Source: Candidatus Brocadia pituitae (lineage in GTDB: Bacteria; Planctomycetota; Brocadiia; Brocadiales; Brocadiaceae). Taken from it: a stretch of DNA of 64,000 nucleotides. The stretch spans positions 62,001 through 126,000 of the forward strand of contig AP021856.1 in assembly GCA_017347445.1 (NCBI GenBank), in the 5' to 3' direction. Shown here piece by piece: positions 1 through 64,000 of this stretch (its first letter is position 1; each line of letters starts with the position of its first letter). Position numbers and translations under genes: made by a program. A model generated the notes under the pieces. That model was not told the origin of the DNA. It made no database searches and saw only the letters and a program-made list of their open reading frames with translations.

Positions 1-1
1 G

Positions 2-178
2 ACTCTGAAGAAATCGCCGACCCCTCATATTGAAGATCTGGAAGACCAGTTTCGCAGGTTTTTTGGAACGAAGGTAACGATCAGGGAGAGGAATGGCAAG
101 GGGAGGATCCTGATCGCCTTTCATTCAAATGAAGAATTCAGCCGGATTGCCAATACCCTGGGTATTCGCCTTCTGTGA
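2..178 (+). CDS. parB: ParB chromosome-partitioning protein, C-terminal end (5' partial)
   Basis: The window opens inside a reading frame that ends at the TGA at 176-178. The last 58 residues include HIEDLEDQFRRFFGTKV, then a basic KGKGRI-like stretch and SNEEFSRI. This is the typical C-terminal dimerisation domain of ParB (LEEEL...GTKV.I....GKG.I.I.Y.S.EEL.RI). ParB binds parS sites near the origin and loads condensin. The DNA-binding and CTPase domains would lie to the left of the window. A strong terminator follows 12 bases after the stop. The domain is short, so the call rests on the pattern alone. Confidence 0.8.
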   Translation, partial: TLKKSPTPHIEDLEDQFRRFFGTKVTIRERNGKGRILIAFHSNEEFSRIANTLGIRLL

Positions 179-189
179 AAACAAGAGGA

Positions 190-214
190 CCGCGCTTCAT
201 CGCGCGGCTTTTTT
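190..214 (+). terminator. Rho-independent terminator after parB
   Basis: A perfect 6-bp G+C stem CCGCGC/GCGCGG with a 6-base loop (TTCATC) is followed by C and six T. It lies 12 bases after the parB stop on the same strand. This is the clearest intrinsic terminator in the window. From 215 to 409 I see no gene. Confidence 0.85.
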
Positions 215-409
215 ACAAGATCGGGGTGATGGAGGAGATAGATGCCGTGGTGGTTTTGTCGTAGTAATCATTCGATTCACTTGGGGAAAGACGGATGTTG
301 GCGGAACCGTAACGTTTCCTGATACGTTAACAGAGATTATCAAGGGCAATAGGGCGTAATTTTGATATGGATGCTATCTTCCTGTTGCACGTTTCCGTTT
401 TATTGCTGT

Positions 410-2602
410 TCATTCTTCCTCATCTTCCGGAGTCTTCCGCTCCATTCTCTGTTTCCCTCTTTCCTCTTTCTTGCCACAATGAATAAAATCGACTTCTCTT
501 TTCAAAAAGTCGATTTTATAGACCTTTACCCTGACAACTTCTCCGATCCTGTACAGCTTCTTGCGGCGAGTGCCGACCAGAGCCATCGCTTTCTTGTCTA
601 CCTGATAGATATCGTCTGACAGGGTGCGAATGTGGACAAGTCCCTCCAAAAGGTACTTATTTAACTGGACAAAGAAGCCGAACTCCTGGACGCCGGTAAT
701 GACTCCATCGAAGGTTTTTCCTACCTCATGTTCAAGGTACCGGAGTAACTTCAGTTTGGTGATCTCCCGCTCAACCTCGTCTGCCCTGCGTTCGGTCATA
801 GAGCAATGTCCTGTCCACTCTGATAAGGAGTTCCTCCAGCTATCTTGTACAGAAGGAGACGAAAGCGCTCCTGCAAAATATTGGTCCAGGATTCTATGGA
901 CAAGCAGGTCAGGGTAGCGGCGGATTGGGGAGGTAAAGTGAGTATAGTGATCCAACGCAAGGGCGAAATGCCGCCCTTCGCCAGCAGCATAAACGGCCTG
1001 TTTCATCGATTTCAGGAGAACCAGGTTTACGGTATACGCCTCAGGCCTGCCGCGTACCTGATCGAGGAGCGACTGCAGCTGTCTGCTTTTAAAAGGGTCT
1101 ATCCGGGTGTGCTCCAGGCCGCGGATAAACTCCGCAAATTCCCGCATGTCGTCTTTTTCTGGTTCCGGATGGATACGGGAGATGAGCGGCATCTTTTTCT
1201 CAAACATAAAGGTTGCCACCATTTCGTTAGCCAGGAGCATAAATTCCTCGATGAGTTTATGCGAAATATCCCTTTCCGGCTTTTCCACCTCCTTGATGTA
1301 ACCGTATTCGTCCAATTTTAAAGAAATTTCAGGAAGGTCTAGTTCTAAAGCGCCTCGTTCCATGCGGTTATGAAAAAGCAATCCGGCAAGATGCGCCATA
1401 TAGCGCAGCATAGCCACCGCCTCGGCGGACAAGTTGGCATCCGTTTCGTTCCTTAGAATGGCCGTGGCCTGGTTATATGTCAAGCGTCTCGTTACGTTAA
1501 TAACCGAAGATTTGATCTCCGCCCTGACGAGATGCCCTCTTTGGTCAATAGTCATAAAGACGCTTTTGGTGAGCCGATCCTCCCCCTCTCTCAGACTGCA
1601 AAGGGCATTTGACAATATTTCCGGCAACATTGGGATGACTTCTCCGGGCAAGTAGACGCTGGTGCCCCGAAAACGTGCATCCCTGTCAATGGCGGTATCA
1701 GGTTTTACATAGTGTGAAACATCTGCAACGTGTACCCCCAGAAGCCAGTTCCCGTCTGAATTCTTTTCAAGGGAGACTGCATCATCAAAGTCTTTGGCAT
1801 CGTCGGGATCAATGGTGATGATAAGGTTGTTGCGCAAGTCGAGCCTTCCCTGAATGTCTTCTTCCGAAACAGCGCGGGGTAGTTGTTTTGTTTCTTTTAT
1901 TACTCTTTGGCCAAAGATATGTGGCAATTTGAATTGATAAATAATAGAACGGAGATCTACCCGTGGGTCTCCTTCTTTTCCTAATATTTCTGTAACCTCT
2001 CCCTCCGGATTCAGGTGCCGTGACGGCCATTCAGTGATGCGAACGACTACTTTGTCGCCAGGTTGTGCACCTTTTGAAACTTCTTCTGTAATGTAGATAT
2101 CCCTGAATAATCTTGGGTTGTCAGGGGCAACAAAACGCATCTGTTTTGTTTTTTCAAAGGTGCCCACGACGAATTCGTTCGTGCGTCTTAATACGTTGAC
2201 AACTTGACCCGTTACGCTTCTTCCCCTCTCTCTCCTTTTTTTCAGGATTTGGGCGCCTGTGGGAAGTCGTGCCACCACCAGGTCGCCATGCATGGCAGAA
2301 CCCATGTCCGTCTCACCGACATAAACATCTTCGCCTCCGTCCTCTTTGGCTGGGATAACAAAACCAAATCCCCGCGGATTACAGTCCAGGGTGCCCACGA
2401 TCAAATGAACTTTTTCCGGGTCGGCGTATTGTTTTTGCTTGATCTTTACAATTTCACCAGAAAACTCCAACTCCTGTAAAAGATCGCAGAATCGCCGGTA
2501 TTCCATATCGCTGATCTCAAAATGATCTGCCAGTTCAGCGGCCGTCATGGGGCCGTATTTTTTACTGCGGATGAACTTGAGGATGTCGATGGGATTGAGC
2601 AT
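410..2602 (-). CDS. rnr: Ribonuclease R (3'-5' exoribonuclease)
   Basis: RNase R degrades structured RNA from the 3' end. The 730-residue product has the family order: an N-terminal winged-helix-like region (ILKFIRSKKYGPMTAAELADHF), two cold-shock domains (GTLDCNPRGFGFVIP near residue 75), the RNB catalytic domain with the Mg-binding aspartates in IDPDDAKDFDDAVSLE near residue 265-280, and a C-terminal S1 domain (FDGVITGVQEFGFFVQL). The C-terminus is basic then acidic. I prefer ATG 2602 to an upstream GTG at 2626 because the protein then starts with the family-like MLNPIDILKF. The gene lies 85 bases downstream of a YhaM-like exonuclease gene on the same strand, so the two probably form an RNA-decay operon. 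Confidence 0.93.
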   Translation of the reverse strand: MLNPIDILKFIRSKKYGPMTAAELADHFEISDMEYRRFCDLLQELEFSGEIVKIKQKQYADPEKVHLIVGTLDCNPRGFGFVIPAKEDGGEDVYVGETDMGSAMHGDLVVARLPTGAQILKKRRERGRSVTGQVVNVLRRTNEFVVGTFEKTKQMRFVAPDNPRLFRDIYITEEVSKGAQPGDKVVVRITEWPSRHLNPEGEVTEILGKEGDPRVDLRSIIYQFKLPHIFGQRVIKETKQLPRAVSEEDIQGRLDLRNNLIITIDPDDAKDFDDAVSLEKNSDGNWLLGVHVADVSHYVKPDTAIDRDARFRGTSVYLPGEVIPMLPEILSNALCSLREGEDRLTKSVFMTIDQRGHLVRAEIKSSVINVTRRLTYNQATAILRNETDANLSAEAVAMLRYMAHLAGLLFHNRMERGALELDLPEISLKLDEYGYIKEVEKPERDISHKLIEEFMLLANEMVATFMFEKKMPLISRIHPEPEKDDMREFAEFIRGLEHTRIDPFKSRQLQSLLDQVRGRPEAYTVNLVLLKSMKQAVYAAGEGRHFALALDHYTHFTSPIRRYPDLLVHRILDQYFAGALSSPSVQDSWRNSLSEWTGHCSMTERRADEVEREITKLKLLRYLEHEVGKTFDGVITGVQEFGFFVQLNKYLLEGLVHIRTLSDDIYQVDKKAMALVGTRRKKLYRIGEVVRVKVYKIDFLKREVDFIHCGKKEERGKQRMERKTPEDEEE

Positions 2603-2687
2603 GGTAATTTCCGATTTGCGAAGCACGATTTATAATTTGTTTCTGAGATCTTTCCTGTGGCAGTAAAGATAGCTGCGAACGTGTTCG

Positions 2688-3632
2688 CTACTTTTTATAA
2701 AGCCTCCGTTCAAACATCTTAACGTATTCTGTCCACGAGCTGCTGGCGTCTTTATGTTCAGTTATGGCCTTTGTTGCTGCATGCACCTTTGCGTCCAGAT
2801 TGTCCAGGTGGTGCAGGGCTATGGCCTCGGGTGTGCCCGGCTTTACCGGCGACCCCCATTCGTATTCCCCGTGATGACTTAATATAAGGTGGAAAAGTAC
2901 GTTGAGAAGATCAGAGGGAAACCCGTCAATTTTTTGAGCCTTTTCATAGATCATCAGCACCCCGGAGATAAGGTGTCCGGTGAGTTGCCCTTCATCCGTA
3001 TATTGGAAACTGCGTTCGTAGGACAGTTCACGTATTTTCCCGATATCGTGTAAAATAACGCCTGTGAGCAATAAGTCTCGTTTTATCATAGGGTACAGGT
3101 TTGAAAAGCTGATTGCCAGTTTGGCGACTGAAAGGATATGCTCCAATAATCCTCCCAAATAGGCATGGTGGTTTTGGGTAGCGGCTGGCGCTGTGGAAAA
3201 CGCCCTGCAAAAGGATTCTTCGCTAAAAAATGCATCTAAGAGTTTTGAAAGATAGGGTTCACGAATTGTTTTGATGATCTGTCTGAGGTCGTTCATCATT
3301 GCGGAAACATCTTTTTCCGTGCTCGGTATGAAATCACCCATCTGCACGTGTGCTGAGGCGAGAGGACTTATTTCGGTAATACGGATTTGCAGGGTATTGT
3401 TAAAGGTTTCGACAACACCCTTTATCTTTATAAACTCGTCTTTGTTAAAGCTGTTAGACAGTTGAGGCGTTGTATCCCATTTCCGGGCCTCAAGGGTGCC
3501 TGTTTTGTCGGCCAGTTGCAAGTTGAGATACGGCTTTTTTTCGCGGGTTTCCCTGCTTTCCTTTTTCAGAACAAGAAACACCTCTTCAACGCACTCCCCG
3601 GTTTTTAGGTTTGCAATATATTTTCTGGGCAT
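2688..3632 (-). CDS. YhaM-like 3'-5' exoribonuclease (OB-fold plus HD domain)
   Basis: The 314-residue product begins with an OB-fold region (KPYLNLQLADKTGTLEARKWD) followed by an HD phosphohydrolase domain: H in NHHAYLGGLLEH, HDIGK, ISGVLMIYEKA, LILSHHGEYEWGSP and a later HHLDNLDAKVHA. This order and length match the YhaM/CbF1 family, which trims short single-stranded RNA or DNA using Mn. ATG 3632 (MPRKYIANL) is preferred over an upstream TTG at 3656. RNase R follows downstream. The family call is firm; the substrate is inferred. Confidence 0.85.
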   Translation of the reverse strand: MPRKYIANLKTGECVEEVFLVLKKESRETREKKPYLNLQLADKTGTLEARKWDTTPQLSNSFNKDEFIKIKGVVETFNNTLQIRITEISPLASAHVQMGDFIPSTEKDVSAMMNDLRQIIKTIREPYLSKLLDAFFSEESFCRAFSTAPAATQNHHAYLGGLLEHILSVAKLAISFSNLYPMIKRDLLLTGVILHDIGKIRELSYERSFQYTDEGQLTGHLISGVLMIYEKAQKIDGFPSDLLNVLFHLILSHHGEYEWGSPVKPGTPEAIALHHLDNLDAKVHAATKAITEHKDASSSWTEYVKMFERRLYKK

Positions 3633-3792
3633 TTGTACGGATTCTACGTAACTCAAGAGCGAATGTCAAGGAGTATACGCCAATTGTCCTTCATTTTTTT
3701 ATTGCAATTAGATGATCAACTGATTAATATTTGAAGCAATCTTTACAAAGGACAAAGAAATAAACTGTTTGTCTGGGTAAATATGGGAAAGT

Positions 3793-4073
3793 GATAAAAA
3801 AATTAAATCCAAAAAGGCCAAAATAGGTGTCATAGGACCTGGTTATGCTGGATTGCACCTTGCCTTGAATTTGTGCGGAGCGGATACTCTGTTGCCGGAA
3901 TCGACAAAAAAAGAGAGTGCGTCGAGTCTCTGAATAAAATTATGTCGTATGTAGTAGATGTAAAGAGTGAAGATATCGCACAATTCATTGAAAAAGGGAT
4001 CTTGTGTGTAACCCAGGATGTAAGTGCCCTATCGGCGCTTGATGCTGTCAGTATCTGTGTCTCAACGCCTTGA
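3793..4073 (+). pseudogene. Nucleotide-sugar dehydrogenase relic (WecC/WbpA-like N-terminus, frameshifted)
   Basis: Frame 1 reads KIGVIGPGYAGLHLALNLC, the NAD-binding Rossmann start of UDP-N-acetyl-hexosamine 6-dehydrogenases (KIGVIGLGYVGLPLAL). At about 3870 the match shifts frame and continues as RSGYSVAGIDKKRECVESLN and then SEDIAQFIEKGILCVTQDVSAL...VSICVSTP before a stop. In intact relatives VP(T)PL would follow and the protein would run to over 400 residues. So this is an N-terminal fragment with one frameshift and a 3' truncation. It ends 36 bases before glyS. No other part of the gene lies nearby. Confidence 0.8.
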
Positions 4074-4109
4074 AAAATATTCATAAAAAACACATTGTGC
4101 GACTCTTAC

Positions 4110-6269
4110 ATGACTGACCTGCTTTTTGAAATTGGCACGGAGGAAATTCCTGCCGGTTACCTCTCCCCCGCGCTGAAACAGATGGAAACATTGTTTGAGG
4201 AACACGCGAAAAAACACCATCTGGGCTTGCATGCTCTTTATAGTACGGGTACACCAAGAAGGCTGGCCTTGTTTGTGAAGGGACTTCCCCAACGGCAGGA
4301 GAGTATAATGGAAGAGTCCCTCGGTCCTGCGGCATCAATTGCCTTCGATAAGGCAGGAAATCCTACCAGGGCAGGGCTAGGCTTTGCCAAATCACAAGGT
4401 ATCGAGGTAAATGCCCTTCGCATAACTAAGACTCCAAAAGGAGAGTATTGCCTGGCAATCAGGAAGATCGAAGGACGGGAGACGTTACACCTTTTACCAG
4501 AAATTTTGGCTGAAATTATCAAAAACATCTCATTCCCCAAATCCATGAAATGGAAAGGGAACAAGGTGTTCTTTGCGCGTCCCATACGTTCACTCCTTGC
4601 ACTTTTTGCAGACAGGGTTATTCCGTTTGAAATGAATGGAATAATAACTGACAAATTTATCCTCGGACACCCTTTCTTATCCGGTAAAAGGACTGAAGTC
4701 TCCCATGCCGATTGGGATCTGTACAAACAATTGCTGAATCAGGAAAAGGTCGTAGTCGACATAAATGAGCGCCGTGAGACATTAAGAACGAAGATTACAC
4801 AACTCATGACACCCTATGGCGCCGCTCTGGATGACGAAAAGTTGCTGGATGAAGTAACGAACCTGGTGGAGTACCCTCACGCCATTGCATGCGATTTTGA
4901 TGAAGAGTTTCTGGATATCCCCGGCGATGTAATAGAAACGGCCATGAAGGAACACCAGCGGTACTTCCCCATAAAAAAAAGAGATGGCAGTCTGTTTAAT
5001 AAATTTATTGCAGTGCTAAACCGTGACGAAAACAATGCCCAAACATCGATTCATGGGAACGAACGGGTATTGAGAGCGCGACTCTCTGATGCCAGATTTT
5101 TCTGGAAAGAAGACAGAAAGATTCCTCTCGAAAAAAGGCTGGACGACCTGAAAAACCTTGCCTTCCTTGAAAAACTGGGAAATTATCGTGACAGGACGGA
5201 CCGTATCGTTCACCTTTCTGAATATTTGTCACACCTTTTGATTGCCCTGAAGCAGTTGCCGATAGAAGCCGATGCGGTGGCGAAACGTGCGGCTCTCTTG
5301 TGTAAGGCAGACCTCCTTACTCAGATGGTGGGTGAATTTCCATCATTACAGGGAATTATGGGGAGGGAATATGCCGAGTGGGACGGAGAAGAGCCGGCGG
5401 TCGCCTTAGCAATAGCCGAACATTATATGCCCCGCTTTGCTGCCGACACAGTTCCCACATCAAAGGTTGGCGCTGTGGTGGGTTTGGCCGACAAGTTTGA
5501 TACGATATGCAGTTGTTTTGCCGTACATTTAATACCTACGGGTTCACAGGACCCTTATTCCTTACGAAGGCATGCCTATGGTATTATCCGCATCATAGAA
5601 GAGTGTGGGTTTACGCTGAAAATTCAAGATGTGCTTTCCAAAGCTTTTTCCCTGCTTCCTGTGTTTCAAAAGAAACCAGGCTGTAATCATTACCAGACAG
5701 AGCAGGATAAACAGGTGCACGACATCATGGCCTTTTTCCGGGACAGGTTATTTCAGATAAACGTAGAACGGGGGCATCGCTATGACCTGGTAAACGCTGT
5801 CTTGAATGCCGGCACAGGATATAATGACATCCATGATTTTTTCCAAAGGTTACAGGCCTTGTCCAGGGTTTCAAAAGAGAGCTGGTGGCCTGATCTGGTT
5901 ACGGTTGCTGAAAGGACGTTTAATATCGGTAAAAAGGCAAAGAGCAGTGGATTTGTGGAGGAGCGTCTCTTTACCGATCCGGAAGAACGGACATTGTGGG
6001 ATATTTATAAAGGGAATGAGACGGCCATTCGAAACCAGGTGATTGAGAAAAGATATGAAGAAGCCTGCCGGACGTACTACGAGGTCTTTGCCCAGCCTGT
6101 CCATAGGTTCTTTGATAAGGTTTATGTGAATGTTGACGACGAGTCCGTTCGTAACAACAGGTTATTAATGGTCAGGACAATTAATGAGTTATACTCCGAA
6201 AAGATAGCCGACCTTTCTCAAATGGAAATGTCCAGTGGCAAGCATAATGAAAGTGCATGCGCAGGGTGA
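4110..6269 (+). CDS. glyS: Glycine--tRNA ligase beta subunit
   Basis: The 719-residue product starts MTDLLFEIGTEEIPAGYL, the hallmark N-terminus of bacterial GlyS, and carries GPAASIAFDKAGNPTRAGLGFA, EYPHAIACDFDEEFLDIP and KEHQRYFP. The C-terminal part has the HD-like and anticodon-binding-like regions (FFRDRLFQINVERGHRYDLVNAVL). It works as an alpha2beta2 enzyme with GlyQ, which is not in the window. ATG 4110 is chosen over an in-frame TTG at 4095 because the family begins at MTDLLFEIG. The preceding 300 bases hold a relic gene. No ribosome site is obvious. Confidence 0.95.
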   Translation: MTDLLFEIGTEEIPAGYLSPALKQMETLFEEHAKKHHLGLHALYSTGTPRRLALFVKGLPQRQESIMEESLGPAASIAFDKAGNPTRAGLGFAKSQGIEVNALRITKTPKGEYCLAIRKIEGRETLHLLPEILAEIIKNISFPKSMKWKGNKVFFARPIRSLLALFADRVIPFEMNGIITDKFILGHPFLSGKRTEVSHADWDLYKQLLNQEKVVVDINERRETLRTKITQLMTPYGAALDDEKLLDEVTNLVEYPHAIACDFDEEFLDIPGDVIETAMKEHQRYFPIKKRDGSLFNKFIAVLNRDENNAQTSIHGNERVLRARLSDARFFWKEDRKIPLEKRLDDLKNLAFLEKLGNYRDRTDRIVHLSEYLSHLLIALKQLPIEADAVAKRAALLCKADLLTQMVGEFPSLQGIMGREYAEWDGEEPAVALAIAEHYMPRFAADTVPTSKVGAVVGLADKFDTICSCFAVHLIPTGSQDPYSLRRHAYGIIRIIEECGFTLKIQDVLSKAFSLLPVFQKKPGCNHYQTEQDKQVHDIMAFFRDRLFQINVERGHRYDLVNAVLNAGTGYNDIHDFFQRLQALSRVSKESWWPDLVTVAERTFNIGKKAKSSGFVEERLFTDPEERTLWDIYKGNETAIRNQVIEKRYEEACRTYYEVFAQPVHRFFDKVYVNVDDESVRNNRLLMVRTINELYSEKIADLSQMEMSSGKHNESACAG

Positions 6270-6395
6270 GGTTTCACCATAATTCTCCCTAACCTTCAGA
6301 AGAAGGTTAAAGAACGGGGTCGTCGATTTTTTGAGTGAGAAAGAAATGTGTGGTAAAACTATTTCCGGCATTTTTTAAGAAATCGAGGTTTGTAG

Positions 6396-6572
6396 ATGAA
6401 AAACGTGGAATTTATTGTAGAAGGAAACATCCTTAGTATTAAGATTGACCTGTCAAAAGAGTTTGGCCCCTCTTCTTCAGGTAAGAACATTATCGTAGCG
6501 TCAACGGAAGGGAACATCACCATTCCCAATCGTGAAGAAAAGATTGGTTTGAACATCTATCGCAAGAAATAG
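6396..6572 (+). CDS. Conserved small protein, 58 residues, function unknown
   Basis: This ORF begins MKNVEFIVEGNILSIKIDLS and continues with KEFGPSSSGKNIIVASTEGN, ending in IGLNIYRKK. I recognise the pattern (a short beta-strand start, then KEFGPS.SGK.IIIASTEGN..IP and IGLN.Y+K) from small uncharacterised proteins in diverse bacteria and archaea. No function is known to me. The predicted shape is a small all-beta protein with a basic end. It lies 126 bases after glyS on the same strand, with AGG about 10 bases before the ATG. Coding character is supported by the pattern, not by length. Confidence 0.7.
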   Translation: MKNVEFIVEGNILSIKIDLSKEFGPSSSGKNIIVASTEGNITIPNREEKIGLNIYRKK

Positions 6573-6599
6573 GCGGGAACTGTCAGAGTTTTGTGCCTT

Positions 6600-6811
6600 C
6601 TCTTGAAAAGATGCCGTTGACCCAATTACCAGAGAGACTTTTATCTTCACGCTTTCTTCTGCTGGGATGGTTATAGCAAATTCTTCTTCAATAGCAGAGG
6701 GGATGCCGGGATCTGACAAATCATCTCTACCACGCCCGGCACGTTTGCATCATTATGAACTTTCAAGGCTTTTTTAATAATCTGCCTCATTCTCTGCTCA
6801 ATCTCATCGAA
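6600..6811 (-). pseudogene. Acyl carrier protein relic
   Basis: On the minus strand one frame reads FDEIEQRMRQIIKKALKVHN, close to the first helix of AcpP, and then loses the pattern. A second frame carries DLSDPGIPSAIEEEFAITIP and AEESVKIKVSLVIG, resembling the third and fourth parts of ACP (EEEF...IPDEDAEKI.TV.D.I). The DSLD serine motif for phosphopantetheine is destroyed. I read this as an acpP-like gene broken by a deletion and frameshift. The remaining bases up to uvrA (6812-7293) are A+T-rich and show no gene to me. Confidence 0.55.
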
Positions 6812-7293
6812 CGTTTTGTCTATTACTTACCCGCATCTATTTAACGTTACATCCTTTTGCAGATTTCGTTTTTGTTACATTGAATGTTCAGAAAATTCAA
6901 TCAGGCGGCTGCATTCGTGGGGCATTGGTAAAATGTTTGGGAATTTCAGAGTAGCTACAGAGCGAAGTGCCGCTTCGTTGTCCGTTGAAAAGCACTCTGC
7001 CGAATATCGAACAAGGCATGTTGGATGGTGCAGTTTTTTCTTTATTATTCGTTATTCCTTGTTCTGAGGTTTGATGTTCTCTTTAATTTTGACGTCCGTA
7101 ATGCCCTCATCTGTTGTCTGAGAATTGTCTTGAGAATGTTGCATAAAAATCATATAGTAAATGTTCAAAATTTTATCTTATGTTTTACACCTAAGTCCAC
7201 TTCCTTTGGCTTAGTTTAGGACGATGCTAGATTGTACTGCCGCTGTCTATAAGCAATGATCGTGCAGAATATATTTTACCTGAATTTCCAGCA

Positions 7294-10119
7294 ATGAAAA
7301 AATCAATTATCGCCCGTGGCATACGGGTAAATAACTTAAAGAATATTGACATCGAAATTCCCCATAAGAGATTTGTGGTAATCACGGGGGTCAGTGGTTC
7401 CGGCAAGTCCAGCCTTGCATTCGATACCCTCTTTGCGGAAGGGCAGAGGCGGTATGTTGAATCATTTTCTGCCTATGCTCGTCAATTTTTGGAAAGGATG
7501 GACAAGCCCGATATTGATCATATTGAAGGTATTCCCCCGGCAATAGCCATTCAGCAGAAAAACCCGGTGAAAAACCGGCGTTCAACCGTTGGCACTGCCA
7601 CAGAGATCAATGATTACCTGAGACTGTTATTTGCAAGGATTGGCAAGACCCACTGCGTCAACTGCAAACGGCATGTGCAGATTGACAGCATTTCTCATAT
7701 TGTGGAAACGGTGCTCTCATTGCCGGAAGGCACACGGTTTCAGGTTGCTTTTCCGATTAACGTCAGCCAGAAGGTGTCGGGACAGGCGCAGATCGACCTC
7801 CTGAAAGAGCGCGGATTGGTAAGGATTCTTGCAGACGGTAACATCGTGGATATTACTGCCACGATACAGGACTTGGATATCAGGAAAGCAAAGGCTGTTT
7901 ACGGAATTATTGATCGTCTGACGGTGAAAGACGTGATCAAGGAGCGTCTTGCAGACGCACTGGAAACCGCATATCGTTTTGGCTCCGGACATGCAAGTGT
8001 TTTTGTCAGTCTCCAGGATGCCTCCATCCATTCCGAATTGCAGGCACAAGGGAACACACTGACGATCCAGGGTTCTCCCTGGATTGAGCTCAAGTACAGT
8101 AACCAATTCTTGTGTAGCTATTGTGCTCTGGAATATCCGGAGCCTGTCCCTGTGTTATTCTCATTTAATAATCCAATCGGTGCCTGCCCCAAATGTCAGG
8201 GCTTTGGATACACCATTGAGATTGACATGGATAGTGTCATACCGGATAAGGAAAAGACGCTGGACGAAGGGGCAATAGCCCCATGGAATACGCCCACGTA
8301 CCGGTCCATGTATGAATCACTGGAAAAGGTGTCTTCCGGGCATCATATACCGCGGGATGTCCCCTTCCGCAAGTTGACGAAGGAACAGGTAAAAATAATT
8401 TGGGAAGGAGTAGGGGATTTTTGTGGTATTCGCGACTTTTTTGCATGGCTGGAACAGCGGAAATATAAAATGCATGTCCGTGTGTTTTTGAGTAAATACC
8501 GGGGGTATACCGTATGTCCCATTTGCAACGGGAAGCGTTTAAAGAGTCACGCGCTGAATGTGACCATAGACCAGAAAAATATAGCAGGCGTTTGCGCGAT
8601 GACGATCGATGATGCATGCCAGTTCTTCGCTGGGCTTCAGCTTACGGAGTATGAAAAAAATATTGCTCATGTGTTGTTGCAGGAAATACGAAAACGACTG
8701 GATTATCTGGTTAAGGTGGGGCTGGGCTATCTTACCCTCGATCGTATGACTCGTACGCTTTCCGGCGGAGAAGCTCAAAGGGTCAATCTTACCACGTCTC
8801 TTGGTTCTTCACTGGTAAACACTCTCTATATCCTGGATGAGCCCAGCATTGGTCTTCATCCGCGGGATACCGACCGGTTAATCCAGATACTGGTGCGGTT
8901 ACGGGACATCGGAAATACGGTTGTTGTTGTGGAGCATGATCCGGAGGTTATCAGGGCAGCCGATGAGCTCCTCGACCTTGGCCCGGGCGCTGGTGAAAAT
9001 GGGGGCGTAGTTGTTTATCAGGGTTCATTCAAGGATTTGCCGGCCCGTAATGGTTCGCTCACGGGACAGTATTTAAAGGGTAATAAGGCAATTAAAGCAC
9101 CTTCCCGCCGGAGGACACCCGGTGGCAAGGTGCTTGTTTTGAAAGGTGCCACGCAAAACAATCTAAAGAACATAGAGGTAACCTTTCCTCTGAATATGCT
9201 GGTGTGTGTTACGGGGGTTTCGGGATCAGGCAAAAGCACCCTCGTCCAGGACACCCTGTACGGGGCAATCAAAAAAAAGCGGGAAGGCTATGCGGGATTC
9301 GTGGGAAAACATGAGAGTATCAAGGGCGTACAATTTATTAACGACGTTGTCCTTGTTGACCAATCCCCCATAGGGCGCACCCCTCGTTCCAACCCGATAA
9401 CCTATGTAAAAATATTTGACGAAATCCGGAAACTCTTTGCATCGACACGGGATGCAAAAATACGCAGCCTGAACAGCGGCTCTTTTTCGTTTAACGTTGT
9501 GGGCGGCAGGTGCGAACAATGTGAAGGCGCAGGTTCCATAAAAGTCGATATGCAGTTTCTTGCAGATATCTACGTCACGTGCGATAAATGTGACGGAAAA
9601 CGTTTTACGAAAAAGGTACTCGATGCAAAATATAAAAACAAAAATATCCATGAAATACTTGCAATGACTGTAGATGAAGCCTTCGCTTTCTTTTATGATT
9701 CTCCCCGTATTACGAAGGGATTAAGATTTCTTCAGGATACTGGCCTGGGTTATCTGAGACTGGGACAACCTGCCACGACCTTGTCAGGCGGAGAGGCGCA
9801 ACGACTAAAGATTGCTGCTTACATGGCAGAGGAAAATCCTGATACCATGCTTTTTATCTTCGATGAGCCAACGATCGGGTTGCATATGGACGATGTTCAA
9901 AAACTGCTGAAATGCTTTCAGGGATTGATTCAATCCGGACATTCCTTAATTGTTGTTGAGCATAACCTCGATGTCATTAAATCCGCCGATTATCTTGTTG
10001 ATCTTGGTCCAGAGGCTGGCAGTGCCGGGGGATATCTTGTAGGATGCGGTACACCGGAAGAGATATCGCGCATAGCAGCGAGTTCCACGGGGAAATACCT
10101 GAGACCATATTTTTCCTAA
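7294..10119 (+). CDS. uvrA: Excinuclease ABC subunit A
   Basis: UvrA recognises DNA damage for nucleotide excision repair. The 941-residue product has two ABC ATPase modules: Walker A GVSGSGKSSLAFDTLFAEGQ near residue 32 and GVSGSGKSTL in the second half, signature motifs LSGGEAQRVNL and LSGGEAQRLKI, and Walker B ILDEPSIGLHPRD and FDEPTIGLHMDD. Zinc-finger cysteine pairs are present (CSYC...CPKC and CEQC...CDKC). Length and order match standard UvrA. ATG 7294 is the natural start. The gene stands alone with about 480 empty bases upstream. Confidence 0.97.
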   Translation: MKKSIIARGIRVNNLKNIDIEIPHKRFVVITGVSGSGKSSLAFDTLFAEGQRRYVESFSAYARQFLERMDKPDIDHIEGIPPAIAIQQKNPVKNRRSTVGTATEINDYLRLLFARIGKTHCVNCKRHVQIDSISHIVETVLSLPEGTRFQVAFPINVSQKVSGQAQIDLLKERGLVRILADGNIVDITATIQDLDIRKAKAVYGIIDRLTVKDVIKERLADALETAYRFGSGHASVFVSLQDASIHSELQAQGNTLTIQGSPWIELKYSNQFLCSYCALEYPEPVPVLFSFNNPIGACPKCQGFGYTIEIDMDSVIPDKEKTLDEGAIAPWNTPTYRSMYESLEKVSSGHHIPRDVPFRKLTKEQVKIIWEGVGDFCGIRDFFAWLEQRKYKMHVRVFLSKYRGYTVCPICNGKRLKSHALNVTIDQKNIAGVCAMTIDDACQFFAGLQLTEYEKNIAHVLLQEIRKRLDYLVKVGLGYLTLDRMTRTLSGGEAQRVNLTTSLGSSLVNTLYILDEPSIGLHPRDTDRLIQILVRLRDIGNTVVVVEHDPEVIRAADELLDLGPGAGENGGVVVYQGSFKDLPARNGSLTGQYLKGNKAIKAPSRRRTPGGKVLVLKGATQNNLKNIEVTFPLNMLVCVTGVSGSGKSTLVQDTLYGAIKKKREGYAGFVGKHESIKGVQFINDVVLVDQSPIGRTPRSNPITYVKIFDEIRKLFASTRDAKIRSLNSGSFSFNVVGGRCEQCEGAGSIKVDMQFLADIYVTCDKCDGKRFTKKVLDAKYKNKNIHEILAMTVDEAFAFFYDSPRITKGLRFLQDTGLGYLRLGQPATTLSGGEAQRLKIAAYMAEENPDTMLFIFDEPTIGLHMDDVQKLLKCFQGLIQSGHSLIVVEHNLDVIKSADYLVDLGPEAGSAGGYLVGCGTPEEISRIAASSTGKYLRPYFS

Positions 10120-10253
10120 GTAGTTAGAAGTTGTCGCACCGTACTCCTTTTACCCCTTCAGGCCTAACATGAAACTCCTAACCCGGGCGAGACGGGAGAG
10201 AATACTGGTGCACGACTTGGGCCTTGTGTTTATTGCCTGCATGAAAGGTTGTC

Positions 10254-11366
10254 ATGAAACTGAGCAAAAAGAATATCCTGTTCATCGTCAGTATTTTAGC
10301 CAGTATCGTCTGTACGTGGTTGTTTGTAAGAAATATCGAATGGGTGCTTCTGAAAAATGCCTTGCGGGATGCGAACTACTGGTTTATCATCCCCACGCTC
10401 ATTTTGACCCTGCTGGTTTACGTCGTGAGGGCAATCCGGTGGCGCGGATTGCTGTCCCATATTAAACCCGTTTCCGTCCTTGATTTGCTGTCGGTTACCT
10501 GTATCGGTTTTATGGCAAACAACGTTCTCCCCGCACGAGTGGGAGAGGTTTTGAGACCGTTTATTTTAACGAAAAAGGAGGATATAAAATTTTCAACCTC
10601 CTTTGCCACGGTGATCGTAGAGCGGATTTTTGACATGCTGGGGCTCCTCATATTTACCGTGGTTATCATTGCCTTGCTCCCGCATCCCGCCCCTCCCCGG
10701 ATTCCTACCCTTGCAGATGTTTCCGCAGGCCAGGTGTGCGCTATCAGTGAATCGATACTACCTTCCCTGAAAAAATGGACAGAGGTATTTGCAGTAATTG
10801 GGATCGCTACCATTGCAACACTTTTTTGCGTTGTTCTTAAGCCTGATTTTTTTAGACAGATACTCTCAAAGTTCTGCTTTTTTCTTCCGCATAAAGTAAA
10901 GGACAAGATTTTTGGCCTGTACGAATCTTTTGTTTATGGCTTAAAAATTCTGGAAAACAAGACACAGGCCGGATGGATCCTGGCGCTTTCAATTTTCATC
11001 TGGATCCTGGGAGGTGCTGAAATATACCTCCTTGGATTTTCCTTCCACATGCATCTCCCCTTTGTGGGGGCGTGCCTTGTTGCTGTCTGTCTTGCGCTGG
11101 CGGTAGCCCTTCCCCAGGCTCCTGGCTATATCGGCGTCTTTCATATCGCGGTACTCAAATCGTTGCATATTTTTGGAATAGAAACTACGGCTGCTCAAAG
11201 TTATGCCATTGTATTATGGGCAATCAGCATTCTTCCTTCTACGATCATGGGATTTGTCTTTCTCTGGCGGGAAGGTATCGCATTTCGCGAGGTCGTAAAA
11301 CTGGAAGAAGAGATTGCCGAAGGAAAACTGGAGGAGCTGGAGGGAGTAACAAGAGACATAAAATAA
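10254..11366 (+). CDS. YbhN/LPG-synthase-TM family membrane protein (flippase-like)
   Basis: The 370-residue product has about eight hydrophobic segments and the family signature NNVLPARVGEVLRPFIL with KKEDIKFSTSFATVIVERIFD. This matches the UPF0104 / lysylphosphatidylglycerol-synthase transmembrane domain (PF03706). Members of this family are inner-membrane proteins thought to move or modify polar lipids; the substrate here is unknown. The C-terminus is acidic and coiled (KLEEEIAEGKLEELEG). The next gene, an HlyD-type adaptor, starts 4 bases after the stop, so the two are probably co-transcribed. Confidence 0.85.
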   Translation: MKLSKKNILFIVSILASIVCTWLFVRNIEWVLLKNALRDANYWFIIPTLILTLLVYVVRAIRWRGLLSHIKPVSVLDLLSVTCIGFMANNVLPARVGEVLRPFILTKKEDIKFSTSFATVIVERIFDMLGLLIFTVVIIALLPHPAPPRIPTLADVSAGQVCAISESILPSLKKWTEVFAVIGIATIATLFCVVLKPDFFRQILSKFCFFLPHKVKDKIFGLYESFVYGLKILENKTQAGWILALSIFIWILGGAEIYLLGFSFHMHLPFVGACLVAVCLALAVALPQAPGYIGVFHIAVLKSLHIFGIETTAAQSYAIVLWAISILPSTIMGFVFLWREGIAFREVVKLEEEIAEGKLEELEGVTRDIK

Positions 11367-11370
11367 ATTA

Positions 11371-12591
11371 ATGTCACAGAAAGACCTGGTAAAATTAACG
11401 ATCGATAAATCGGTAAAGGGCATTCGTCCGGTACGTCATCAAAAACCTTACTATCGCATTGCGCTAGCAGTAACTATTATTGCAGGAATAGTATTCCTTT
11501 ACCTTTGCGGGGTCTTAACACCGGCGATACATGTTGAAGTTGCCAGTGTTACCAGAACGTATCCGTCTCAGGCCCTTGCCCTCTTGAATGCCAGCGGCTA
11601 TGTGGTGGCCCAGCGCAAGGCCTCGGTGGCTTCCAAAATAACCGGGCGCCTTATTTCACTCAATGTTGAAGAGGGAAGCAAAATAAAAACGGGTGAGATC
11701 ATTGCCCGTCTCGAGTGTGAAGATGTTCTTGCCTTGAGGAATCAGGCGGTTGCAGACCTGAGCGTTGCGCACTTTGATCTTCAGCAGGCAAAGGCCGAAT
11801 ATCGCGATGCGAGGGCTTCTTTTCACCGCGAAGTAGATTTGCTGGCAAAGGGGATTACAACACGGGCGGAATACGATGCTGCTACCGCCCGATACCAGAA
11901 GGCAAAGGCTGCTGTTGCCGGCGCAAAAGCTTCAGTAAAAGCCAAAGCAGCAGCGCTTCAGGTGGCAAAGGTATCTGTGGAATATACCCTGATTCAGGCA
12001 CCCTTTGACGCCGTGGTCTTAACCAAAAATGCCGACATTGGTGATATCGTTACCCCCATTGGCGCTGCTGCCAATGCGAAAGCTGCCGTTGTCACAATCG
12101 CTGACATGGATTCCCTCCAGGTTGAGGCAGACGTTTCCGAGTCAAATCTGGAAATGGTAAAAGTTGGGCAGCCCTGTGAAATACAACTCGACGCCCTGCC
12201 TGAGTCACGCTTCAGCGGGGTGGTGCATATGATTGTGCCGACAGCAGACCGGAGCAAGGCATCGGTAATGGTCAAGGTTCGTTTTCTTGAAAGTGACACC
12301 CGTATCCTGCCTGAAATGAGCGCAAAGGTTGCTTTTCTCTCCCGGCCACTTGAAAAGGAAGAGCAAAACCCCCTGACGGCTATCAATCCTGGTGCAATTG
12401 TGACCCATAACGGCAAGCATTTTGTTTTTCTCATACAAGGTAACCGCGTGGTGCAGACCTCAATTGATTTGGGAGCTTCGATTGGAGATATGATTGAAGT
12501 CCTTGGTGGTGTAAAGCAAGACGACAAGGTGGCAGTGAAACCGGTGGCTAAGCTGAAAGACGGTTCAAAAATAAAGGTCGTAGAAAAATAA
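11371..12591 (+). CDS. HlyD-type periplasmic adaptor (membrane fusion protein)
   Basis: The 406-residue product has one N-terminal membrane anchor (about residues 28-48, ALAVTIIAGIVFLYLCGV), a biotinyl-lipoyl-like half (NASGYVVAQRKASVASKITG), a long alanine-rich coiled coil (residues ~120-200, repeated AKA and KAAAL) and beta-barrel strands (VLTKNADIGDIVTPIG; EADVSESNLEMVKVGQPCEI). Such adaptors bridge inner-membrane pumps and TolC. Here no ATPase or permease follows: the next gene is on the other strand. It may work with the upstream YbhN-like protein or with a pump encoded elsewhere. Confidence 0.88.
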   Translation: MSQKDLVKLTIDKSVKGIRPVRHQKPYYRIALAVTIIAGIVFLYLCGVLTPAIHVEVASVTRTYPSQALALLNASGYVVAQRKASVASKITGRLISLNVEEGSKIKTGEIIARLECEDVLALRNQAVADLSVAHFDLQQAKAEYRDARASFHREVDLLAKGITTRAEYDAATARYQKAKAAVAGAKASVKAKAAALQVAKVSVEYTLIQAPFDAVVLTKNADIGDIVTPIGAAANAKAAVVTIADMDSLQVEADVSESNLEMVKVGQPCEIQLDALPESRFSGVVHMIVPTADRSKASVMVKVRFLESDTRILPEMSAKVAFLSRPLEKEEQNPLTAINPGAIVTHNGKHFVFLIQGNRVVQTSIDLGASIGDMIEVLGGVKQDDKVAVKPVAKLKDGSKIKVVEK

Positions 12592-12673
12592 TTATCAACC
12601 CCTTCATACCCGAACTGGCAAACGCTTCGCTGCCATCCTGGCGGCAAACATCGCTATGACCGGAATTTTAAAA

Positions 12674-13072
12674 CTATGTGGTTGCCTTTTTTACTTGCCG
12701 TTTGGCAGTTGCTGCATGCCATAGAAGACCAGCAGTAATGGCGCCTCCCGTATCAGCCAGCCAGTCAAGGATATCAACGGAACGGTTTGGCGTGAAAAAT
12801 TGGTGAAATTCATCTGATGCACCGTAGAGAGAAGCAATACCGATTGCCAGGATGATTTTATAGATCCCCTTGTTGCTTAAGGTAACGGAGGAAAGTGTCC
12901 AGCAGATCATGAGGCACAAGAAACCGAAGACGATAAAATGTATGAGTTTGTCGCTGTGTGATGGAAGGGGTACAGAAGATGTGTCATGAGAGGATTCGTA
13001 GTATATCAAAGTGGCGTAAAGTATCGTTAAGATACCTTTATAAATCCAGTGTACTCTCATCTTGCTGTTCAT
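12674..13072 (-). CDS. VanZ-like membrane protein
   Basis: The 132-residue product has four hydrophobic segments and the VanZ-family signature SDKLIHFIVFGFLC and GASDEFHQFFTPNRSVDILDWLADTGGA. VanZ gives low teicoplanin resistance in enterococci; most chromosomal homologues have no known role. The ATG overlaps the TGA of the NYN gene by four bases (ATGA), which suggests translational coupling. Three genes (pyrC, NYN, VanZ) overlap in sequence on this strand. Confidence 0.85.
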   Translation of the reverse strand: MNSKMRVHWIYKGILTILYATLIYYESSHDTSSVPLPSHSDKLIHFIVFGFLCLMICWTLSSVTLSNKGIYKIILAIGIASLYGASDEFHQFFTPNRSVDILDWLADTGGAITAGLLWHAATAKRQVKKATT

Positions 13073-13737
13073 TCATTTCCGTTTTCCCGAAAGACACGAA
13101 TCCAGTATTGTGTCTCGTCGTCAGAAGGTCCTTGGTATTTGCAGGATGGTTCATCCTTTTTACTGGCCGGCGATGATGCCTTTTGTCTCTTTATTTTTGG
13201 CATCTCTGTTTTTTTTGCACAAGATTTTAGCTCGTCATCTGTGAGGTCTTTGAAAACACCCTTCCAGTATTTTGCATCATCTTTTGACGGGCCTTTTTGT
13301 TTATCTTCCGGCTCATCAGAGATATTTTTTTTCCCCGGTATTAAAATTTCCATGATCTCCCGGTACATTGCTATTGGTTCGATAATGTGGCAACCGCATT
13401 TCCTGACGTGCCGTTTTATTTCATTGTCATACGTTACAATATGAACATCTCCTGGATTTTGACAAAGACTGGTAAGGTTCTTTATTTCAGTATCTGCACT
13501 GATGCCCGACCTTGAATACATCACGGTAACACCAGAATGCGTTTGCTTTTTTGGTAATGCCGCCTGGGTATAATTACCGTCAAATACTACGATGACGTCA
13601 TAGCGTTTCACCTCTTTGTATCTTGAAAAGAGGGATATGATGTGTTCCCGCACCGGTTCAATGCGGTGTATTCCCACATGCTTTTCCAAGGCCGGTACGG
13701 TGAATATGAAGTTATAGCCATCTATAATGATTAACAT
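13069..13737 (-). CDS. NYN-domain RNase, YacP/Rae1-like
   Basis: The N-terminal 130 residues read MLIIIDGYNFIFTVPAL, VIVVFDGN, VTVMYSRSGISADTEIKNLT and DVHIVTYDNEIKRHVRKCG, the acidic-residue pattern of NYN/PIN-like nucleases of the YacP (Rae1) family, which cut mRNA on the ribosome in Bacillus. The C-terminal half (residues ~130-222) is different: lysine-rich and low in complexity, with two related peptides, SKDDAKYWKGVFKDLTDDEL and SDDETQYWIRVFRE. This tail repeat is unusual and may bind RNA or ribosome. The start overlaps pyrC by 7 bases. Confidence 0.82.
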   Translation of the reverse strand: MLIIIDGYNFIFTVPALEKHVGIHRIEPVREHIISLFSRYKEVKRYDVIVVFDGNYTQAALPKKQTHSGVTVMYSRSGISADTEIKNLTSLCQNPGDVHIVTYDNEIKRHVRKCGCHIIEPIAMYREIMEILIPGKKNISDEPEDKQKGPSKDDAKYWKGVFKDLTDDELKSCAKKTEMPKIKRQKASSPASKKDEPSCKYQGPSDDETQYWIRVFRENGNE

Positions 13738-15017
13738 ACCATTTTGCCATTATCTACAATGACCTTACCACCGACGATCGTGGTAGTTACTTGTCCGGTC
13801 AAATTCCAGCCATGAAAGGGACAGTTCCGTGCCTTAGACACAAATTTGTCGGCTTCCACCGTCCATTGCTTGTTCATATCAAGAATTGCAATATCTGCTG
13901 GCATACCCACTGCCAGGCTGCCACCGGGGACTTGAAATATCCGTGCAGGGTTTGCAGACATTTTCCGGACGATCTCTTTCAGTGACAAGATTCCTGGATG
14001 GACTAATTTTGTAAGAATAACGCCCAGCGCGTTTTCAAGTCCAACAAACCCGGATGATCCTTTTTTTATGTCATCATGCGTATGGGGGGCATGGTCTGTT
14101 GCTATAACGTCAATTATGCCATCCGATAAACCTCTCTGAAGCGCTTGTCTATCTTCAGGTGACCGTAGGGGGGGATTGGTTCTGGGTGCCGTTCCGTCTG
14201 CATTTCTGAAAGTATCGTCCAACAACAAATGGTGGGGCGTTACTTCACAGGTTATTTTTGCAAGGTTTCTTTCCTTTGCCTGCTGAATGACCTCCAGGGA
14301 TTTTTTCAGGCTGACGTGTGAAACATGTAACCATCCATGCGCCTCCTCGGTATATTTAATTTCACGCATGATGAAGTCCGTTTCGTGGCAAAATGGCTTG
14401 CCAGGGAAATGCGCGACCTTACTATTTTCTTTTGCCTTATCTAAAGAAATTTGAGAATCCTCACAGTGTGGGCTGATGATAAGCTTGTTCCGCGCGGCCA
14501 GTTCGCATGCCCGTTTTATCAAGGTCTCGTAAAAAACCGGATTGCCATCATCCGAGAGCGCCCTTACCCTTTTGTCGGTTGCCAGCTTATCAATGTCTGT
14601 TAATTCCTCTCCCAGCAATCCTTTGGTAATGCATGCCTTGGTAAAAATGTTCACCACGCTTTTTTGTCGAATTCTTTCCATGAGTGATTCCACCATTTCC
14701 AAAGAGTCGATAGGCGGAATCGTGTTGGGTTCGCATATGAGGGTTGTAAAACCACCATTTGCCGCAGCCCGCGACCCGGTTTCAATTGTCTCTTTATATT
14801 CCAGTCCGGGTTCCCGAAGATGGACATGGCAGTCGATCAGTCCGGGAATTACATATTGGGAACTTGCATCAATAATTCTGGTAGTAGTATTTGCCTTAAT
14901 ATCATCTGAAATGGCGCTGATCTTGCCAGCTTTGATTAAAATGTCTGCACGGCCATCCAGTCCGGTTGCAGGGTCAATAACATGTCCGCCTTTTATTACC
15001 AACTCATTGTCTGTCAT
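13731..15017 (-). CDS. pyrC: Dihydroorotase
   Basis: Dihydroorotase makes dihydroorotate in pyrimidine synthesis. The 428-residue product has the zinc-binding HVHLREPG (residues ~62-69), the metal-bridging lysine region, HCED, the histidine motifs HVSHVSL and EVTPHHLLLDD, and the catalytic ATDHAPH near residue 305. This is a class I (TIM-barrel, ~430 aa) enzyme. GGAG lies 8 bases before ATG 15017. It is the first gene of an overlapping trio with the NYN RNase and the VanZ-like protein. Confidence 0.95.
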   Translation of the reverse strand: MTDNELVIKGGHVIDPATGLDGRADILIKAGKISAISDDIKANTTTRIIDASSQYVIPGLIDCHVHLREPGLEYKETIETGSRAAANGGFTTLICEPNTIPPIDSLEMVESLMERIRQKSVVNIFTKACITKGLLGEELTDIDKLATDKRVRALSDDGNPVFYETLIKRACELAARNKLIISPHCEDSQISLDKAKENSKVAHFPGKPFCHETDFIMREIKYTEEAHGWLHVSHVSLKKSLEVIQQAKERNLAKITCEVTPHHLLLDDTFRNADGTAPRTNPPLRSPEDRQALQRGLSDGIIDVIATDHAPHTHDDIKKGSSGFVGLENALGVILTKLVHPGILSLKEIVRKMSANPARIFQVPGGSLAVGMPADIAILDMNKQWTVEADKFVSKARNCPFHGWNLTGQVTTTIVGGKVIVDNGKMVC

Positions 15018-15151
15018 TTTGTTGCTCCAAAGATAATCGTAGCAGTATGCTACGAGAGTTTTTGCCAGAAAGTCGCTTAGTCACTCAGTAAGACAGATAG
15101 CTCCTTTTTTACTTAGTGGCCTTGTGTCTTGGTGGCCTGACCTAATACGAA

Positions 15152-15796
15152 TCACAAAAAATCTTTCAAAGGGCAAGGCTCACAGGCCTTTTTCGGTTTA
15201 CAATATCTCTTGCCTATTTGTACCAATAAGGCATGGTATTCATTGAATAACCTTACCTCTTTTGGGAGGTTTTCCTCAAAAAAAACCTTCATCTCATCGT
15301 AGGTGCTTTCTTCGGAAATTAAACCATGCCGTGAAAAAATCCTGTGGGTATAAGCATCCACAACAAAGGTCGGCATATCTCCTGCATACAATAAGATAGA
15401 ATCCGCTGTTTCCGGCCCAATACCTTTTACCGAGAGGAGTTCATCCCGAAGTGTCTGCAAGTCCTGACGGAACATCCGGGAGAGATCCCCTTCATACTTT
15501 GAAAATAACCAATTGATAAAGGTCTTTACCCGCTTTGCCTTAACATTGAAAAAGCCAGAGGGACGAATTAGCTGCGCCAACTCAATCGTGCTCAGTTCAT
15601 AAATTCCCCTGGGAGAGAGCCTGTCTGCCGCCTTCAGATTTCTGATGGCCTTTTCAACATTAGACCAGTTGGTATTCTGTGTTAATATTGCGCCAATAAC
15701 AACCTCGAACGGAGTTTCTCCCGGCCACCATTGCTGCGGGCCTAAGGTGTTGAGCATGGTTTGGTATATTTTCAATATTGTTTTGGCTTTATTCAT
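15152..15796 (-). CDS. Endonuclease III-like HhH-GPD DNA glycosylase
   Basis: The 214-residue product carries the helix-hairpin-helix-GPD fold: GETPFEVVIGAILTQNTNW, LLSVKGIGPETADSILLYA and the catalytic aspartate in PTFVVDAYTHRIFSRHG. At the position of the Nth catalytic lysine (GVGRKTA) this protein has GIGPETA, so it is probably monofunctional like MagIII/alkylbase glycosylases. The C-terminal Fe-S loop has CKPKKACEPCPLKDFL with only three cysteines in the usual spacing. ATG 15796 overlaps the stop of the upstream gene by 8 bases. Confidence 0.85.
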   Translation of the reverse strand: MNKAKTILKIYQTMLNTLGPQQWWPGETPFEVVIGAILTQNTNWSNVEKAIRNLKAADRLSPRGIYELSTIELAQLIRPSGFFNVKAKRVKTFINWLFSKYEGDLSRMFRQDLQTLRDELLSVKGIGPETADSILLYAGDMPTFVVDAYTHRIFSRHGLISEESTYDEMKVFFEENLPKEVRLFNEYHALLVQIGKRYCKPKKACEPCPLKDFL

Positions 15797-16760
15797 CCCC
15801 TTTACCAAGTTGTGTAAGAATACCCATCCTCAGGAGAGGCAACATAATTTCATGGTGACCAGTAATCGCATATCCATATTGGGTTGGTCTTCTTAAAACG
15901 TTCGTCTGCGGTCTGTAGTGCTGAATCATGTCCATGTTCACTGTCGCAAAATTTTCAACCGTATGGCCAAGGTTCCTTGCAAGACAAATGGCCTTCAGGA
16001 AAACCTCCGGCATTATGACAGCGGAGCCCACATTCAGCCATACCCCGCCTTCAAGCTGCGAAACCACGGAGGCAATGATTTTGAAGTCGATATGGCTGGC
16101 CTCTCCCAAATCCCTTCCTGACACATTCGGATGCATGTGGATGGTATCGGTTCCCAGGGCAACATGGACGGTAGTTGGTATATTGAGTTTTGCGCTACAG
16201 GCGAGCAGACTCAGGTCCTGGTACGTATTCTCTGCTTCGATTATTTTCTTGCCCAGTGCATGTCCAAGCCCCTTGCCTTCTTGTATTCCCTGTGCAGAGG
16301 CGGCTTGAAATACCTCTGCCGTCTCTCTTGCCATACCAAAACTGCCGTCTTTTAAATTTTCTGCAACATCCTCAGAGGTAGCCCCAATGAGTGAGACTTC
16401 GTAATCATGGATCGCTGAAGCGCCATTCATGGCAAGGGCAGTTATGATGCGGCGGTTCATGAGGTCTATAATCAATGGAGACAAACCACACTTGATAACA
16501 TGAGCGCCAAGGGCCATTACCACAGGACGTTTTTTTTGATATGCAAGAACTATTGCATGAATTACCTTCCGTAAATGTGCTGAAGCCAGGACCTCTGGCA
16601 GGGATTCGAAAAAGGCATGCATGCCATCCGTCGGCAAAACAGGCCTGGCAAACAGGTTGATATTTGAAAGATTCTTTCGTTCCCTTATGGAGTAGGTTTT
16701 AATTTTGCTGAGGTCTAATGGATTGAAAAAAACATCCTCGTCCTCACGTTCTCTTGCCAT
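15789..16760 (-). CDS. Deoxyhypusine-synthase-like conserved protein
   Basis: The 323-residue product contains MALGAHVIKCGLSPLIIDLM, a run AMNGASAIHDYEVSLIGATS with EDVAENLKDGSFGMARETAE, and HVALGTDTIHMHPNVSG. These resemble deoxyhypusine synthase (NAD-Rossmann type) family proteins found in bacteria, which lack eIF5A; their substrate is unknown. There is no signal peptide or membrane segment. It lies 27 bases after a ferredoxin gene and overlaps the glycosylase gene, in an operon headed by lpxK. I am fairly sure of the family, not of the reaction. Confidence 0.65.
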   Translation of the reverse strand: MAREREDEDVFFNPLDLSKIKTYSIRERKNLSNINLFARPVLPTDGMHAFFESLPEVLASAHLRKVIHAIVLAYQKKRPVVMALGAHVIKCGLSPLIIDLMNRRIITALAMNGASAIHDYEVSLIGATSEDVAENLKDGSFGMARETAEVFQAASAQGIQEGKGLGHALGKKIIEAENTYQDLSLLACSAKLNIPTTVHVALGTDTIHMHPNVSGRDLGEASHIDFKIIASVVSQLEGGVWLNVGSAVIMPEVFLKAICLARNLGHTVENFATVNMDMIQHYRPQTNVLRRPTQYGYAITGHHEIMLPLLRMGILTQLGKGDE

Positions 16761-16787
16761 GCCAGTCTCTTCCTTGAAGGAATACCC

Positions 16788-16958
16788 CTATGGGGCAAGA
16801 ATTGCCTCGACGGGACATACCGCCACACAATTTCCACAATCAGTACAGGTCTCTGAGCTAATGATTCTCATGTCGCCTGATTCTGATATCGCATTGACGG
16901 GACATTCACTTTCACATGCGCCACAATTTATACACTCATCCGTGATTTTATGAGCCAC
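16788..16958 (-). CDS. 2[4Fe-4S] ferredoxin
   Basis: A 56-residue product with two full cluster motifs: [12 protein letters not shown] and [12 protein letters not shown] (CxxCxxCxxxCP twice), ending VEAILAP. It is a low-potential clostridial-type electron carrier. The GTG start at 16958 has GGAG 8 bases upstream. Thirteen bases separate it from the end of lpxK, and 27 from the deoxyhypusine-synthase-like gene. Confidence 0.93.
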
Positions 16959-16971
16959 GACGTTTCTCCTT

Positions 16972-18063
16972 TCAATTCAGAATAGTATTCATCTTGTTTT
17001 CAAAAATCTCATAACCCTTTGTAACGTGAACTTCTATTTTTAATGTCCATAACGGCAAACTCCATGATTCAAAGGTATTTTTTATTTTGACGTGATCCTT
17101 TTGTGTGACTATGATTACCTCCGCACCGATGCGCTTCGCTGCTGCATTCAATGTTCCTAATTCAGATGCGGTATATACATGATGGTCTGGAAATGCATGA
17201 AAATTGAGTAATTTCCCCCCCAGACTTTCAATGCTTTTCCTGAATGATTCAGGATTGCCTATGGCACAAAATGCAAATACCCTTTTCCCCTGCAGCACAG
17301 CAATATCTATCATTTCCGGGCACTGCAACGCTTCTAACCCGATGGGTCTGTGGACAGTTTCCACTACCGGAACACGTCCCGCAATCGTATGCAACTGATC
17401 TATGATGAATTGAATTTTATCATGGCTGCACTGGTCCGTATGGGTTAGGATAAACAGGTTTGCCCGCCTTAATTCCTCCAAAGGTTCACGCAGCATGCCG
17501 CGGGGGATGATATGCCCAAAACCAAATGGATTCAGCGTATCAATAGTTACAATATTCATATCCCTTTCCAGGCGCAAATGTTGAAAACCATCATCCAGCA
17601 ATACATATTGAGCCTGAAATTGACTGATTGCGCGAAGTCCGCTTTGTACCCTGTCTTTATTTAACAGATGGGGGATATCCGGAATATTTTCCTGAAACAC
17701 GAGATGCTCATCATTGCAAATAGTGTTATCCAAAGACCCCCTCTCCTGTTGTATGGTGGCTGCGTAACCCCGGCTGAGGATAGCAACCCTTTTCCCTTTC
17801 TTTTGTAAATAGTGTGCGATATACTCAACAACCGGCGTCTTGCCCGTTCCTCCCAGCGTAATATTTCCGACACTGATTACCGGAATGGGCAGCCGAACGC
17901 TCTTAAGAAGGCCTCTTTTGTAAAAAAAAATACGAGTTTTAACAACAAACCCGTATATTTTGGAAAGAGGGTAAAGTGCCTTCAGAATTGCCTTGGAGCA
18001 TAGATCTGAATGCTCCTCTTTCAATATTTTTAAATAATATTCCCTAAAAGTAGTTATGGGCAA
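16972..18063 (-). CDS. lpxK: Tetraacyldisaccharide 4'-kinase
   Basis: LpxK phosphorylates the lipid A precursor at the inner membrane. The 363-residue product has the N-terminal amphipathic/hydrophobic stretch, the Walker [30 protein letters not shown], and [16 protein letters not shown] with the catalytic Asp-His region. Length suits the family. The ORF opens with TTG at 18063 without a strong ribosome site. lpxK alone of the lipid A genes is present here. It heads a run lpxK-ferredoxin-DHS-like-glycosylase. Confidence 0.93.
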
Positions 18064-18113
18064 TTACAAGAAAAGGAAAATGTTTCAGATTGTTGACCTT
18101 GCGGGAACCGTTT

Positions 18114-18749
18114 TTATTTAAGAGATACAGACCAATACGCCTCGTCTAAAAATTGCTTCCATGAGTGATATCTGTCAGAACGAAGCTTCAGGCTTAAGAT
18201 AGGGCTATGCCTTGGCTTTACCGGCTTACGTATCAACTTCATTCTCGCCTCTTCAGGGGTCCTTCCCCCCTTTGATTTATTGCAGTCCGTACAGGCACAA
18301 ACGATATTTGTCCAGGTAGTTTTTCCACTATACGCCTTTGGCACAATATGATCTAAACTCAGCTCCGTTGTTGGAAAACGCCGGCCACAGTATTGGCATT
18401 TGTTTTCATCCCGCGCAAAGATATTTCGCCGGTTAAATTTTACATTGGACCGCGGATGCTTCTCGTAGAATAAAAGACGGATAATCTTTGGTACTTCAAT
18501 TTCAAAGGAGACGGTCCTAATCCAACTCGTGGTACCCTCTTCAGGCAAACCTGATTTGACCTTATAGAGTGAGACATCCTTCCAGCCACCAAAATCATAA
18601 GAATTGAATTTCCCATCGGCTACAGAAATCACCTCTGCCGTTTCTTTACATAATAAAACAAACGCCCTCTTTGCAGAAATGATATGGAGCGCCATGAAAA
18701 ATTTATTTAACACTAACACGCTGGATTCCAACGATGCGACATGCTGCAT
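18114..18749 (-). CDS. HNH endonuclease family protein
   Basis: The 211-residue product has the HNH zinc-type core CQYCGRRFPTTELSLDHIVP followed by TNIVCACTDCNKSKGGRTPEEA: two CxxC pairs, the DHIVP histidine and the N and K/N residues. The N-terminus (SLESSVLVLNKFFMALHIIS, AKRAFVLLCK) and PKIIRLLFYEKHPRSNVKFNRRNIFARD are shared by a widespread stand-alone HNH family of unknown job. ATG 18749 is preferred to TTG 18767 because GAGGG lies 11 bases before it. It sits 50 bases upstream of lpxK. Confidence 0.85.
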   Translation of the reverse strand: MQHVASLESSVLVLNKFFMALHIISAKRAFVLLCKETAEVISVADGKFNSYDFGGWKDVSLYKVKSGLPEEGTTSWIRTVSFEIEVPKIIRLLFYEKHPRSNVKFNRRNIFARDENKCQYCGRRFPTTELSLDHIVPKAYSGKTTWTNIVCACTDCNKSKGGRTPEEARMKLIRKPVKPRHSPILSLKLRSDRYHSWKQFLDEAYWSVSLK

Positions 18750-18871
18750 ATCAGTATACACCCTCAATTATGGAAAAAATAATTGCAGAGATACTTAGAA
18801 GGAATACCTCAGAAGCGTTAAAAAACGAGAAAAGACAATTGCGTAAATTATACCAGTAAGCTTACCGCAAT

Positions 18872-19705
18872 TCAAGGGAATTGTACCGCCTTGAATTGAT
18901 CGAGCGTTCCGTATCCCCTGCCAGGATTAAATGATTCCTGGATAGATAGTGTTACAAATTTCTTTGCCTGAACAACGGCCTCCGTAAGACGGTTCCCCTT
19001 CGCTAAAAATGCTGCTATTGCAGAGGCATGCGTGCATCCGGTGCCGTGGGTATTTTGTGTTGGGAGATATGCACCTTCTATATACGCAAAGGATTTTCCA
19101 TCGTATAAAATATCAATCACCTTCTCTCTGTTTTTCAGGTCCCATGATTTTCCGGCATGCCCACCTTTTATGAGCACATGTGATGGTCCTAATTGATAGA
19201 TATACTTTGCGGCATCTTCTGCATGAGATACGCTTTTTATATTTAAACCGGTAATGCATTCCGCCTCCGGAATATTTGGTGTGACAATGGATGATAGAGG
19301 AAATAATTGAGAAGTGAGGGCGTGAACGGCATCAGGTGATAACAATCTCTTGTCATTCTTGGAAAGCATGACTGGGTCTACAACAACACATTTTATATTA
19401 TATTCTTTAATTTTTGAACTTACCACTTCCACGATATCCTTACTCATCAACATCCCTGTTTTAACAGCATCCGTACCAATATCCGTCATTACGGCGTCAA
19501 TTTGCTGGACGACAAAGGGCGCCGGGATCTCGAAGACGGAGTGTACACCCAGGGAATTCTGTGCAGTCAGTGCAGTAACAGCGGTTGTTGCATAGCAACC
19601 CAGTGCGGTAACGGTCTTAATATCCGCCTGTATTCCAGCCCCGCCGCCCGAATCTGAGCCGGCAATGGCGAGGACTTTATAGACGCGCGTTTCTTTGCTC
19701 TTCAT
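18872..19705 (-). CDS. thiD: Hydroxymethylpyrimidine/phosphomethylpyrimidine kinase
   Basis: ThiD phosphorylates HMP and HMP-P in thiamine synthesis. The 277-residue product reads VLAIAGSDSGGGAGIQADIKT at the start, VVVDPVMLSKND in the middle, and the ribokinase-fold anion hole NTHGTGCTHASAIAAFLAKG. Length is normal. I saw no TPP riboswitch in the 300 bases upstream; a palindromic element fills that gap instead. Confidence 0.95.
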   Translation of the reverse strand: MKSKETRVYKVLAIAGSDSGGGAGIQADIKTVTALGCYATTAVTALTAQNSLGVHSVFEIPAPFVVQQIDAVMTDIGTDAVKTGMLMSKDIVEVVSSKIKEYNIKCVVVDPVMLSKNDKRLLSPDAVHALTSQLFPLSSIVTPNIPEAECITGLNIKSVSHAEDAAKYIYQLGPSHVLIKGGHAGKSWDLKNREKVIDILYDGKSFAYIEGAYLPTQNTHGTGCTHASAIAAFLAKGNRLTEAVVQAKKFVTLSIQESFNPGRGYGTLDQFKAVQFP

Positions 19706-19761
19706 AAAAAATCATGGTGAACGGCAATCATAACTTGTCGTACAGGAATTTCAAACTTTTC

Positions 19762-19897
19762 GTAACAATTTAGCTTTTTGAAAAATTTCAACAATGTCAA
19801 CGGTATGCCGTCGTTATGTAGGGGCAGGTTTGAAACCTGCCCCTACCGTAATGTTGATGCTACATGGATATTATTTTTCAAAAAACTAAATTGTTAC
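19762..19897. repeat. TIR element, copy A (136 bp)
   Basis: Terminal inverted repeats: GTAACAATTTAGCTTTTTG at the left, CAAAAAACTAAATTGTTAC at the right. The core palindrome at 19818-19846 is GTAGGGGCAGG...CCTGCCCCTAC around TTTGAAA. No coding potential. Copy D (41763-41898) is nearly identical, including the sequence between TIR and core. The element lies upstream of thiD. Confidence 0.85.
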
Positions 19898-20001
19898 CGA
19901 AACCTTAAGTTTATTCGGTCATTATTCATCTGACATTTGCTCTGAATATTTGGGAGATTATAACAAAGTGCAAATGTAGATTGAACGGGGAAGTCATGAT
20001 A

Positions 20002-20844
20002 TTAGATTCTTACCTCCTCAATCCCGAACCGCCCTTCCGCCTTTTTAAGGTAACCCATGCGCACCTTTGGGTCGTGCTGAAAGATCAGGAGCCAGCGTTC
20101 CTCGAACGCCTGTTGCAAGACCTTCTTTTTGTTTTCCAGGGTTTCCAAAGGGAATAAGTCATATCCTGCAATGTAAGGGTATTGCAGGTGGGCAACGGTG
20201 GGTATGAAATCGCCCAGAAAAAAGGCCACGCGTCCCTCAGATTCAATTTTTACACATTGATGGTGGCGGGTATGCCCTCCAATTTTTACGAGGGAGACAC
20301 CCTTGTCCACTTCTACGATTTTTTCGTGTACGACAGAGAGAAGCTTGTGATCGTCTAATGGTAAAACGTCTTCAGCCAGGTAGCTTGCCCTCGTCCTTTC
20401 ATTGGGGTTCAGTGCAGCATCCAACTCGCCTTTTTGGACGAAATATCTTGCCTTTGGAAACGTGGGCACAATCTTGCCTTTTTCATTCACGGTTGTGTTG
20501 CCGCCAGCATGGTCGAAATGGAGATGGGTATTAATGATGAGATCGATATCCTCTGTCCGGTAACCAAAGTGGTTCAGTGATTCCAGCAGATGGGATTTTT
20601 TCTCGATAGCATACATTTGACAAAATTTTTCATTATGTTTTGTTCCGACTCCCGTGTCGATCAGGATTTTATAGTTCCCGGTTACGATCAGAGGGCAATG
20701 GAGAGATAATCGTATTCTGTTTTTGCTGTCGGGTGGATAAACCTTTTCCCACAGCACACGAGGTACGACCCCAAAGACTGCTCCACCGTCCAGGTAAATA
20801 TGGCCGTCAGCGAGAGGGTAAATTTCAAGGGTGCCCAGATTCAT
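20002..20844 (-). CDS. MBL-fold metallo-hydrolase (AHL-lactonase-like family)
   Basis: The 280-residue product has the zinc motif NTHLHFDHAGG (HxHxDH), IDTGVGTKHNEKF, a third histidine in GGHTRHHQCVKI, the bridging aspartate in FFLGDFIP and a last histidine in IFQHDPKV. This arrangement fits the family that includes AHL lactonases and related hydrolases. The substrate cannot be told. AAGGGA lies a few bases before the ATG. It stands alone between repeat-filled gaps. Confidence 0.85.
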   Translation of the reverse strand: MNLGTLEIYPLADGHIYLDGGAVFGVVPRVLWEKVYPPDSKNRIRLSLHCPLIVTGNYKILIDTGVGTKHNEKFCQMYAIEKKSHLLESLNHFGYRTEDIDLIINTHLHFDHAGGNTTVNEKGKIVPTFPKARYFVQKGELDAALNPNERTRASYLAEDVLPLDDHKLLSVVHEKIVEVDKGVSLVKIGGHTRHHQCVKIESEGRVAFFLGDFIPTVAHLQYPYIAGYDLFPLETLENKKKVLQQAFEERWLLIFQHDPKVRMGYLKKAEGRFGIEEVRI

Positions 20845-21304
20845 CTTTCCCTTTCTTCTGATTTCAAGGGTTGTGTTTTATTATTCATGTGTCCTATTAT
20901 ATCAAAACCCACAAAAGATTACCACTCAACCGTTTCATAAAAGGCCTTACCAAATAATTCCTGAGCTAAACCACCCGCTATGCTGCAGTATTTAACAATT
21001 TAGTTTTTTGAAAAAGTAGGGGCGAAGCATTTGCTATAATTGCCATGAACACATTTATGTCAAAACGGGCAAATGCTTCGCCCCTACCCTGTACGGCAAA
21101 TATTGCAATTATTGAAAATTGTCAAAAAACTAAATTGTTACAAAAAAGCTAAAGTCAGATAAGGACGCTTGTCCTTCGACATTCATTATCCTTTGTTCGA
21201 TATTCGATGTTGGAATTCCTGTAAAAAATATCAAAACAACTGAGCGCTTATGAGGCTTCACCCCCCTGCTACATCCTAACGGCCCTTCGGGTATCAAAAA
21301 AAAC
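20845..21304. other. Gene-free gap between MBL hydrolase and anmK
   Basis: This 460-base gap holds TIR element copy B (20993-21141) and then about 160 bases of A+T-rich DNA with a TTGTTCGATATTCGATG stretch whose reverse complement resembles DNA near 7005-7020. I see no gene. Confidence 0.6.
20993..21141. repeat. TIR element, copy B, with a 72-bp palindromic core
   Basis: TIRs TTAACAATTTAG/CTAAATTGTTAC flank a 72-bp core at 21016-21087 with arms GTAGGGGCGAAGCATTTGC and GCAAATGCTTCGCCCCTAC. The same 72-bp core, inverted and without TIRs, stands alone at 42036-42107. Confidence 0.85.
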
Positions 21305-22609
21305 TCACAGGATGATCTTTCCCAGAATAACCGCCTCCCTTGCCCCTGTAACACAGGGGACGTTATTGGGATTTCCAGAGACTGTTTCATTCGCCAGGAT
21401 AGCAAAGGCAAGGGCTTCCTTAGCATTGGGCGCTATACCAAAGTCATTGATGGAGTGTATTTTCATGGAGGGTGGTAAATAGTGAGCAAGAAATTTTATC
21501 AGCGTGGTATTCTGTACTCCGCCACCGGAAACGATTACTTCGGATATGCAGTGCTTTGTTGCAATCCATTGCTTATAGCTGTCAGCGATGGTGCGTGCCG
21601 TGAAGGCGGTTACCGTCGCCAGGATATCCATGCCTTTGATACCGGAAAGGACGGCATCCTGGTAAAGATTATCCGCAAAAGGTCTTCCGAATTCCTCGCG
21701 CCCAGTACTCTTTGGGGGCGGCTTGGAGAGATACGGGTGCGCAAGAAGTCCAGCCAGAAGCCTTTCATTTACGGCACCCTGTGCAGCAAATTTGCCCCCT
21801 TCATCGAAGCGATGCCGATGGCTTGAAACAAGCTCAGCAAGACGATCGATCACCATATTTCCCGGCCCCGTGTCGAAGGCAATAATCTCATGAATACTGC
21901 AGTTGGCGGGGAGAAAGGTAGCGTTGGCAATTCCACCAATATTTTGCAGAACACGTCCATTTCCTTTGTCACGAAAAAGGATAAAGTCTGCAAACGGTAC
22001 GAGAGGCGCGCCTTGTCCTCCGGCTGCTACATCTCTTGGGCGGAAATCTGCCACTGTCGTAATACCGGTTTCCTGGGCAATAACAGAAGGTTCACCAATT
22101 TGTAACGTTGAAGAAATAAAAGGTATGCCACAAAATTCTTTCCCGAAGCCTGCGGTGTTTCTCTGATTACTCGCGGCCTCATTGCTTCGGGCTTCTGTCT
22201 TCTGCCTGCTGTCTCCATCCTTTTCCCGGGTTTTTTCATCGGGCATGTGATAAATCGTCTGTCCGTGTGAACCGATCAGATCTACGTCTGTAAGGGGGAT
22301 GCTTGCTTTCTTTGCTATGGATTTCGCTGCGTCGGCAAAGAGTTTGCCAAGATAAAAATTTAGCCTGCACACCGTATCAACGGCGCCTGTTGTAGGATTG
22401 CAGGTTTCGAGGATCGCAGTCCGTGTAGTATCGTCATAAAGATAGGTCTCAAAGGTCAGGATATTTACCCTTGTGTGAATGCCGGTCCCGGAAATTTCTA
22501 CAAGACAGGCATCTATGCCGTCTGCAGATGTCCCCGACATAAGGCCGATGACTTTTTTAGGATTTTTTTGCAGTATTTTTGCAATCTTATTGCCGAAGGC
22601 TCCGGCCAT
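21305..22609 (-). CDS. anmK: Anhydro-N-acetylmuramic acid kinase
   Basis: AnmK phosphorylates and opens 1,6-anhydro-MurNAc in cell-wall recycling. The 434-residue product shows VIGLMSGTSADGIDACLVEI, DVDLIGSHGQTIYHMP, TLQIGEPSVIAQETGI and VADFRPRDVAAGGQGAPLVP, AFDTGPGNMVIDRL and VSGGGVQNTTL. It is longer than the usual ~370-390 residues, because about 40 charged residues (DEKTREKDGDSRQKTEARSN onward) sit between GQTIYHMP and STLQIG where normal enzymes have a short loop. ATG 22609 is preferred to TTG 22627. Confidence 0.92.
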   Translation of the reverse strand: MAGAFGNKIAKILQKNPKKVIGLMSGTSADGIDACLVEISGTGIHTRVNILTFETYLYDDTTRTAILETCNPTTGAVDTVCRLNFYLGKLFADAAKSIAKKASIPLTDVDLIGSHGQTIYHMPDEKTREKDGDSRQKTEARSNEAASNQRNTAGFGKEFCGIPFISSTLQIGEPSVIAQETGITTVADFRPRDVAAGGQGAPLVPFADFILFRDKGNGRVLQNIGGIANATFLPANCSIHEIIAFDTGPGNMVIDRLAELVSSHRHRFDEGGKFAAQGAVNERLLAGLLAHPYLSKPPPKSTGREEFGRPFADNLYQDAVLSGIKGMDILATVTAFTARTIADSYKQWIATKHCISEVIVSGGGVQNTTLIKFLAHYLPPSMKIHSINDFGIAPNAKEALAFAILANETVSGNPNNVPCVTGAREAVILGKIIL

Positions 22610-22654
22610 CTTTTTTGCTATTACCAAAAGATATGAAAAACAAGTCTAAGTCAG

Positions 22655-22683
22655 CCCTGTCAGGGTTGAAAACACTGACAGGG
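22655..22683. repeat. CCCTGTCAGGG-type palindrome
   Basis: Two CCCTG(T/A)CAGGG-like half-palindromes around TTGAAAACA form one member of a six-copy family (others at 32541, 36353, 48083, 53048, 54021). This copy is slightly decayed on the right arm. It lies between anmK and the TPR lipoprotein gene. Confidence 0.8.
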
Positions 22684-22708
22684 TGAATTGCGACCGGGCT
22701 GTCCCGAT

Positions 22709-23650
22709 TTAATGGTGTGGACTGGAGCGGCTTTTATAAAGTTCCGCCTCACGGTCTGCGTCGCCAAGCATGCCCTTGGAACGATACAATTCCTCAAGCA
22801 CTTTGTGCACCTCTGCCATCTTGGGATCAACCTCAAGCGCCTTTTTCAGGGAGGCTTCGGCTTTTTCAAAGTCTCCCTTCTCTTTAAATACCAGTCCTAT
22901 CATATAATGAAAGTCTGCCATATCCGGGCGAACGGCCAATGCCTTTTGCCAGACAGAAATAGCATCATCCAATTTTCCAAGCTTCGTATAGGCAATACCC
23001 AGGTTGTAGTATATCTCTGTTTTTTGCGGATTGATTTCGATAGCCTTTGTCCATTCAGAAACCGCTTCCTGAAATTGCGCCTTTTTTGCATAAAGGATAC
23101 CGAGATGGTATCTTGAATTTACCAGGCCGGGATTGATATCGATGGCCCTTTGGAACGACTTGACCGCATCGTCTTCCTGTTTTTTGTGGACATACACAAG
23201 GCCCATGCCCTCAAAGGCCTCTGCGTAGTGGGGGTTCAAATCAATGGCCTTCTTGAAAACATCAATCGCCTCGTCTGATTTCCCTTTTTTATTAAGAATA
23301 TTACCTTGTCCAACAAAGGCTTCAACCATTGACGGGTTAAGCTCTGACGCCCTTTTATAAGCGGCCAGTGATTCGTCAAGCATGCCCTTTTCATCGTATA
23401 ATAAACCCAGATTATAATGGATAACGGCATCGTTCGGGTTTAACTCCAGAAGTTTTTTGTTCTTTTCAATCTCCTCATCTGCCAGGGTTTTTTTGTGGAC
23501 AGAAGGCGTATCTCCCGTAAATGTAACACCAGCAGCATGTTGGTCTGCAGACGATGTATCCGCCTCTTTTTTACTACAGCCGATGTTGCTACAGAGGAGG
23601 AATACCATCACGGAAAACAAGGAATAGGCACACCATGTGTTATTGCTCAT
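22709..23650 (-). CDS. TPR-repeat lipoprotein
   Basis: The 313-residue product has a signal peptide with lipobox (SVMVFLLCSNIGC, Cys about residue 25), a short linker, and then six to seven tetratricopeptide repeats (NPNDAVIHYNLGLLYDEKGM; NPSMVEAFVGQGNILNKKGK; NPHYAEAFEGMGLVYVHKKQ; NPGLVNSRYHLGILYAKKAQ and so on). It is probably an outer-membrane or periplasm-facing scaffold protein. The partner is unknown. The 110 bases upstream lead to a divergent APC permease gene. Confidence 0.87.
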   Translation of the reverse strand: MSNNTWCAYSLFSVMVFLLCSNIGCSKKEADTSSADQHAAGVTFTGDTPSVHKKTLADEEIEKNKKLLELNPNDAVIHYNLGLLYDEKGMLDESLAAYKRASELNPSMVEAFVGQGNILNKKGKSDEAIDVFKKAIDLNPHYAEAFEGMGLVYVHKKQEDDAVKSFQRAIDINPGLVNSRYHLGILYAKKAQFQEAVSEWTKAIEINPQKTEIYYNLGIAYTKLGKLDDAISVWQKALAVRPDMADFHYMIGLVFKEKGDFEKAEASLKKALEVDPKMAEVHKVLEELYRSKGMLGDADREAELYKSRSSPHH

Positions 23651-23791
23651 AGTAATTCGCGCTCTTTCGTGGAAAAGTTAAAATATGAAGTTGTGAAAAA
23701 TTTCAAAATAAAGACAACGAACTCAAATTATATAGTATAATAAATATTCGTCAACCTGAATTTGTCAAGCATTTACCGAAAGCATACCACT

Positions 23792-25144
23792 ATGCAAAAT
23801 CATGGACTCAAGAGGTCTTTGGGATTTATTGATGTGACCTGTCTGGGTATTAACAATGTAGTCGGTGCCGGCATTTTTTTATTACCTGGACAGATCTCCG
23901 GTTTTGCCGGGTATAATGCAGTATGGGTCTTTCCTGTGTGCGGCATTCTTTGTTTTGTGATTGCCCTGTGCTTTGCAGAGATGGGCGGCAGATACCATGC
24001 GACTGGGGGGGCATACCTCTATGCCAGAGAGGCATTTGGTCCCTTTGCAGGTTTTTTGGTGGGTTGGATGATGTGGCTTGCATCTATCATCGGTTGGGCC
24101 TCGGTCGCCAGCGGATTTTCGCTGTACGCAGCATATTTTCTACCAACAGAAAGTTTATGGGTAAGTGGCGCCCTGACCACCCTTCTCGTCGGAGGGTTAA
24201 GTGCCATGAATTATTTTGGGGTAAAACCCGGATCCGGCGCCATTAATTTTTTCACCGTGGGAAAACTCCTGTCTTTGCTGATCTTTGTTGGTGTGGGACT
24301 ATTTTTTATTCAGGGGAATCATTCCCTTACAACAACAGAAGATAGAGGATGGCAAACAGGGCCGTATGGTGAAGGAAATTTTCATACGGCAATTATCATG
24401 GCTCTGTATGCCTATACCGGATTCGAGTTTATTGCAGTACCCGCGGGAGAGATGCGACATCCTCGCAGGGACATCCCGCGCGTACTATTTTTTGTGCTCG
24501 TGGCCGTTACAGGTTTATATGTAATCATTCAGATCGTTGCTGCCGGAACGTCTCCCTCACTCACAGCATCTGACAAGCCTCTGGCGGATGCTGCCCAATC
24601 TTTTATGGGAAGGGCAGGCGGCGTCCTTATCGGTACAGGGGCTTTGCTTTCTATTGGAGGCGTTAATGCCGGAATTGCGCTGACCAGCCCCAGGAGCCTC
24701 TATGTGCTCTCTGCTGACGGATTTCTTCCCGGAATATTTTCCAAATTACACCAAACGTATCGCACTCCCTATTGGGGCATTCTCCTTAACGCAGTCTTAA
24801 CGCTGGCATTAAGCCTGACAGGCAGCTTTAAATACCTGATTGCAGCAAGCGTCATGGTAAGTATTCTCCAATATATTCCTACCTGTTTGGCAGTTATCGT
24901 ACTGAGAAGATACCGGAAAGAGCAAGAAGGGGGGTATATGATACCAGGTGGCTATGTTGTCCCTGTTGCAGCATTGGTGATTTGTGGCTGGCTGATGTAC
25001 CATGTGGAACTGAAGGTGATTGCAGCAACGGCATTAGCAATTGTTTTGTCATTGCCGTTTTATTTTCAGCGCCGTCAACATGCCAATATGCTATGCATTG
25101 GACAACGCAAAGGACAGGGTCGTGGAGGTCTGAATAATCCGTGA
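23792..25144 (+). CDS. APC-superfamily amino acid permease
   Basis: The 450-residue product has about 12 hydrophobic segments and the APC signature near the N-terminus, GFIDVTCLGINNVVGAGIFL, LCFAEMGGRYHATGGAYLYAREAFG, then YAYTGFEFIAVPAGEMRHPRRDIPR. It should exchange or import an amino acid or amine. ATG 23792 (MQNHGLKRSLGF) is preferred to an upstream TTG at 23762. The C-terminus is basic (QRRQHANMLC). Substrate is not readable from sequence. Confidence 0.9.
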   Translation: MQNHGLKRSLGFIDVTCLGINNVVGAGIFLLPGQISGFAGYNAVWVFPVCGILCFVIALCFAEMGGRYHATGGAYLYAREAFGPFAGFLVGWMMWLASIIGWASVASGFSLYAAYFLPTESLWVSGALTTLLVGGLSAMNYFGVKPGSGAINFFTVGKLLSLLIFVGVGLFFIQGNHSLTTTEDRGWQTGPYGEGNFHTAIIMALYAYTGFEFIAVPAGEMRHPRRDIPRVLFFVLVAVTGLYVIIQIVAAGTSPSLTASDKPLADAAQSFMGRAGGVLIGTGALLSIGGVNAGIALTSPRSLYVLSADGFLPGIFSKLHQTYRTPYWGILLNAVLTLALSLTGSFKYLIAASVMVSILQYIPTCLAVIVLRRYRKEQEGGYMIPGGYVVPVAALVICGWLMYHVELKVIAATALAIVLSLPFYFQRRQHANMLCIGQRKGQGRGGLNNP

Positions 25145-25257
25145 GGCGGGTTGCGTGGAGACAGAATGATGTTGTTGATAAATTTTCCCGGGTGAGAAGC
25201 GGAAGAGATGTTGCTGCCAATAAAGAGAACACCTGGCTTATGAATCCACACCAACAA

Positions 25258-25992
25258 TTATTTCTTTAGGGTAAACGTAATTCCGACTACGGCGCCCTGA
25301 GCATCAAATATCTTTGTCATTCTTGCATTTATGCCTGGCAGACCTTCCGCATTTGAATCGGCAATCTGAAAATCAGTAATTTTTTCCTGAGTATTCGTAA
25401 TAGCCTCCACAGGTAAAGATAATTTCATGCGCGATAAATGTGGTAACAGATCTGCATTTTTCATATCTGCTTCCTGGAGATGCAAGAGTTCGCATGCCGT
25501 TTGATTTATATTCGTGATCTTCCATTGCCCGTCTGTAACGATAATGCCTTCTTTCAGGCCAGACAGGATTGATTCTAAAACAGTCGTTTCGTCCCTTTTT
25601 TCCGGCTTCTCTTTTACCGGCCGCATACGCAATAATGCCTTTACTCTGGCAAGCAGCTCTGCTTTATTAAAAGGCTTGCTAATAAAATCATCGGCACCTG
25701 CCTCAATCCCCTTGATCCGGTCGTCCATTTCATGCAAGGCAGTAATCATGACAATAGGGATATTTCTGGTTGTTTCATCTGCACGCAGCTTCTGGCACAC
25801 CTCGTAGCCGGTCATCCTTGGCATCATGATATCCAATAAAATCAAATCGGGGTGTTCGGTTTTTGCTTTCGACAATGCTTCTTCACCATCATATGCCTCA
25901 ACGACGTCGTACTCAGAAGCCGACAGGATTACCCGAAGGAGTTTTACATTTTGTTTAATATCATCCGCTATTAATATTTTCGGCTTGCTCAT
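25258..25992 (-). CDS. Response regulator with REC and PAS domains
   Basis: The 244-residue product has a REC domain (ILIADDIKQNVKLLRVIL, phosphoacceptor Asp in DLILLDIMMP, switch residues VMITAL, and KPF) followed by a PAS-like domain (LEGI-like start, SGLKEGIIVTDGQWKITNIN, TACELLHLQEADM). There is no output enzyme or DNA-binding domain. It probably passes signal by protein contact. It is the last gene of a three-gene phosphorelay run: hybrid kinase, single REC, REC-PAS. Confidence 0.9.
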   Translation of the reverse strand: MSKPKILIADDIKQNVKLLRVILSASEYDVVEAYDGEEALSKAKTEHPDLILLDIMMPRMTGYEVCQKLRADETTRNIPIVMITALHEMDDRIKGIEAGADDFISKPFNKAELLARVKALLRMRPVKEKPEKRDETTVLESILSGLKEGIIVTDGQWKITNINQTACELLHLQEADMKNADLLPHLSRMKLSLPVEAITNTQEKITDFQIADSNAEGLPGINARMTKIFDAQGAVVGITFTLKK

Positions 25993-26026
25993 ATTTTTCC
26001 CCGTCTTTTTCCGTAGTCATTCACAC

Positions 26027-26395
26027 TTATTTTATATACTTTTCAATAGTGAGCGGCAATTCCTGGGTATTTATCGGTTTGCTCATATAGGCCTCACAAC
26101 CCGTATCCAGAATTTTTTGTTCATCCCCCTTCATCGCATAAGCAGTAACTGCAATGATGGGGATTTCTTTTGTCATGGCGTCTGCCTTGATCCGCTTTAT
26201 CAGGGTGAGACCGTCTATCCCGGGGAGCTGGATGTCCATAAGGATAATATTGGGTTTCTGATTCTTTAATATATTTAATGCCTCCTCTCCAGTAGTTGCC
26301 TCGATCACATTATATCCCTTCGACTTGAGTACAACGCGCACGAGCTTCCTGTTCTTCTCATTATCCTCAACGACCATTACGTTTTTGTCCGGCAT
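26027..26395 (-). CDS. Single-domain response regulator (REC only)
   Basis: The 122-residue product is one receiver domain: VMVVEDNEKNRKLVRVVL, phosphoacceptor in NIILMDIQLPGIDGL, PIIAVTAYAMKGDEQKIL and YMSKPINTQELP. This type (DivK/CheY-like) usually shuttles phosphate in a relay. It lies 34 bases before REC-PAS and 178 bases after the hybrid kinase. Confidence 0.93.
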   Translation of the reverse strand: MPDKNVMVVEDNEKNRKLVRVVLKSKGYNVIEATTGEEALNILKNQKPNIILMDIQLPGIDGLTLIKRIKADAMTKEIPIIAVTAYAMKGDEQKILDTGCEAYMSKPINTQELPLTIEKYIK

Positions 26396-26573
26396 ACCTG
26401 TTTTTCCTTCAGCGAAATAGTTTTGTTTTTTTGAAAAATCCCAATAATAGCGATGGTTACCGCCCCGTAGTGGTGCAAGGCATTTACTATAACGATCACA
26501 AAACTCTCACCCCCCGGGTGAGCACATGCTGCACCCCCCCCCATTTTTTACCAGAGACGATATCGGCAATTTA

Positions 26574-29000
26574 TTACGCACCGGCTTTTTTCACCCGTAA
26601 CTGTTCTATCTTTTTGATTGTAGAAAGAAGGTCTTCTTTTGTATGGCTGCTCTTCTGAACAATGGCTAAAATATGGCCATTTAATACCTTTTTGTCTTCC
26701 GGTGTTATATCTTTAGCAGAACAGATAATAATGGGAATTCCCTTTGCTGTCGGATGGTTTCTGAGTTTTTCAACAACTTCAAAGCCACTGACTTCCGGCA
26801 TCATAAGGTCAAGTATCATAAGATCCGGATTGTTGTTAATGGCAAGATTGATCCCTGCTTTACCACTGTACGCCTTCAGCACATCAAAACCTGCTTTTTC
26901 AAGAACAGAGCTCATATACTTAACGGCCTTTTCATCATCATCGACGACTAAAACTTTCATGGATTTGCCCGTGTTCTTCTCTGCAGGAATACAGCTATTT
27001 ACAATATCAATGAGTTTTGTCCTGTCGATGGGTTTCATTAAATATTCTACGGCTCCCAGGCTAAAGCCGAGATCTTTGTTGTCCACCATCGACACAATAA
27101 TTACGGGTATAGGGGCAACATCCTGAGAATTTTTTAGTTCGGAAAGAACGTCCCATCCGTCTTTTTTGGGCAACATAACATCCAGGGTGATTAAAAATGG
27201 CTGATATTCCTTTGCCTTTTTGATAGCTTCCTCACCATCCACAGCGACAACAACATTATACCCCGCATTCGTCAAGTACAGGGTAAGAAGGTCCGCTGCC
27301 ATGCGATCGTCTTCCACAACCAAAACCGTTTTTGCATCCTTTACTCCAACCGGTATTGTTTGGCGCGGTTTGGCCTTGATCTCTTTCGGTTCTGTTGTTT
27401 TAACCGCGGCTTTGACGGGTAATGAAAAAGAAAAGATACTTCCCTTCCCATATTCACTTTCAAACCAGATTTTCCCTCCATGCATCTCTACAATTCTCTT
27501 CGTCAGGGCAAGTCCCAGCCCTGTTCCTTCATATTTTCTGGCGAAAGAGCTGTCTGCCTGCCAGAATTCTTTAAATACTTTTTGTTGGTCCTCTGACTTC
27601 ATTCCAATGCCTGTATCAGATACCGATACCTGCAGCATATCCTCCATAACGCCAGCCTCTAAAACAATTTTTCCGTTTTCTGGTGTAAATTTTATGGCAT
27701 TCGATAACAGATTATATAAGACTTGTTTAAATTTGACGCGATCCGCCTCGATGCTCTTCATATCCGTCAGAATTACCGTCTTTAATTCCAGATGTTTTTT
27801 GCTGGCAAGCCCTTTTATTATCGTATATACCTCCTCAATGGCCGCTGGGACTGGAAAGACTCCGTATTGAAGCTCCATCTTGCCAGCCTCAATCTTAGAC
27901 AAATCCAGGATATCATTGATCATCTGGAGGAGGTGGGAACCGCTGCTATGGATATCGTTCACGAAGTCTATCTGTTCTTCATTCAGGTCACCGGCGATCT
28001 TGTCACGCAATACTTCTGCAAAGCCAATGATCGCATTGAGCGGGGTACGGAGTTCATGCGACATATTCGCCAGAAACTCGGATTTCATTTTGTTTGCCCG
28101 CTCTAAGGCCAAAATTGCCTGTTGCAAATGAGCGGTCTTCTCGGCGATACGTTGTTCCAGGGTAGCATACGTTGATTGCAGCTTGGTGGACATATCATTG
28201 AATGCCCTGCCAAGCTGCCCTACCTCATCTTTAGACAAGACATCCACTTTCGTGGTAAGATCACCCGTCCTGGTAATGGCGGCTACTGTCGCTGTTAACC
28301 GTTCAATCGGCCTCATCAACTTCCCCGTGGTCAGGAAAATGATTGCTACGATCATCAGGATGCTGACAGAACTTGTAGTAGTAAAGAAGATAACGGTTGC
28401 TGCAAATCGTCGTTCGGCAATTTCCTTTGGAATAATGACGCTGATAGCACCCCGTAATTCTCCGATCTTGTACCCGTAGCCTATATCATAATTTTTCCGG
28501 ATAAATTCAGGGGCTTTCTCTTTAGACCCATGGCAAAGGAGACAATCCTCTGTTATGTATAACGCGTAAAGATACCGCTCAACCCTCTTCCCATCAATGA
28601 TGTCATCCGACCAGTATTCGGAAAGATTAGGGTCTTCCTCCATCTTTCTAAGGACATTTTCTTCATAGAGGTCTGGTTTATTAAAAAAATTTCTATATTT
28701 TCTGCTGGTTTGCTTAATAATATAACCCGTCTTTTCGGCAAATTTTTTCCCGATGGCATGGCCGGAAACGGCGGGAATAAAAAATTTTGTCTGTTCCGTG
28801 ATGCCAATTTTTGAACTTTGCAGGGCAACTGCAAGATAATTCCTGGTGGTCTCTAATTCCGCAGCGATTAATTTCGCCTTTTCCCGAACTTCTCTGGTAA
28901 GTTCATGGCGTGTACGCTTGTAAACAAAAAAAACGAGCGTGCTGTTCAGGAGAACCAGCAATACGGCCAAAAGGATCACGAGTTTGTGCCTGATCTTCAT
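26574..29000 (-). CDS. Hybrid sensor histidine kinase with a periplasmic c-haem (Tll0287-like) domain
   Basis: The 808-residue product has a first membrane segment (residues 8-27), an external sensor region of ~170 residues with one CLLCH haem-c motif (Cys153, Cys156, His157; DUF3365/Tll0287-like), a second membrane segment (~202-226), HAMP (~227-280), HisKA with His315 in MSHELRTPLNAIIGF, a HATPase (LSNAIKFTPENG, DTGIGM, GTGLGLALTKRIVEMHGG), and two receiver domains (~560-680 VLVVEDDRMAADLL; ~690-800 VLVVDDDEKAVKYM). A covalently bound haem suggests sensing redox state, NO or O2. It is divergent from the redox-defence genes at 29630 onward. Confidence 0.93.
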   Translation of the reverse strand: MKIRHKLVILLAVLLVLLNSTLVFFVYKRTRHELTREVREKAKLIAAELETTRNYLAVALQSSKIGITEQTKFFIPAVSGHAIGKKFAEKTGYIIKQTSRKYRNFFNKPDLYEENVLRKMEEDPNLSEYWSDDIIDGKRVERYLYALYITEDCLLCHGSKEKAPEFIRKNYDIGYGYKIGELRGAISVIIPKEIAERRFAATVIFFTTTSSVSILMIVAIIFLTTGKLMRPIERLTATVAAITRTGDLTTKVDVLSKDEVGQLGRAFNDMSTKLQSTYATLEQRIAEKTAHLQQAILALERANKMKSEFLANMSHELRTPLNAIIGFAEVLRDKIAGDLNEEQIDFVNDIHSSGSHLLQMINDILDLSKIEAGKMELQYGVFPVPAAIEEVYTIIKGLASKKHLELKTVILTDMKSIEADRVKFKQVLYNLLSNAIKFTPENGKIVLEAGVMEDMLQVSVSDTGIGMKSEDQQKVFKEFWQADSSFARKYEGTGLGLALTKRIVEMHGGKIWFESEYGKGSIFSFSLPVKAAVKTTEPKEIKAKPRQTIPVGVKDAKTVLVVEDDRMAADLLTLYLTNAGYNVVVAVDGEEAIKKAKEYQPFLITLDVMLPKKDGWDVLSELKNSQDVAPIPVIIVSMVDNKDLGFSLGAVEYLMKPIDRTKLIDIVNSCIPAEKNTGKSMKVLVVDDDEKAVKYMSSVLEKAGFDVLKAYSGKAGINLAINNNPDLMILDLMMPEVSGFEVVEKLRNHPTAKGIPIIICSAKDITPEDKKVLNGHILAIVQKSSHTKEDLLSTIKKIEQLRVKKAGA

Positions 29001-29629
29001 TTACTTGATTTCGGGATTAAACTTTTTCCCGTATAAGATATGTTGACAACAAGCGTTTTAATATTCATTTGGCGGCAATTTCAATCTTAATTTTTTCCCT
29101 GTGAGGATAATCATTTTTCAATATTTAAACAACCTAATTGCTTCTTTTTTTAAGAAGTTTTTTACCCCCTTTGTCCTTAAGGCAGGCTAACCGTTCCGGT
29201 TAACATCATAATGACAAGCGGGGACACGTGCCCTGCCGGTAGTAGGGGTTTGGTTGCGGTTAAGCCGCACGGCGTAATTATATGGTAATTACGAATGATA
29301 ATCAATGTCTTCTTTTTGATTCCCCCCCCTTAAAAAACGCACCCTTTTGAGATCGCAAGATTCATGACAAGATCAACGGGAGAATTTACAGATGCAATTT
29401 CAGCAGATGTTTGTATAATGTGGATTGATTTAATTCAGCAAAAATTTTGCAAAACATTCAGGGAAAGGCGTGGTGTATCACCTGCCATGAATTTAATGTA
29501 TCATATCCCTTTTCTACGAATAACAAATTTCTTTTTGCGTTTACTATAATAGGTTCCAGGAGAGATTTTTTAATCGCAAATCTAAGGTATTCCTGTTCTG
29601 CTTTGATCATCTGAGGAGAATGACACGAA
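29001..29629. other. Divergent gap between the haem kinase and the ferritin-like gene
   Basis: This 629-base gap contains the GGCAGG-type repeat copy at 29175-29238 and A+T-rich DNA. It must hold the promoters of the kinase (-) and the ferritin-like gene (+), but I could not place convincing boxes. A short frame around 29440-29570 contains WCITCHEFN but looks like chance or a relic. No tRNA or RNA gene seen. Confidence 0.6.
29175..29238. repeat. GGCAGG-type ~65-bp repeat, copy 1 (+)
   Basis: Starts CCTTAAGGCAGGCTAACCG, has AACCGTTCCGGTT as an inner palindrome, then ACATCATAATGAC and a second imperfect hairpin near GGGGACACGTGCCCTGCC. The same unit recurs at 41643-41708 (+) and 53477-53542 (inverted). 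Confidence 0.8.
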
Positions 29630-30133
29630 ATGAAATATGAAAATTTTAATGACGCCGAGGCGCTCAAGATTGCAATGAATATCGAGGAAGAAGGTCTGGA
29701 ATTTTATTCTCTCCTCATGAAAAGCGCAAAAGACGACAAGGCAAGGGACATCTTTTCAAAACTCGCTTCTGCGGAAAAGAAACATCTGGCGCTTTTTCAA
29801 GAGATGTATTCTAAAATCACCTCTCCGTCAAATCCGGTGCAAGGTTGCGAAGATTATACTGTAGATTTGTATTTAAAAGATTTGGTAGAGACGGGCATAT
29901 TTACAAAAAAAGGAGAGGCCAAGAGGCTTGCAACGGAAATAAAGACGGACGTAGATGCATTGAAGATTGGCATTCAGGCAGAAAAGGACTCCATTCTTTA
30001 TTATACCGAGGCTGCAAAAAACACAAGGCTTGAAGGAGGGAAAAAGGCATTTGAACAACTGACAGACGAAGAGAAAAAACATTTAAAGTTACTTGCGGAA
30101 CACCTGAAGTCATTAAAGAAACTGGTATCGTAA
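29630..30133 (+). CDS. Ferritin-like / rubrerythrin-domain protein
   Basis: The 167-residue product is a four-helix erythrin-type protein with the diiron-ligand pattern: EEEGLEFYSLLMKSA, SAEKKHLALFQEM, AEKDSILYYTEAAK and EEKKHLKLLAEH. Rubrerythrins reduce peroxide in the cytoplasm; this one lacks the rubredoxin cysteines, so it resembles erythrin/sulerythrin-type proteins that store iron or scavenge peroxide. GAGGAG lies ~13 bases before the ATG. It is the first gene of the plus-strand redox group. Confidence 0.9.
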   Translation: MKYENFNDAEALKIAMNIEEEGLEFYSLLMKSAKDDKARDIFSKLASAEKKHLALFQEMYSKITSPSNPVQGCEDYTVDLYLKDLVETGIFTKKGEAKRLATEIKTDVDALKIGIQAEKDSILYYTEAAKNTRLEGGKKAFEQLTDEEKKHLKLLAEHLKSLKKLVS

Positions 30134-30195
30134 CTTTATTTCATTGTAACCTATTGATTGGTCGTCATTTTACAAAAAGGCCAAAGGAGGATGGT

Positions 30196-31662
30196 ATGAA
30201 AGAGCGAATAGTAAAATACGGAAATGCATTGTTAGTAATGTTCGCAACGATGCTCATCACCTGGGGGTTAACATGTGCCCAGGAAGAGAAAACCCGCAAG
30301 GCGGGAATCAAAGAAGAAAAAATGGTAAAGGCTATCGTCCAAAAAAAGAAGATCGTAAAGACAAGTTATGCGCCCGTGACTATAACTGAGCCCTTTGAAG
30401 ACACAATGGCTCGAATGAAGGCTGCTAAGCCAGAAGTAATGAAGCGTCATATGGATTTACTTAATGAACGTTATGATTTAAGTAATAACTCAGCTAAAGA
30501 TATAACCATGTCTCGGGGAAAGCCCATACAACAAGGTGTGCGGGTTAAACTCCCGAAAGACGTGACCTGGGAAACCCTGGCGGCTATGGCCCCGGAAGAT
30601 ATCCGGGCAAAAGACCTTTTCCCAAAAGGTCTTTTGCCGCTTTCACACCCAAATCATGCTGAAGGTGGCATGCTCTTCCCCAAATTCCATATTGAAGAGA
30701 TCAAAAAGCAAGAGGGGCGAGACCTCACACGCTTTGACCTGGACTATGACCTGCCGGATCACTTTTTGCCTGAGTTCCCGCCGCCAATCTATTTAACTAC
30801 ACGACCTGACCTGGGTGACGTTTCTCAAGGTAATCTGGTGACAATCATCAACTATTATGAGCTATTTAATGGGATACTGAATCCCAAACAGCTTGAAGGC
30901 TTAAGGCTGCTGGTTACACCTTTTCCGCAGCAGCAATTCAATCAAACGGAAGATCGCCGCTCGGAACACCCGAGTCGTGGTGTTACTTGCTTTGATTGCC
31001 ACGTGAACGGACACACCAATGCCGCTACCCATCTGGTTGGCGATATTCGCCCCCAGGAATTTCGGCATCGCCTCGATACCCCTTCCCTGCGCGGGGTGAA
31101 TATCCAGAGGTTGTTTGGCTCACAGCGGGCACTGAAAAGCATTGAGGACTTCACGGAGTTCGAGCAGCGTGGTGCCTACTTTGACGGAGACCCGGTCATC
31201 GCCGCAAAAAAAGGGGTCAATATCCTCGAACGAGGGAGCCAAGTCCATTTTATGGCAGAGGTTCAGGAGTTACTGGATTTCCCACCAGCACCAAAGCTGA
31301 ACATCTATGGTATGCTGGAACCGGGAAAGGCCACAGAGGCTGAACTTCTCGGACAAGAGTTGTTTTTTAGTAAAGCCAGATGTTCCATCTGCCATCAGCC
31401 GCCCTATTATACAGACAACCTCATGCACAACCTTAAGGTGGAACGTTTCTACAAGCCGAGCATGATCAACGGGCGTATGGCCAGTGCAGATGGCCCCATC
31501 AAGACCTTTCCCCTGCGTGGCATCAAGGATTCACCGCCATACTTACATGACGGAAGGCTGTTGACCCTGGAAGACACCGTAGAGTTCTTTAATTTGATTC
31601 TTGAGGTCAAGCTCACGAAGCAAGAAAAGGAGAATTTGGTAGCCTTCCTGAGGGCATTATAG
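30196..31662 (+). CDS. Dihaem cytochrome c peroxidase-like protein (exported)
   Basis: The 488-residue product has a Sec signal (MKERIVKYGNALLVMFATML...TCA) and two haem-c motifs: CFDCH (with TPSLRGVNIQRLF after it) and CSICH (with FPLRGIKDSPPYLHDGRLLT after it), as in the CcpA/MauG family. It should reduce H2O2 in the periplasm or, in anammox, the lumen of an internal compartment. The ~130 residues before the first haem are atypically long (PEDIRAKDLFPKGLLPLSHP). ATG 30196 has AGGAGG 4-5 bases upstream. Confidence 0.88.
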   Translation: MKERIVKYGNALLVMFATMLITWGLTCAQEEKTRKAGIKEEKMVKAIVQKKKIVKTSYAPVTITEPFEDTMARMKAAKPEVMKRHMDLLNERYDLSNNSAKDITMSRGKPIQQGVRVKLPKDVTWETLAAMAPEDIRAKDLFPKGLLPLSHPNHAEGGMLFPKFHIEEIKKQEGRDLTRFDLDYDLPDHFLPEFPPPIYLTTRPDLGDVSQGNLVTIINYYELFNGILNPKQLEGLRLLVTPFPQQQFNQTEDRRSEHPSRGVTCFDCHVNGHTNAATHLVGDIRPQEFRHRLDTPSLRGVNIQRLFGSQRALKSIEDFTEFEQRGAYFDGDPVIAAKKGVNILERGSQVHFMAEVQELLDFPPAPKLNIYGMLEPGKATEAELLGQELFFSKARCSICHQPPYYTDNLMHNLKVERFYKPSMINGRMASADGPIKTFPLRGIKDSPPYLHDGRLLTLEDTVEFFNLILEVKLTKQEKENLVAFLRAL

Positions 31663-31842
31663 TAATAAATCATCTGTGGCGAGGTCATGACCATGAGGAG
31701 TTACTTGGTGCTGATTAACAGATACTGGCGCTTATTTTTTTGATAAATTCCAATATTAAATGACAGAAATCGGAAACAAGATTTAGAACATCTAAACCTG
31801 TCTGCCGATAGGCATGATTTATAATTTTAAAAGGAGGTGGCG

Positions 31843-32532
31843 ATGCTTGACAGACGTGAATTTTTAACAATAACAGGCGCAGGAGGGGCTGCCCTGTTGT
31901 TCGGTATTCCAAACCCTTTACATGCATCAACAACAGAAAAGGAGGAAAAGACTATGCCGTACACAGCAAAGGATTATTCAAAACTTATTGGTATGGAGGG
32001 ATTCAGTGAGACGCTTCTGAAAAACCACTTCACCCTCTATCAGGGATATGTGACAAACACCAACAAGGCGCTCGACATCCTTGGTCAGATGCTGAAGGAT
32101 GGAAAGACGGCCACCCCGGAATTTGCTGAACTCAAGAGGCGGCTGGGCTGGGAGTTTAACGGAATGCGGCTCCACGAATACTATTTTGAAAACCTTGGGA
32201 AAAAAGGCGGTATAAACAAAGAGGGAGCGCTTGCCAAAAAAATGACCGAGGAATTCGGGAGTTACGAGATGTGGGAAAAGGATTTCAAGGGAGTAGGCGC
32301 AATGCGGGGAATTGGTTGGGCTGTCCTTTACCAGGATAGCGCCAGCGGAAGACTCATCAACTTCTGGATAAACGAGCATGACGTTTCTCACCCCGCAGGC
32401 TGTAATCCATTATTGATTATGGACGTATTTGAGCATGCCTTCATGATCGATTACGGCCTCAAGCGGGCAGACTACATCGAGGCATTCTTCAAGAATATCG
32501 ATTGGTCGGCAGCAGAGGCAAGGCTGAAATAA
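31843..32532 (+). CDS. Superoxide dismutase (Fe/Mn family) with Tat signal
   Basis: The 229-residue product starts MLDRREFLTITGAGGAALLF, a twin-arginine signal ending about residue 28 (PLHAS). The body has the Fe/Mn-SOD C-terminal metal motif DVFEHAFMIDYGLKRADYIE and the helical LHEYYFENLG; the first histidine region is the variant LLKNHFTLYQGYV. Secretion in folded form fits an enzyme that binds metal in the cytoplasm. AAGGAGG with a 5-base spacer precedes ATG 31843. It is the third gene of the redox group. Confidence 0.9.
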   Translation: MLDRREFLTITGAGGAALLFGIPNPLHASTTEKEEKTMPYTAKDYSKLIGMEGFSETLLKNHFTLYQGYVTNTNKALDILGQMLKDGKTATPEFAELKRRLGWEFNGMRLHEYYFENLGKKGGINKEGALAKKMTEEFGSYEMWEKDFKGVGAMRGIGWAVLYQDSASGRLINFWINEHDVSHPAGCNPLLIMDVFEHAFMIDYGLKRADYIEAFFKNIDWSAAEARLK

Positions 32533-32540
32533 GACAGACT

Positions 32541-32573
32541 AACCCTGTCAGGGTTTTAAACCCTGACAGGGTT
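32541..32573. repeat. CCCTGTCAGGG-type palindrome, after SOD
   Basis: AACCCTGTCAGGGTT, TTA and AACCCTGACAGGGTT in tandem, 8 bases after the SOD stop. Each half is a near-perfect 15-bp palindrome. Its place suggests it may help end transcription, though no T-run follows the second half. Confidence 0.85.
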
Positions 32574-32714
32574 GCCTTATGAATCTCGCGCTTCTGATTT
32601 TGTCTTTTCCGGCTCGTTTGGTTCAGGAATTTTAAAGATAAATATGTCTGCATTCTGTCATTGTTGAGTCTTTTACAAAAAGGGTATGAACACATTTTTT
32701 TGAAGGAGGAGAAA

Positions 32715-33176
32715 ATGAGAAAAATAGGGATGTTCATAGGAGTGATTTTTGTTTTTAGTCTTCTTCACCTTACTCAGTCATTTGCCCAACCGGGGATGCA
32801 GTGGAGAGGGGGCGGCGGATGGGGTGCTGGTGCTCAGTATAGCAGGATGTACGACCCAAAAACCGTTGAGACTGTCAGCGGTGAAGTCGTTAGCGTGGAC
32901 GTCATTACCCCGGTAAAAGGGATGTGTTATGGGATACATCTGATGGTGAAAACGGGAAAGGAAACCATTTCCGTCCATTTAGGCCCGGGCTGGTATATCG
33001 AAAATCAGGATACCAAGATTGAGGCAAAGGATAAGGTTGAAATCACGGGTTCAAGGATCATCTTTGAAGGCAAACCTGCGATTATTGCTGCGGAAGTGAA
33101 GAAGGGTGAAGAAATACTAAAACTTCGGGACGAAAAGGGGTTTCCGCTGTGGAGTGGCTGGAGAAAACGCCCATGA
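32715..33176 (+). CDS. Exported beta-rich protein of unknown function
   Basis: The 153-residue product has a Sec signal (MFIGVIFVFSLLHLTQSFAQ), a glycine-rich linker (GGGGWGAGAQYSRMYDP) and a domain of alternating strands: ETVSGEVVSVDVITP, GIHLMVKTGKETISVHLGPG, EAKDKVEITGSRIIFEGKP. This resembles small OB-fold-like periplasmic domains (BOF/NirD-like) that often bind metals or DNA. AGGAGG lies 6 bases before ATG 32715. It follows SOD on the same strand, within the redox group. Confidence 0.75.
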   Translation: MRKIGMFIGVIFVFSLLHLTQSFAQPGMQWRGGGGWGAGAQYSRMYDPKTVETVSGEVVSVDVITPVKGMCYGIHLMVKTGKETISVHLGPGWYIENQDTKIEAKDKVEITGSRIIFEGKPAIIAAEVKKGEEILKLRDEKGFPLWSGWRKRP

Positions 33177-33209
33177 GGCCTGAGACGACTTTTTGTCGGC
33201 AGAGCGACA

Positions 33210-33229
33210 GCGACGAGCCTCGTCGCTCA
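33210..33229. repeat. GCGACGAG palindrome
   Basis: GCGACGAGCC/TCGTCGC hairpin between the beta-rich protein and the DUF4405 gene. The same hairpin, with longer arms AGAGCGACGAG/CTCGTCGCTCT, stands at 41921-41943. Confidence 0.7.
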
Positions 33230-33258
33230 TCACCATTACATTAAAACAATACACGTCG

Positions 33259-33286
33259 GTAGGGACACGGTGCACCGTGTCCCTAC
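33259..33286. repeat. GTAGGGACACGG palindrome
   Basis: A perfect 28-bp palindrome GTAGGGACACGG...CCGTGTCCCTAC around TGCA, 22 bases before the DUF4405 start. It has the GTAG head seen in other families in this window. Confidence 0.85.
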
Positions 33287-33308
33287 CGCCTCTCTGGAAT
33301 AAAATTCG

Positions 33309-33719
33309 ATGGCGATAGATAAATTAAAGGTCAATCTGGTAGTCGATGCCCTGATGTTTCTCTGTGTGATGGCAATGACGGGGGTCGGCCTCCTCATGAA
33401 GTTTATCTTGCTGCCCGGCAAGGACACCCGGGCTGTCTATGGGAGAAAGGTGGAGTTGTTCCTGTTTGGCATGGACCGCCACCAATGGGGAATGATTCAT
33501 ATGATCATTGCCTTTGCCTTTCTGGGATTGGCGGTGTTTCACGTCATTCTCCACTGGAGGATGATATTGTCGTTGTATCCCCGGTTAATAGGGAGTCAGA
33601 TTGCGAGACGCATCATTGCCGTGATTGTTGTCATTGTAGCCCTGCTTTTTGTAACCTTTCCATTTGTTGTAAAACCTGTGGTGCAGGAACCGGAGCACAA
33701 GGAAAAACACTATCGGTAA
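33309..33719 (+). CDS. DUF4405 membrane protein (haem-b-like membrane anchor)
   Basis: The 136-residue product has three membrane segments and the DUF4405 core: VNLVVDALMFLCVMAMTGVG, RHQWGMIHMIIAFAFLGLAV and FHVILHW, with three conserved-type histidines (WGMIH, FHVILHW). Such proteins look like small b-type cytochromes. It may take electrons from the quinone pool to exported haem proteins; this is inferred from its position after the peroxidase and SOD genes. Confidence 0.8.
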   Translation: MAIDKLKVNLVVDALMFLCVMAMTGVGLLMKFILLPGKDTRAVYGRKVELFLFGMDRHQWGMIHMIIAFAFLGLAVFHVILHWRMILSLYPRLIGSQIARRIIAVIVVIVALLFVTFPFVVKPVVQEPEHKEKHYR

Positions 33720-33791
33720 GTTCTCCATTAATAAAGGGAATCAGTGGCTTGTTAGAACGGGAAATAAAATCATCTGCAGATATTTTCATAG

Positions 33792-34406
33792 ATGTTGCAG
33801 TGTACTCTGGTGAGAAAATCGCGATTCCATAAATTTTTAATAAAACTGAATAACCTTGATACATCTGGGTTTAAGGAATGGGTTTTTTATCCCGGCATGG
33901 TATTTAATAATCAATATAAATGGTGGGGAAACGGTGGGATTCGCCAGAGACCCCATGAAGGGTTAGATTTCTGTTTTTACCGTGACGTGGCAGGCCAAGA
34001 TCACAGTCTGGACGAAAAAACAAAGATTCCGGTAATGTATACAGGTGAAATCGTGAGTATTCATGATGATTTCCTGGGAAAATCTCTCTTTGTGAGACAT
34101 GCTATCTTTGATGATTATGAGAACAGGCTTCATACCATTTATGGCCATACAAATCCATATCCTGGCGTTGATATTGGAAGGATTTTCCGGGAAGGAGAGG
34201 TGATTGCTGCAATTGCAGATACCGGAAAGAAAGACACACAGATTCCGCCTCATTTGCATATCTCTGTAGCGTGGCTGCCAAAATCTTTTCCTTATAACAG
34301 GCTTAACTGGGAGACAATGGGTGACCGTGGCGTCACGACTCTTTGCAATCCCCTGGAGTTTATTGATGGTGACTATACGGTAGAGCAGGATCGTATTGCC
34401 TTATGA
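33792..34406 (+). CDS. M23-like (LytM) peptidase-fold protein without a clear signal peptide
   Basis: The 204-residue product has the M23 zinc pattern: HEGLDFCFYRD (H and D), GEIVSIHDDFLGKSLFVRH, YGHTNPYPGVDIGRIFREGE and PPHLHISVAW (HxH). These are the ligands of lysostaphin/LytM endopeptidases that cut peptide crosslinks of the wall. I see no signal peptide or membrane segment in the frame from 33792, which is odd for this family. The 73-base gap upstream follows DUF4405. The start is uncertain. Confidence 0.72.
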   Translation: MLQCTLVRKSRFHKFLIKLNNLDTSGFKEWVFYPGMVFNNQYKWWGNGGIRQRPHEGLDFCFYRDVAGQDHSLDEKTKIPVMYTGEIVSIHDDFLGKSLFVRHAIFDDYENRLHTIYGHTNPYPGVDIGRIFREGEVIAAIADTGKKDTQIPPHLHISVAWLPKSFPYNRLNWETMGDRGVTTLCNPLEFIDGDYTVEQDRIAL

Positions 34407-34427
34407 AATGTGATTTTATATTGATGA

Positions 34428-34460
34428 CAGGGTGGCATGGACAAACGAAGTTTGTCTGTG
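34428..34460. repeat. CAGGGTGGCACGGACAAAC-type palindrome, decayed copy
   Basis: CAGGGTGGCATGGACAAAC then GAA and GTTTGTCTGTG. The head is GTGG followed by the hairpin; full copies lie at 35281, 53645 and 53781. The copy at 59897 has only the middle. Confidence 0.75.
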
Positions 34461-34499
34461 TTGAATTTAAAATAGAATACTTTTAATAGCACAAATATT

Positions 34500-34603
34500 C
34501 CCCCCTTGGGAGGGGTAAGGGGTGGGTCAAGTGGTTGTGAAATTTTAGTAAATACCCCACAAATTACCGAATTGCCCACCCCTAAATCCCCTCCCAAGAG
34601 AGG
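34500..34603. repeat. Inverted pair of CCCTTGGGAGGGG units
   Basis: The left unit (TTCCCCCCTTGGGAGGGGTA then AGGGGTGGGT) is matched by a right unit (CCACCCCTAAATCCCCTCCC then AAGAGAGGA) in opposite orientation about 40 bases away. Together they make a BIME-like foldback just before the flavin reductase gene. Confidence 0.75.
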
Positions 34604-34633
34604 ATTTTCTAACCTATAGCATGGAGGATGATT

Positions 34634-35209
34634 ATGAAAAAATCTTTGGGTGCAAAAACTATCGTATATCCGACACCGGTTCTCATTGTGGGGACGTATG
34701 ACAAGGCGGGAAAACCAAATGCTATGAATGTTGCATGGGGAGGATTGTGTTGTTCCAGTCCGCCGTCTATTGCGATCTCTATCAGGAAGGCCACGTACAC
34801 GTATGGAAATGTTGTGGAGCGAAAGGCATTTACGATAAATATCCCTTCAGAAAATTATGCCAGAGAGGCCGATTATTTTGGGATTGCGTCCGGAAGCAAG
34901 GAAGATAAATTTTCTGTGACAAAACTCACTGCGGTAAAGAGTGATCTTGTGGATGCGCCATACATCGGGGAATTTCCCCTTATTCTGGAATGTAAACTCA
35001 CGCACACGGTTGAGCTCGGATTGCACACCCAGTTTATTGGTGAGATCCTGGATGTCAAGGTTGAAGATTCAGTGCTCGGAGAAGGCGGAACAATCGACAT
35101 AGAAAAACTGCATCCCTTCTTCTACGCCCCGGATATCCGTGCCTATTATGGCGTTGGGCGATCTCTTGGCAAGGCATTCTCTGTCGGAAAACAGCTAAAG
35201 GAATCGTGA
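34634..35209 (+). CDS. Flavin reductase-like FMN-binding protein
   Basis: The 191-residue product has the flavin reductase domain signature [40 protein letters not shown] and the [11 protein letters not shown]...[14 protein letters not shown] stretch. These ~190-residue proteins bind FMN and use NAD(P)H or reduced electron carriers; the partner is unknown. GGAGG with a 6-base spacer supports ATG 34634 over the in-frame ATG at 34628. Confidence 0.88.
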
Positions 35210-35280
35210 AGTGTACAGAACAGCCACTTCTGAAAAAATAATAAACCCCCGCAAAATATTCCTTAAGAAATTATCTTAAG

Positions 35281-35305
35281 CACGGACAAACTCTGTTTGT
35301 CCGTG
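35281..35305. repeat. CACGGACAAAC palindrome
   Basis: CACGGACAAAC, TCT, GTTTGTCCGTG. It is preceded by another short palindrome, CTTAAG at both ends of 35262-35280. No gene lies between the flavin reductase and murI. Confidence 0.8.
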
Positions 35306-35429
35306 CTACCGCGGAGCCCGCTTAAAAAAATGAAATTCCATGATCCCCTGGCTCACAAGAGATAATAAAAATATCCCCCTGAGCATAAGATGAAGGGGTC
35401 TGTTGGGAACAGGGTTGTGGGAAAGTTTT

Positions 35430-36248
35430 TTATTCACAGATTATCCCTTCTTTTTGGAGTAATTGCTTGCACTGCGCTATACCCTTCTCCCTTTCAGCTC
35501 CTGAGATGTAAAATGTTACCTGTGCATTTATGGGAACATGAGGTCTATCAACAATCGCAGTATTCAGCAGACAGATATTCTGAAGCACCGTCCGTAAGTG
35601 CCTTGCGGTTCCGGAATTTCCATCGATAACCGCAATTTTATTCCCAACGGCATGGAGGATCTCCTTTTTTATCAAGACATAATGAGTGCATCCCAGGACA
35701 ATGGCAGCAATATCCACGGTATTTACCGATGAAAAGAGCTGAGAAAGATATCCTTCAATTTCCCGTCTGCGGGACTGATCCCGTTCAATGATCTCCACTA
35801 ATCCGACACAGGGGACCGGAATAATCTCGGCGCGATGTTTGTAATGATGAACGAGTTCATTGAATTTTTTGCTTTTTAAGGTAAGCGGTGTAGCCAGAAC
35901 GAGGATCTTGCCGGCAAGCCCAAGTTCCACTGCGGGTTTTAGGGCAGGTTCCATTCCAATTACCGGAAATGGACATGTCTTCCGGATCTCATGAATGGCA
36001 GCGCTGGTGGCCGTGTTGCACGCAACAACCAGGGATTTAATACCGATAAAGGCGAGGAATTCAGCAACTTTTACCGACAGCGTCCGGACAATCTCCTCTG
36101 ATTTGACCCCATAAGGAGAATGAAGGGTATCGGCAAAATACAGATACTTCTCATATGGCAGTGCCTTGATTAGCTCAGCAAGAACCGAGATTCCACCGAT
36201 ACCTGAATCGAAGACCCCTATAGGTAATTTAGCTTTTGGATTTTCCAT
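35430..36248 (-). CDS. murI: Glutamate racemase
   Basis: MurI makes D-glutamate for peptidoglycan. The 272-residue product has IGVFDSGIGGISVLAELIKAL, the two catalytic cysteine motifs VVACNTATS and VLGCTHYVL, and length typical of the family. ATG 36248 (MENPKAKLP) is chosen instead of a further-upstream start, because the family starts just before IGVFDSG. With anmK it supports a peptidoglycan wall. Confidence 0.94.
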   Translation of the reverse strand: MENPKAKLPIGVFDSGIGGISVLAELIKALPYEKYLYFADTLHSPYGVKSEEIVRTLSVKVAEFLAFIGIKSLVVACNTATSAAIHEIRKTCPFPVIGMEPALKPAVELGLAGKILVLATPLTLKSKKFNELVHHYKHRAEIIPVPCVGLVEIIERDQSRRREIEGYLSQLFSSVNTVDIAAIVLGCTHYVLIKKEILHAVGNKIAVIDGNSGTARHLRTVLQNICLLNTAIVDRPHVPINAQVTFYISGAEREKGIAQCKQLLQKEGIICE

Positions 36249-36352
36249 GAAACGCTGATTTCCGGGGTGAAACGGAAGCATTCCCGATTTTTTGTCAATA
36301 TTCGCATTTGCCTGTCGGCCGACATATGGTATCGCAAATATCTTGCATGATT

Positions 36353-36385
36353 AACCCTGACAGGATTTGGGATCCTGTCAGGGTT
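36353..36385. repeat. CCCTGACAGGATT-type palindrome
   Basis: AACCCTGACAGGATT, TGG, GATCCTGTCAGGGTT. Here the middle halves have drifted together (GG to GAT), which shows compensating change on both arms. It lies between murI and nadE. Confidence 0.8.
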
Positions 36386-36449
36386 GTTTTTTTCCAGATC
36401 CCATTACGGTTGCAAATAAACAGGAATACCCCCCCGGAGAAAGTCTTTC

Positions 36450-38090
36450 CTAACACAGAAAATTATGGGCAATGGGCATGCGCCTGCCCGATCCAAATGC
36501 CTTGGAAGTCACCTTGATGCCCGGGGCTGCCTGCCTCCTCTTGTATTCATTCCTGTTTACCTTTCTTACGATTTCGCGCACAATCTTTTCATCAAACCCC
36601 ATGTGAATAATTTCTTCGATGCCCCTGGCATCTTCCACATACGCCTTCAGGATACCATCGAGCATTTCGTAAGGAGGCAAACTGTCCTGGTCACATTGAT
36701 TCTGTCTCAATTCAGCCGAAGGAAGTTTATCAATGGAATTCCGCGGAATAATCTCTTTTTCACGGTTTATATGCCTTGCAAGTTCATACACCATTGTTTT
36801 GGGTACATCGGAGATCAGGGCAAGCCCGCCGCTCATGTCACCATAGAGGGTGCAATAGCCTACGGCCAGTTCCGACTTATTTCCCGTCGTCAGGACAAGA
36901 TATCCATGCTTATTGGAAAGCGCCATGAGGATATTGCCGCGAATACGTGCCTGGAGATTTTCTTCCGTGATATCAAAGGGACTCCCTTTGAACTCGGTTT
37001 CCAGGGTTTTCTGATACATTCCAAATACCTCCTGAATGGGTATGACTTTATACGTAATGCCCAGGTTTTGCGAAAGTTTTACGGCATCATCGATACTCCC
37101 CTGTGATGAAAATTGAGATGGCATGAGTACTCCGATGACATTTCCCTTACCCAGAGATTCCACCGCAAGTGCTGCAGTTACTGCGGAATCAATCCCCCCG
37201 CTCAGACCAATAATGATTTTCTTAAAACCGCATTTTATCACATAATCCCGAAGCCCAGCTATTAAGGCCATATGCACCGTTTCGATATCGGAATAGGTAT
37301 TGGGTTGGATTTGTACCGACGGGTTTTTTATATCGACTACCACCAGGTCCTCCTGAAACGCGGCCGCCTGGGCAATCAGCTTACCCTGGGTATTTATTAC
37401 CGCACTGTTTCCATCAAAGACGAGATCGTCATTGCCCCCCACCTGATTGACATAGATAAAGGGCACCTCATATTTCACAGCATCGTGCATGAGCATACGC
37501 AATCTAATCTCATTGTGTTTCCCTACGGCAAAGGGCGACGAAGAGATGTTGATCATGACGTCCGCCCCTTGAGAGATCAGGTTTTCAATCGGGTCTATCT
37601 CATACAAGGGACGTGTCCAGAATTCTTTATCGTTCCACATATCTTCGCAGATAGATATGCCCAGTGTGTAGCCCCTGCATTTGACCGGTAAAATCTGATG
37701 CGCGGGTTCAAAGTAACGGCATTCATCAAAGACATCGTAGGTTGGCAGGAGTGACTTGTGATGAACAGAGATAAGCTTTTGATCCTGTATGAATGCGGCC
37801 GCATTGTGGACAAGCTTGCCATGACGCTGTTTGTTTCTATCGACGAAACCCACAAGGGCAGAAATGCCGGATACGTGACGGACTATTTCATTGAGGGCCT
37901 TTAGATTCTCATCGATAAATGCGGGGATATCCAGAAAATCCTTTGGCGGATACCCTGTAACGGCTAGTTCCGGGAAAATGACGATGTCGGAATTTTGCTT
38001 CCTGGCACGTTCAAGGTACAAGCAGATTTTTTCGGTATTCTTTTGAAAATCCCCTATGGTTTGATTAATCTGTGCCAGAGCAATTTTCAT
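36450..38090 (-). CDS. nadE: NAD+ synthetase, glutamine-dependent
   Basis: NadE amidates nicotinate adenine dinucleotide. The 546-residue product has an N-terminal nitrilase (glutaminase) domain with FPELAVTGYPPKD (Glu), HHKSLLPTYDVFDECRYF (Lys) and GISICEDMWN (Cys), then the synthetase with the P-loop GLSGGIDSAVTAAL, TTGNKSELAVGYCTLYGD and NQCDQDSLPPYEMLD. ATG 38090 (MKIALAQINQ) is the family start; the frame runs on 44 codons further upstream into A+T-rich DNA. Length is normal. Confidence 0.95.
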   Translation of the reverse strand: MKIALAQINQTIGDFQKNTEKICLYLERARKQNSDIVIFPELAVTGYPPKDFLDIPAFIDENLKALNEIVRHVSGISALVGFVDRNKQRHGKLVHNAAAFIQDQKLISVHHKSLLPTYDVFDECRYFEPAHQILPVKCRGYTLGISICEDMWNDKEFWTRPLYEIDPIENLISQGADVMINISSSPFAVGKHNEIRLRMLMHDAVKYEVPFIYVNQVGGNDDLVFDGNSAVINTQGKLIAQAAAFQEDLVVVDIKNPSVQIQPNTYSDIETVHMALIAGLRDYVIKCGFKKIIIGLSGGIDSAVTAALAVESLGKGNVIGVLMPSQFSSQGSIDDAVKLSQNLGITYKVIPIQEVFGMYQKTLETEFKGSPFDITEENLQARIRGNILMALSNKHGYLVLTTGNKSELAVGYCTLYGDMSGGLALISDVPKTMVYELARHINREKEIIPRNSIDKLPSAELRQNQCDQDSLPPYEMLDGILKAYVEDARGIEEIIHMGFDEKIVREIVRKVNRNEYKRRQAAPGIKVTSKAFGSGRRMPIAHNFLC

Positions 38091-38218
38091 GCTTGTTAAT
38101 GTAATATGTTCGTGCGTCTTTAGCAAACAAATTTTATTCTTACGTCCCTGACATTGGACTGGTTTCTGTTTTACTTTGAAAATTGATTTATAATATAATA
38201 CTTTTGATTTGGAAATCT

Positions 38219-38453
38219 TCAAAAAACTAAATTGTTAACAACGCTTTAGTTTTTTTGAAAAATAGCCCCGTAGGGGTGAAATGTTTATAGAAAAATGTGA
38301 TATGTAAAATCTTAGCTCCATCGGAGCGACATAGGAAACACAGAACAACATGCCGCTCCGATGGAGCTTGATTGTGGTATAATGGCAAGCCTATAAACAT
38401 ATCGCTCCGAACGGAGCTTTTCACGGTATTTTTTCAAAAAACTAAACTATTAC
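38219..38453. repeat. TIR element, copy C (compound: solo TIR plus full element)
   Basis: A solo right TIR (TCAAAAAACTAAATTGTTA, 38219-38237) abuts a left TIR (CTTTAGTTTTTTTGAAAAAT, from 38244), and the right end CAAAAAACTAAACTATTAC closes at 38453. The core holds CCCCGTAGGGG, TGAAATGTTTATAG and CTATAAACAT arms, and a foldback AGCTCCATCGGAGCG/CGCTCCGATGGAGCT. Thus a different core with the same TIRs. The gap from 38091 to 38524 has no gene. Confidence 0.8.
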
Positions 38454-38524
38454 AATTGTTACAAATTTTTAAAAACCCCGGATACTATGGCTATCCCGGC
38501 AACCTAATTTTTTGGAGGATGAGC

Positions 38525-39988
38525 ATGAAAGCAGTGAAGTTCGGCAAGCGAATTCTTGCATGGCTATTAACGATTGCGGGGTGTTTCGTGGCAGTTATTG
38601 CCACAATTATCCTGATTCGTGGTTTTGACGCCCGGCGGATGCCGGACTTGAAAATCTGGCACACGGTCCGTCTGTCTCCCGAATTCAAAGCCAGTGACGT
38701 GAAACCAGGCTTCACATTTGAGGACTATCTCAAACGGGAAGACCGGCTCTTTGAGAATTTGAAGGTATCTGTTGACCAGCGGATCAGCAAAGAAGATCAG
38801 CAAAAATTCAACAGATACTATCCTGAGTCAGTTTGTTATCCCGACCGTCAGGAAAAGAACTGGAACCGATCGGTTGAGCTTCATCCTGAGCATCCCAAAG
38901 GTGGAGTTCTCCTTTTGCATGGACTATCGGACAGTCCCTATTCTATGAGAGCGCTGGCGCATATTTTTTACCAGCAGGGGTATTATGTCCTGGCTCTGCG
39001 GTTGCCGGGACACGGAACCATTCCGGCAATGCTGAAGATCCCCACGTGGAAGGACTGGGTGGCGGCTACAGATTTGGCAGCGCGGCATGTCCGTGCTGTG
39101 ATAGGTACTGATGCACCCTTTTTCCTCGGCGGGTATTCCAACGGAGGGTTGATTGCCACGTATTATACACTGAACAGTGTCGATGATGAATCAAAGATAA
39201 AGCCACAAAAACTCTTTCTTTTCTCGCCGGCCATTGGTATTACCCGGTTTGTAGCGTTCTCGGGATGGCATCGGGTGTTGAGCTTTATCCCATACTTCCA
39301 AAAAATTGCGTGGGAGTCCATCGAACCGGAGTATGACCCGTTCAAGTATAATTCATTTCCAAAAATCGCTGGTCATCACCTGTATCAGTTGATACGCTTG
39401 ACACAAAAAAAGATCGGGCAACTTAAGAACAATGGAACCCTGGAGCGGCTTCCGCCCATTCAAGCGTTTTCTTCCGTGGTAGATTCCACGGTGCTTGCCC
39501 CTTCTCTGGTGACGCATCTTTATAATCAGCTCAAACCAAATGGACACGAACTCGTTCTTTTCGATGTGAATCGATTCGCCGCGTTAGGGCCATTTATCAA
39601 AGACCGTCATGACGCTTTTTTAAGCAGTCTTAAGGGAGAAACTGGTCTTCCTTATGCCTGGACGCTCGTTACCAACCAAACACCGGACACTTTGCGCGTC
39701 GTTGCCGAGACACGCTTAGCCGGATCAGAGGCTATTACCCAGGAATCCCTGGATATCAAGTGGCCAGGAGGAATTTATTCCCTGTCGCATGTAGCGATCC
39801 CGTTTTCCCCTGATGACCCGCTCTATGGCGATCGGGAGGATTTGAAAAGGAAGGGATTTTTCGTTTTGGGGATGGTTGAACCGCGCGGGGAAAAGGGCGT
39901 TTTAGAAGTCCCGGTCGATCAATTTATGCGCCTTCGATACAACCCTTTCTTTTCTTATATGGAGCGTCGCATCGTGGAGTCCCTGTAA
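38525..39988 (+). CDS. Alpha/beta-hydrolase, membrane-anchored
   Basis: The 487-residue product has an N-terminal membrane anchor (ILAWLLTIAGCFVAVIATII), then a hydrolase core: VLLLHGLSDSPYSMRALAHI, LPGHGTIPAM, GGYSNGG (nucleophile Ser) and the C-terminal LVTHLYNQLKPNGHELVLFD. Related proteins act as esterases or lipases; the substrate is unknown. GGAGG lies 7 bases before ATG 38525. The long insert between core strands (~300-400) is distinctive. Confidence 0.85.
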   Translation: MKAVKFGKRILAWLLTIAGCFVAVIATIILIRGFDARRMPDLKIWHTVRLSPEFKASDVKPGFTFEDYLKREDRLFENLKVSVDQRISKEDQQKFNRYYPESVCYPDRQEKNWNRSVELHPEHPKGGVLLLHGLSDSPYSMRALAHIFYQQGYYVLALRLPGHGTIPAMLKIPTWKDWVAATDLAARHVRAVIGTDAPFFLGGYSNGGLIATYYTLNSVDDESKIKPQKLFLFSPAIGITRFVAFSGWHRVLSFIPYFQKIAWESIEPEYDPFKYNSFPKIAGHHLYQLIRLTQKKIGQLKNNGTLERLPPIQAFSSVVDSTVLAPSLVTHLYNQLKPNGHELVLFDVNRFAALGPFIKDRHDAFLSSLKGETGLPYAWTLVTNQTPDTLRVVAETRLAGSEAITQESLDIKWPGGIYSLSHVAIPFSPDDPLYGDREDLKRKGFFVLGMVEPRGEKGVLEVPVDQFMRLRYNPFFSYMERRIVESL

Positions 39989-40056
39989 AAGGAAAAGGGG
40001 GATGTTGCTGTGTACACCGACAAGGCATAGGATCTCGTGTAAACGCAAAAAAATGT

Positions 40057-40088
40057 TGTCATTGCGAGGAGGAACGACGAAGCAATCT
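40057..40088. repeat. TGTCATTGCGAGG...GAAGCAATC unit, copy 1
   Basis: TGTCATTGCGAGGAGGAACG then ACGAAGCAATC. One of four related units in the window (41395, 47905, 61925). Confidence 0.7.
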
Positions 40089-40103
40089 AGACCTTATAAA
40101 AGG

Positions 40104-40237
40104 GTAGGGGCGAAGCATTTGCCGGGTGCATTCCCGATTTTTGTAAATCGGGTTAACCAGGTAGGGTGGGCATCGCCCACCAAATATCACTCGATCACAT
40201 TACCTATTTTTTTGTGGGCGATGCCCACCCTGTTGCC
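40104..40237. repeat. Composite: GTAGGGGCGAAGC half-unit plus GTAGGGTGGGC BIME
   Basis: A half-unit GTAGGGGCGAAGCATTTGC is followed by GTGCATTCCCGATTTTTGTA then AATCGGGTTAACC, then GTAGGGTGGGCATCGCCCAC and an inverted GTGGGCGATGCCCACC. The last two face each other 38 bases apart, a REP/iREP pair. Closely similar copies lie at 59604-59716 and in short form at 47974-48033. Confidence 0.8.
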
Positions 40238-40292
40238 AATTTAAAACTCACCTTTTATGAGCATTTGGAGTATAACTCCACGGTTAACAAAA

Positions 40293-41423
40293 TTATTGTT
40301 TTGAAACCGGCAGTATCCTCTGGGATATCAGACGGTATACCACCAGGGAGATAACCAGTCCAACAAAGAAGACTACAATCAAAAGAACCCCTGTGCGAAA
40401 CAGATTCGTAACAATGGCGTCTCCTTCCAGTCTCACGTGAGTTGCCGTCTGTTCTAGCTGACCCAGGAGACTGGTGATTCTCGACATCTCTGCATCAAGA
40501 TCACGAAAGAACCCCTTTCGCTCCTTGGTAAGGTGGTCTGGCAGCATGGCTACCGCCTGAGAAAACCGTTCCGTTGATTCGCTAACGCGCGAAATGTCTT
40601 TGAAAAGTCCGTGACTCTCAGGTGCCTGGAGTATGCGGCTGTACAGCATCTCCATCTGCCATCGCATGATAATGGGAAACCGTTCCAACTGGAACATACT
40701 ACGATCAGCAAAATCACGAAGCGCTTCTACCTCCCGGACTGCCGGATCAAGGCCGCTGAAGGGATCAAAAATCAAGATTCCTATCAGTTCAGCACCAACG
40801 TTCGTTTTCTTGCCGGATTTTGTGCGGATATTTGCGTATTCTGCCAGACGCACATTACCAACGAGAATGCTATTCGGATACCTTTCATGACACTCACGTA
40901 TGTATCCCCTGAGGTCACTCAACTGCTCCCGGGTAAGGTAGCGACGCGCAATCTCCCACCCCTCTTGCTCCATGCGGCGGAACGTATTTCTCAAAATTTG
41001 CGTGTGAATGCCAAGCAATCGCTCTATGGCATCATTTTCCATCGCCATGCGGGCAAGGGATGCCATGGTAACCATGTCAATTAAATTAGCCTTTGGATTT
41101 GGACCCGTGGCAATCTGAATTGCATTGGTGCAATAGTGTATGCGCCATAGGGTCGTATCAACCCGTGCCTGAGGTGTACCGGCAAGGGTTGCTACCTTGT
41201 ACGTCGTATCATCAACCTTATCAAAAAACATGTCGGCAAAGTTAAGAACTTCGGCACGCATAGGAGCAAGCCGCGGATCCGGCCTGGGTGCAATAAGTCT
41301 TTGTATCGTGCTGCACCCTTGAAGTATGAACAAAACTATCGGAGCTATCACTATAGCGAACAACAAGAGGGTGTGACTATTGCGGAGACGATAACACGAA
41401 GCAATCCATGCTACGACTGCCAT
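40293..41423 (-). CDS. Predicted lipoprotein with a C-terminal membrane segment
   Basis: The frame from ATG 41423 gives 376 residues. The leader TLLLFAIVIAPIVLFILQGC has a lipobox before Cys37. The body is mostly helical (RVSESTERFSQAVAMLPDHL; ITSLLGQLEQTATHVRLEG) and ends with a membrane segment VLLIVVFFVGLVISLVVYRL. I do not recognise the family. The ATG lies inside a repeat unit (41395-41477), so the gene start is repeat-derived or lost; the open frame even runs up to 41636 through the repeat. Confidence 0.72.
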   Translation of the reverse strand: MAVVAWIASCYRLRNSHTLLLFAIVIAPIVLFILQGCSTIQRLIAPRPDPRLAPMRAEVLNFADMFFDKVDDTTYKVATLAGTPQARVDTTLWRIHYCTNAIQIATGPNPKANLIDMVTMASLARMAMENDAIERLLGIHTQILRNTFRRMEQEGWEIARRYLTREQLSDLRGYIRECHERYPNSILVGNVRLAEYANIRTKSGKKTNVGAELIGILIFDPFSGLDPAVREVEALRDFADRSMFQLERFPIIMRWQMEMLYSRILQAPESHGLFKDISRVSESTERFSQAVAMLPDHLTKERKGFFRDLDAEMSRITSLLGQLEQTATHVRLEGDAIVTNLFRTGVLLIVVFFVGLVISLVVYRLISQRILPVSKQ

Positions 41424-41477
41424 TCCTGGTAAAGCGAGGAATCTCTTGGGTTTGCTTCGCTTAGGCTCGCAATGACA
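41395..41477. repeat. CATTGCGAGG unit, copy 2, overlapping a lipoprotein start
   Basis: CACGAAGCAATCCATG ... AAAGCGAGGAATCTC ... GGCTCGCAATGACA. On the minus strand it contains the ATG (41423) used for the lipoprotein above. The left end encodes signal-peptide residues. Confidence 0.75.
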
Positions 41478-41642
41478 TTTACCGGTGTACTTATTTAAGA
41501 CGTTCACTATAGAGTCCTCTGTGTTTTGTGTGTTTTGAGTGCCCTTATCAGCTTTTTTGGCGTAGTAGAACTTTAAACCGGTTTCTTCCCTTCTGAAAGA
41601 GGGGATAGAGGGGCATGCAAATCGATCACAACACACCTCCGG

Positions 41643-41708
41643 CCCTTAAGGCAGGCCAACCGTCCCGGTTGACATCATAATGACACGTGGGGACGCTTGT
41701 CCTGCCAA
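41643..41708. repeat. GGCAGG-type ~65-bp repeat, copy 2 (+)
   Basis: CTTAAGGCAGGCCAACCGTC then CCGGTTGACATCATAATGAC and GGGGACGCTTGTCCTGCC. Compare 29175 and 53477. No gene lies between the lipoprotein (41423) and pyk (42119). Confidence 0.8.
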
Positions 41709-41762
41709 TGAAGAGAGTTAAAGCGCTGCCAAAAGCACTCTATTTATATATCAGGGAATTTC

Positions 41763-41898
41763 GTAACACGTTAGTTTTTTGAAAAATTTCAACAATGACA
41801 GCGGTATGCCGTCGTTATGTAGGGGCAGGTTTGAAACCTGCCCCTACCGTAATGCCGATGATACAGGGAGATTGTTTTTCAAGAAACTAAATTGTTAT
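41763..41898. repeat. TIR element, copy D
   Basis: TIRs GTAACACGTTAG and CTAAATTGTTAT flank the GTAGGGGCAGG/CCTGCCCCTAC core (41819-41847). The interior is almost identical to copy A, which suggests recent copying. Confidence 0.85.
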
Positions 41899-41920
41899 GG
41901 AATTTCAAGTTTACGGCTGC

Positions 41921-41943
41921 AGAGCGACGAGGCTCGTCGCTCT
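41921..41943. repeat. AGAGCGACGAG palindrome
   Basis: AGAGCGACGAG, G, CTCGTCGCTCT followed by AC, giving GTAG head on the minus strand. Same inner hairpin as 33210-33229. Confidence 0.8.
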
Positions 41944-42035
41944 ACATTGAAAGTACCGGAATTTCAATTACTCCCTATAATCCAGGTGAGAGAAAGGTGG
42001 ATGAAATTTTTTGTTTAAAATTCCTATACGTCAAG

Positions 42036-42107
42036 GTAGGGGCGAAGCATTTGCCCGTTTTGGCAGAAATACATTCATGGCATTTATAGCAAATGCTTCG
42101 CCCCTAC
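42036..42107. repeat. 72-bp palindromic element, free-standing copy
   Basis: Arms GTAGGGGCGAAGCATTTGC and GCAAATGCTTCGCCCCTAC, inner TGCCATGAATG-like region. It is the reverse orientation of the core of TIR element B. It ends 11 bases from the pyk stop and could act as a 3' hairpin for that gene. Confidence 0.85.
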
Positions 42108-42118
42108 AACTACTTGTC

Positions 42119-43537
42119 TTAATAGACCCTCAAAAGATTCGTGGAACCAGGTTGCCAGACGGGCACACCTCCGGTTATGACGATTCTCTCCCCTTCCGTG
42201 ATATAGCCGGCCTGCGTGGCTGATTCGATGCTTTTTTTCATCATGTCATCAGTGTCCTGGCTGGGTTCGGCAAGCATAGGGGTAACGCCCCACACCAGGG
42301 CAAGTCTTCTATACGTGTTGAATGACGTGGTAACAGCAAGGATATATTGTTTGGGACGGTATTTCGAAATAAATCGCGCGGTGCTGCCCGTTTGAGTGCA
42401 GGTAATAATGACTTTCGTGTTGAGGTCACGAGCAACCTGACAGGTCGCCATACTGATAGCATCGGGAATGGCAACTGCGCCATCCCGGCTATGCAGGGTT
42501 TCAAGAGAATCCTTTCGTACAAAACCGGGCTCTGTTTCTCCGGCGACTTTGGATAGCATGCGTACCGACTCAACAGGATAGCGCCCTTTCGCTGTTTCCT
42601 CTGAGAGCATAACGGCGTCTGTGCCATCCAGAATGGCGTTGGCCACATCCGTAACTTCTGCACGGGTTGGCCGGTAATTGTGAACCATGGATTCTAACAT
42701 TTGAGTGGCCGTAATGACCGGTTTGCCATGTCTGTTGGCAATATAAATAATCTTCTTTTGAATAGAGGGTACTTTTTCTAACGGTATATCTACGCCCAAA
42801 TCTCCTCTTGCCACCATAATAGCATCTGCGGCTTTTATAATATCTTCAAGGTGTTCCAAGGCCTCGTGTTTTTCAATCTTGGCGATTACCGGCGTATCTT
42901 TATTTTTTTGATGTATAATGTCTTTTAACTGTAAGATATCGTCCACATTTCTTACAAACGAGAGCGCCACATAATCCACGTCATGTTCCAGTCCGAAGGC
43001 AAGATCGCCTTTGTCTTTTTCGGTAAGAGAGGGGATGGGCAGGCTCTTTGTGGGCAAGTTTATTCCCTTGCCGGCGTTTAATTCCCCACCCACGATAACC
43101 GTACAGAGTATATCCGTGCTATCCTTACGAATGACCTTTAATTCTATCTCCCCATCACACAATAAAATCATGTCGCCGGGAGCAACAAGGTCGGGCAGAA
43201 GCGGATAGGTAACTGACACCATCTTTTCATTTCCTTCGATCATCTTATTCGTCAGGGTGAACTGATCGTTGGCCTTTAAGACGATCGTTTCTTTAGAAAA
43301 AGACCCTATTCTGATCTTCGGCCCTGATAAGTCCTGAATAATAGCAACAGGTTTCTGTAAACGCTCTGAAATCAGGCGAATATTGTTGATATTTTCTTCG
43401 TGGCTGGACAGGGTGCCATGAGAAAAGTTTAAACGGGCAACATTCATTCCCGCGTTGATCATTTCCTCAAGAATAGCGGGGGAATTGCAAGCCGGCCCTA
43501 TGGTGCATACGATCCTGGTTTTAGAAAGGTACTTCAT
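42119..43537 (-). CDS. pyk: Pyruvate kinase
   Basis: Pyruvate kinase makes pyruvate and ATP from PEP. The 472-residue product has RTKIVCTIGPAC-like start (KTRIVCTIGPACNSPAILEE), GMNVARLNFSHG, the metal/substrate region DLSGPKIRIG, AKIEKHEALEH, VARGDLGVDIP and KPVITATQMLESM. Length is normal. The 72-bp palindrome follows its stop. It precedes no other gene on its strand for 1.5 kb upstream (intergenic repeats). Confidence 0.95.
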   Translation of the reverse strand: MKYLSKTRIVCTIGPACNSPAILEEMINAGMNVARLNFSHGTLSSHEENINNIRLISERLQKPVAIIQDLSGPKIRIGSFSKETIVLKANDQFTLTNKMIEGNEKMVSVTYPLLPDLVAPGDMILLCDGEIELKVIRKDSTDILCTVIVGGELNAGKGINLPTKSLPIPSLTEKDKGDLAFGLEHDVDYVALSFVRNVDDILQLKDIIHQKNKDTPVIAKIEKHEALEHLEDIIKAADAIMVARGDLGVDIPLEKVPSIQKKIIYIANRHGKPVITATQMLESMVHNYRPTRAEVTDVANAILDGTDAVMLSEETAKGRYPVESVRMLSKVAGETEPGFVRKDSLETLHSRDGAVAIPDAISMATCQVARDLNTKVIITCTQTGSTARFISKYRPKQYILAVTTSFNTYRRLALVWGVTPMLAEPSQDTDDMMKKSIESATQAGYITEGERIVITGGVPVWQPGSTNLLRVY

Positions 43538-43716
43538 GGAATTTTTGCTTTCATATTTTGCGTTTACGATAATTGCACGTGTGAATATTTTAATTCATGT
43601 CCATTTTTTATGTCAAACATTTTCCGTGCCGGTCAGCATCCTACTCATCTGATTGTATGCCGTAACCCTATCCTCAGGCCATACTGTGAATTAGGCCTTC
43701 GGCTATTTTTAACAGT

Positions 43717-43744
43717 GTAGTGGCAATTCATGAATTGCCACTAC
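43717..43744. repeat. GTAGTGGCAATTCATGAATTGCC palindrome
   Basis: Perfect 28-bp palindrome GTAGTGGCAATT...AATTGCCACTAC around CATG, flanked by GGGTCGGTTTGAAATTCC. The second copy at 58313-58340 has the same flank in reverse (GGAATTCCAAACCGACC), so the repeat unit extends beyond the hairpin. Confidence 0.85.
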
Positions 43745-43779
43745 AGGGTCGGTTTGAAATTCCTTAACATTAAATTAGG

Positions 43780-43850
43780 CTTTCGGCGACCTTCCCCCCC
43801 CTGTTTCCCCCCGTAAACGGGGGGAAACAGGGGGGGGAATTGAAATTCCT
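43780..43850. repeat. TTCGGCGAC...CCCCGTTTACGGGG unit, copy 1
   Basis: CTTTCGGCGACCTTCCCC then CCTGTTTCCCCCCGTAAACG and a C/G-rich foldback, ending near AATTGAAATTCCTATAC. Similar units lie at 53820-53890 and, inverted, 58360-58410. Confidence 0.7.
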
Positions 43851-43900
43851 ATACATGTACGTTCGGTGGAGCTTGCTATTTGGGGCTGCAGGCCTGGAAC

Positions 43901-45025
43901 CTACTTCGTTACTGCAATTGATTTCCGGAAGAGCACCAGGCTGTAAACGAAGAACCCAAGACCGATGGCAGTTACCATAAGGAACTGTAACCACACCGCG
44001 CTTAAGCCTCCGCCACGATAGATAATTACCTGCGAAAAGCTGACGAAATGCCGTGAAGGCAGGAAGAACGTTATGTACTGCAGCCACTTGGGTTGGCTCT
44101 CGATCGGCGTTGTGCCGCCGGAAAGGAGCTGCATCAGAACGATTACCAGAACGATCAGGAGCGCAAATTGCGCCATGGAACGCGAAATCGTGCCCAGGAA
44201 TATTCCCAATGCCGTCGTGAAGAACAGATAGAGCACAACGCCACAGAACCACAACGGGATCGATCCTGCAAACGGCACCTGCAGCACGGTCTTTACGATC
44301 AGAAAGAGTGAAAAACCCGTGGCGATGAGAATCACCAGTCCGTTGGCCCACACTTTCGCCATCGCGATTTCGAAGGCGGACAGAGGCATCACCAGCAGGT
44401 GTTCCAGCGTCCCATGCTCGCGCTCACGGATCACCGCGGCGCCCGTCAGAACTACCGTTAGCAGGGTTACCTGATTGATAATGGCCACGACGCTGGTAAA
44501 CCAGGCGGATATTCCGTTCGGGTTGAACATCCGGCGAACGACCAGATTGACAGGCTCACGTGCCTTCTCGTCCGTACGTTTAAGAAAGGTTGAGGTGCGC
44601 TGGTTGATGATGTTCTTGATGTAGTCTGCACCAATGCCGGCCTGCTTCATCGCGGTTGCATCTACATTCACCTGGACGTCCGGATTCCGGCCGGCGCGGA
44701 GGTCCGATTCGAACCTGGTCGGAATCGCAACCACAAACATGAACAGGCCTTTGTCCATTGCGTCTTCGACATCCCTGGCTTCAATATACTTGGGATACTG
44801 GAAATACGGCGGCAGGAAGGCATTAAAGAGTTCCTTGGACAAGGCGGAACTGTCCTCGTCCACGAAGGCGATCGATGCGTTGTTGACCTGTGTCGAAATA
44901 CCCGTTGCCTGGACGTAGATAGCCATCGTGAACGCATAGCAGAGGAAAATCACCATCACTACATCGCTCAACAGGCTGACAATTTCCTTGAGTCCAAGCC
45001 AGAAGATGTTCAGAAGCGTCCTCAT
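43901..45025 (-). CDS. ABC-2 type permease of an export pump
   Basis: The 374-residue product has one N-terminal and about five C-terminal membrane segments, with a large periplasmic loop (~50-170) between. VNLVVRRMFNPNGISAWF and REREHGTLEHLLVMPLSAFE are typical of the YhhJ/DrrB-like ABC-2 family. It is the last gene of the pump cluster: adaptor, TolC-type factor, fused ATPases, this permease. AGGAG precedes ATG 45025; only two bases lie between the two permease genes. Confidence 0.88.
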   Translation of the reverse strand: MRTLLNIFWLGLKEIVSLLSDVVMVIFLCYAFTMAIYVQATGISTQVNNASIAFVDEDSSALSKELFNAFLPPYFQYPKYIEARDVEDAMDKGLFMFVVAIPTRFESDLRAGRNPDVQVNVDATAMKQAGIGADYIKNIINQRTSTFLKRTDEKAREPVNLVVRRMFNPNGISAWFTSVVAIINQVTLLTVVLTGAAVIREREHGTLEHLLVMPLSAFEIAMAKVWANGLVILIATGFSLFLIVKTVLQVPFAGSIPLWFCGVVLYLFFTTALGIFLGTISRSMAQFALLIVLVIVLMQLLSGGTTPIESQPKWLQYITFFLPSRHFVSFSQVIIYRGGGLSAVWLQFLMVTAIGLGFFVYSLVLFRKSIAVTK

Positions 45026-45027
45026 CG

Positions 45028-47808
45028 TTATTTCTCCTGCTTTCTCATGCTTGCGATGCTCACTATCAGGAGAATCGGAGCGCAACAAGCCAGAAAGATA
45101 ATGTCCTGCAACAGAAAGTCTGGTCCAAGCCCCTTGGTGTATGCACCCACGCTGGAGTGCATGTAGTAAGTCGTTGGCCAGATCGAGCCAATAAACTGTG
45201 CCCGGCCTTCAAGTGTCGATACCGGCTGTAACAAACCAGAGAATTGAGTGGTCGGTAAAATGGTCAGGATTGCGGTGACGAATACGGCGGCAACCTGACT
45301 GCTGGTGAACGTCGAAATTACCATACCGATACCGGTTGTCACGATAAGGTACAGCAGCGTGCTTACCGTGAGCATGAGGAAACTTCCCTTGATGGGGACA
45401 CCAAAGACGACCCGCGCCATGATCACCAGAATAATGTAGTTCATCATGCCAATTGCAATGTAGGGAAGCTGTTTTCCCACGAGGTATTCCAGCCTTCCTG
45501 TTGGTGTTACATAGAAGTTAATGATAGACCCCAATTCCTTTTCCCGAACGACGCTGACCGCCATGAGCACTGCTGGTATCAGTACCAGCAGCAGGGAAGG
45601 TACGCTCGGTACGATCGTGTAAATACTTTCAAACGTGGGATTGTACATGAAACGGGTCTGGAATTTTGCGGTGTACTTGTCCGGGCCTGATGACAATTCG
45701 CTGCCGGGGTCGTGCATAAGGGTGTCGTGCACTCCCTTAGCATACTGCGCAATGGTCTCGCCACGGAATGGGTCTGCCCCATCCACCGCAGCGGAGATAT
45801 CCGGTTTGGACCCTCTTCGGAAATCCCTGCCGAAATCCGGCGGAACTTCAACAACCAGCGAGACGTCGTTCGATTGCAGTCTTTTCAGCGCCTCTTCTTC
45901 GGACCTGATGGGCGGTGTAAGAGTAAAGTAACGCTGAGCCCCCGCGAACTGTTCCAGATACAAACGGCTTTCCGGAGACTGATCGAGATCGAGCGAGGCA
46001 TAGCGAACATGTTCGACGTCAGAGGTAATTCCAAAGCCAAAGATGAGCATCAGCAATGCTGAACCAATAAAGGCGAAGGCCAGACGCACCGGGTCGCGGC
46101 GGATCTGCATCGTTTCATTATTCGTATAGGCGAGCATCCGGACAAGGCTAAACCAGCCCGTATGGTGCTCTGACGTTGCTGGCTGAGTCGCAGGCTGCCC
46201 GGCAGGGGGTGCGCTGGCCGCTGCCTTGTCCTTGTCTTCTTCTTTGGCCGCAGCGTCGCCAATAGCATCCTCCATGTAGCCGATGAAGGCATCCTCAAGG
46301 GTTGCGGTACCGCGCTCCTCTATCAGCTTCTGCGGAGCGTCGCACGCCAGCACCTTGCCAGAGTTCATCAGGGAAATCCTGTCACAACGCATCGCTTCAT
46401 TCATAAAGTGTGTGGTTACAAAGATCGTCACGCCCTGTTTCCGCGAAAGATCGATGAGAAGTTCCCAGAAGCTGTCCCGTGCGACCGGATCAACCCCCGA
46501 TGTAGGTTCATCCAGAATCAGCATTTCCGGCTCGTGCAAAACGGCAACCGCCAGGGAAAGTCTCTGACGCATGCCCAGCGGCAGGTCCTCAGCTAACGCA
46601 TCGATATGCGCTTCCAGACCGAATTTTTTCACCAACTCCCCGATGCGCACTTTTGCCTTTTCGGGCGGGATGTGATACAGGCGCGCATCAAGCACCAGAT
46701 TCTGACGCACGGTCAGTTCTCCGTAAAGCGAGAATGCCTGGGTCATGTAGCCTATTTGATTTCGTACCTCGATGCTTCCGGCCTCGACCGACTGGCCAAA
46801 GAGCGTAGCGGTTCCTTCTGTGGGAGGCAGCAACCCCGTCAGCATCTTCATGGTCGTGGACTTACCGCAGCCGTTGGAGCCGAGGAATCCGAATATCTCA
46901 CCACGTTCTATCGACAGGCTGACATGGTCAACTGCGGTGAAAGCGCCAAAACGTCGCGTGAGATCTTTTGCCTCGATGACGATTTCCGATTTGGCGTCTG
47001 ATCTCGGCGGGATGGTTACCTCCTTATGGCCGGAGCGTTTCTCCTCAGGCAGCAGGGCGATGAAACATTGTTCCAGATCCTTGGTATTTGTCCGCTGCAT
47101 CAGTTCCGCTGGTGTTCCTGTTGCCAGCACCTTTCCGGCGTCCATCGCAACGATCCAGTCCCATTTTTGCGCCTCGTCCATGTATGCGGTGGAAATGGCA
47201 ACGCTCATGCTGGGGCGCCCCTTGCGAATATCGTCAATGAGCGTCCAGAATTGACGCCGGGAAAGCGGATCGACACCTGTGGTAGGCTCGTCGAGGATAA
47301 GAAGGTCCGGTTCGTGAACCAACGCACCACAGAGCCCTACCTTTTGCTTCATTCCACCCGAAAGCTTGCCGGCAGGACGATCGGGAAAAGGGCCGAGTCC
47401 GGTGGCATCGAGCAGTTCTTTGATGCGGACCGGACGCTCCGCCGCAGATAGTCCGAAGAGTCTTGCCATGAAGTCAACGTTCTCATAAACGCTGAGCTCC
47501 AGATAGAGGTTTTTGCCCAGGCCCTGGGGCATATAAGCGATCTTCGGGCACACGGCTCCCCGGTGACTGGCATCTGCGATGTCACCTCCCAGGACAGTCA
47601 CCTTCCCCTGCTGCAGCTTCTTGGATCCGGCGACGATAGCCATGAGCGTGGATTTACCGACGCCGTCAGGCCCGATAATGCCTACCATGAGACCGCTGGG
47701 AATATCGAGGGAGATGCCATTGAGCGCCACAACGTTCCCATAACGATGGGTGACGTCCTTAATGGAGACCACCGGCTTGTTAACGGTTTGAGACGCAGAA
47801 GACGCCAT
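45028..47808 (-). CDS. Fusion of two ABC ATPases and an ABC-2 permease (RbbA-like)
   Basis: The 926-residue product carries ATPase 1 (~12-250; Walker A IGPDGVGKSTLMAIV, LSGGMKQKVGL, LLILDEPTTGVDP), ATPase 2 (~275-510; LGSNGCGKSTTMKML, LPLGMRQRLSLAVAV, LILDEPTSGVDP), an A/P-rich linker (AAASAPPAGQPATQPATSE) and an ABC-2 permease domain (~555-926) with REKELGSIINFYVTPTGRLE. Such fusions pair with a separate permease and adaptor to export drugs, lipids or polysaccharide precursors. AGGAGG precedes ATG 47808. The second signature motif is degenerate. Confidence 0.92.
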   Translation of the reverse strand: MASSASQTVNKPVVSIKDVTHRYGNVVALNGISLDIPSGLMVGIIGPDGVGKSTLMAIVAGSKKLQQGKVTVLGGDIADASHRGAVCPKIAYMPQGLGKNLYLELSVYENVDFMARLFGLSAAERPVRIKELLDATGLGPFPDRPAGKLSGGMKQKVGLCGALVHEPDLLILDEPTTGVDPLSRRQFWTLIDDIRKGRPSMSVAISTAYMDEAQKWDWIVAMDAGKVLATGTPAELMQRTNTKDLEQCFIALLPEEKRSGHKEVTIPPRSDAKSEIVIEAKDLTRRFGAFTAVDHVSLSIERGEIFGFLGSNGCGKSTTMKMLTGLLPPTEGTATLFGQSVEAGSIEVRNQIGYMTQAFSLYGELTVRQNLVLDARLYHIPPEKAKVRIGELVKKFGLEAHIDALAEDLPLGMRQRLSLAVAVLHEPEMLILDEPTSGVDPVARDSFWELLIDLSRKQGVTIFVTTHFMNEAMRCDRISLMNSGKVLACDAPQKLIEERGTATLEDAFIGYMEDAIGDAAAKEEDKDKAAASAPPAGQPATQPATSEHHTGWFSLVRMLAYTNNETMQIRRDPVRLAFAFIGSALLMLIFGFGITSDVEHVRYASLDLDQSPESRLYLEQFAGAQRYFTLTPPIRSEEEALKRLQSNDVSLVVEVPPDFGRDFRRGSKPDISAAVDGADPFRGETIAQYAKGVHDTLMHDPGSELSSGPDKYTAKFQTRFMYNPTFESIYTIVPSVPSLLLVLIPAVLMAVSVVREKELGSIINFYVTPTGRLEYLVGKQLPYIAIGMMNYIILVIMARVVFGVPIKGSFLMLTVSTLLYLIVTTGIGMVISTFTSSQVAAVFVTAILTILPTTQFSGLLQPVSTLEGRAQFIGSIWPTTYYMHSSVGAYTKGLGPDFLLQDIIFLACCAPILLIVSIASMRKQEK

Positions 47809-47904
47809 GTATCAGATTTCCTCCTATTATTGAGTATCAGCTATAGTAAACGCATAAGGAAAATTGGTGCTGCGAACACATTCGCCTTGCTCAGTGTAAA
47901 CTTC

Positions 47905-47958
47905 GCGAAGCAATCCATACCGTAGAGATTGCTTCGGGCTGGCGCCCTCGCAATGACG
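47905..47958. repeat. CATTGCGAGG unit, copy 3, in the upstream gap of the pump genes
   Basis: GCGAAGCAATCCATACCGTA then TTGCTTCGGG and CCTCGCAATGACG. The gap 47809-48191 has this, the next feature and no gene. Confidence 0.7.
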
Positions 47959-47973
47959 GGCGCATGCATACGA

Positions 47974-48033
47974 GTGCATTTCCGATTTTTGTAAATCGGG
48001 TTAGCCGGGTTTGGTGGGCGATGCCCACCCTAC
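47974..48033. repeat. Short copy of the GTGCATTCCCG...GTGGGCGATGCCC composite
   Basis: GTGCATTTCCGATTTTTGTA then AATCGGGTTAGCCGGG and GGTGGGCGATGCCCACC. It has the AATCGGG stem and one hairpin of the composite seen at 40104 and 59604. Confidence 0.75.
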
Positions 48034-48082
48034 TGCTAACGAGTCGAAAAAAACAAAATCGGCGCACGAAATCCGTGAGTCA

Positions 48083-48114
48083 GCCCTGTCAGGGTTTTAA
48101 ACCCTGACAGGGTT
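48083..48114. repeat. CCCTGTCAGGG-type palindrome
   Basis: GCCCTGTCAGGGTTTTAAA then CCCTGACAGGGTT. The 20 bases before it (GGCGCACGAAATCCGTGAGTC) resemble those before the 54021 copy (AAGCACGAAATTTGCGAATC). Confidence 0.85.
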
Positions 48115-48191
48115 AGTTTTATCATAATATTTGCTAAAAATGTCAGAATGTTTTTTATACGATAGTACAGCGGTTCACGCGGCGGAACCAT

Positions 48192-49829
48192 TTACCAGTA
48201 GGGTTTTTTGATAACCGGCACATCTCTGGTTGACAACGGTTTTAAATCTTCAGGTTTCGGTGACGGAGGTGGTAACAAATGGCCCCAGTTGGTTCGTTTT
48301 TTCATCTCGCTTTGCGTACTTTCTGCTATCAGGGGCTGTCCCTGACGCAACTCCCAACCTCCTCCCAACGCCTTGTAAAGAGCAATCAGGTTCGTGGCAA
48401 TGGACGAACGCGTCTCGGTCAAACGAATCTCCTCCTGCAATAAAGCGCGCTGTGTGTCTAACACGCGCTGATAATCCACGGCACCTTCCCGGTATTGTAC
48501 TAAGGCTATTTCCACCGACCGCCGTGCTGCTTGCGCAGAGTTTTGCGTAAAGGTTGTGGCTTCCTGGGCCTTGAGAAAGCCGATCAAGGCGTCTTCCGAT
48601 TCCTGTGCCGCCCTAAGTACGGCGTTTTGGTAGTTGACGATCAATTGCTGAAACCGCGCGTCCTGGACGCGTATATTGTTCTCGATACGTCCGTAATTAA
48701 AAAAGGGTAACTTAACTTGGGGGCCAAAGGCATAGTAAAAGCTGCTAGCGTCAAACAGATTATCAATATCCGCATGGTTAGACTGTACCCCACCCTCACT
48801 GCTACTTTGGAACCCAATCTCGCCAAAAAGCGAAAAACTGGGATAGAGATCTGCCTTGGCAATGCCAATGCGGGCGCACTGTGCAGCGGCAGAAAGCTCA
48901 GCGCTTCGAATATCCGGACGACGCCTCAGCAATTCAGCCGGTACGCTAATTGCCACTTCCGCAGGAGCCGTCGGAATCCCTTTGTGTCCATCCAGCAATG
49001 TCTGGATGGCACCCGGCGGTTGTCCTAACAGCGTGCTTAAAGCGTTTTGCGCCTGCCGCAATCCGCTTTGTAGCTGGGGTATAGAAGCCCGTGTACTTTC
49101 TAATAACGAACGGGCCTGGGCCACATCCAGTTCCGTGACGACGCCATTGCGAAAGCGGGACATGGCAATCTCGAGCCCCTCCTCCTGAACCCTGGCATTT
49201 TCACGGGTTAGTTCAATGCGCACCTCAAAGGTGCGAATCACCGTATAGGTGCGGGCGACTTCTGCGGTGAGTGAGACGAGCGCGTCGTCGTAGTCAGCCT
49301 CAGTGGCAATCAAGTTGGCGTAGGATGCCTGCACGTCACGCCGAAACTTGCCCCAGAAATCCAGTTCCCAGACCGCATCAAAACCCACCTGGTAATCCAG
49401 AAAATTTTGGTCCCGAAAGGAACTATTGGGTGCATTATCGCTGATTTCCTCCCTGGTTACACCGCCAAATACCTCTTGTTGCTGGGGAAACTGACGGCCA
49501 ATGGCAATACCTAGCCTCGCACGGGCTTCCAGAATTCTCAGGCCGGTGATCTGTAACGGGAGGTTTTGCTGGTAGGCAAGTTTGACTAATTGATCGAATG
49601 TCGGATCATCAAAAGCTTTCCACCACTGGCTTTCAACGGCCGTCTGAGTTGCGACCCGTGTGTCGGCTTTCTCGCTCCAGTTCTCCTGGATTTTGGCTTT
49701 GGGCTTCACAAAGTCGGGACCCACCGCACACCCGCTCAGCGCCAATGCCATGCTTAGCAGTGAAACCGTACCGGCAATGGCCCATTGCCCTCTGTATGCC
49801 GTTGGCTTTGCATTGTTATGGCTGCGCAT
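48192..49829 (-). CDS. TolC-like outer-membrane efflux lipoprotein (NodT/OprM family)
   Basis: The 545-residue product has a lipoprotein signal (TVSLLSMALALSGC), then the repeated alpha-barrel halves: LVKLAYQQNLPLQITGLRIL, ALRLAQEEGLEIAMSRFRNG-like (EGLEIAMSRFRNGVVTELDV), RRRPDIRSAELSAAAQCARI and QSAQAARRSVEIALVQYREG. It forms the outer-membrane channel of a tripartite pump. The start overlaps the stop of the adaptor gene by one base (TGATG), so the pair is coupled. Confidence 0.92.
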   Translation of the reverse strand: MRSHNNAKPTAYRGQWAIAGTVSLLSMALALSGCAVGPDFVKPKAKIQENWSEKADTRVATQTAVESQWWKAFDDPTFDQLVKLAYQQNLPLQITGLRILEARARLGIAIGRQFPQQQEVFGGVTREEISDNAPNSSFRDQNFLDYQVGFDAVWELDFWGKFRRDVQASYANLIATEADYDDALVSLTAEVARTYTVIRTFEVRIELTRENARVQEEGLEIAMSRFRNGVVTELDVAQARSLLESTRASIPQLQSGLRQAQNALSTLLGQPPGAIQTLLDGHKGIPTAPAEVAISVPAELLRRRPDIRSAELSAAAQCARIGIAKADLYPSFSLFGEIGFQSSSEGGVQSNHADIDNLFDASSFYYAFGPQVKLPFFNYGRIENNIRVQDARFQQLIVNYQNAVLRAAQESEDALIGFLKAQEATTFTQNSAQAARRSVEIALVQYREGAVDYQRVLDTQRALLQEEIRLTETRSSIATNLIALYKALGGGWELRQGQPLIAESTQSEMKKRTNWGHLLPPPSPKPEDLKPLSTRDVPVIKKPYW

Positions 49830-50884
49830 CAGTGCACCCCCCCGGCTCGTTCATGCAAGGGTAATTTACCATGCAGCATCTGCGGTGACATCGGCAAGAG
49901 ATTCTGCAGCCAGTTCGGCCAGGTGGCATATTCATCCACCTTGACATACCCAACGCCCCGGGTGCCCGTCTTGATGTATTCGATGTAAGAAGCGGCAAGC
50001 TCTTCAGGCAACTGGATCTTGACGCGGAACATCAGCTTCTCGCGCTCGCTGCGTGTCTCGACCTGTTTGGGAGTAAATTGCGCCTCCGGAGACACAAAGC
50101 TCACATAACCGGCAGCAGCAATGCCGGGAGCATGATCAACGGTAATCCGCCCTTCTGCACCAATCTTCAGTTTTGCGGCCAGGTGTGACGGGAGGAATAT
50201 CTCCATGTAGATATCTTTTAGGTTCACCAGCGTCAGCGCTTTCCCACCGGGGGCCAGGACCTCGCCAATTTCGGCAAGGCGATATAATACCCTTCCGTGG
50301 ATCGGGGACTTGAGCGTTGCATCGTCGATGCGGGTCTGAATCGTCGCTACGTTTGCCTGCGCTACTTCGACCTCCTGCCTGGCGGTTTGCAGCCTCGCTT
50401 CCTCTTCTGCAAGTGCAGCCGTGGTTGTTTGCAATGCCGTCTTACGGACATCGTACTCCCGCTGCGAGCCGGCGCGTTCTTCAACAAGCTTTCGGGTGCG
50501 TTCGACCTCGATCCTGGCAAGTTCTATCTCACTTTTCCGCCTGATGATGGCGGCGTTGGCGATTGCCAGACGTTCCTGCGTGGCAGCGACATTTGCCCTG
50601 GCTGCAGCCAGTTCTGCATCAATCGTTATGGTGTCTAGTTTTACCAGCACCTGACCAGGCTCGACAAGGTCGCCTTCGTCGACGAGGATTTCCTTGACCC
50701 TCAGCGCTTCCCTGGCGGCTACATCGACCAGTTTGCTCTCGAGCCGGCCGTTACCCGAGGCGATCCCCTCCGGCAGCGCAAATTTCCTCGACTTCCAGTA
50801 CTGGTAGCCGAAAAACGCAGCGCCCGCGACAGCAACTACCGGAAGGATCCACATCAGAGACTTTTTAGAGAGAATTTTTGCCAT
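49829..50884 (-). CDS. HlyD-type adaptor of the ABC-2 export pump
   Basis: The 351-residue product has one N-terminal membrane anchor (MWILPVVAVAGAAFFGYQYW), lipoyl-like halves (EGIASGNGRLESKLVDVAAR; ILVDEGDLVEPGQVLVKLDT), a coiled coil (~75-180, AARANVAATQERLAIANAAI and AEEEARLQTARQEVEVAQAN) and beta-barrel strands. It resembles YhiI/YbhG-type adaptors of ABC-2 pumps. AAGGAG precedes ATG 50884. Together with the next three minus-strand genes it makes a full envelope-spanning exporter. Confidence 0.9.
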   Translation of the reverse strand: MAKILSKKSLMWILPVVAVAGAAFFGYQYWKSRKFALPEGIASGNGRLESKLVDVAAREALRVKEILVDEGDLVEPGQVLVKLDTITIDAELAAARANVAATQERLAIANAAIIRRKSEIELARIEVERTRKLVEERAGSQREYDVRKTALQTTTAALAEEEARLQTARQEVEVAQANVATIQTRIDDATLKSPIHGRVLYRLAEIGEVLAPGGKALTLVNLKDIYMEIFLPSHLAAKLKIGAEGRITVDHAPGIAAAGYVSFVSPEAQFTPKQVETRSEREKLMFRVKIQLPEELAASYIEYIKTGTRGVGYVKVDEYATWPNWLQNLLPMSPQMLHGKLPLHERAGGVH

Positions 50885-51549
50885 GAGGTGACTCCTTCTG
50901 ATTTCACGGTTATATTGTTTTAGAAACCGTATATAGTATTACCATAATAAAATAAAATCTTTCTCCGCTTTTTCAAGTTTTTTCACAACCATGGTTACCG
51001 CCTTATCAGGCGGCACTGTTTGTTTATGAGAGAAAGATGCTTCACGTAGTTAACGCTGGGCAACGCGAATGCGCTCGCATCGACAACGTACAGTATGTCG
51101 TCAAAGGGATAGCCAATGCCATCTATGAAAAAGCATGTCTTGCGAGAGGTCTTCTCTGAAGCAATCTCCCGCTTTCACCACGGAGAGTTGGCTACGGCTT
51201 TGTTGCGCCAGGTACCTTCAGTATTTTTGCACCCACCGAACCCGTAGGAGTCGGTGGGTGCAAAATGTGAAGATTGAAATTCCTGAGTCACCCCTGACAG
51301 GATTAAATTCTGTCCCCTTTATTTGGCATACTCCTGCTTTTTCTGCTCATTTACCAATGCAGTAGCGTGCTAAAAAGTTTCTATTATATACATAATATTC
51401 TTCTACATACAAGGAAATTTATTCCAAACATCATCCTGCTTAGCAATACCTCTTTGCTATTCTTCCATGTGCGGCTATACATCCCACGGTGATATCACCG
51501 TGCCCGGCTACAGCATTGATCTCACTGATACGTGCATGACTCCTTTTTT
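50885..51549. other. Gap with strong hairpins between pump adaptor and beta-CASP genes
   Basis: No gene seen in these 665 bases. At 51224-51265 arms TTTTTGCACCCACCGA and TCGGTGGGTGCAAAA form a long stem. At 51485-51502 CACGGTGATATCACCGTG is a perfect 18-bp palindrome. A degraded CCTGACAGG-type pair lies near 51294. No T-run makes either stem a clear terminator. Confidence 0.65.
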
Positions 51550-52941
51550 TTAAATTTCTATTGCATCGCCCAGATTTGGGCATTCCGGCCGTAATCCATG
51601 CCGTGAACGGATAAGCTCTGAAAATATCTTTCGTACCCGATCTTCCCCATGGGTGATTATTGCACGTGGTTTTGAAGGCGCAACGGCGGCGAACCATTTC
51701 AGCAGGTCGTCTTGTCCGGCGTGGGCGCTGAACCCACCCATGGAGTGAATCGAGGCGCGCACGGCGACTTCTTCGCCAAAGATCGAAACCGACTCTTTGC
51801 CGTCCACGAGTTGTCGTCCCAGGGTACCTGGCGACTGAAATCCCACGATCAGAACAGCCGTATCCGGGTGGTGCAGATTGTGCCGCAGGTGGTGCATGAT
51901 CCGCCCACCGGTACACATACCGCTGCCAGCCATGATCATGCATGGACCTTTCACATCATTAAGGGCTTTGGATTCCTCGGCGGTTGGGCAGAACTTTGCA
52001 CTTTGGAGACTCTCGCGCAGATCGCCTGATTTGACCATGGACTGAGCCTCCTCGTCAAACAGCTCGTTGTGTTTGCCGTAAATTTTTGTTGCCTCAATCG
52101 CCAGGGGGCTGTCGAGATAAATCGGAAATCGCGGCAGCGTTTTTTTACGAAATGCTCCTGCCAGGAGATACAGCAGCAATTGTGTCCGTCCTACGGCAAA
52201 TACGGGGACGAGAATTTTAGCCTTCGCTTCAATCACCTTTGCAATAATTTTTTTCGCCTCGATAGCCGTATCGTACAGTGACCGGTGATTTCGATCCCCA
52301 TAGGTAGACTCCATGATAACCGCGTCGGCGCGCTCAAAAGGGACGGGATCGTTCAGCAGCGGCGCCCCGCGTGGCCCCAGGTCGCCAGAAAAGACCACAA
52401 CCTTCTTTTTGCCGTTTTCTTCCACGGTCAGCTCGACACTGGCAGAACCAATCACGTGCCCGGCGTCAACCAAACGCGCCTGAATGCCCGGCGCAACTTG
52501 CGCCGGCTGATTATAGGCAATTGCCCGGATCAATGGCTTCAGGCGAAGCACGTCTTCTTCTGTGAAAAGGGGTTCGAGCGGCGGTTGACCAGAGCGAGCC
52601 CTTTTCCGGTTTTCACGATCAAGGTCTCCTTTTTGGAGAAAATACGAATCGCGGAGAATCAGTCGCGCCACATCGAGTGTTGCCTGAGTGGCATAGATCG
52701 GGCCTTCATAGTTATGCTGGGTAAGCAGCGGCAAGCGGCCAATATGGTCAAGGTGGGCATGGGTAAGCACCACGGCATCGAGTTTCCCGCTCTCGAGCTT
52801 TGCCCGCTGACGATTCTTTGCCTTCTCTTCCTTACCGCCCTGGAATAATCCGCAATCAACCAGCACACTTGCGTGTTTCGTTTTCACGTGATAGGCAGAG
52901 CCAGTCACGTCGCCCGTTGCGCCATGAAAATAGATTTTCAT
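51550..52941 (-). CDS. Beta-CASP MBL-fold RNA nuclease
   Basis: The 463-residue product starts MKIYFHGATGDVTGSAYHVK and has VVLTHAHLDHIGRLP (HxHxDH), GHVIGSASVEL, FSGDLGPRGAPLL, the beta-CASP motif ESTYGDRNH, GSGMCTGGRIMHHL and SIHSMGGFSAHAGQ. It belongs to the CPSF/Ysh1-like branch (COG1236) found in many bacteria, whose members cut RNA in vitro. AGGAGG precedes ATG 52941. It stands alone among repeats. Confidence 0.92.
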   Translation of the reverse strand: MKIYFHGATGDVTGSAYHVKTKHASVLVDCGLFQGGKEEKAKNRQRAKLESGKLDAVVLTHAHLDHIGRLPLLTQHNYEGPIYATQATLDVARLILRDSYFLQKGDLDRENRKRARSGQPPLEPLFTEEDVLRLKPLIRAIAYNQPAQVAPGIQARLVDAGHVIGSASVELTVEENGKKKVVVFSGDLGPRGAPLLNDPVPFERADAVIMESTYGDRNHRSLYDTAIEAKKIIAKVIEAKAKILVPVFAVGRTQLLLYLLAGAFRKKTLPRFPIYLDSPLAIEATKIYGKHNELFDEEAQSMVKSGDLRESLQSAKFCPTAEESKALNDVKGPCMIMAGSGMCTGGRIMHHLRHNLHHPDTAVLIVGFQSPGTLGRQLVDGKESVSIFGEEVAVRASIHSMGGFSAHAGQDDLLKWFAAVAPSKPRAIITHGEDRVRKIFSELIRSRHGLRPECPNLGDAIEI

Positions 52942-53047
52942 CGGTATCCTCCTTTAAGGTACAAGAATTTCAAAGTAACTACTCCTGACGAGAGCATTCC
53001 CGATTTTTTGTGACTTCTGCCAGGTTTTAATGAAACGTACAGAAGAT

Positions 53048-53080
53048 AACCCTGACAGGGTTTGAAACCCTGTCAGGGTT
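53048..53080. repeat. CCCTGACAGGG-type palindrome
   Basis: AACCCTGACAGGGTT, TGA, AACCCTGTCAGGGTT. It lies centrally between GCATTCCCGATTTTTTG (52993) and CAAAAAATCGGGAATGC (53115). Confidence 0.85.
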
Positions 53081-53358
53081 GTTGGATTATTTTACCCTGC
53101 TCTCATGAACGGTTACAAAAAATCGGGAATGCTCCCGCTCCTGACTTATGTCCCCCTACGTGTTACGTTAAGGAACAACAATCACCAGCAACCCCGTATG
53201 CGTACTGCACCGCCATATCCCCTGCCGGCGGGGGTATAAGGGAGGATGGTATGATACCATTATTTTAGCGCTATTCCACCCCTGCGGGGTTGAGAATGTT
53301 GTGGTATGTTTTTTTTCTATAATCATGTCATCCCTTCGGGATTTTTTCGTCTGCCTGT

Positions 53359-53405
53359 TTTCCCTGTTGTGGGGGCGCATTATCATACGCCCCACAACAG
53401 GGAAA
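53359..53405. repeat. GTTGTGGGGGCG foldback
   Basis: TTTCCCTGTTGTGGGG and CCCCACAACAGGGAAA face each other around GCGCATTATCATACG. It is one of the longest stems in the window. A separate ATCCCTTCGGGATTTTTT hairpin lies just before it (53329-53346). Confidence 0.75.
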
Positions 53406-53476
53406 AAACATTCTCTGTCAGTTTCGCTGAATAGTTATTATAACGCAGCAAAACCGCAACTAAATATACACTCTAT

Positions 53477-53542
53477 CGGCAGGACAAGCGTCCCCGCTGG
53501 TCATTATGATGTCAACCGGGGACGGTTGACCTACCTCAAGGA
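53477..53542. repeat. GGCAGG-type ~65-bp repeat, copy 3 (inverted)
   Basis: GGCAGGACAAGCGTCCCC, GTCATTATGATGTCAACC and GGTTGACCTACC. It is the reverse complement of the 41643 copy. Confidence 0.8.
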
Positions 53543-53644
53543 TTTCAGGGTGTGTTAAAAACATTACAAAAACATGTCCTCATGAAAATGCGGAAAGAAG
53601 TTTTTGCACAGCAATGCTACAAAAGATGAATTTTAAATTAGTAA

Positions 53645-53813
53645 CAGGGTGGCACGGACAAACTCCGTTTGTCCGTGAGGGACTTGCATGACATTGTTTA
53701 CGAAGTATTCTTTTTAATACTTGGATAGACAATCCCAGGCAGACCACGCAAGCATATGGCATAAAGCAATATTGCAAAAACACGGACAAGCATAGCTTGT
53801 CCGTGCCACCCTG
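53645..53813. repeat. Inverted pair of CAGGGTGGCACGGACAA units
   Basis: Copy 1 (53645-53677) reads CAGGGTGGCACGGACAAAC then GTTTGTCCGTG; copy 2 (53781-53813) is the reverse, CACGGACAAG...CTTGTCCGTGCCACCCTG. The two face each other about 100 bases apart, as in a BIME. Confidence 0.8.
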
Positions 53814-53819
53814 TTTGAA

Positions 53820-53890
53820 CCAGGTCTTCGGCGACTTCCCCTCCTGTTTCCCCCAGTTTACGGGGGGGGATTATGGGGGGTGATGGAAAT
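53820..53890. repeat. TTCGGCGAC...CCCCGTTTACGGGG unit, copy 2
   Basis: TCTTCGGCGACTTCCCC then CCTGTTTCCCCCAGTTTACG, GGGGGG and GATGGAAATTCCTATAC. See 43780. Confidence 0.7.
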
Positions 53891-54020
53891 TCCTATACCG
53901 CAAGTTTATAAATCACACATGGTAAGCCGCTTGAGTATAGTCGTATGGTAAAAATTCTCCATAGTCCTAACACGTACGAGCCGGAAGCGATAAAATCCAA
54001 AGCACGAAATTTGCGAATCC

Positions 54021-54052
54021 GCCCTGTCAGGGTTTCAAACCCTGACAGGGTT
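54021..54052. repeat. CCCTGTCAGGG-type palindrome
   Basis: GCCCTGTCAGGGTTTCAAA then CCCTGACAGGGTT, about 75 bases beyond the xfp stop. Confidence 0.85.
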
Positions 54053-54126
54053 AACCTTGTTCATATTTTTGTTAATTGACTAACTTACCGGTGCGATTGA
54101 TAGCCTTCGACCAAGAGGCACGAACA

Positions 54127-56493
54127 TTAATACGGCCAGGTCCAGTTGACGATCTCCGGCCGATCAATACCTTGCTCGTGCGCATAGCGCATGTTGTCGA
54201 TAATGGCATTTTTCATTTGATCCTTTAAATGCGCTGCCTTCGCGCGTAACTTTGGCACCCGGTCGATGACGTCAATGACCAGGTGGAAACGCGAGGTTTC
54301 GTTCAGCATCGCCAGCTCGAGCGGTGTATTGATATTGCCCTTTTCCTTGTAACCACGCACATGCAGATTGTCGTGCCCCTTGAAGCGATACGAGAGCTTA
54401 TGGATAAGCCACGGATAGCCGTGAAAGTTAAAGATGATCGGTTTATCCGTGGTGAACAGGCTGTCGAATTCACGTTCCGTTGAACCGTGCGGATGCTCAG
54501 ATACTGGCTGCAGTTTAAAGAGATCGACTACGTTGATGAACCGCAACTTCAGATCAGGCGCCTTCTCGCGCAAGATAGCGGCTGCGGCCAATGCCTCCAT
54601 GGTAGCGACGTCACCGCAGGAAGCCAAAACCACGTCAGGCTCCTCACCCGCGTCAGTGCTTGCCCTCGTCCAAATGCCGAGTCCCTTGGCACAATGAATG
54701 ACCGCTTCGTCAATATTGGTAAACTGTAAATGTTTCTGCTTATCGGCAACGATGACGTTGATATAGTCGGTGCTGCGCAGACAGTGATCGGCGACAGCAA
54801 GGAGTGTATTGGCGTCGGGTGGCAGATAGATACGCGTGACCGATGGGCTCTTGTTGGTAACAAGGTCAATAAATCCGGGGTCCTGATGCGAAAACCCGTT
54901 GTGATCCTGACGCCAGACCGTGGATGACAGCAGGATATTTTCGGAAGCGACCGATGCCCGCCACGGCACGTGATTCTTGCAAATGTCCAGCCATTTGGCG
55001 TGCTGATTGAACATAGAATCGATGACGTGGGCAAAGGCTTCGTACGTATGGAAAAATCCATGGCGACCCGTAAGCAGATATCCTTCCAGCCAGCCGATGA
55101 GGGTGTGTTCGGAAAGCATCTCCATAACGCGGCCATCACGAGCAAGCTCGCCGCCGTCGGCATCCTCCGGCAACATATCCGCCATCCAGGTCTTTTTGCT
55201 CACCTCGTAGATAGCCTGGAGCCGGTTAGATGCGGTCTCGTCCGGGCCGAAGACGCGGAAACTTGTCATATTGTTCTTCATCACGTCGCGCAAATACTCG
55301 CCGAGTGGCTTGGTGTTCTCGTATTGTACGGTGCCGCGGGAAGACACCTCTACCGCGTATTTACGAAAATCAGGAAGTTTGAGTTCTTTGCGCAGAAGCC
55401 CGCCGTTGGCATGCGGGTTGGCGCTCATGCGCCGGTTACCTCTGGGCGCTAATGACTTGAGTTCTGGCACAAGCCTGCCTTTTGCATCGAACAGTTCCTC
55501 AGGCTTGTAGCTGCGCATCCAGTCTTCCAGGAGCTTTAAATTCGCCGGATTGTCACGCACGTCGGCAAAAGGCACCTGATGCGAACGCCAGAAACCCTCT
55601 ACCTTGTGTCCTTTGATCTCCTTCGGGCCGGTCCAGCCCTTGGGGGAACGCAGCACGATCATAGGCCAGCGTGGACGGAAGGGGTTTTTGGTCTCCCGCG
55701 CCTTTTTCTGCTGGGCACGGATCTCGTCAATAGCCTCTTCCAGTGTGGCAGCCATCTTCTTGTGCATCTCAGCAGGATCGCTCCCTTCCACAAAATAGGG
55801 TTTATAACCATAGCCGGCAAACAGCGCTTCCAGTTCCTCGTGACTAATCCGCGCAAGGATCGTTGGGTTTGCAATCTTGTATCCGTTGAGATTCAGGATC
55901 GGCAGTACGGCGCCGTCGCGCACCGGATTGATGAACTTGTTGGAGTGCCATGCGGTAGCGAGTGGTCCGGTTTCCGCCTCGCCATCACCCACCACGCAGG
56001 CGACGATGAGGTCGGGGTTGTCGAGCGCCATGCCGTAAGCGTGCGAAAGACTGTAGCCGAGCTCTCCGCCTTCGTGAATAGAACCGGGGGTTTCCGGAGT
56101 GACGTGGCTCCCGATCTGGCCGGGGAAGGAGAACTGTTTGAAAAATTTTTGCATCCCTTCCGCATCTTCGCTCTTGTCCGGATAGATTTCGGAGTAGGTG
56201 CCTTCGAGATACGCCGGTCCCAGCACCCCGGGCGCGCCGTGGCCAGGCCCTGCTACGAAAATTACATCAAGGTCGTGCTTAACGATCATCCGGTTAAGAT
56301 GCACCCAAACGAAGGACAGCGCCGGGCTTGCGCCCCAGTGGCCGAGCAGCCGGTGCTTTACATGATCCGTCTTCAGGGGTTCCTTGAGCAGCGGGTTATC
56401 TTTAAGATATATCATGCCTACCGAAAGGTAATTACACGCACGCCAGTATGCGTTCATCTGTTCCAGCTCTTTGTTTGATAATGGATTTTCCAT
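54127..56493 (-). CDS. xfp: Xylulose-5-P/fructose-6-P phosphoketolase
   Basis: Phosphoketolase cleaves sugar phosphates to acetyl phosphate and a shorter sugar with TPP. The 788-residue product has [39 protein letters not shown], the TPP motif [40 protein letters not shown] and the [16 protein letters not shown]-like ending ([16 protein letters not shown]). Length matches the ~790-residue family. AGGAGGG precedes ATG 56493. Aldolase, Pgi and glycogen phosphorylase follow upstream on the same strand. Confidence 0.96.
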
Positions 56494-56603
56494 GCACCCT
56501 CCTATCGTTTTTCTTAAGTGTCTGCGAGGCTTAAAAAGCTTTGTAAATGGCCTGTACAGCTATTTATTGCTTTAAAATCCTCTCATATAAAATAAAGTTA
56601 TTG

Positions 56604-56736
56604 GTAAAAGTTTAGTTTTTTGAAAAATTTCCAAAATAACAACGTTTTACATGCCGTGTAGGGGCAGGTTTGAAACCTGCCCCTACAATAAATAATACCA
56701 CTCATGCAAAATGTTTTCAAAAAACTAAATTGTTAC
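56604..56736. repeat. TIR element, copy E
   Basis: TIRs GTAAAAGTTTAG and CTAAATTGTTAC with the GTAGGGGCAGG/CCTGCCCCTAC core at 56658-56686. The spacers between TIR and core differ from copies A and D. Confidence 0.8.
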
Positions 56737-57557
56737 CTAATGGGTAGCCTGTTCTCCTGTCTGGTTTTGTCGCTCTCCTTTCTCCTTTCGTTCATCCTGA
56801 CATAGTATCTCTTCAACTCCTCAGCAGGGACAGGGACAGAAAAGTAGAACCCCTGAGCCATAAGCACCCCGGCCGCCCGAAGGGACGTGACCTGCGTCTC
56901 TGTTTCTACCCCCTCGGCGATCACTTCCACCTGGGCCGATTGGAGCACTGCCGACAGGCCGCCGAGCCACTCCGGGTTGGGGCATGCAGGAGTGATCTGG
57001 GAAACGTGCAAGCCATCAATCTTGAGGACATTAAAGGGGCAGCGTGACAAAACGGCGAGATTCGCTCCACTCAGCGTTACGTCGTCGAGGGCAATCCTGA
57101 GGCCGGTCTGTGACCATGCCGCAACGGCATCAACGCCCATCTGGTCAGGGAGCCCCCGCTCGGTCACCTCGAGGATAAACTGCCGCTTGAGTTTGTCCAA
57201 CCCCGTCTTCTTCGCCACATACTCCATCCCTCCCCGCCCTAAGATTTCCGGCGGTACATTAACGGCGACGTGGAACTCCTCATGACTTCGGAGCCACTCG
57301 CCCAACTCCTTCGCCACGGTCTCGATCACCCAGTAGGTGAGTAAACCCGAGAGGGGTGTTTGTTCTATCAGAGGAATGAATACATGAGGCGGCACCACCC
57401 CGGAAGGACGTCGCCATCGGGCCAGCGCCTCAGCTCCAACGCACCGGTTATCAACAAGAGAAACGGTGGGGAGATACTCCAGAAAAAACTCTCCCTGGGT
57501 CAACCCCGCCTGGATTGTATCAAGGGTAATCACCTCTTTTCCGTCTGATGAACTCAA
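56733..57557 (-). CDS. EAL-domain protein (putative c-di-GMP phosphodiesterase)
   Basis: The 274-residue product has the EAL fold: VGAEALARWRRPSG (ExLxR), AVNVPPEIL, LEVTERGLP, ALDDVTLSG where active enzymes show DDFGTG, LKIDGLHV, VIAEGVETETQ and AQGFYFSVP. Key metal residues are present but loop 6 is changed, so activity is uncertain. The TTG start at 57557 has GGGAGG 5-6 bases before it, which decides the start. A STAS-like gene lies 107 bases upstream. The 3' end just meets TIR element E. Confidence 0.88.
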   Translation of the reverse strand: MSSSDGKEVITLDTIQAGLTQGEFFLEYLPTVSLVDNRCVGAEALARWRRPSGVVPPHVFIPLIEQTPLSGLLTYWVIETVAKELGEWLRSHEEFHVAVNVPPEILGRGGMEYVAKKTGLDKLKRQFILEVTERGLPDQMGVDAVAAWSQTGLRIALDDVTLSGANLAVLSRCPFNVLKIDGLHVSQITPACPNPEWLGGLSAVLQSAQVEVIAEGVETETQVTSLRAAGVLMAQGFYFSVPVPAEELKRYYVRMNERRKESDKTRQENRLPIR

Positions 57558-57664
57558 AATAACCTCCCTGGTTCAAGAAATGCCCTCGGCTGCCCAGAAT
57601 CTTGCTGCCAACGTCAGGATCGCCTGCCGAGAACCGCGTAGTGGCTGGCGGTTGGGGGTAGCGC

Positions 57665-58039
57665 CTAGTCAGGTGATTCCCTGAGCCACTGCACCGCCGA
57701 TTCTACACTCCTGAACACGGAGAGCGCAATCTCAAACCTGCCTTCAGCCAGGATTGCCAGCATGCGCATCATTCCGAAATGGAGATCAGTTTTCGCTACA
57801 ACGGCCGTCTTACGCCCTTTCCGGAGCTCAGTAATCTCCGCGCCCCTGTCGACGAACAAATGGACATCGCAGGCTGTTGCCGTGGTCAGATCCATGGCAT
57901 CGACATGCCAAATCACGTCTCTCTTCGCCCATTCAGCAATATGCAGATTGATATACTCTGTAATGTCAACAAGTTTTGAGCCGGGCAAAGCAGTATTATG
58001 GACTACACCATCTATGATCTTGCTCCTTGCCAGGTCCAC
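57665..58039 (-). CDS. SpoIIAA/STAS-like small protein
   Basis: The 124-residue product shows KLVDITEYINLHIAEWAKRD, TTATACDVHLFVDRGAEITE, GRKTAVVAKTDLHFGMMRML and FEIALSVFRSVESAVQWLRE, the sequence feel of SpoIIAA-like (STAS-related) proteins (LID.R..., G.ARM..., ..VFR...A..WL). Function is unknown; some act as anti-anti-sigma-like switches. GTG 58039 is chosen because GGAGG with a 4-base spacer precedes it; the longer frame to 58192 merely reads through a palindrome (58163-58189). The EAL gene follows 107 bases downstream. Confidence 0.72.
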   Translation of the reverse strand: MDLARSKIIDGVVHNTALPGSKLVDITEYINLHIAEWAKRDVIWHVDAMDLTTATACDVHLFVDRGAEITELRKGRKTAVVAKTDLHFGMMRMLAILAEGRFEIALSVFRSVESAVQWLRESPD

Positions 58040-58162
58040 GAATCCTCCGCCACCCGATGGGTCCGGGTTATCAACATTAAGTAGTCGCGTGAAGAGCCGT
58101 CTCGCTTTACGGCTCCTGGTACCTATGATTATGTATAGGAATTTTCCATCTTTTTGATTCCT

Positions 58163-58189
58163 GTAGGGCGACCAGCCTGGTCGCCCTAC
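58163..58189. repeat. GTAGGGCGACCAG palindrome
   Basis: GTAGGGCGACCAG, C, CTGGTCGCCCTAC: perfect arms with a GTAG head. It creates a false N-terminal extension of the STAS-like frame. Confidence 0.85.
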
Positions 58190-58312
58190 CATGAGAGGAA
58201 CTTAAAGTCGCTTCCAAAGGCAACCGAATTAAATGTTACAGAATTTCAAACTGAGATTCTTCGGTCGCTTTGTTAGATACTAAATTATGCATAGGAATTC
58301 CAAACCGACCAG

Positions 58313-58340
58313 GTAGGGGCAATTCATGAATTGCCCCTAC
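58313..58340. repeat. GTAGGGGCAATTCATGAATTGCCCC palindrome
   Basis: Arms GTAGGGGCAATT and AATTGCCCCTAC around CATG, with GGAATTCCAAACCGACC before it. See 43717-43744. Confidence 0.85.
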
Positions 58341-58359
58341 CGTGCTGAAGGTTACTGCG

Positions 58360-58410
58360 TCAAGGAACTTCAATCACCCCCCATAATCCCCCCGTTTACG
58401 GGGGGAAAGT
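58360..58410. repeat. CCCCGTTTACGGGG unit, inverted copy
   Basis: Tracks GGAACTTCAATCACCCCCCA then TAATCCCCCCGTTTACGGGG, the reverse arrangement of 53820-53890. Confidence 0.65.
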
Positions 58411-58430
58411 AGCGGAATGCCTGATTTATT

Positions 58431-58459
58431 GATGGTTCAATCTTTCAGATTGAACCATC
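58431..58459. repeat. GATGGTTCAATC palindrome
   Basis: GATGGTTCAATCT and AGATTGAACCATC, between the STAS gene gap and the aldolase stop (10 bases away). A related hairpin, TGGTTCAATCG/CGATTGAACCA, is at 62010-62035. Confidence 0.75.
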
Positions 58460-58468
58460 AAAAGCCCT

Positions 58469-59419
58469 TTAGGAGCACTCCGCGGCCTTTCCTGCACAAC
58501 CCAAAACCGAGAGTTTATGCTTTACCATGCCCGCAATAGCCTCCCTGGCAGGCCCAAGATACTTACGGGGATCAAACTCGCCGGGTTTTTCAGCAAAAAC
58601 CTGCCGTATTTTGGCAGTCATCACCATACGCAGGTCGGTATCGATATTGACCTTGCAGACCGCCATCTTTGCCGCTCTGGAGATGGCGCTCTCGGGCACA
58701 CCCATCGCATCAGGCATCTTACCGCCGTATTTGTTGATCAATTCCTTGAACTCAGGCAGCACGCTGCTTGCCCCGTGCATCACCAGCGGAAAACCGGGAA
58801 GCTTTTTGCCGACAGCCTCAATTACGTCAAAAGCGAGTTTTGGTTCGGATTTGAACTTGTACGCGCCGTGACTGGTGCCGCAGGCAATGGCAAGCGAATC
58901 GCAGCCGGTCTTTTCTACAAACTCGACTACCTGGTTCGGGTCGGTCAGGTGCTTTAAGACATCATCGGCGCTTATGCCGACGACGTGCTCTTCAATACCA
59001 CCGAGTTGACCTAATTCCGCCTCAACGACCACTCCACGGGCGTGGGCATATTCAACGACTTTTTTGGTAAGCCTGACATTCTCCTCAAAAGAGAAATGGG
59101 AGGCATCAACCATGACGGACGTATAACCATCATCAACACACTGCTTGCACAGTTCAAAGGTGTCGCCGTGGTCAAGGTGCATGCAGACAGGAATATCAGG
59201 ATTTTCCTTCACCGCGACATCAATAACAGCCCTCAGATAACTCATGCTGGCATATTCACGCGCCCCTTTTGAGATCTGAAGAATAACGGGCGCCTTTGCT
59301 TCCTTGACGGCCGTCATGATGCCCTGAATAATCTCCATGTTATTGACATTAAACGCGCCAATGGCATAGCCGTTCTTGTAAGCCATCTGAAACATCTTCT
59401 TTGATGAAACAAGTGCCAT
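58469..59419 (-). CDS. fba: Class II fructose-bisphosphate aldolase
   Basis: The 316-residue product has the zinc-aldolase motifs: AIGAFNVNNMEIIQGIM, VCMHLDHGDTFELCKQCVDDG, YTSVMVDASH, EAELGQLGG, AIACGTSHGAYKF and PLVMHGASSVLPEFKELINK, and CKVNIDTDLRM. It splits FBP to DHAP and G3P. GGAG precedes ATG 59419; the longer ORF to 59437 lacks that support. It lies in the sugar-phosphate block with xfp, pgi and glgP. Confidence 0.95.
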   Translation of the reverse strand: MALVSSKKMFQMAYKNGYAIGAFNVNNMEIIQGIMTAVKEAKAPVILQISKGAREYASMSYLRAVIDVAVKENPDIPVCMHLDHGDTFELCKQCVDDGYTSVMVDASHFSFEENVRLTKKVVEYAHARGVVVEAELGQLGGIEEHVVGISADDVLKHLTDPNQVVEFVEKTGCDSLAIACGTSHGAYKFKSEPKLAFDVIEAVGKKLPGFPLVMHGASSVLPEFKELINKYGGKMPDAMGVPESAISRAAKMAVCKVNIDTDLRMVMTAKIRQVFAEKPGEFDPRKYLGPAREAIAGMVKHKLSVLGCAGKAAECS

Positions 59420-59603
59420 AGAAACTCCTTTCCGCAAGTTAAAGCCGAATGGATTAAGGCGTTGGTTTTTACGCCGTATCCACCTTCAGTATTTTGGCAG
59501 GATGGATTTGCTTCGCCTAATCCACCCTACCGCTCCCTTCCAAATCTTTCTCTCTATATCGTATAGCGTTTCAGTAATAATACATGCATAAACATTGTCA
59601 TAG

Positions 59604-59716
59604 GTGCATTCCCGATTTTTGTAAATCGAGTTAACCGGGTAGGGTGGGCATCGCCCACCAAACATCACGCAATCGCTCACATTATCTATTTTCTGGTGGG
59701 CGATGCCCACCCTACT
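59604..59716. repeat. Composite: GTGCATTCCCG stem plus GTAGGGTGGGC BIME
   Basis: GTGCATTCCCGATTTTTGTA then AATCGAGTTAACCGG, GTAGGGTGGGCATCGCCCAC and an inverted GTGGGCGATGCCCACC ending CTAC. Near-identical to 40126-40237. Confidence 0.85.
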
Positions 59717-59896
59717 GCTGCAAGTGCGGTATGGCTTAAAAAATGCTTTATAGATATTCAGATTATGGGCCTGCCAAAATTCCTGATTCTGCCAGTCCAT
59801 CCCCTTGATCCCCCCGCTAGCGGGGGACATGCGGGCGACAACTACTCATCGCATTTCTGGTTATCTTCATGCCGTTGTTAGCCACAAGGAGCAAAT

Positions 59897-59919
59897 ATAG
59901 ACAAACGGGGTTTGTCTAT
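59897..59919. repeat. GACAAAC...GTTTGTC hairpin (decayed)
   Basis: ATAGACAAACGGGGTTTGTC followed by TAT; arms match the CACGGACAAAC family only in the middle. Confidence 0.6.
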
Positions 59920-60238
59920 GCCATCAGAAAACCGTTTAACTTTACACCTCATCCCACGTTGATATGGGGTGGGGAATTGGTTGAGGCTATGTTGCGTTAT
60001 ATATTCGTAAAGAACCACCCCACGCTCAAATAAATCAGAATGCGTAGCGCGGATGTTGTCCCCCGCTGGCGGGGGGGGTTAGGGGGTGGATTTCCACCGC
60101 CAAATGCCGACCACAAGGGATCGGCGCTACGTTTTTTGCCAAAACGTGTCCCTGCATGTCTTGAGCAGGGAATGTAAAAATACATCTTGTAAGATATTAA
60201 TGAAACACAATACGAGCATCCATCCTTCCCGCTACGGT

Positions 60239-61876
60239 TCATGATTTGCCCCTGCGATAGCGGCGTATCAGATTGTTTGTCGAACTGTCATGGGCAAGCT
60301 CAGCCTCTGCTTTACTCTCAAGTTCGGTGACGATGCGCTGAGCAAGAACCTTGCCCAGCTCGACGCCCCACTGATCGAACGAATCGATCTGCCAGATAAC
60401 CCCCTGGGTGAAGACACAATGCTCATAGAGGGCAACGAGCTTGCCAAGTATTTCCGGCGTGAGCCGATCTGCCATGATTATGTTAGACGGCCGGTTGCCC
60501 TCAAAGACCCGGTGCGGCACAAGCCAGTCCGGTGTCCCCTCGGCCTTTACCTGCTCCGCCGTCTTGCCGAAGGCCAGCGCCTCGGCCTGAGCAAAAACAT
60601 TTGCTATCAGGATATCGTGGTGCCGTCCAAGAGGGTTGAGCGATGCACCGAACGCTATGAAATCGCAGGGAATAAGCCGCGTCCCCTGATGAATCAACTG
60701 ATAGAAAGAGTGCTGGCCGTTCGTGCCCGGTTCGCCCCAGTAGACCGGGCTGGTCTGATAATCAACCTTCATTCCGTTAAGCGTAATATATTTGCCGTTA
60801 CTTTCCATCGTCAATTGCTGAAGATATGCCGGAAACCGCTTGAGGTACTGCTCGTAAGGCAAAACTGCGATAGTGTGGGCATCAAAAAAACCGGTATACC
60901 AGATGGTCAGCAAGGCCATAAGCACCGGCAGGTTGCGGTCAAACGGAGCAGTGCGAAAATGCTCATCCATCTGATGGAATCCGTCCAGCATCGCCCTGAA
61001 GTTGTCCGGCCCTATGGCAAGCATTGTCGAAAGCCCAATCGCAGAGTCCATCGAATACCGTCCGCCGACCCAATCCCAGAATCCGAACATATTCGCCGTA
61101 TCGATGCCAAACTTCGTCACCTCGGTCTCGTTTGTCGAAACGGCGACAAAGTGCTTTGCTACGGACTTCTCATCGCCACCAAGCCCTTTCAGCAGCCATG
61201 CACGGGCGGTGTGGGCATTTGTCATGGTCTCCAGGGTGGTAAATGTTTTTGATGAGACGACAAAAAGGGTCTCTTCCGGATTGAGGCCCTGAACTGCTTC
61301 CGCGAAATCAGTACCGTCAACATTTGAAACGAACCGGAACGTCATGCGCCGATCGCTGTAATGCCGGAGCGCCTCGTAGGCCATTACCGGCCCAAGGTCA
61401 GACCCCCCGATACCGATGTTGATGATGTTGCGTATGGATTTGCCCGTATGTCCCTTCCACGTGCCTTGCCGGGCGCGGTGGGTAAAGTCGGCCATCTTGT
61501 CGAGGACAGCATGTACCTGAGTCACCACATTTTTGCCGTCTACGGAAAGAGACGCCCCGCGTGGGGCCCGCAGCGCCACATGCAGAACTGCCCGATTCTC
61601 CGTGATATTTATCTTCTCTCCGCGAAACATGGCGTCGATTCGCTCGCGCAGACCGGATTCCTCAGCCAGTTGAACAAGGAGTTTGAGTGTTTCATCGGTA
61701 ATGCGATTTTTCGAATAATCCAGATAAATACCTGCTGCCTCAGCGGCCATGCGCTCACCGCGTTTCGGGTCATCGGCGAAAAGCGTGCGAAGATGCACTG
61801 ATTGAACCTTTTTATAGTGCGCGTCAAGGGCATTCCATGCCGCGCGTTTGCTGAGCGGTTTACTGTATGCTGTCAT
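60239..61876 (-). CDS. pgi: Glucose-6-phosphate isomerase
   Basis: Pgi interconverts glucose-6-P and fructose-6-P. The 545-residue product has [89 protein letters not shown] and [20 protein letters not shown]. Length and motifs are standard. AGGTGA precedes ATG 61876. It connects glycogen-derived glucose phosphate with the phosphoketolase/aldolase genes. Confidence 0.97.
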
Positions 61877-61924
61877 AATTCGTCACCTGTTTGGTTTTCT
61901 GTCATAATAAACGTAAAAAAACGA

Positions 61925-62000
61925 TGTCATTGCGAGGGGGAACGACGAAGTAATCCCTGCTATAACGGTCATTCCGAGCAAAGCGAGGAATCTCATGGGT
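61925..62000. repeat. CATTGCGAGG unit, copy 4
   Basis: TGTCATTGCGAGGGGGAACG then ACGAAGTAATCCC, and CCGAGCAAAGCGAGGAATCTC. The gap 61877-62123 has this, a TGGTTCAATCG hairpin (62010-62035) and a 14-bp tandem (AATGAGCAATTATC twice, 62050-62077), and no gene. Confidence 0.7.
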
Positions 62001-62009
62001 TTTCTTCGC

Positions 62010-62035
62010 TGGTTCAATCGTCCTCGATTGAACCA
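62010..62035. repeat. TGGTTCAATCG palindrome
   Basis: TGGTTCAATCG, TCCT, CGATTGAACCA; related to 58431-58459. Confidence 0.7.
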
Positions 62036-62049
62036 GTCGTAGAAAAAAC

Positions 62050-62077
62050 AATGAGCAATTATCAATGAGCAATTATC
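62050..62077. repeat. 14-bp tandem repeat
   Basis: AATGAGCAATTATC occurs twice without a gap, followed by AATTG. Confidence 0.75.
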
Positions 62078-62123
62078 AATTGATGTTTTTCCATGTAATT
62101 GTTCATTCATCATTCTTCATCCC

Positions 62124-64000
62124 TTACACCGGGCATGGCTTCACCTTCCAGATATCAGCGGCATACTCTGCAATCGTGCGGTCGCTGGAAAATTTTCCTG
62201 AACCGGCCACATTCAGAATGGCCTTGCGCGCCCATTCCTGCGGGTTGGCATACAATTCACACAGCCGCTGATCTGCATCGAGATACGCCTTGAGGTCGGC
62301 CAGATGCATATAATGGTCGCCCCTGGTCAACAGGGTGTCACGTAACGGCGCAAAAACCCCCGGCTCATATCGGCTGAAATGGTCAGAGAATATCAAGTCG
62401 AGTGCTGCGCGCGTTTCTGCATCGTTATCATAGTGCCAGTGCGGATTGTACCAACTGCGGCTGTCGGCTACCTGCTGGGCAGTCAGTCCAAACAGGAAAA
62501 AGTTTTCCTCGCCCGCTTCCTCAGCCATTTCAATCGTTGCACCGTCGCGCGTGCCAATCGTCAGCGCTCCGTTCATCATAAACTTCATGTTGCTCGTGCC
62601 GCTGGCTTCATAGCCTGCCGTCGAGATTTGGTTGGAAACGTCACTGGCAGGTATGAGTCGCTCCGCAAGTGAAACGCAATAGTCCGGGAGGAACAGGACT
62701 TTGAGCCGTCCGCGCACCGCTGGGTCGCCATCGATGGTGCCGGCAAGGTTGTTAATGAATTTGATAATGACCTTTGCCAGCCGGTAGGCAGGCGCCGCTT
62801 TGCCGGCGAAGAAAAATGTTCGCGGTTTCATATCCAAATTGGGATTGGCGCGCAACCGGTTGTAAAGCATCACGATGCGCAGCGCATTGAGTAATTGGCG
62901 TTTGTATTCGTGGATGCGCTTGACCTGGCAATCGAAGATGCTGTCCGGGTCCACCGTCTGACCATAGCTCGATTTTAGCCAATCGGTAAATTGCACCTTG
63001 GCTGCATGTTTTGCCTTGAGAAAGGCGTCACGGAAACCTTTGTCGTCCGCAAACGGTCTCAGTCTGGCCAGTTGATTAAGGTCGGTAATCCAGCCGTCAC
63101 CGATAGAACTGGTAATCGTAGTGGCCAGTGCCGGATTCGCCAGCAGCAGCCACCGCCGTGGCGTAACGCCGTTGGTTTTGTTATTGAAACGATCCGGAAA
63201 CATTTCTGCAAAATCCCTGACCGTCATCGTACGCAAAAGCTCTGAATGAATTGCGGCCACACCGTTTGTGCTATGCGAGCCGACTATGGCAAGGTTGGCC
63301 ATGCGAATTTTACGAACAGGGACTTCCTCGACAATGCTCATACGGGCGACACGGTCCTCATCGCCGGCAAAGTGAGCGCGAACATCATCAAGTATGCGGC
63401 GATTGATTTCAAGGATGATTTCCAGCAAGCGCGGGAGCATCCTATCAAACCACGCGAGCGGCCACTTTTCAAGGGCTTCCGGCAACAGCGTGTGGTTCGT
63501 ATACGCCAAAGATTTTTGGGTGATATTCCACGCCTGGTCCCATTCGAGATGCGCTTCATCAAGCAGGATGCGCATCAGTTCGGGCACCGCCATCGATGGG
63601 TGTGTGTCGTTCAACTGCAGGGCGACTTTCTCGGGAAGTGTATTCCAGTCGGCATTGCTGCGCTGGAACCGGCGCACAATATCTGCCAGCGAGCAGGCAA
63701 CAAGAAAGTACTCCTGGATAAAGCGCAAACCCTGTCCCATACTCGTGGTGTCGTCGGGATAGAGTACCCGTGTAAGGGACTCAGCCGTCAGTGTCTCAGC
63801 CAAAGCACCGACAAAGTCACCGCTGCTGAATCTCTGAAAATCAAAATAATCCGGGGCGGCAGCGGCCCAGAGCCGCAACGTATTGATCGTCTTGCCTCCG
63901 TACCCTACCACGGGGCGGTCGAACGGGATACCAAGCAGATGGGAAGGCTGGCCGGGAATTGCGCGCAGCGAACCGCCGCATATTTCAAATGAGCAGTTCA
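62124..64000 (-). CDS. glgP: Glycogen/maltodextrin phosphorylase, C-terminal part (5' cut by window end)
   Basis: The frame stays open from the window's right end to TAA at 62124, giving about 625 residues of C-terminal sequence. It begins NCSFEICGGSLRAIPGQPSH and HLLGIPFDRPVVGYGGKTIN, then WNTLPEKVALQLNDTHPSMA, RMSIVEEVPVRKIRMANLAI, KTNGVTPRRWLLLANP and the PLP site EASGTSNMKFMMNGALTIGT (Lys). Glycogen phosphorylase frees glucose-1-P. About the first 200 residues lie outside the window. Pgi follows downstream on the same strand. Confidence 0.95.
   Translation of the reverse strand, partial: NCSFEICGGSLRAIPGQPSHLLGIPFDRPVVGYGGKTINTLRLWAAAAPDYFDFQRFSSGDFVGALAETLTAESLTRVLYPDDTTSMGQGLRFIQEYFLVACSLADIVRRFQRSNADWNTLPEKVALQLNDTHPSMAVPELMRILLDEAHLEWDQAWNITQKSLAYTNHTLLPEALEKWPLAWFDRMLPRLLEIILEINRRILDDVRAHFAGDEDRVARMSIVEEVPVRKIRMANLAIVGSHSTNGVAAIHSELLRTMTVRDFAEMFPDRFNNKTNGVTPRRWLLLANPALATTITSSIGDGWITDLNQLARLRPFADDKGFRDAFLKAKHAAKVQFTDWLKSSYGQTVDPDSIFDCQVKRIHEYKRQLLNALRIVMLYNRLRANPNLDMKPRTFFFAGKAAPAYRLAKVIIKFINNLAGTIDGDPAVRGRLKVLFLPDYCVSLAERLIPASDVSNQISTAGYEASGTSNMKFMMNGALTIGTRDGATIEMAEEAGEENFFLFGLTAQQVADSRSWYNPHWHYDNDAETRAALDLIFSDHFSRYEPGVFAPLRDTLLTRGDHYMHLADLKAYLDADQRLCELYANPQEWARKAILNVAGSGKFSSDRTIAEYAADIWKVKPCPV

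What the first reader, a model, noticed from the sequence alone, without database searches (positions are those of the whole stretch)
19762..19897. A TIR element family that swaps its inner cores
Five elements (19762, 20993, 38219, 41763, 56604) share ends like GTAACAATTTAG and CTAAATTGTTAC, about 130-235 bp apart, but the middle is different: a GTAGGGGCAGG palindrome in three, a 72-bp GTAGGGGCGAAGC element in one, and a CCCCGTAGGGG/AGCTCCATCGGAGCG pair in another. This suggests TIR-bounded cassettes that pick up other palindromes, or that these palindromes insert into a common host element. No transposase lies in the window. Copies A and D are nearly identical, which points to recent copying.
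Basis: seen in the sequence. Interest (0 to 1): 0.72.

Follow-up and report, generated by a model that had tools for sequence, protein, structure and literature searches.

The report
Transposon shells carrying interchangeable DNA hairpins
In this anammox-type bacterium the repeats are tiny non-coding transposons (MITEs) whose shared ends match an IS66-type transposon, and different DNA hairpins have been inserted or recombined inside those shared ends over time, so the 'core swap' is real but slow and built from two known kinds of mobile DNA.

Summary
Ends related to GTAACAATTTAGTTTTTTGAAAA occur about 194 times in this 4.08-Mb Brocadia-type genome (control 6). In 72 complete elements they bound unrelated cores. 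51 of 72 have a flanking direct repeat matching at 6 or more of 8 bp (control 4.5, maximum 10), 19 perfectly. Ends starting GTAA plus an 8-bp duplication are IS66-like, and two relatives hold multi-copy 2.4-kb IS66-family elements with almost the same ends and 8-bp duplications; this genome keeps only a decayed relic. The five are therefore MITEs apparently driven by an IS66-type transposase. The '38219' copy is two elements, one inserted into the end of an older one. The 'swap' is partly right: within each subfamily core and spacing are fixed, but A and B share one ~30-bp arm and carry different GTAG hairpins; one element joins arms of two subfamilies at the hairpin; identical hairpins stand alone; and in a sister genus one subfamily exists with and without a 29-bp GTAG hairpin, the outgroup lacking it. 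B-type hairpins flank a RAYT-type transposase gene, which suggests, but does not prove, independent mobility. New variant of known kinds.

The parts
19762..19897 (.). MITE, subfamily A1: 24-bp TIRs, spacers, 29-bp GTAGGGGCAGGTTTGAAACCTGCCCCTAC hairpin at 19818-19846. No target duplication (0/8).
20992..21141 (.). MITE, subfamily B: TIRs, 72-bp GTAGGGGCGAAGC hairpin at 21016-21087 directly next to the left TIR, 30-bp arm on the right. No target duplication (1/8).
38215..38238 (-). Right TIR of an older, otherwise unrecognised element (ending CTAAATTGTTA...; its last base is found at 38462), split by the K element
   Evidence: sequence
38238..38453 (.). MITE, subfamily K, 216 bp, with CCCCGTAGGGG and AGCTCCATCGGAGCG hairpins
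38230..38237 (.). 8-bp target duplication AATTGTTA, left copy (right copy 38454-38461); lies inside the older element's TIR
41763..41898 (.). MITE, subfamily A1, hairpin at 41819-41847
   Evidence: element absent at this locus in a close relative
41755..41762 (.). 8-bp target duplication GGAATTTC, left copy (right copy 41899-41906)
56604..56736 (.). MITE, subfamily A2 (different spacers, same hairpin at 56658-56686). No target duplication (1/8).
42036..42107 (.). Bare 72-bp GTAGGGGCGAAGC hairpin with exact GTAG...CTAC borders and no IS66-type TIRs
40104..40122 (.). Half of the same hairpin (single GTAGGGGCGAAGCATTTGC unit), next to another hairpin repeat

Best explanation
The elements are non-autonomous miniature transposons (MITEs). 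A DDE transposase of the IS66 family recognises their roughly 24-bp ends (GTAACAATTTAGTTTTTTGAAAA), moves them and leaves an 8-bp duplication, whatever lies between the ends. Several cores are GTAG-bordered hairpins that also exist on their own and flank a RAYT-type (HuH/Y1) transposase gene. Such hairpins entered MITEs on a few occasions, by their own insertion or by recombination at hairpins, and each combination then multiplied as a fixed subfamily. Shown by sequence: shared ends, duplications, an IS66-family element with near-identical ends, bare hairpins, a subfamily with and without a hairpin, a hairpin-joined chimera. Inferred: that IS66 TnpC acts on these ends in trans; that the RAYT moves the hairpins; that copying happened before the local IS66 copy decayed.
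For: Ends: 194 genome-wide versus 6 control; above the control count in 22 of 23 other genomes of the same family, up to 308 ends in one. Duplications: 8-bp identity of flanks 0.755 versus 0.409 in re-paired controls; 51 of 72 elements at 6/8 or better versus 4.5 expected. Transposase: elements in G004 (2413 bp, 10 copies) and G020 (2368 bp, 4 copies) have perfectly inverted ends GTAACACTTTAGTTCTTTGAAAAAT, 23 of 25 identical to the MITE ends, mostly perfect 8-bp duplications, and an IS66 transposase (PF03050 1.2e-37; NF033517 246 bits). Own genome: a fragmented relic of the same element, 68-79% identical to its TnpC, with a recognisable end 147 bp before the DruA ORF. End conservation drops after position 24. 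Hairpin entry: K elements of G020 occur without (275-276 bp) and with (297-299 bp) a GTAG hairpin, both with 8-bp duplications, and Brocadia K copies lack it. Chimera G000:654924-655062 = A1 arm, hairpin, inverted A2 arm, duplication only 2/8. Bare hairpins at G000:466837, 3701093, 104036, 2417509 and others. RAYT-type gene at G000:132428-133003 flanked by two B-type hairpins, stems identical over 17 bp at each side.
Against: The autonomous elements share only the terminal ~25 bp with the MITEs, with 2 differences, so they are close partners and not proven parents. No intact copy is in this genome. 21 of 72 elements lack a convincing duplication. No precise empty site was obtained for a window element: in the nearest relative the locus lacks the element but the intergenic DNA is otherwise rearranged. 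The hairpin insertion in K also removed about 10 bp of host sequence. The RAYT is below its NCBIfam cut-off (58 of 80 bits).
Confidence: 0.82

Rival explanations
1. Ordinary MITE subfamilies: each core is just a different piece of intergenic DNA that happened to lie between two IS66-type ends. The hairpins are passengers with no mobility of their own, and bare hairpins are leftovers of decayed MITEs.
For: Cores are fixed within subfamilies. Cores C, D, E, G and K share only the TIR. Intergenic DNA here is full of hairpin repeats, so random capture would often catch one.
Against: Bare hairpins have exact GTAG/CTAC borders with none of the MITE spacer left. The K subfamily gained a hairpin after its formation. 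The A hairpin is 29/29 identical in A1, A2 and bare copies although A1 and A2 spacers are much diverged. The B hairpin flanks a RAYT-type gene.
Confidence: 0.25
2. Cores changed by recombination between elements at their hairpins and shared ends (homologous or template-switch), with no insertion of hairpins by a transposase.
For: The A1/A2 chimera is joined exactly at the hairpin and lacks a duplication. A solo end at G000:722004 runs from the shared arm into a different GTAG hairpin.
Against: Does not by itself explain bare hairpins in unrelated flanks, nor the new hairpin inside K. A search for reciprocal flank pairs among duplication-less elements gave no convincing pair.
Confidence: 0.35
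3. The repeats are structural or regulatory RNA/DNA elements (terminators, attenuators) spread by gene conversion and not transposons.
For: None of the 72 is spanned by an ORF of 150 aa or more; strong folding, z -6.8 to -10.6.
Against: 8-bp duplications at 51 of 72, insertion of K into another element's end with a perfect duplication, and a transposase-bearing element with matching ends.
Confidence: 0.04

Closest known systems
IS66-family insertion sequences (TnpC, PF03050/NF033517)
   Same: Ends start GTAA, 8-bp target duplications, transposase of the autonomous partner matches PF03050 and NF033517 above cut-off.
   Different: The MITEs carry no gene and share only ~25 bp of end. The partner element carries a DruA-domain ORF ahead of TnpC in place of the usual TnpA/TnpB (the usual gene set is from general knowledge).
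Bacterial MITEs (review PMC10969869)
   Same: 50-500 bp, TIRs, duplications, no coding capacity, intergenic, high copy number.
   Different: One TIR set bounds at least seven core types, several of them hairpins that also exist alone. IS66 is not mentioned in that review.
GTAG-tagged REPs, REPtrons and TIRtrons (Di Nocera et al. 2013, PMC3733652)
   Same: GTAG-bordered palindromes in high copy, flanking a RAYT gene. That paper reports Anabaena variabilis GTAG-15 dimers inside long palindromes (TATAGGA...TCCTATA), a precedent for hairpins nested in a TIR-like shell.
   Different: Classical REPs have an unpaired GTAG tag; here GTAG pairs with CTAC. In Anabaena the shells were not found without REPs, and no transposase was tied to them; here the shell has an IS66-type partner and, for one subfamily, a hairpin-free form.

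Membership tests
IS66-mobilised MITE | Terminal inverted repeats beginning GTAA | tested here: met
   Consensus GTAACAATTTAGTTTTTTGAAAA, 80-97% per position over 144 ends
IS66-mobilised MITE | 8-bp target site duplication | tested here: met
   Flank identity 0.755 versus 0.409 for the 8-bp repeat directly outside GTAAC; 51 of 72 at 6/8 or better
IS66-mobilised MITE | Autonomous IS66 element with the same ends | tested here: met
   G004 and G020 elements, 23 of 25 end positions identical, PF03050/NF033517 transposase
IS66-mobilised MITE | Intact autonomous copy in the same genome | tested here: not met
   Only a decayed relic at about G000:2767520-2770277. Not a defining feature of MITEs in general, but needed for present-day mobility
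IS66-mobilised MITE | Transposition shown by experiment | not testable with these tools
   Needs a bench assay
GTAG REP / REPtron | GTAG-bordered palindrome in high copy, extragenic | tested here: met
   About 60 B and 29 A hairpins; 10 GTAG hairpins in the window
GTAG REP / REPtron | GTAG tag unpaired at one foot of the hairpin | tested here: not met
   GTAG pairs with CTAC at the other foot, so they are not filed as canonical REPs
GTAG REP / REPtron | Associated RAYT gene flanked by the same repeats | tested here: met
   G000:132428-133003, HAH motif, Tyr in RRYILYNP, NF047646 58 bits (cut-off 80), PF01797 26 bits (cut-off 23), flanked by B-type hairpins

The most novel reading that the evidence does not exclude
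Two unrelated transposition systems act as a nested pair: HuH (RAYT) hairpins drop into IS66-type MITE shells at few permitted positions, and the DDE transposase then spreads each new composite, so the shells work as delivery vehicles and the hairpins as exchange points for arms across a whole bacterial family.
Probability: 0.35. Interest if true: 0.6.

Novelty: new variant of a known kind. Interest (0 to 1): 0.45.

Why it matters
How MITEs obtain their internal sequence, and how REP-like hairpins reach high copy number with rare transposases, are both open questions. Here one MITE family shows empty, filled and chimeric forms in sequenced genomes, which makes the order of events readable. It also names a probable transposase for one of the commonest repeats in anammox genomes.

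Tried and rejected
TA target duplication of the IS630/mariner type (ends also read TA-ACAATTTAG): rejected, because 8-bp duplications lie outside GTAAC. Simple internal-deletion origin from the autonomous element: not supported, as only ~25 bp of end is shared although G004 copies have 69-bp inverted ends. Reciprocal flank exchange among duplication-less elements: no convincing pairs. Exact empty sites for A, B and D: the loci lack the elements in Brocadia sapporoensis (L216), Brocadia sp. BIN37 (L212) and G007, but intergenic DNA is too rearranged for an exact junction. Loss of the C core (64-bp form at G000:654410-654473 with a perfect duplication): either deletion between AGAGAAAG repeats or the reverse; not resolved. 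Literature on IS66 MITEs or on Kuenenia/Brocadia repeats: none found in the held library.

Full report
What was checked. The window is bases 62001-126000 of a single-contig genome of 4,075,302 bp; the closest named relatives of a window gene are Candidatus Brocadia and other Brocadiaceae, so this is an anammox-type planctomycete.

The ends. GTAACAATTTAG with up to one mismatch occurs 7 times in the window versus 0.27 expected. The 19-bp form occurs 194 times in the genome versus 6 for the reversed control. It is above the control count in 22 of 23 other genomes of the same family and in only a few genomes of other families of the order. Over 144 ends from 72 elements the consensus GTAACAATTTAGTTTTTTGAAAA is conserved at 80-97% per position; conservation falls at position 24-25, to background for the subfamilies other than A and B.

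Target duplications. Testing offsets and lengths, flanks match as an 8-bp direct repeat immediately outside GTAAC (0.755 versus 0.409 for re-paired flanks). In the census 51 of 72 elements match at 6 or more of 8 positions (control mean 4.5, maximum 10 in 500 shuffles), 42 at 7 or more, 19 perfectly. In the window, 41763-41898 has GGAATTTC on both sides and 38238-38453 has AATTGTTA on both sides; 19762, 20992 and 56604 have none. None of the 72 is spanned by an ORF of 150 aa or more.

The transposase. GTAA ends with 8-bp duplications point to IS66. IS66 genes in relatives have ends such as GTAACTATTCAG with 8-bp duplications. One subgroup fits far better: in G020 and G004, 2368-bp and 2413-bp elements with perfectly inverted ends GTAACACTTTAGTTCTTTGAAAAAT (23 of 25 positions as in the MITEs), mostly with perfect 8-bp duplications, encode a DruA-domain protein (PF14236) followed by an IS66 transposase (PF03050, zf-IS66, NF033517). 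G004 has ten copies, 83-84% identical in protein to those of G020. In the window's genome the same element survives only as fragments at about 2767.5-2770.3 kb, with one end still readable apart from a 1-bp gap. So the lack of a transposase in the window is as expected, and recent movement in this genome would need a protein from elsewhere.

The cores. Subfamilies among 72 elements: A 20, B 37, C 3, D 4, E 3, G 2, K 1, two others; D includes both orientations of one core. Within a subfamily the core is fixed: the 72-bp B hairpin lies 24 bp from one end and 53-54 bp from the other; the 29-bp A hairpin lies 50-59 bp from each end. This refutes frequent swapping. But the fixed units are related in a mosaic way. 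Read inward from the end, one arm of A1, A2, B, the G020 form of B and an A-like element of G010 is alignable (shuffle p 0.0025-0.0125 for most pairs, 0.05 for one), whereas the opposite arms mostly are not, and different hairpins follow the shared arm. Element G000:654924-655062 has an A1 arm on one side of the hairpin and an A2 arm, inverted, on the other, and its flanks match at only 2 of 8 positions, as expected for a recombinant.

Hairpins as separate units. Hairpins identical to the A and B ones occur with exact GTAG...CTAC borders and none of the MITE spacer at G000:466837 and 3701093 (A) and 104036 (window 42036), 2417509, 1012027 and others (B). Two B-type hairpins flank a short gene with a HuH motif (MPNHAHG) and a catalytic-type tyrosine (RRYILYNP), PF01797 above cut-off and the REP-associated tyrosine transposase model NF047646 below cut-off; 17 of 17 stem bases match the B hairpin on each side. 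The clearest case is in G020: K elements exist in a 275-276-bp form and a 297-299-bp form differing by GTAGAGACAGGTTTGAAACCTGTCTCTGC replacing about 10 bp at one site; both forms have 8-bp duplications, and the Brocadia K copies (window 38238 and G000:158056) lack the hairpin, so gain is the likely derived state. In G016 the B-type hairpin sits between spacers unlike those of B, with a perfect duplication.

Comparison with the literature. Di Nocera et al. 2013 (PMC3733652) describe GTAG-tagged repeats, RAYT genes flanked by such repeats or by self-complementary TIRs, and GTAG-15 dimers inside long palindromes of Anabaena variabilis, without hairpin-free shells there and without a transposase for the shells. 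I found no paper in the held library on IS66-type MITEs of this kind or on repeats of Brocadia or Kuenenia; subscription journals and ISfinder were not searched. The IS66 hallmarks (GTAA ends, 8-bp duplications) are from general knowledge and were re-derived here from relatives' IS66 copies.

Verdict. IS66-type MITEs: strongly supported. Cores exchanged on evolutionary time through hairpin insertion and recombination: supported by a small number of direct cases. RAYT as the mover of the hairpins: plausible, not shown.

Noticed in passing
L165:78-2445 (G020) and L196:518-2930 (G004): IS66-family elements carrying a DruA-domain (PF14236, Druantia) ORF overlapping the start of the IS66 transposase ORF, inside the same inverted ends (25 bp or more, 69 bp in G004); multi-copy with 8-bp duplications. 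No paper linking DruA and IS66 was found in the held library.
   Followed up: partly
L361 (G000:132428-133003): The RAYT-type gene itself holds an in-frame GTAG hairpin (GTAGGGGCGGG..., coding VGAGLTPAPT) just after its HuH motif.
   Followed up: partly
window 32540, 36352, 48081, 53047, 54019: Another palindrome family, AACCCTGACAGGGTTT...AAACCCTGTCAGGGTT, about five copies in the window.
   Followed up: no
window 43791-43854, 53835-53898, 42000-42035, 58293-58408: Recurrent AAATTCCTATAC / GTATAGGAATTTC borders next to various hairpins; possibly a second TIR family with exchangeable cores.
   Followed up: no
G000:654410-654473 (in L098): A 64-bp element consisting of little more than the two TIRs, with a perfect 8-bp duplication: the smallest apparently mobile form seen.
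   Followed up: partly
L062 and (G030, another family of the order): A diverged version of the ends, TAACAATTTAGTTGTTTGA, in about 40 places although no IS66 gene was detected in that assembly.
   Followed up: no
G000:1622890 (L083): A solo end lies directly before the start codon of a DNA polymerase IV-like ORF (MHIDMNAFFASVEQQ), so an insertion or remnant may supply part of its leader.
   Followed up: no
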